12,529 nt of DNA from Paramuribaculum sp. (GTDB lineage Bacteria > Bacteroidota > Bacteroidia > Bacteroidales > Muribaculaceae): assembly GCA_029051835.1 (NCBI GenBank), contig JAIDKJ010000036.1, forward strand, positions 1-12,529, written 5' to 3'. The notes beneath the pieces were generated by a model. That model did not search any database, was not told where the DNA came from, and saw only the letters and a program-made list of their open reading frames with translations. Position 1 is the stretch's first letter. Each line of letters opens with the position of its first letter. A program made the position numbers and the translations under genes. Shown here piece by piece: positions 1-12,529 of the stretch.

Positions 1-1326
1 ATATACGATAAAATGCTTGCCTGGAAACGTTCCTCACAAGGCGATTCGGCATTACTTATCGAAGGTGCTCGACGAATCGGCAAATCAACTATCGCAGAGG
101 AATTCGCCAGGAATGAATATGATGACTATGTAATCATCGACTTCGCCACAGCCGACCAGTCGATCATCGACATTTTCAATCACATTTCGGACATCGACCG
201 ATTCTTTCTTGAATTGCAGACATTAACATTGAAAAGACTGCCACACCGAAAATCTGTCATAATTTTCGATGAGGTACAATTCTGTCCGAAAGCTCGTCAG
301 GCAATTAAATATCTTGTCAAAGACGGCAGATACGATTATATCGAAACCGGCTCACTCATCTCTATCAAGAAAAACGTAAGAGACATTCTGATCCCCAGCG
401 AAGAACGACGCATCAACATGTTTCCTATGGATTTCGAAGAATTTCTATGGGCCATAGGTAGAGCGCCGGTATTCGACCTTATCAGACACAGCTTTGATAA
501 CCTGAAGCCGATAGGCGAGTCTGTCAACCGCAATATATTGCGCGATTTCAGACTCTATATGCTCGTGGGCGGAATGCCACAGGCTGTCAACACCTATCTG
601 TCGACAAACGATCTCGCGGCCGTCGATGAAAAAAAACGCGACATCCTTGCTCTCTATGATGCCGACTTCAGAAAAATAGACCCGTCTGGAAGGGCTTCGA
701 CCATATTCAACCACATCCCGGCCGAACTGGCAAGAAATACATCCAGATATAAAATCGGAAGCGTTATTGAAGGCGCCAGACCCACACGTATGGGCGAATT
801 GTTTGCTGACATTGCCGATTCACGCACGGTCAACTTCGCATTCCACGCTAATGATCCCGGAGTAGGCTTTGCTTTTCATGCCAACTTCGACTATTTCAAA
901 ATGTTCCTTGCGGATACCGGACTTTTTGTGACTCTTGTATTTCGCGATCGTGACTTTACCGACAATGACCTATATCGCAAACTGTTGTCCGACAAACTAT
1001 CGGCCGATCTCGGCTATTTATATGAAAACGTTGTAGCGCAACTGCTTGCAAGTGCCGGGCACTCCTTGTATTATTACACTTTTAAGGAACGTACGTCGGA
1101 TGAGTCCGAACCCCGGTCGTATGAAATCGATTTTCTAATAAGCCGTAAGGATAAAATCTGTCCTATCGAGGTCAAATCATCGGGCTATAAGACACATAAA
1201 TCTCTGGACGAATTCCAACGGAAATTCTCATCGCGAATTCGGCAGAGATACCTGCTGTACACAAAAGACCTTCGCAAGGAGCACGACGTCATCTGCTTGC
1301 CCGTATATATGACCGGCCTGCTGTAA
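1..1326 (+). CDS. AAA_14 / DUF4143 family ATPase, 5'-truncated by the window
   Basis: P-loop ATPase of the AAA_14 plus DUF4143 type, a common Bacteroidetes family of unknown physiological role. Numbering from the ATG at 13, the Walker A motif is GARRIGKST (residues 18-26), Walker B is IIFDE (83-87), and the sensor-like ETGS follows at 111-114. The DUF4143 part fills the C-terminal half. Near the end lie EID (371-373) and EVK (386-388), spaced like a PD-(D/E)xK nuclease core; whether it cuts DNA is unknown. The reading frame stays open to base 1 (codons for IYDK precede the ATG), and relatives as I recall them have a short stretch before this point, so the true start is probably outside the window. 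It is visibly more AT-rich than all downstream genes, for example 28 G/C in bases 61-120, which suggests acquisition. The family call is firm; the function is unknown. Confidence 0.88.
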   Translation: MYDKMLAWKRSSQGDSALLIEGARRIGKSTIAEEFARNEYDDYVIIDFATADQSIIDIFNHISDIDRFFLELQTLTLKRLPHRKSVIIFDEVQFCPKARQAIKYLVKDGRYDYIETGSLISIKKNVRDILIPSEERRINMFPMDFEEFLWAIGRAPVFDLIRHSFDNLKPIGESVNRNILRDFRLYMLVGGMPQAVNTYLSTNDLAAVDEKKRDILALYDADFRKIDPSGRASTIFNHIPAELARNTSRYKIGSVIEGARPTRMGELFADIADSRTVNFAFHANDPGVGFAFHANFDYFKMFLADTGLFVTLVFRDRDFTDNDLYRKLLSDKLSADLGYLYENVVAQLLASAGHSLYYYTFKERTSDESEPRSYEIDFLISRKDKICPIEVKSSGYKTHKSLDEFQRKFSSRIRQRYLLYTKDLRKEHDVICLPVYMTGLL

Positions 1327-1337
1327 CTCCGAAGTCC

Positions 1338-1353
1338 GACATTGCGACATTGC
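1338..1353. repeat. Tandem 8-bp repeat downstream of the ATPase gene
   Basis: GACATTGC occurs twice back to back (1338-1345 and 1346-1353), starting 11 bases after the TAA stop of the ATPase gene. It shows no clear dyad symmetry and no following T-run, so it does not read as a terminator. It may be chance or a small slippage product. Confidence 0.5.
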
Positions 1354-1414
1354 GGGAATATTTCACATATTTTTTTCTATGGCATAAAAGCGGCGGTGAA
1401 AGAGGAGGATTTTG

Positions 1415-1422
1415 TAATTTTG
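1415..1422 (+). promoter_or_regulatory. Bacteroidetes -7 promoter box upstream of the AraJ-like exporter
   Basis: TAATTTTG matches the Bacteroidetes -7 consensus TAnnTTTG. No good TTTG -33 box is seen 19-21 bp upstream (that stretch is GC-rich), so the promoter may be weak or activator-dependent. Transcription would start near 1426, leaving a leader of about 82 nt that contains two direct repeats. The rest of 1327-1507 shows only these elements and the small 8-bp repeat. Confidence 0.55.
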
Positions 1423-1468
1423 CGGCCGGAAAAATCTGACCGATATCATCATTAGGTAATTCCACTTA

Positions 1469-1500
1469 AAATTACACATAGGTCGTAGAAATTACACATA
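1469..1500. repeat. Direct repeat pair in the exporter leader (candidate operator)
   Basis: The 12-mer AAATTACACATA occurs perfectly at 1469-1480 and 1489-1500, a 20-bp period. The second copy ends 7 bases before the exporter ATG at 1508. Two identical sites about two helical turns apart are typical of operators bound by a dimer or by two monomers on one DNA face. Because the likely promoter lies upstream, the sites could block elongation or translation, or act on RNA. No regulator gene is adjacent. Confidence 0.6.
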
Positions 1501-1507
1501 ATTTCGG

Positions 1508-2665
1508 ATGAATCACCGCAAAGGACTCCTGGCGATGGCGCTGGGAACATTCGCTCTCGGAGTGGCCGAATTCGGCATGATGGGCATACTGGGCGACGTA
1601 GCCCGTGGAGTCGACGTGTCGATAGTCAAGGCCGGACACCTCATATCGTTCTACTCTGCCGGAGTGGCATGCGGGTCGCCGGCGCTCGTGCTGCTCCACC
1701 GCATGCCGCTGCGGAGGCTTATGGTGCTTCTCGCTGTCCTGATACTTCTGGGCAACCTCATGGCAGCATTGTCGGCAGGCTTCGGGATGCTGCTCTGCGC
1801 GCGATTTCTGTCGGGACTGCCCCACGGAGCCTATTTCGGAGCCGGAGCCATTGTCTGCTCGCGCCTCGCCTCGAAAGGCCACGGAGCACAAGCCGTGGCG
1901 GTGATGGTCGGAGGAATGACCGTCGCCAATCTGGCGGGAGTGCCGCTGGCCACGCTTGTGGCCAACCTCGCCGGATGGCGCTTTGCGTTCGCCATCGTGG
2001 CCTTCATGGCGCTTCTGGCCGTGGTGACACTCCGTTTGTGGCTTCCGGCGCTCGATCCGGTGCCCGACACCGGCATAAAAGGCCAGTTCCGGTTTCTGCG
2101 CTCGCCGGCTCCGTGGCTTATCTACGGCGGCGTATTTTTCGGTCAGGCGAGCGTCTACTGCTGGCTCAGCTATATCGAGCCGATCATGACGCGCGTGACA
2201 GGCTTCTCGGGCGCGGCCATGACTTACGTGATGGTCATCGTCGGACTTGGAATGGTGGTCGGCAATGCCTGCTCTGGCAAACTCGCCGACCGCTACAGCG
2301 TGTCGGTGGTGTGCGGATCGCTTGCGGCGGCAATGGCTGTTGTGATGCCCGCCATATATCTGCTCGACGCGTTCAAGGTGCCGTCGCTGCTGCTTGCCTT
2401 CATTGCATCGTTCGGACTGTTCGGCATCGGAGGGCCGCTGCAATATCTGATCGTGAAGTTTTCCAAGGGTGGCGAGATGCTCGGAGGAGCCGGCATACAG
2501 ATAGCCTTCAATGTGTCCAACGCCGTGTCGGCATGGATCGGAGGAGCCGCCATCGGAGCCGGATGGGGATTAAGCTCTCCGGCACTGCTCGGAGTGCCAT
2601 TAGCTCTGGCAGGAGCCACATTCCTGTGGATGCTCCACCGCCGCTACGGCAGCGAGGGGGCCTGA
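1508..2665 (+). CDS. araJ: AraJ-like MFS efflux transporter (DHA1 type)
   Basis: A 385-residue inner-membrane protein of the Major Facilitator Superfamily with about 12 hydrophobic helices. As I recall E. coli AraJ, the match is strong along the length: the central segment FLRSPAPWLIY, the LPHGAYFGAGAIV stretch after helix 4 (AraJ: FPHGAFFGVGAIV), MTVANLAGVPL, VGLGMVVGN, and GGEMLGGAGIQIAFN near helix 11. AraJ-type proteins are predicted drug or sugar exporters driven by the proton gradient; the substrate is unknown even for E. coli AraJ, so the symbol states homology and not arabinose export. The start is the ATG at 1508, with no Shine-Dalgarno sequence, as usual in Bacteroidetes. It is probably transcribed alone, because the AT-rich gene upstream and convergent dgt downstream bracket it. 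It ends 5 bp before the dgt stop, leaving no space for a separate terminator. Confidence 0.9.
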   Translation: MNHRKGLLAMALGTFALGVAEFGMMGILGDVARGVDVSIVKAGHLISFYSAGVACGSPALVLLHRMPLRRLMVLLAVLILLGNLMAALSAGFGMLLCARFLSGLPHGAYFGAGAIVCSRLASKGHGAQAVAVMVGGMTVANLAGVPLATLVANLAGWRFAFAIVAFMALLAVVTLRLWLPALDPVPDTGIKGQFRFLRSPAPWLIYGGVFFGQASVYCWLSYIEPIMTRVTGFSGAAMTYVMVIVGLGMVVGNACSGKLADRYSVSVVCGSLAAAMAVVMPAIYLLDAFKVPSLLLAFIASFGLFGIGGPLQYLIVKFSKGGEMLGGAGIQIAFNVSNAVSAWIGGAAIGAGWGLSSPALLGVPLALAGATFLWMLHRRYGSEGA

Positions 2666-2670
2666 ACCGA

Positions 2671-4014
2671 TCAGTTGTTGATCTTCAGCGACATGCCGTT
2701 AAGACGGCGATAAAGATCGAGTGCATACACGTCGGTCATGCCCGACACATGGTCGACCACCGCCTGCACCTTGCCGTAGAGTGTCGGAGCGTCGACCTCA
2801 TATTGCTGAGGCACCTTCGACAGCAGCAGACGCGAATAGTTGAGCGTAGGATTGAGCACCGCATGGATCAGCTTCTCCATCAGGAAGGTGATGATCGACG
2901 TGCCCGCCAGTTCCAGATCCACCACATCGGGAGTCTGATAGATCTTATTCCACGACAGTGCGTTGCATGCGCGATAGCCGTCGCGCTCGCGCTCAGCGAT
3001 ATGATCCACCAGGCACCCCTCAAATTCGCCGGCAAGTATCGCCTCCTCATTGTCGGTGAAGGTGCGCGCGCAAGCCGCCACAAGCACCCCGATCACGCTC
3101 GACCGCAGATAGCCTATCTTCTCGTTGGGGTCATCCACCCGCTCCATGTTGCTGACGATGCGGCTACGGCGCTCCGGCTCGAAAAACGACAGCAGCAGCT
3201 CTATCACCTCGCCGGTGGCGAGCAGTCCGAGCTTGTGTGCGTCCTCTATATCCATCACCTCATAGCAGATATCGTCGGCAGCCTCCACAAGATACACCAG
3301 CGGATGTCGCGCATAGCGCAGAGTGCCTTCGTCCGACTGACGCCGGAGCATTCCCAGCTCGTCGGCCACGCGGCTGAAGTCGGCCTTTTCCGAAGTAAAG
3401 AACCCGAATTTGTTCTTCTCTCCGGCAAGCATCGATTCGTAGGGATATTTCACTATCGACGCCAGGGTGGAATATGTCATGGCAAACCCTCCGGGACGCC
3501 GCCCCTTGAAGCGGTGGGTGAGCAGACGGAATGCATTGGCGTTGCCCTCGAAATGGGTCAGGTCGGCCCACTGTCCGGGAGTCAGCTCAGCCTGTAGGCC
3601 GCGGCCCGCACCCTCGCTGAAAAATGTAGATATGGCCTTTTCGCCCGAATGTCCGAAAGGCGGATTGCCGAGATCATGAGCCAGACACCCCGCCGCCACG
3701 ATCTCTCCGATGGCATCGATCTTTCCCACCCAGGGCATGGAACCGTGCCGCTCACGGAGCACTATCGCCGCCTCCGTGGCGAGCGAACGCCCCACGCAGG
3801 CCACTTCGATGGAATGCGTCAGACGGTTGTGGACAAAGATGCTTCCCGGCAGCGGGAACACCTGCGTCTTGTTCTGCAGCCGGCGGAAAGGTGACGAGAA
3901 CACCAGCCGGTCATAGTCGCGCTGGAAGTCGCTGCGCACGCCGCGGCGCGGGTCGTGATAGTCTTCAAGCCCGAAGCGCTTGTCGCATATCAGGCGGTTC
4001 CAGTCCATTTTCAT
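2671..4014 (-). CDS. dgt: Deoxyguanosinetriphosphate triphosphohydrolase (HD superfamily)
   Basis: A cytoplasmic dNTPase that hydrolyses dGTP (and often other dNTPs) to the deoxynucleoside plus tripolyphosphate, affecting the dNTP pool and mutation rate. The HD-domain metal ligands are visible: H67 in RLTHS, H113-D114 in CLAHDLGNPPFGH, and the later Asp in EAADDICY (D247/D248). HFEGNANAFR (154-163) matches the conserved Dgt substrate-pocket stretch. At 447 residues it is complete, somewhat shorter than E. coli Dgt (505). The ATG at 4014 is used here; a second ATG two codons on (4008) gives an MDWNRL start and is equally plausible. It is the second gene of a minus-strand operon, 16 bp after the lipid kinase, with no promoter of its own. 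Its 3' end faces the AraJ-like gene. Confidence 0.93.
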   Translation of the reverse strand: MKMDWNRLICDKRFGLEDYHDPRRGVRSDFQRDYDRLVFSSPFRRLQNKTQVFPLPGSIFVHNRLTHSIEVACVGRSLATEAAIVLRERHGSMPWVGKIDAIGEIVAAGCLAHDLGNPPFGHSGEKAISTFFSEGAGRGLQAELTPGQWADLTHFEGNANAFRLLTHRFKGRRPGGFAMTYSTLASIVKYPYESMLAGEKNKFGFFTSEKADFSRVADELGMLRRQSDEGTLRYARHPLVYLVEAADDICYEVMDIEDAHKLGLLATGEVIELLLSFFEPERRSRIVSNMERVDDPNEKIGYLRSSVIGVLVAACARTFTDNEEAILAGEFEGCLVDHIAERERDGYRACNALSWNKIYQTPDVVDLELAGTSIITFLMEKLIHAVLNPTLNYSRLLLSKVPQQYEVDAPTLYGKVQAVVDHVSGMTDVYALDLYRRLNGMSLKINN

Positions 4015-4030
4015 AGCAGTCAGGTGTTTT

Positions 4031-5008
4031 TCAGCGCAGGCTGGGGTGGAATATACGGTTGATCGAATAGCGCGCCTCGCGTATCATCGAGACGATGGGA
4101 GTGATTATCGGACGGAATGGTCTTTCGTCGGGATTGGTATAGAGCCACAGCTGTCCGGGATGACAGCATATCTCAAGCGTTTCGCCGAGCGTCACCGGCT
4201 CGCCGTCGATATGCGCCGGCCCGGCATGTTTGCGCTCTATCGTGGCCGAAGCCACGCGTATCGTGTCGACCAGCGCATTGCGGTAGGTGTAGCCGGTCAG
4301 CGTATCCACGCCCACGAGCATCGTCGACAGCGGATTGCCGGCATGTATTATCGTGATGTCGAGCAGACCGTCGGTCATCGTGGCGCGCGGGGCTATGTAG
4401 ACGTTGTTGCCATATTGCGAGGCATTGCACACAGCCACAAGGAAAGCCTGTTCGGTGATGATCTGTCCGTTGGCGCGGATGGTATATTCGTCGGCATTGT
4501 AGTTGACAAACTGCCGTATCGCATTGTTGACATAGCTCACGAGGCCGCGGTGCTTCCCACGCGCGAAAGCGTCACTGACAGCCGCGTCGAATCCCACTCC
4601 GAACGTACAGAAAAACGGCTGTCCGTTGACCGAGCCGTAATCGCACGCCATCGGGCAGTCGCGGGCTATGATCTCGAGCGAGGCGCGTATATCCACCGGT
4701 ATATCGAGATGCCTGGCCAGACCGTTGCCTGAGCCGCACGGGATTATGCCGAGCTTCACCCGCGAGCCGCACAGCGCCGAAGCGGCCTCGTTGACAGTGC
4801 CGTCGCCGCCTGCGGCTATGACGGAGTCAAACCCTTCGTCGGCGGCCTGCCGCGCCAGTCGCGTGGCATCGCCGTGAGCCGTGGTCCATGCCGTTTCCAC
4901 CGTCAGACCGTTGTCGGCCAGACGCGAGGCCACCAGACCGTCCAGACCGCGCTTATTGCCCGTACCGGAGATCGGATTGATTATGAGCAGACATTTTTTC
5001 TTGTTCAT
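4031..5008 (-). CDS. YegS/BmrU-family diacylglycerol or lipid kinase
   Basis: A 325-residue soluble or peripheral-membrane kinase of the DAGK catalytic superfamily, which phosphorylates a lipid hydroxyl (diacylglycerol or related) with ATP and feeds phospholipid recycling. Seen in the sequence: IINPISGTG (9-17), the nucleotide loop GGDGTVNE (67-74), PCGSGNGLARHL (90-101), the DGLLD stretch (213-217), and HIDGE (266-270) of the second catalytic region. I chose the ATG at 5008 (MNKKKCLLIINP). An in-frame ATG at 5029 would add 7 residues, but it lies upstream of the start site predicted from the promoter box at 5017-5024. The family is clear; the exact lipid substrate is not. It is first in an operon with dgt. 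Confidence 0.9.
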   Translation of the reverse strand: MNKKKCLLIINPISGTGNKRGLDGLVASRLADNGLTVETAWTTAHGDATRLARQAADEGFDSVIAAGGDGTVNEAASALCGSRVKLGIIPCGSGNGLARHLDIPVDIRASLEIIARDCPMACDYGSVNGQPFFCTFGVGFDAAVSDAFARGKHRGLVSYVNNAIRQFVNYNADEYTIRANGQIITEQAFLVAVCNASQYGNNVYIAPRATMTDGLLDITIIHAGNPLSTMLVGVDTLTGYTYRNALVDTIRVASATIERKHAGPAHIDGEPVTLGETLEICCHPGQLWLYTNPDERPFRPIITPIVSMIREARYSINRIFHPSLR

Positions 5009-5016
5009 ACGGTGTG

Positions 5017-5024
5017 CAAAGTTA
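5017..5024 (-). promoter_or_regulatory. -7 promoter box of the lipid kinase-dgt operon
   Basis: CAAAGTTA on the plus strand reads TAACTTTG on the minus strand, a full match to TAnnTTTG. The predicted start near 5013 leaves a leader of about 5 nt before the ATG at 5008, so the mRNA is nearly leaderless. No good -33 TTTG is seen at a 19-21 bp spacing. Confidence 0.6.
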
Positions 5025-5046
5025 GGCATTTGTCGCCAAATATCAT

Positions 5047-5054
5047 TAAATTTG
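5047..5054 (+). promoter_or_regulatory. -7 promoter box of the glycosyltransferase gene
   Basis: TAAATTTG matches TAnnTTTG and ends 4 bases before the ATG at 5059, so transcription would begin at about the start codon (leaderless), or else translation starts at the in-frame ATG at 5083. A recognisable -33 box is missing. The box is 22 bp from the divergent kinase box, so polymerase footprints at the two would overlap. Confidence 0.55.
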
Positions 5055-5058
5055 CCGC

Positions 5059-6780
5059 ATGATTAAGTCACTCACGCTATATATGCGCCGCCATCCGGCG
5101 CTCCTTGTCGCCCTGCTGGCCTCACTGATGTTTCTGCCATGGCTCGGACTGCCGCTGTTCAATACCAAAGGGGAGCCGCGCGAGGCCATTGTGGCCGTAT
5201 CGATGCTCCAGAGCGGCGACTGGGTGCTGCCGGTATCGTTCGGAGGCGACATCCCCTACAAACCGCCGTTTCTGGCCTGGTGCATAGCCCTGCTGTCGTG
5301 GATAGCGGGAGGAGTGAGCGAATACACCTCCCGGCTGCCGTCGGCTCTGGCCGCGATAGCCCTTGCGGTGGCCACGCAGCGGTGGGTGCGCCGGGGAGGC
5401 GAATCGGCTGCGGCATCGGTAGTCACCGCTATGCTCACTGTCACATGCTTCGAAGTGTGGCGCGCCGCATCGGCCTGCCGTGTCGACATGGTGCTCACCT
5501 TCTTCATGGCCTCGGCCACGATGGAACTCAGCCGCTACGTGGCCGGACCGATGCGCCGGCTTCCGTGGGGCGCCGCGGCGCTGATGACCTGCGCCGTGCT
5601 CACCAAAGGACCGGTAGGCATGCTGCTGCCGTGCCTTGTGGCGGGAGTGGCCGGCCTTGTATCCGGGCGTTCTTTCTGGCCGCTGTTCAGAGGTCTGGCG
5701 CTGACCGGACTGCTCTCGCTCGTTGTTCCGGCTCTATGGTATGTGGCGGCATGGCGATCAGGCGGCGACGAATTTGTGCGCCTGGCCATGGAGGAGAATT
5801 TCGGCCGCATGACAGGCACCATGTCCTACGGCAGCCATGAGCAGCCGTTCTGGTATCCGCTGCTGACCATCCTTTGGGGCTGGGTGCCCTATACGCTGCT
5901 CGCACTGATGGCTCTCACTGCCGTCAGCCGATGCCGACGCCCCGCTCCGGGCGCGTTTAAGCCTGCCGCGCTGCTGGCCCGGCTGCGCGCACTCCCTCCG
6001 CTGACGCTCTACAGCGCCGTGGCGGCGGCAGTGATAGTGGTGTTTTTCTGCATTCCTAAAAGCAAGCGCAGTGTCTACCTGCTTCCGGCCTATCCGTTCC
6101 TGGGCTACCTGATGATGCTGCTCGTAGAGCGGCTGCGCGGAGCGGCTCCGATGCGCTGGTTTGTCGCTACGATGTCATCTCTGGCCATGCTTGTACCTGT
6201 AGCCGTATGGGTTGCCGCCGCGCTCCCCGCAAGCGTCGCGGCGTCGATGTCGCCCTCCACGGCCACCCAGTTTTCGGCCATAGCCTCGGCCGCCCTGAGC
6301 CTCAACGGCGTGTGGGCGCTCCCGCTATGCTTCGTCACCGGATTGTGGGGCTGGAGCGAGATCAGGCGTCGTGGCCGACGGCTCACGGAGGCCATGCTCG
6401 CCACTGTGACGGCCATCCTCCTGGCGCTATCGTCGGCCATACTGCCGCCGGTGCTTTCGTCCAAGAGCGACCTGCCGCTGGCCATAGCCGTCAGCGAGGC
6501 CGCACCCACCGGACCGGTCTACGAATTCCACACCGACCGGCTGATACGATATTATACCGTCAATTTCTATATCGGCGACCGTATGCGTCTTTTCGCCCGC
6601 GAGATGCCCACCAACGGATGGATCATCATCGACGAGCCCGACATCGAGGCATGGCGCGAAGCCTACGGCACGGCCTACACTCTCACCGAAGTCACCCCCT
6701 GGCACCGACGCAGCTGCGACACACGCCGCCAGCCCCACCTGATGCGGTTTGCCCGGCGCGCCGACGCGCCCTCACTCTGA
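5059..6780 (+). CDS. ArnT-like membrane glycosyltransferase (GT39/GT83 superfamily)
   Basis: A 573-residue polytopic inner-membrane protein, with about 11-13 hydrophobic segments and a short soluble C-terminus, of the PMT/ArnT superfamily. These enzymes transfer a sugar from a polyprenyl-phosphate donor to lipid A, protein or glycan on the outer face of the membrane. Seen in the sequence: the first periplasmic loop GEPREAIVAVSMLQSGDWVLP-like region (residues 38-58), in which E39 and R41 sit where ArnT has its DETR motif and the first acidic residue is replaced by Gly; IPYKPP (65-70), equivalent to ArnT's FEKPP; and PKSKRSVYLLPAYP (333-346), equivalent to ArnT's GKLPTYILP stretch. The donor and acceptor cannot be told from sequence. 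The ATG at 5059 lies only 4 bp after a promoter box; the ATG at 5083 is an alternative. The last 9 bp overlap the 3' end of phoH. Confidence 0.85.
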   Translation: MIKSLTLYMRRHPALLVALLASLMFLPWLGLPLFNTKGEPREAIVAVSMLQSGDWVLPVSFGGDIPYKPPFLAWCIALLSWIAGGVSEYTSRLPSALAAIALAVATQRWVRRGGESAAASVVTAMLTVTCFEVWRAASACRVDMVLTFFMASATMELSRYVAGPMRRLPWGAAALMTCAVLTKGPVGMLLPCLVAGVAGLVSGRSFWPLFRGLALTGLLSLVVPALWYVAAWRSGGDEFVRLAMEENFGRMTGTMSYGSHEQPFWYPLLTILWGWVPYTLLALMALTAVSRCRRPAPGAFKPAALLARLRALPPLTLYSAVAAAVIVVFFCIPKSKRSVYLLPAYPFLGYLMMLLVERLRGAAPMRWFVATMSSLAMLVPVAVWVAAALPASVAASMSPSTATQFSAIASAALSLNGVWALPLCFVTGLWGWSEIRRRGRRLTEAMLATVTAILLALSSAILPPVLSSKSDLPLAIAVSEAAPTGPVYEFHTDRLIRYYTVNFYIGDRMRLFAREMPTNGWIIIDEPDIEAWREAYGTAYTLTEVTPWHRRSCDTRRQPHLMRFARRADAPSL

Positions 6781-7767
6781 TGCCGGCGCCGACGTCGACG
6801 TCCCGGCAGGTGCTCCCCCGGCAGGTGCCGCAGCCGCATCGAAGCGCTCGTAAGCCTCCACTATGCGCTGCACCAGCGCATGGCGCACGATATCTTTCTT
6901 GCTGAATTCCACACGGCCTATCCCCTCCACTCCGCGGAGTATCTTCAGAGCCTGCACGAGGCCCGACTGCGTCGAACGCGGAAGGTCGATCTGCGTGGCG
7001 TCGCCGGTCACGATCATCTTGGCATTCATGCCCAGACGGGTCAGAATCATCTTTATCTGATGCGTCGTGGTGTTCTGAGCCTCGTCGAGCACTATTATCG
7101 CATCGTTGAGCGTGCGGCCGCGCATGAATGCCAGAGGCGCTATCTGTATCACCCCCGTTTCCATATACTCCTTGAGCTTCACGGCAGGTATCATATCCTC
7201 CAGCGCATCGTAGAGCGGCTGCAGATACGGATCGATCTTATCCTTCATGTCGCCGGGCAGGAAACCGAGCTTCTCACCGGCCTCCACCGCCGGACGCGAC
7301 AGTATGATACGCCGGGCCTCCTTGTTTTTGAGCGCCTTGACCGCAAGCGCTATGGCTATATAGGTCTTGCCGGTGCCGGCAGGACCCATGGCGAATGTCA
7401 GATCGTTGCTCCTGAACGCATCGACCAGACGCTGCTGGTTGGGCGTGCGCGCCGAGATAGGCTTGCCGTTGACGCCGAATATGATCACTCCGTCCGACTT
7501 CACGTCGCGGGGTTTCTCACCGCGCACTATATCGATGATCACATCCTCGGTCAGCTTGTTGTATTTCAGGCAATAATCCTCCAGTTCGTGGATTTTGCGC
7601 TCAAACTCAGCTGTTTCCTCGTCATCGCCTATCACCTTTATGACAGTGCCGCGCGCAGCCATCCGCAACTTCGGGAACAGATTGCGCACCAACTGCATGT
7701 TGCAGTTGTTCACACCATAAAAGCTCACCGGATCCACCCGGTCTATAATGACTATTCGCTCTATCAT
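6772..7767 (-). CDS. phoH: PhoH family ATPase
   Basis: A cytoplasmic P-loop NTPase related to the nucleotide-binding half of superfamily 1 helicases. Family members are linked to phosphate stress and RNA metabolism, and the biochemical role is still unsettled. Seen in the 331-residue product: Walker A GPAGTGKT (128-135), SRPAVEAGEKLGFLPGD (157-173), Walker B with IIVLDEAQN (224-232), the TGDATQIDLP motif (254-263), and QSGL (267-270). An N-terminal region of about 100 residues precedes the ATPase core, as in PhoL/YbeZ-like proteins. The last 21 residues are an Ala/Pro/Gly/Ser/Thr tail built partly by a 15-bp DNA repeat and appear dispensable. The ATG at 7767 follows a complete promoter by about 29 nt. 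It is convergent with the glycosyltransferase gene, with a 9-bp overlap of coding ends. Confidence 0.93.
   Translation of the reverse strand: MIERIVIIDRVDPVSFYGVNNCNMQLVRNLFPKLRMAARGTVIKVIGDDEETAEFERKIHELEDYCLKYNKLTEDVIIDIVRGEKPRDVKSDGVIIFGVNGKPISARTPNQQRLVDAFRSNDLTFAMGPAGTGKTYIAIALAVKALKNKEARRIILSRPAVEAGEKLGFLPGDMKDKIDPYLQPLYDALEDMIPAVKLKEYMETGVIQIAPLAFMRGRTLNDAIIVLDEAQNTTTHQIKMILTRLGMNAKMIVTGDATQIDLPRSTQSGLVQALKILRGVEGIGRVEFSKKDIVRHALVQRIVEAYERFDAAAAPAGGAPAGTSTSAPASE
6802..6828. repeat. 12-bp direct repeat inside the 3' end of phoH
   Basis: CCCGGCAGGTGC occurs at 6802-6813 and 6817-6828, a 15-bp period, so the reading frame is kept and the PhoH tail gains repeated Ala-Pro-Ala-Gly-Gly units. 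This looks like an in-frame duplication in a low-constraint C-terminus. Confidence 0.7.
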
Positions 7768-7799
7768 TTATGCAGTTTTTCTCTATCTATTAAATGCCA

Positions 7800-7831
7800 C
7801 AAAGTTAACATTTGTTTTCAACACCGTCAAA
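7800..7831 (-). promoter_or_regulatory. Complete Bacteroidetes promoter of phoH
   Basis: On the minus strand the -33 box is TTTG (plus-strand CAAA at 7828-7831). A 20-bp spacer and the -7 box TAACTTTG (plus-strand CAAAGTTA at 7800-7807) follow. Both match the Bacteroides consensus at ideal spacing. The predicted start is near 7796, giving a leader of about 29 nt. Confidence 0.75.
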
Positions 7832-7842
7832 GATCGCCGCAA

Positions 7843-7862
7843 TTATCCGTTTTTATCCGTTT
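7843..7862. repeat. Perfect tandem 10-mer between two divergent promoters (candidate operator)
   Basis: TTATCCGTTT is present twice in direct tandem (7843-7852 and 7853-7862). The 10-bp period equals about one helical turn, placing both copies on the same DNA face. The repeat lies 11 bp from the phoH -33 box and 17 bp from the -33 box of the divergent exported-protein operon, where an activator or a shared repressor would bind. No regulator gene is nearby. Confidence 0.6.
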
Positions 7863-7879
7863 TCGTCAAGGCGCCGCGT

Positions 7880-7911
7880 TTTGTTTTTTTGTGAAAATTT
7901 CATTAATTTTG
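7880..7911 (+). promoter_or_regulatory. Complete Bacteroidetes promoter of the exported propeller/caspase operon
   Basis: TTTG (-33) at 7880-7883, a 20-bp spacer, and TAATTTTG (-7) at 7904-7911 all match the consensus. The predicted start is near 7915, about 40 nt before the ATG at 7955. No comparable promoter is seen before the next two genes, so this one probably serves all three. Confidence 0.78.
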
Positions 7912-7919
7912 TGCCGCCG

Positions 7920-7933
7920 TTGCCCGACGGCAA
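7920..7933 (+). other. Short stem-loop at the 5' end of the operon leader
   Basis: TTGCC (7920-7924) can pair with GGCAA (7929-7933) around the tetraloop CGAC, about 5 nt from the predicted transcript start. No T-run follows, so it is not a terminator. It could protect the 5' end of the mRNA. With only five base pairs it may also be chance. Confidence 0.35.
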
Positions 7934-7954
7934 ACCACTGTGATAAATCCGGAT

Positions 7955-10045
7955 ATGATTCATTCTAAACTTATACCTTTAGCTATATCGTTGATTATCA
8001 GCGGGGGAGGGCATTTACACGCCTCTGAAACAGACTCACTGACAGGAGTAGGGATCGACAAGACTCTCGACTACCGGCTCAAAGAGCAGCCCCGACAGAT
8101 CGACAACTATCTCTATTCCATCTTCGCCGCGGCCGACGCCAACGTCTACAATCTGCGCGGATTCCCCATCGGCAAGATCAAAAAAACTCCCCTGTCGCTA
8201 AAAGTCAACCCCGCAGGCCATTCCTACGCGCTGCTGACCGGCGACGACAGAAACACACAGCTCGAAATCTCACCGATAGGCACGAGCAAGGTGCCTCGGC
8301 GCAAGATCCCGGCCACACATCCTACAGCCATAGCCTATACGGCCGACAGCCGTCTGCTCGTGGTGGCCGACGGACACTCGCTGCTGCTTTTCGACTCACG
8401 CACCGCCGAGCCGCGCGGACAGATCGCGCTATCGATCGCCGACACCCCCACGGCAGTTGCAGTCAGCCCCGACGGACGCTTCTGGGCCATAGCCGGAGGT
8501 GAAAACATCGAGATCATCAATGCTGAGGATATGAAACCGCTGACGGTCGTCAAGGCCGGATCGGCGGTGACGCATCTGGTATTCGATTCGGCCTCGTCGA
8601 CTCTCGGAGCCACGGTGGCCGAGCCGATGCTGCTCACATGGACCACCGCCGGATTCGAGCAGACAGGACGGTTCAGCCTCCCTGCGCCCGCATCGACGGT
8701 CGATTTCCATCCGCAAGGCAAATACGCCGCCCTCGCCATGCAGGGCGACAAGGTCTACATACTCAATCTGATCGAGCCTAAGGAGAACTACACCATTGCC
8801 GATCCGTCGGGCGGACTCGACCGTGCGCGCTTCATCACCGACGGCAAAGGCACACTGTTTCTGGCCCACACCACGCCCTCGTCGGTACGCTACAAGCGCA
8901 TAACCGGATTCACGCCCCACTTCACGAGAATGCTTGAGGACGAGCTCAACAGGCGCATGCTCGAATGGACGCGCATGAGGCCGATGGAAACCGACGAGCA
9001 GTATGCCGAGCGCGTCAACCCGGAGTCGACCGCACGGCAGAGAAAGCTCTTCGCCAACGAGATCGCCACATCGCTCGCGGGCGACCTCGTCAGCCACTCC
9101 GACGTCACCCTCGGAGGCTACAATCCCTCCACCGGAATGCTCGCCGTAGGCATGGGCAATCTCCCGTCGGTATACCTCACCGTGCCCGAAGAGGATGTGG
9201 AGGCATTCGGCAGCGGATCCGACATCGAATTCCGCAATCCGGTCTACGGACTGGCCGCCGACGACACCTTCGTGCTCATCTACGCCGAGGTCTACAACCG
9301 CAACAACGGCAAGACCTACGTGTTCGACAATCTCGACAACCAGAATCTCGACTATCTGGCCACCGACGACTCATTCATGTCGCTTGAGCTTGTCAGACAG
9401 TCGCAGCGCGAGGACGCGCGCCTCCAGGCCATGCGCGACGAGGTAGTCAAGGCCGCCATGAGCGACAGCGTCATTTCAGAACACACCACCATCGACGTCA
9501 ACGCCGGCATTGTGCCGTCGACCGGAGCCGACGGACGCCGCACCAACGACTACCGCATCGACTTCACCTACACGGTCGATCCCGACTTTTCGGCCAAAGA
9601 GGATTTCGCCCCGGGCAAATATCTTGTGGAGGAGTCGCCGGCAGCCACAGCCATGCTATCCATAGTCAGAAAAGCATTCGAGGGTGAGTTCGCGCGCTAT
9701 GTGGCGCCGGGCAAACGCGTGAAAATACTGCTCACCGGCACCGCCGACGCGCTCCCCATCACACGTCCGCTACGCTACGACGGATCTATGGGCGAATGGG
9801 CCGACGAACCATGCCGGATCGACGGCGACCTGTCGGCCATAAGCGTCGACAAGGCCGGAGGCATTGCCACCAACGAGCAGCTCGCATTCATGCGCGCGCA
9901 GGCCGTCAAGGCGCAGCTTCAGAAGAGCATCGCCCCGCTTGCGGAGATGCAGACCGTCTACGACTTCTCCATACGTCTGAGCAAGGAGAAAGGTGGGGCA
10001 CACCGGCGCATCAATATCTCGTTCGTGTTCCCCGATGCGCTCTGA
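7955..10045 (+). CDS. Exported WD40-like beta-propeller protein with divergent OmpA-like C-terminus
   Basis: A 696-residue predicted periplasmic or outer-membrane-associated protein. Residues 1-24 form a signal peptide (MIHSKL, a hydrophobic core, then LHAS). About 55-315 carry repeated beta-propeller blade patterns, for example PTAIAYTADSRLLVVADG, PTAVAVSPDGRFWAIAGG and STVDFHPQGKYAALAMQG. About 320-560 is a region I cannot assign, beginning with a charged helix (EDELNRRMLEWTRMRPMETDEQYAERV) and then beta-rich sequence. Residues 588-692 resemble an OmpA-like domain: TGTAD (594-598), NEQLAFMRAQAVKAQL (640-655), which follows the NxxLSxxRAxxVxxxL signature with Ala for Ser, and HRRINI (683-688). 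OmpA-like domains bind peptidoglycan. The ATG at 7955 is preferred because it gives a compact signal peptide; a GTG at 7940 would add five residues. It is the first gene of the operon, 37 bp before the caspase gene. Confidence 0.75.
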   Translation: MIHSKLIPLAISLIISGGGHLHASETDSLTGVGIDKTLDYRLKEQPRQIDNYLYSIFAAADANVYNLRGFPIGKIKKTPLSLKVNPAGHSYALLTGDDRNTQLEISPIGTSKVPRRKIPATHPTAIAYTADSRLLVVADGHSLLLFDSRTAEPRGQIALSIADTPTAVAVSPDGRFWAIAGGENIEIINAEDMKPLTVVKAGSAVTHLVFDSASSTLGATVAEPMLLTWTTAGFEQTGRFSLPAPASTVDFHPQGKYAALAMQGDKVYILNLIEPKENYTIADPSGGLDRARFITDGKGTLFLAHTTPSSVRYKRITGFTPHFTRMLEDELNRRMLEWTRMRPMETDEQYAERVNPESTARQRKLFANEIATSLAGDLVSHSDVTLGGYNPSTGMLAVGMGNLPSVYLTVPEEDVEAFGSGSDIEFRNPVYGLAADDTFVLIYAEVYNRNNGKTYVFDNLDNQNLDYLATDDSFMSLELVRQSQREDARLQAMRDEVVKAAMSDSVISEHTTIDVNAGIVPSTGADGRRTNDYRIDFTYTVDPDFSAKEDFAPGKYLVEESPAATAMLSIVRKAFEGEFARYVAPGKRVKILLTGTADALPITRPLRYDGSMGEWADEPCRIDGDLSAISVDKAGGIATNEQLAFMRAQAVKAQLQKSIAPLAEMQTVYDFSIRLSKEKGGAHRRINISFVFPDAL

Positions 10046-10082
10046 CCCTAAATCACCACAATTCACCCGCTGACACACTATC

Positions 10083-12008
10083 ATGACCTACCGACATATC
10101 CTCACTCTCATAGCCGTGGCCCTGTGCGCCACACTCAATCTCGGCGCGCAGACCGACGTCGAGAAAGCCGATCGCGACTTCGCCGAGTTCCGGCGCATAC
10201 AGTCGGCCGGCAATGCCGACGGAGCCGCCTACGGCCGTCTGCGCGACGCCTACGCGGCCTACCGTCAGGCCATCGCCGACACCCGGCCCGACACCCCGGA
10301 GCGGCAGCATCTGCGCGCGGCTCTGCGCGACGTGTTCCCCTACCTGCGGCAGGCAGCCTACTACTACGCGGCCGCCAACGATCAGGCGATGGTGCTACGC
10401 TTCGCGGCCGACTATATCGACCTGTCGCTGCTGCCGGCTATGGGCGAAGACCGGCTCAACGAGTCGCCGGGCTACCCCGTGCTTGCCAATCTCGCCGCCA
10501 CCAACATCTACAACCGGGGCGACTATCAGAACGCCATACTCTACTTTCAGGCCTACCTCTCGAGCGGCGACACCGCCAACCGCGAACTCGCCTTCGAGGG
10601 ACTCGCACGCAGCTACTACGAGCTGCGCAACTACGACAACGCCGTATATATAGCCGCACAGGGCGCCGCCACATATCCGCGCAACTGGAATATGCTCATC
10701 GTAGGCATAGAGTCGGCCGGACGCAACGGCAACGACACCCACATGGAGCAGTTTCTCGAAAAGGCGCTCGCCATCAGGCCGGGGCACAACGGGCTGCTCG
10801 AATACAAAGGCAAAATGCTTGAACGCATGAAGCGTTACGACGAGGCGGCGGCTACGTTCCGCACTCTCGCCGCAGCCAATCCGTCGAGCCTCGACTACGC
10901 CTGCCATCTGGCCTTCGACCTCTACAACAGCGGGGTCAAGGCCATGCCCTCCGACTCGGCACGCATGCGCTTTCAGGAGGCCATACCGCTGCTTGACGAC
11001 ATCCTGGCCAACTCCCCCTACGCCGTCAACGTGGCCCACGCCCTGGCCGTGTGCTACAACATGACCGGACAGACCGATAAGCTTCGCCAGGCCAACGCCA
11101 CGCTCACCGCACTGCGGGCGCCCGAAGTGGCGCAGGAGTCCGTTCCGGCCGAGGAGAGCGCCTACATGCCGCAGGTCAACTACACTCCCGCCGTCAGCCA
11201 GCCGGTGGCGGCAGCCGACCAGCCGGCCGACGTCGACATCAACATACCGATCGCCAAGGCTGAGCGAGCCGACACCTACGTGATGATCATCGGCAACGAA
11301 AACTACAAATATTTCTCCGACGTGGCCTACGCCCACCGCGACGGCAAGACATTCGCCGAATATTGCCGCAAGGCGCTCGGAGTGCCCGCCGACAATATCC
11401 GCGAACGCTACGACGCCACACTGTCGGAGATCCGCGAGCCGCTGCGCTATCTCGAAGAGAAGTGCCGCATGAATCCCGACCGTCTCAACATCATCGTCTA
11501 CTACGCCGGCCACGGAGTGCCCGACGTGGCCCGGGGCACAGCCCATCTGCTCCCCACCGACGCATCGGGCACCGACTTCGAGTCGTGTCTGGAGCTCGAC
11601 CGCCTCTACTCGATGCTCGACGAGATGCCGGCGCGAAGCGTGACAGTGTTTCTCGACGCCTGCTTCAGCGGAGCCACACGAGGCAACGAGATGCTCTTCG
11701 CAGAGCGTTTCGTCGAATACGAGGTGGAGGACGCCGTAGCCAAAGGAAAGACAGTGGTGTTCAGCGCCACCACCGGCAAGCAGACAGCCATGGCCTACGA
11801 CGACAAGCGCCACGGATTCTTCACCTACTATCTCCTCAAAAGCCTGCAGGAAAGCGGAGGCGAAATCACCCTCGGCGAACTCGCCGAGAGGCTGACAAGG
11901 GAGGTCGACAACAAGGCTTTTGACAAGAAAAACAAGCATCAGACACCCACCGTCAACGCATCGGCCGCCCTCGGCGACGAATGGAAGTCGCGGCGCCTCT
12001 CCGACTGA
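10083..12008 (+). CDS. Exported TPR-caspase family protease (peptidase C14-like)
   Basis: A 641-residue predicted exported cysteine protease. Residues 1-23 are a signal peptide (cleavage after LGAQ or nearby). About 30-345 are helical with TPR-like repeats, clearest at 133-165, 168-200 and 236-268. About 346-392 is a Pro/Ala-rich linker. Residues 397-637 are a caspase-fold domain: YVMIIGNENY (399-408), the AHRDGKTFAEY stretch with D420, the catalytic His in YYAGHG (H477), and the catalytic Cys in FLDACFSG (C527), followed by VVFSATTGKQTAM and HGFFTYYLL. Both catalytic residues are intact, so an active enzyme is expected. D420 and D525 sit where metacaspases have acidic S1 residues, which suggests cleavage after Arg or Lys rather than Asp. 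TPRs imply a protein partner, possibly the co-encoded propeller protein. The start is the ATG at 10083; no separate promoter is seen in the 37-bp gap. Substrate unknown. Confidence 0.88.
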   Translation: MTYRHILTLIAVALCATLNLGAQTDVEKADRDFAEFRRIQSAGNADGAAYGRLRDAYAAYRQAIADTRPDTPERQHLRAALRDVFPYLRQAAYYYAAANDQAMVLRFAADYIDLSLLPAMGEDRLNESPGYPVLANLAATNIYNRGDYQNAILYFQAYLSSGDTANRELAFEGLARSYYELRNYDNAVYIAAQGAATYPRNWNMLIVGIESAGRNGNDTHMEQFLEKALAIRPGHNGLLEYKGKMLERMKRYDEAAATFRTLAAANPSSLDYACHLAFDLYNSGVKAMPSDSARMRFQEAIPLLDDILANSPYAVNVAHALAVCYNMTGQTDKLRQANATLTALRAPEVAQESVPAEESAYMPQVNYTPAVSQPVAAADQPADVDINIPIAKAERADTYVMIIGNENYKYFSDVAYAHRDGKTFAEYCRKALGVPADNIRERYDATLSEIREPLRYLEEKCRMNPDRLNIIVYYAGHGVPDVARGTAHLLPTDASGTDFESCLELDRLYSMLDEMPARSVTVFLDACFSGATRGNEMLFAERFVEYEVEDAVAKGKTVVFSATTGKQTAMAYDDKRHGFFTYYLLKSLQESGGEITLGELAERLTREVDNKAFDKKNKHQTPTVNASAALGDEWKSRRLSD

Positions 12009-12070
12009 ACCGCCCCGACTCCGACCGGATTATTCACAAAAAACCAATCCATATTTCAACCACTATCCTT

Positions 12071-12529
12071 ATGAAGACAAGACTTTTTCTTGCTGCCGCA
12101 GTCATGATGCTCATGGCGGCCGCATCGCCCGCCGTCGCGCAGCAGACCGGCGACGGCAAGCAGGCCGTCACCCGCGTGGTCAAAGGAGCCGTCATCGACA
12201 AGAACGGCAACCCCATACCCGGAGCCACAGTCCGCGCCACCGGCGGAGCCGAAGTGACCGTAACCGACGCCGACGGCACCTACTCGATCGAAGTGCCCGT
12301 ATGGCTCAAGAGCCTCACCGCATCCTACACCGGCATGATGGACAAGAAGATCAAGCTCACCCCCGCCGGCACCACCATATTCACCCTCAAGCCCGAACGC
12401 GGACAAACTTACGGCTTCATCAACCTTGTCGGCACACAGGTCTGGCAGGTCAAATCCAGCATAAAAGGCGTACCCGCACAGACGCAGCTCGGCATCATGG
12501 GCGGCGCCTACCGCAACTGGGGCGGCTAC
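12071..12529 (+). CDS. Exported CarboxypepD_reg-like protein, 3'-truncated by the window
   Basis: An open frame of 153 codons from the ATG at 12071 to the last base, without a stop. Residues 1-24 are a signal peptide (MKTRLFL, hydrophobic core, AVAQ). About 36-107 form a carboxypeptidase-regulatory-like beta-sandwich (CarboxypepD_reg/CarbopepD_reg_2): VVKGAVIDKNGNPIPGATV with the G-x-V-x-D-x-x-G-x-P-x-PGA-x-V pattern, then TVTDADGTYSIEVP. Such domains sit at the N-terminus of many Bacteroidetes outer-membrane proteins, including SusC-like transporters and surface adhesins. The sequence after residue 110 (GFINLVGTQVWQ, then GIMGGAYRNWGGY) is Gly/aromatic-rich and could begin a beta-barrel, but too little is present to decide. 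It starts 62 bp after the caspase gene with no promoter or terminator visible, so it is probably co-transcribed. Confidence 0.8.
   Translation, partial: MKTRLFLAAAVMMLMAAASPAVAQQTGDGKQAVTRVVKGAVIDKNGNPIPGATVRATGGAEVTVTDADGTYSIEVPVWLKSLTASYTGMMDKKIKLTPAGTTIFTLKPERGQTYGFINLVGTQVWQVKSSIKGVPAQTQLGIMGGAYRNWGGY

Follow-up and report, generated by a model that had tools for sequence, protein, structure and literature searches.

The window analysed here, a stretch of 12,529 bp, is the whole of contig C291, which comes from a 2.1 Mb genome of 485 contigs that is 84% complete. Its right-hand part holds three successive genes on the plus strand (Table 1), with intergenic gaps of 37 bp between genes 1 and 2 (10046-10082) and 62 bp between genes 2 and 3 (12009-12070), so the reading frames bear out the preliminary description in gene order and spacing. 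For gene 1, a GTG is in frame at 7940, ahead of the ATG at 7955. The description of the locus as a three-gene cluster needs a qualification: genes 1 to 3 are real, but gene 3 is incomplete at the contig end, and a DUF4384-like ORF follows it on another contig of the same genome, C20. The neighbours at positions 1-7767 are ordinary, and Pfam identifies them as an AAA_14/DUF4143 ATPase, an MFS transporter, an HD-domain hydrolase, a DAGK/YegS-type kinase, a PMT-type glycosyltransferase, and PhoH.

A pattern search found a Bacteroidales-type promoter upstream of gene 1. The pattern, TTTG-N20-TAATTTTG, follows what we take to be the Bacteroidales -33/-7 consensus and is expected by chance 0.04 times per 12,529-nt stretch. 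On the plus strand, neither the gap between genes 1 and 2 nor that between genes 2 and 3 contains TAnnTTTG, and no terminator-like sites were found between the three genes; the earlier claim of a single promoter ahead of gene 1 and none between the genes is borne out by this search. A weak plus-strand terminator-like site (7867-7883) adjoins the gene 1 promoter. A second Bacteroidales-type promoter on the minus strand (7800-7831) lies back to back with the first and is directed toward the divergent phoH gene (6772-7767, minus strand).

Genes 1, 2, and 3 all begin with a hydrophobic leader, as read from the sequence. Across the complete ORFs from the window and from 80 related loci, a test for a hydrophobic 12-mer near the N-terminus was passed by 77/80 gene 1 ORFs, 78/79 gene 2 ORFs, and 28/28 CPD-family ORFs, and a lipobox-like motif was seen in 7, 3, and 3 ORFs of these families, respectively. 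The signal peptides that had been assigned to each gene are upheld as hydrophobic leaders in all three; the 12-mer test is crude and is not a dedicated signal-peptide predictor.

Table 1. Features of the cluster and of related loci. Positions are those of the window unless a locus is named.
Feature	Position	Strand	Description
Bacteroidales-type promoter	7880-7911	+	TTTG-N20-TAATTTTG; pattern search; upstream of gene 1
Gene 1	7955-10045	+	696 aa; ATG start; open reading frame; WD40 propeller, middle domain, OmpA_C-like domain
WD40-type propeller	8042-8908	+	Gene 1 residues ~30-318; read as seven-bladed
Middle domain	8939-9352	+	Gene 1 residues ~329-466; homologue within long-form caspases of related loci
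Divergent OmpA_C-like domain	9467-10030	+	Gene 1 residues ~505-692; insertion of ~34 residues
Gene 2	10083-12008	+	641 aa; open reading frame; TPR-caspase (C14), short form
TPR region	10482-11084	+	Pfam TPR matches; gene 2 residues 134-334
Caspase domain	11280-11960	+	Gene 2 residues 400-626; PF00656 Peptidase_C14, 3.5e-21
Predicted catalytic His477 (YYAGHG)	11511-11513	+	His in 77/77 relatives spanning the site (78th relative truncated and left out)
Predicted catalytic Cys527 (DACFSG)	11661-11663	+	Cys in 77/77 relatives spanning the site (78th relative truncated and left out)
Gene 3 (5' part)	12071-12529	+	CarboxypepD_reg; open reading frame, runs off contig end
CarboxypepD_reg domain	12179-12376	+	Gene 3 residues 37-102; PF13620, 7.6e-13
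Overlap with contig C20	12453-12529	+	77 bases identical to the start of C20 (locus L234)
F500 examples in related loci	L187:14103-15569; L184:14240-15748

The Pfam matches of gene 1 were to propeller-type models and DUF7165 only, every one under its cut-off. For its C-terminal part, the OmpA model PF00691 gave 15.0 bits (E 0.032) against a cut-off of 27.2, and among 36 C-terminal pieces of gene 1 proteins the same model matched 15 weakly at E<=0.1, with a best value of 4.8e-4. An OmpA_C-like motif, L-S-x2-R-A-x2-V-x3-L, has been described (PMC5053529), and gene 1 bears it in the form L[SA]x2RAx2Vx3L, with Ala replacing Ser. PorE is described as contacting peptidoglycan through Asp, Asn, and Arg residues that include Asn584 and Arg591 (PMC7192894). 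The corresponding positions of gene 1, D598, N640, and R647, are each conserved in 79/80 relatives, and the Asn-to-Arg spacing of 7 equals that of PorE. In the structural model the domain is predicted to run strand-helix-strand-(extra hairpin)-helix-strand-strand. A profile search found no OmpA chain among solved structures, and the fold-search lists for gene 1 were dominated by the propeller. From sequence and structural model together, the gene 1 protein consists of a WD40 propeller that a caspase-associated middle domain connects to a predicted OmpA_C-like domain, in which the peptidoglycan-contacting residues are retained. Its earlier label as a propeller-OmpA protein survives on the conserved residues and motif, although the OmpA score stays under the Pfam cut-off. 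Only 5 of the first 59 proteins from a protein search, the long gene 1 relatives, have a name in their source, and this is either 'WD40 repeat domain-containing protein' or 'hypothetical protein'. One locus that appears in two collections (L189 and L105) has gene 1 split between one ORF of 266 aa and another of 405 aa, and the gene may be broken or misassembled there.

Gene 2 scores 76.4 bits with the C14 model, against a curated cut-off of 21.4, and both residues of its putative catalytic dyad are invariant in the relatives that span them (Table 1). These signatures mark gene 2 as a TPR protein whose caspase His/Cys dyad is predicted to be intact, as had been proposed when it was first read as an intact caspase-type protease.

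Gene 3 was assigned as a CarboxypepD_reg protein, and the domain is indeed present, within what is just the 5' part of a gene of about 320 aa. We located its continuation at the start of C20 by searching the same genome with the gene 3 of a relative. The 77-base overlap is found on just two contigs of this genome, C291 and C20, and across it the frame continues to a stop at C20:581. The piece of gene 3 on C20 matches no Pfam family. A terminal Phe is present in 18/19 sequences of the gene 3 family, and in one relative (L091) the barrel model PF13505 gives a match under its cut-off (3.8e-5, 24.4 bits against 28.7). We consider the C-terminal part to be barrel-like, a candidate outer-membrane barrel.

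Directly after gene 3, C20 carries the DUF4384-like ORF (554-1513, a mechanical ORF call). A DUF4384-like gene was first seen in 14/14 short-form loci (defined below), and its counterpart on C20 was found afterwards. This ORF scores 218.9 bits with a profile built from these loci and 22.4 bits with Pfam DUF4384, below the cut-off of 27, a value that one relative exceeds at 27.2. Beyond it on C20 lie a weakly DMP19-like ORF, then a cyclophilin, then an M16 protease.

To collect related loci from named genomes, an alignment of gene 1 alone served as query; 139 relatives were confirmed, and the best 80 were retained. A separate protein search for gene 1 relatives scored 8000 candidates. The gene 1 proteins of these best 80 of 139 loci share 32-48% identity (best segment), and depositors' labels on their records include Muribaculaceae, Bacteroides, Odoribacter, Paludibacteraceae, and Alistipes. 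In 78/80 of them a caspase gene lies directly 3' of gene 1 on the same strand, with a median gap of 28 bp (range -29 to 224). The two exceptions are L138, where the caspase is directly upstream of gene 1, and L159, where the contig stops just past gene 1. The loci are related by descent and are not independent. Tree distances of gene 1 and gene 2 correlate with r = 0.93 over 76 sequences, source included, a value that plain vertical descent would also give. In two loci (L128 and L139) gene 1 is immediately preceded by a caspase-family ORF (525-526 aa) on the opposite strand; extra copies occur in L137, which has two caspase-family ORFs, and in L152, which has a second gene 1.

Our family and order searches covered 99, 149, and 295 genomes sampled from larger groups. 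Gene 1, whole or in part, was detected in 23/99 family genomes, source genome counted, 2 of these 23 having the middle domain only. Besides the source locus, all 23 of the longer family loci, which overlap with the best 80 of 139, have the gene 1-caspase pair. Caspase matches are more widespread, in 41/99 family genomes versus 23/99 for gene 1, so it is common for a caspase relative to occur where gene 1 does not. At the level of the order, 134 of 295 genomes have some match to the gene 1 profile, mostly partial, and 4/295, the source genome among them, have a near full-length gene 1; at the other three of these loci (L193-L195, from other families) a caspase follows gene 1 in 3/3. Gene 1 was found in 0/5 other genomes of the same genus, and we therefore regard the presence of the cluster as patchy. 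Three family genomes (G159, G166, and G208) have two gene 1 loci each. The family of the source genome, taken to be the Muribaculaceae, is dominant in the mouse gut (PMC6381624).

Besides genes 1 and 2, other families recur across the 80 loci: DUF4384-like in 70, S210 in 58, F500 in 51, CHASE2 in 29, X2 in 28, and CarboxypepD_reg in 23, counts that are lower bounds because many contigs end. These families were called with profiles built from the loci themselves on mechanical ORFs with unrefined starts, so some DUF4384-like and F500 ORFs overlap their neighbours. S210 proteins are small (about 210 aa; e.g., L184:13590-14222) and exported, and two members scanned (L103 and L112) had no above-cut-off Pfam match. 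F500, also exported, shows the pattern DCEDR...H...D, its C-terminal half resembles LapG/transglutaminase, and its members that were scanned had no confident Pfam match. X2 is an exported family without a Pfam match, which we labelled FecR-like by eye.

The caspase occurs in two forms. Complete short-form caspases (649-695 aa, n=14 loci) are accompanied by CarboxypepD_reg in 14/14 and by DUF4384-like genes in 14/14, with CHASE2 in 1 and X2 in 0. Long-form caspases (808-935 aa, n=60) are accompanied by CarboxypepD_reg in 9, DUF4384-like in 55, S210 in 50, F500 in 46, and CHASE2 in 26; Odoribacter lunatus (L187) is a long-form case. On the survey of adjacency that the preliminary description had called for, the order of gene 1 and caspase is conserved well beyond a few close strains. 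All three families occur together throughout the short-form loci, and CarboxypepD_reg is present in at least 23/80 overall. The source genome also contains part of a long-form cluster on a 4,624-bp contig (G000:C235, L112), with a caspase cut at its 5' end, a DUF4384-like gene, an S210 gene, and the start of an F500 gene.

In the long form an additional domain separates the TPR region from the caspase. Profile comparison of this domain with the middle domain of gene 1 gave an hhalign probability of 99.0 (E 4.7e-18, 135 columns), compared with at most 1.2% in five control pairs. At the profile level, the shared domain is a fusion-type link between the gene 1 scaffold and the long-form caspase. 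Gene 2 belongs to the short form, without the shared domain, and therefore the link applies to it by descent only.

Taken together, we believe that the locus is probably an operon for an exported, cell-wall-tethered, extracytoplasmic caspase module of the Bacteroidales. That the cluster is one functional unit of the envelope is very likely; that this unit performs scaffolded proteolysis is likely to a lesser degree. Gene 1 would be held on periplasmic peptidoglycan by its OmpA_C domain, while the propeller would hold or sense a partner; propeller and middle domain together could recruit the TPR-caspase, docking it beside the outer membrane, and the gene 3 protein would provide the end at that membrane. 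When a signal arises in the wall or envelope, the caspase would cut one or more envelope proteins, possibly including its partners from the cluster. In the fuller long-form loci, input would probably come from the CHASE2 protein, and the second enzyme would probably be an exported protein resembling transglutaminase/LapG. Discussion of bacterial homologues of caspases has mostly centred on cell death and on signalling in the cytoplasm. If our proposal is true, prokaryotic caspases would acquire a definite function in the envelope and a specific set of partners; with this conserved gene set, the idea of a caspase pathway in the bacterial envelope can be put to the test.

A more elaborate version would be an 'apoptosome-like' extracytoplasmic pathway of gut Bacteroidales, in which a peptidoglycan-bound WD40 scaffold senses the state of the wall and both recruits and activates a periplasmic TPR-caspase that remodels the outer-membrane surface, with a LapG-like second protease and a CHASE2 sensor added in fuller versions. 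We put this forward only tentatively, as a possibility on the unlikely side.

Among the other explanations, the one that fares best is a conflict or regulated-death system, modelled on the cytoplasmic caspase-NACHT-WD40 proteins, in which the caspase, once triggered, would put to death its own cell or a competing one, the WD40 and TPR parts serving as sensors. The patchy presence of the cluster and the genomes with two gene 1 loci would fit such a system, and the general caspase model of PADLOC matches gene 2 (31.7 bits, 2.2e-8). The DUF4384-like protein has one weak PADLOC hit (15.1 bits). In prokaryotic metacaspases the domains most often found as partners are WD40 and TPR, and for those that are extracellular a role at the surface or in fratricide has been suggested (PMC3501461). 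However, nearly all members have export-like leaders, the scaffold has a predicted wall-binding (OmpA_C-like) domain, no NTPase, nuclease, or pore-forming part was found in the representatives scanned with Pfam, and no PADLOC model matched genes 1 or 3 at E<=0.01. We consider this explanation unlikely.

Less probable again is an accessory branch of the T9SS or PorE-like envelope machinery, with the caspase processing secreted cargo. The module types are those of PorE (PMC5053529) and the source genome has a PorE, but the PorE model fails on gene 1, the propeller is of a different type, and the Pfam scan named no gene of the window as a T9SS part. We give a similarly low probability to envelope-stress or wall-status signalling, in which a signal released by proteolysis would reach the inner membrane (CHASE2 and DUF4384-like proteins) and the caspase would be a regulator, not a processing enzyme. 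The CHASE2 domain serves as a sensor outside the cytoplasm (PMC5192318), and the frequency of CHASE2-family genes and exported X2 genes across the 80 loci agrees with a signalling role; the near absence of both from the short-form loci, the type found here, does not. That the genes are chance neighbours with no joint function is contradicted by the 78/80 adjacency at deep divergence and by the shared middle domain, and can be dismissed as highly improbable.

The module that we propose resembles several known systems in part. PorE (PG1058) of the T9SS is periplasmic and combines TPR, beta-propeller, CarboxypepD_reg, and OmpA_C-like modules (PMC5053529), and its three peptidoglycan-contacting residues (PMC7192894) are retained in gene 1. 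In contrast, PorE is a single protein without a protease and has a TolB-like propeller model, while the domains of the cluster are split over three genes. Identity with PorE was rejected: the NCBIfam PorE model had no match to genes 1 and 2 at E<=0.1, and on gene 3 it gave 12.4 bits (E 0.033) against a cut-off of 600. Since the genome has a separate PorE of its own on contig C100 (846.6 bits), PorE is an analogy only. The preliminary description saw the PorE module set spread over three proteins; this is right for the module types, but the cluster is not PorE and its propeller is of another type.

LapG-type periplasmic cysteine proteases have no counterpart beside the source cluster; the LapG-like members of related loci have no Pfam match among those scanned, and their best Foldseek E-value is only 1.8e-3. 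The CHASE2-FecR biofilm operon of Burkholderia contaminans likewise has a CHASE2 protein adjoining an exported protein, but that CHASE2 protein is itself a histidine kinase, accompanied by a response regulator, and the text makes no mention of a caspase (PMC5192318).

Prokaryotic metacaspases and orthocaspases share the C14 His/Cys dyad and the TPR and WD40 partners (PMC3501461); protease activity with a basic P1 preference is expected of them (PMC6426788). Some metacaspases have N-terminal helices, perhaps leaders, and some are in operons with surface genes, but none of the operons in the available text of that source pairs a WD40-OmpA scaffold, a CarboxypepD_reg-barrel protein, and a DUF4384-like protein (PMC3501461). 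Among the matches listed in our search of the open-access literature, with subscription journals and preprints outside it, the gene set is undescribed. Metacaspases with TPR or WD40 domains, and operons that contain metacaspases, were already known; what is apparently new is the set formed by an exported caspase, a WD40-OmpA scaffold, a CarboxypepD_reg protein, and a DUF4384-like protein.
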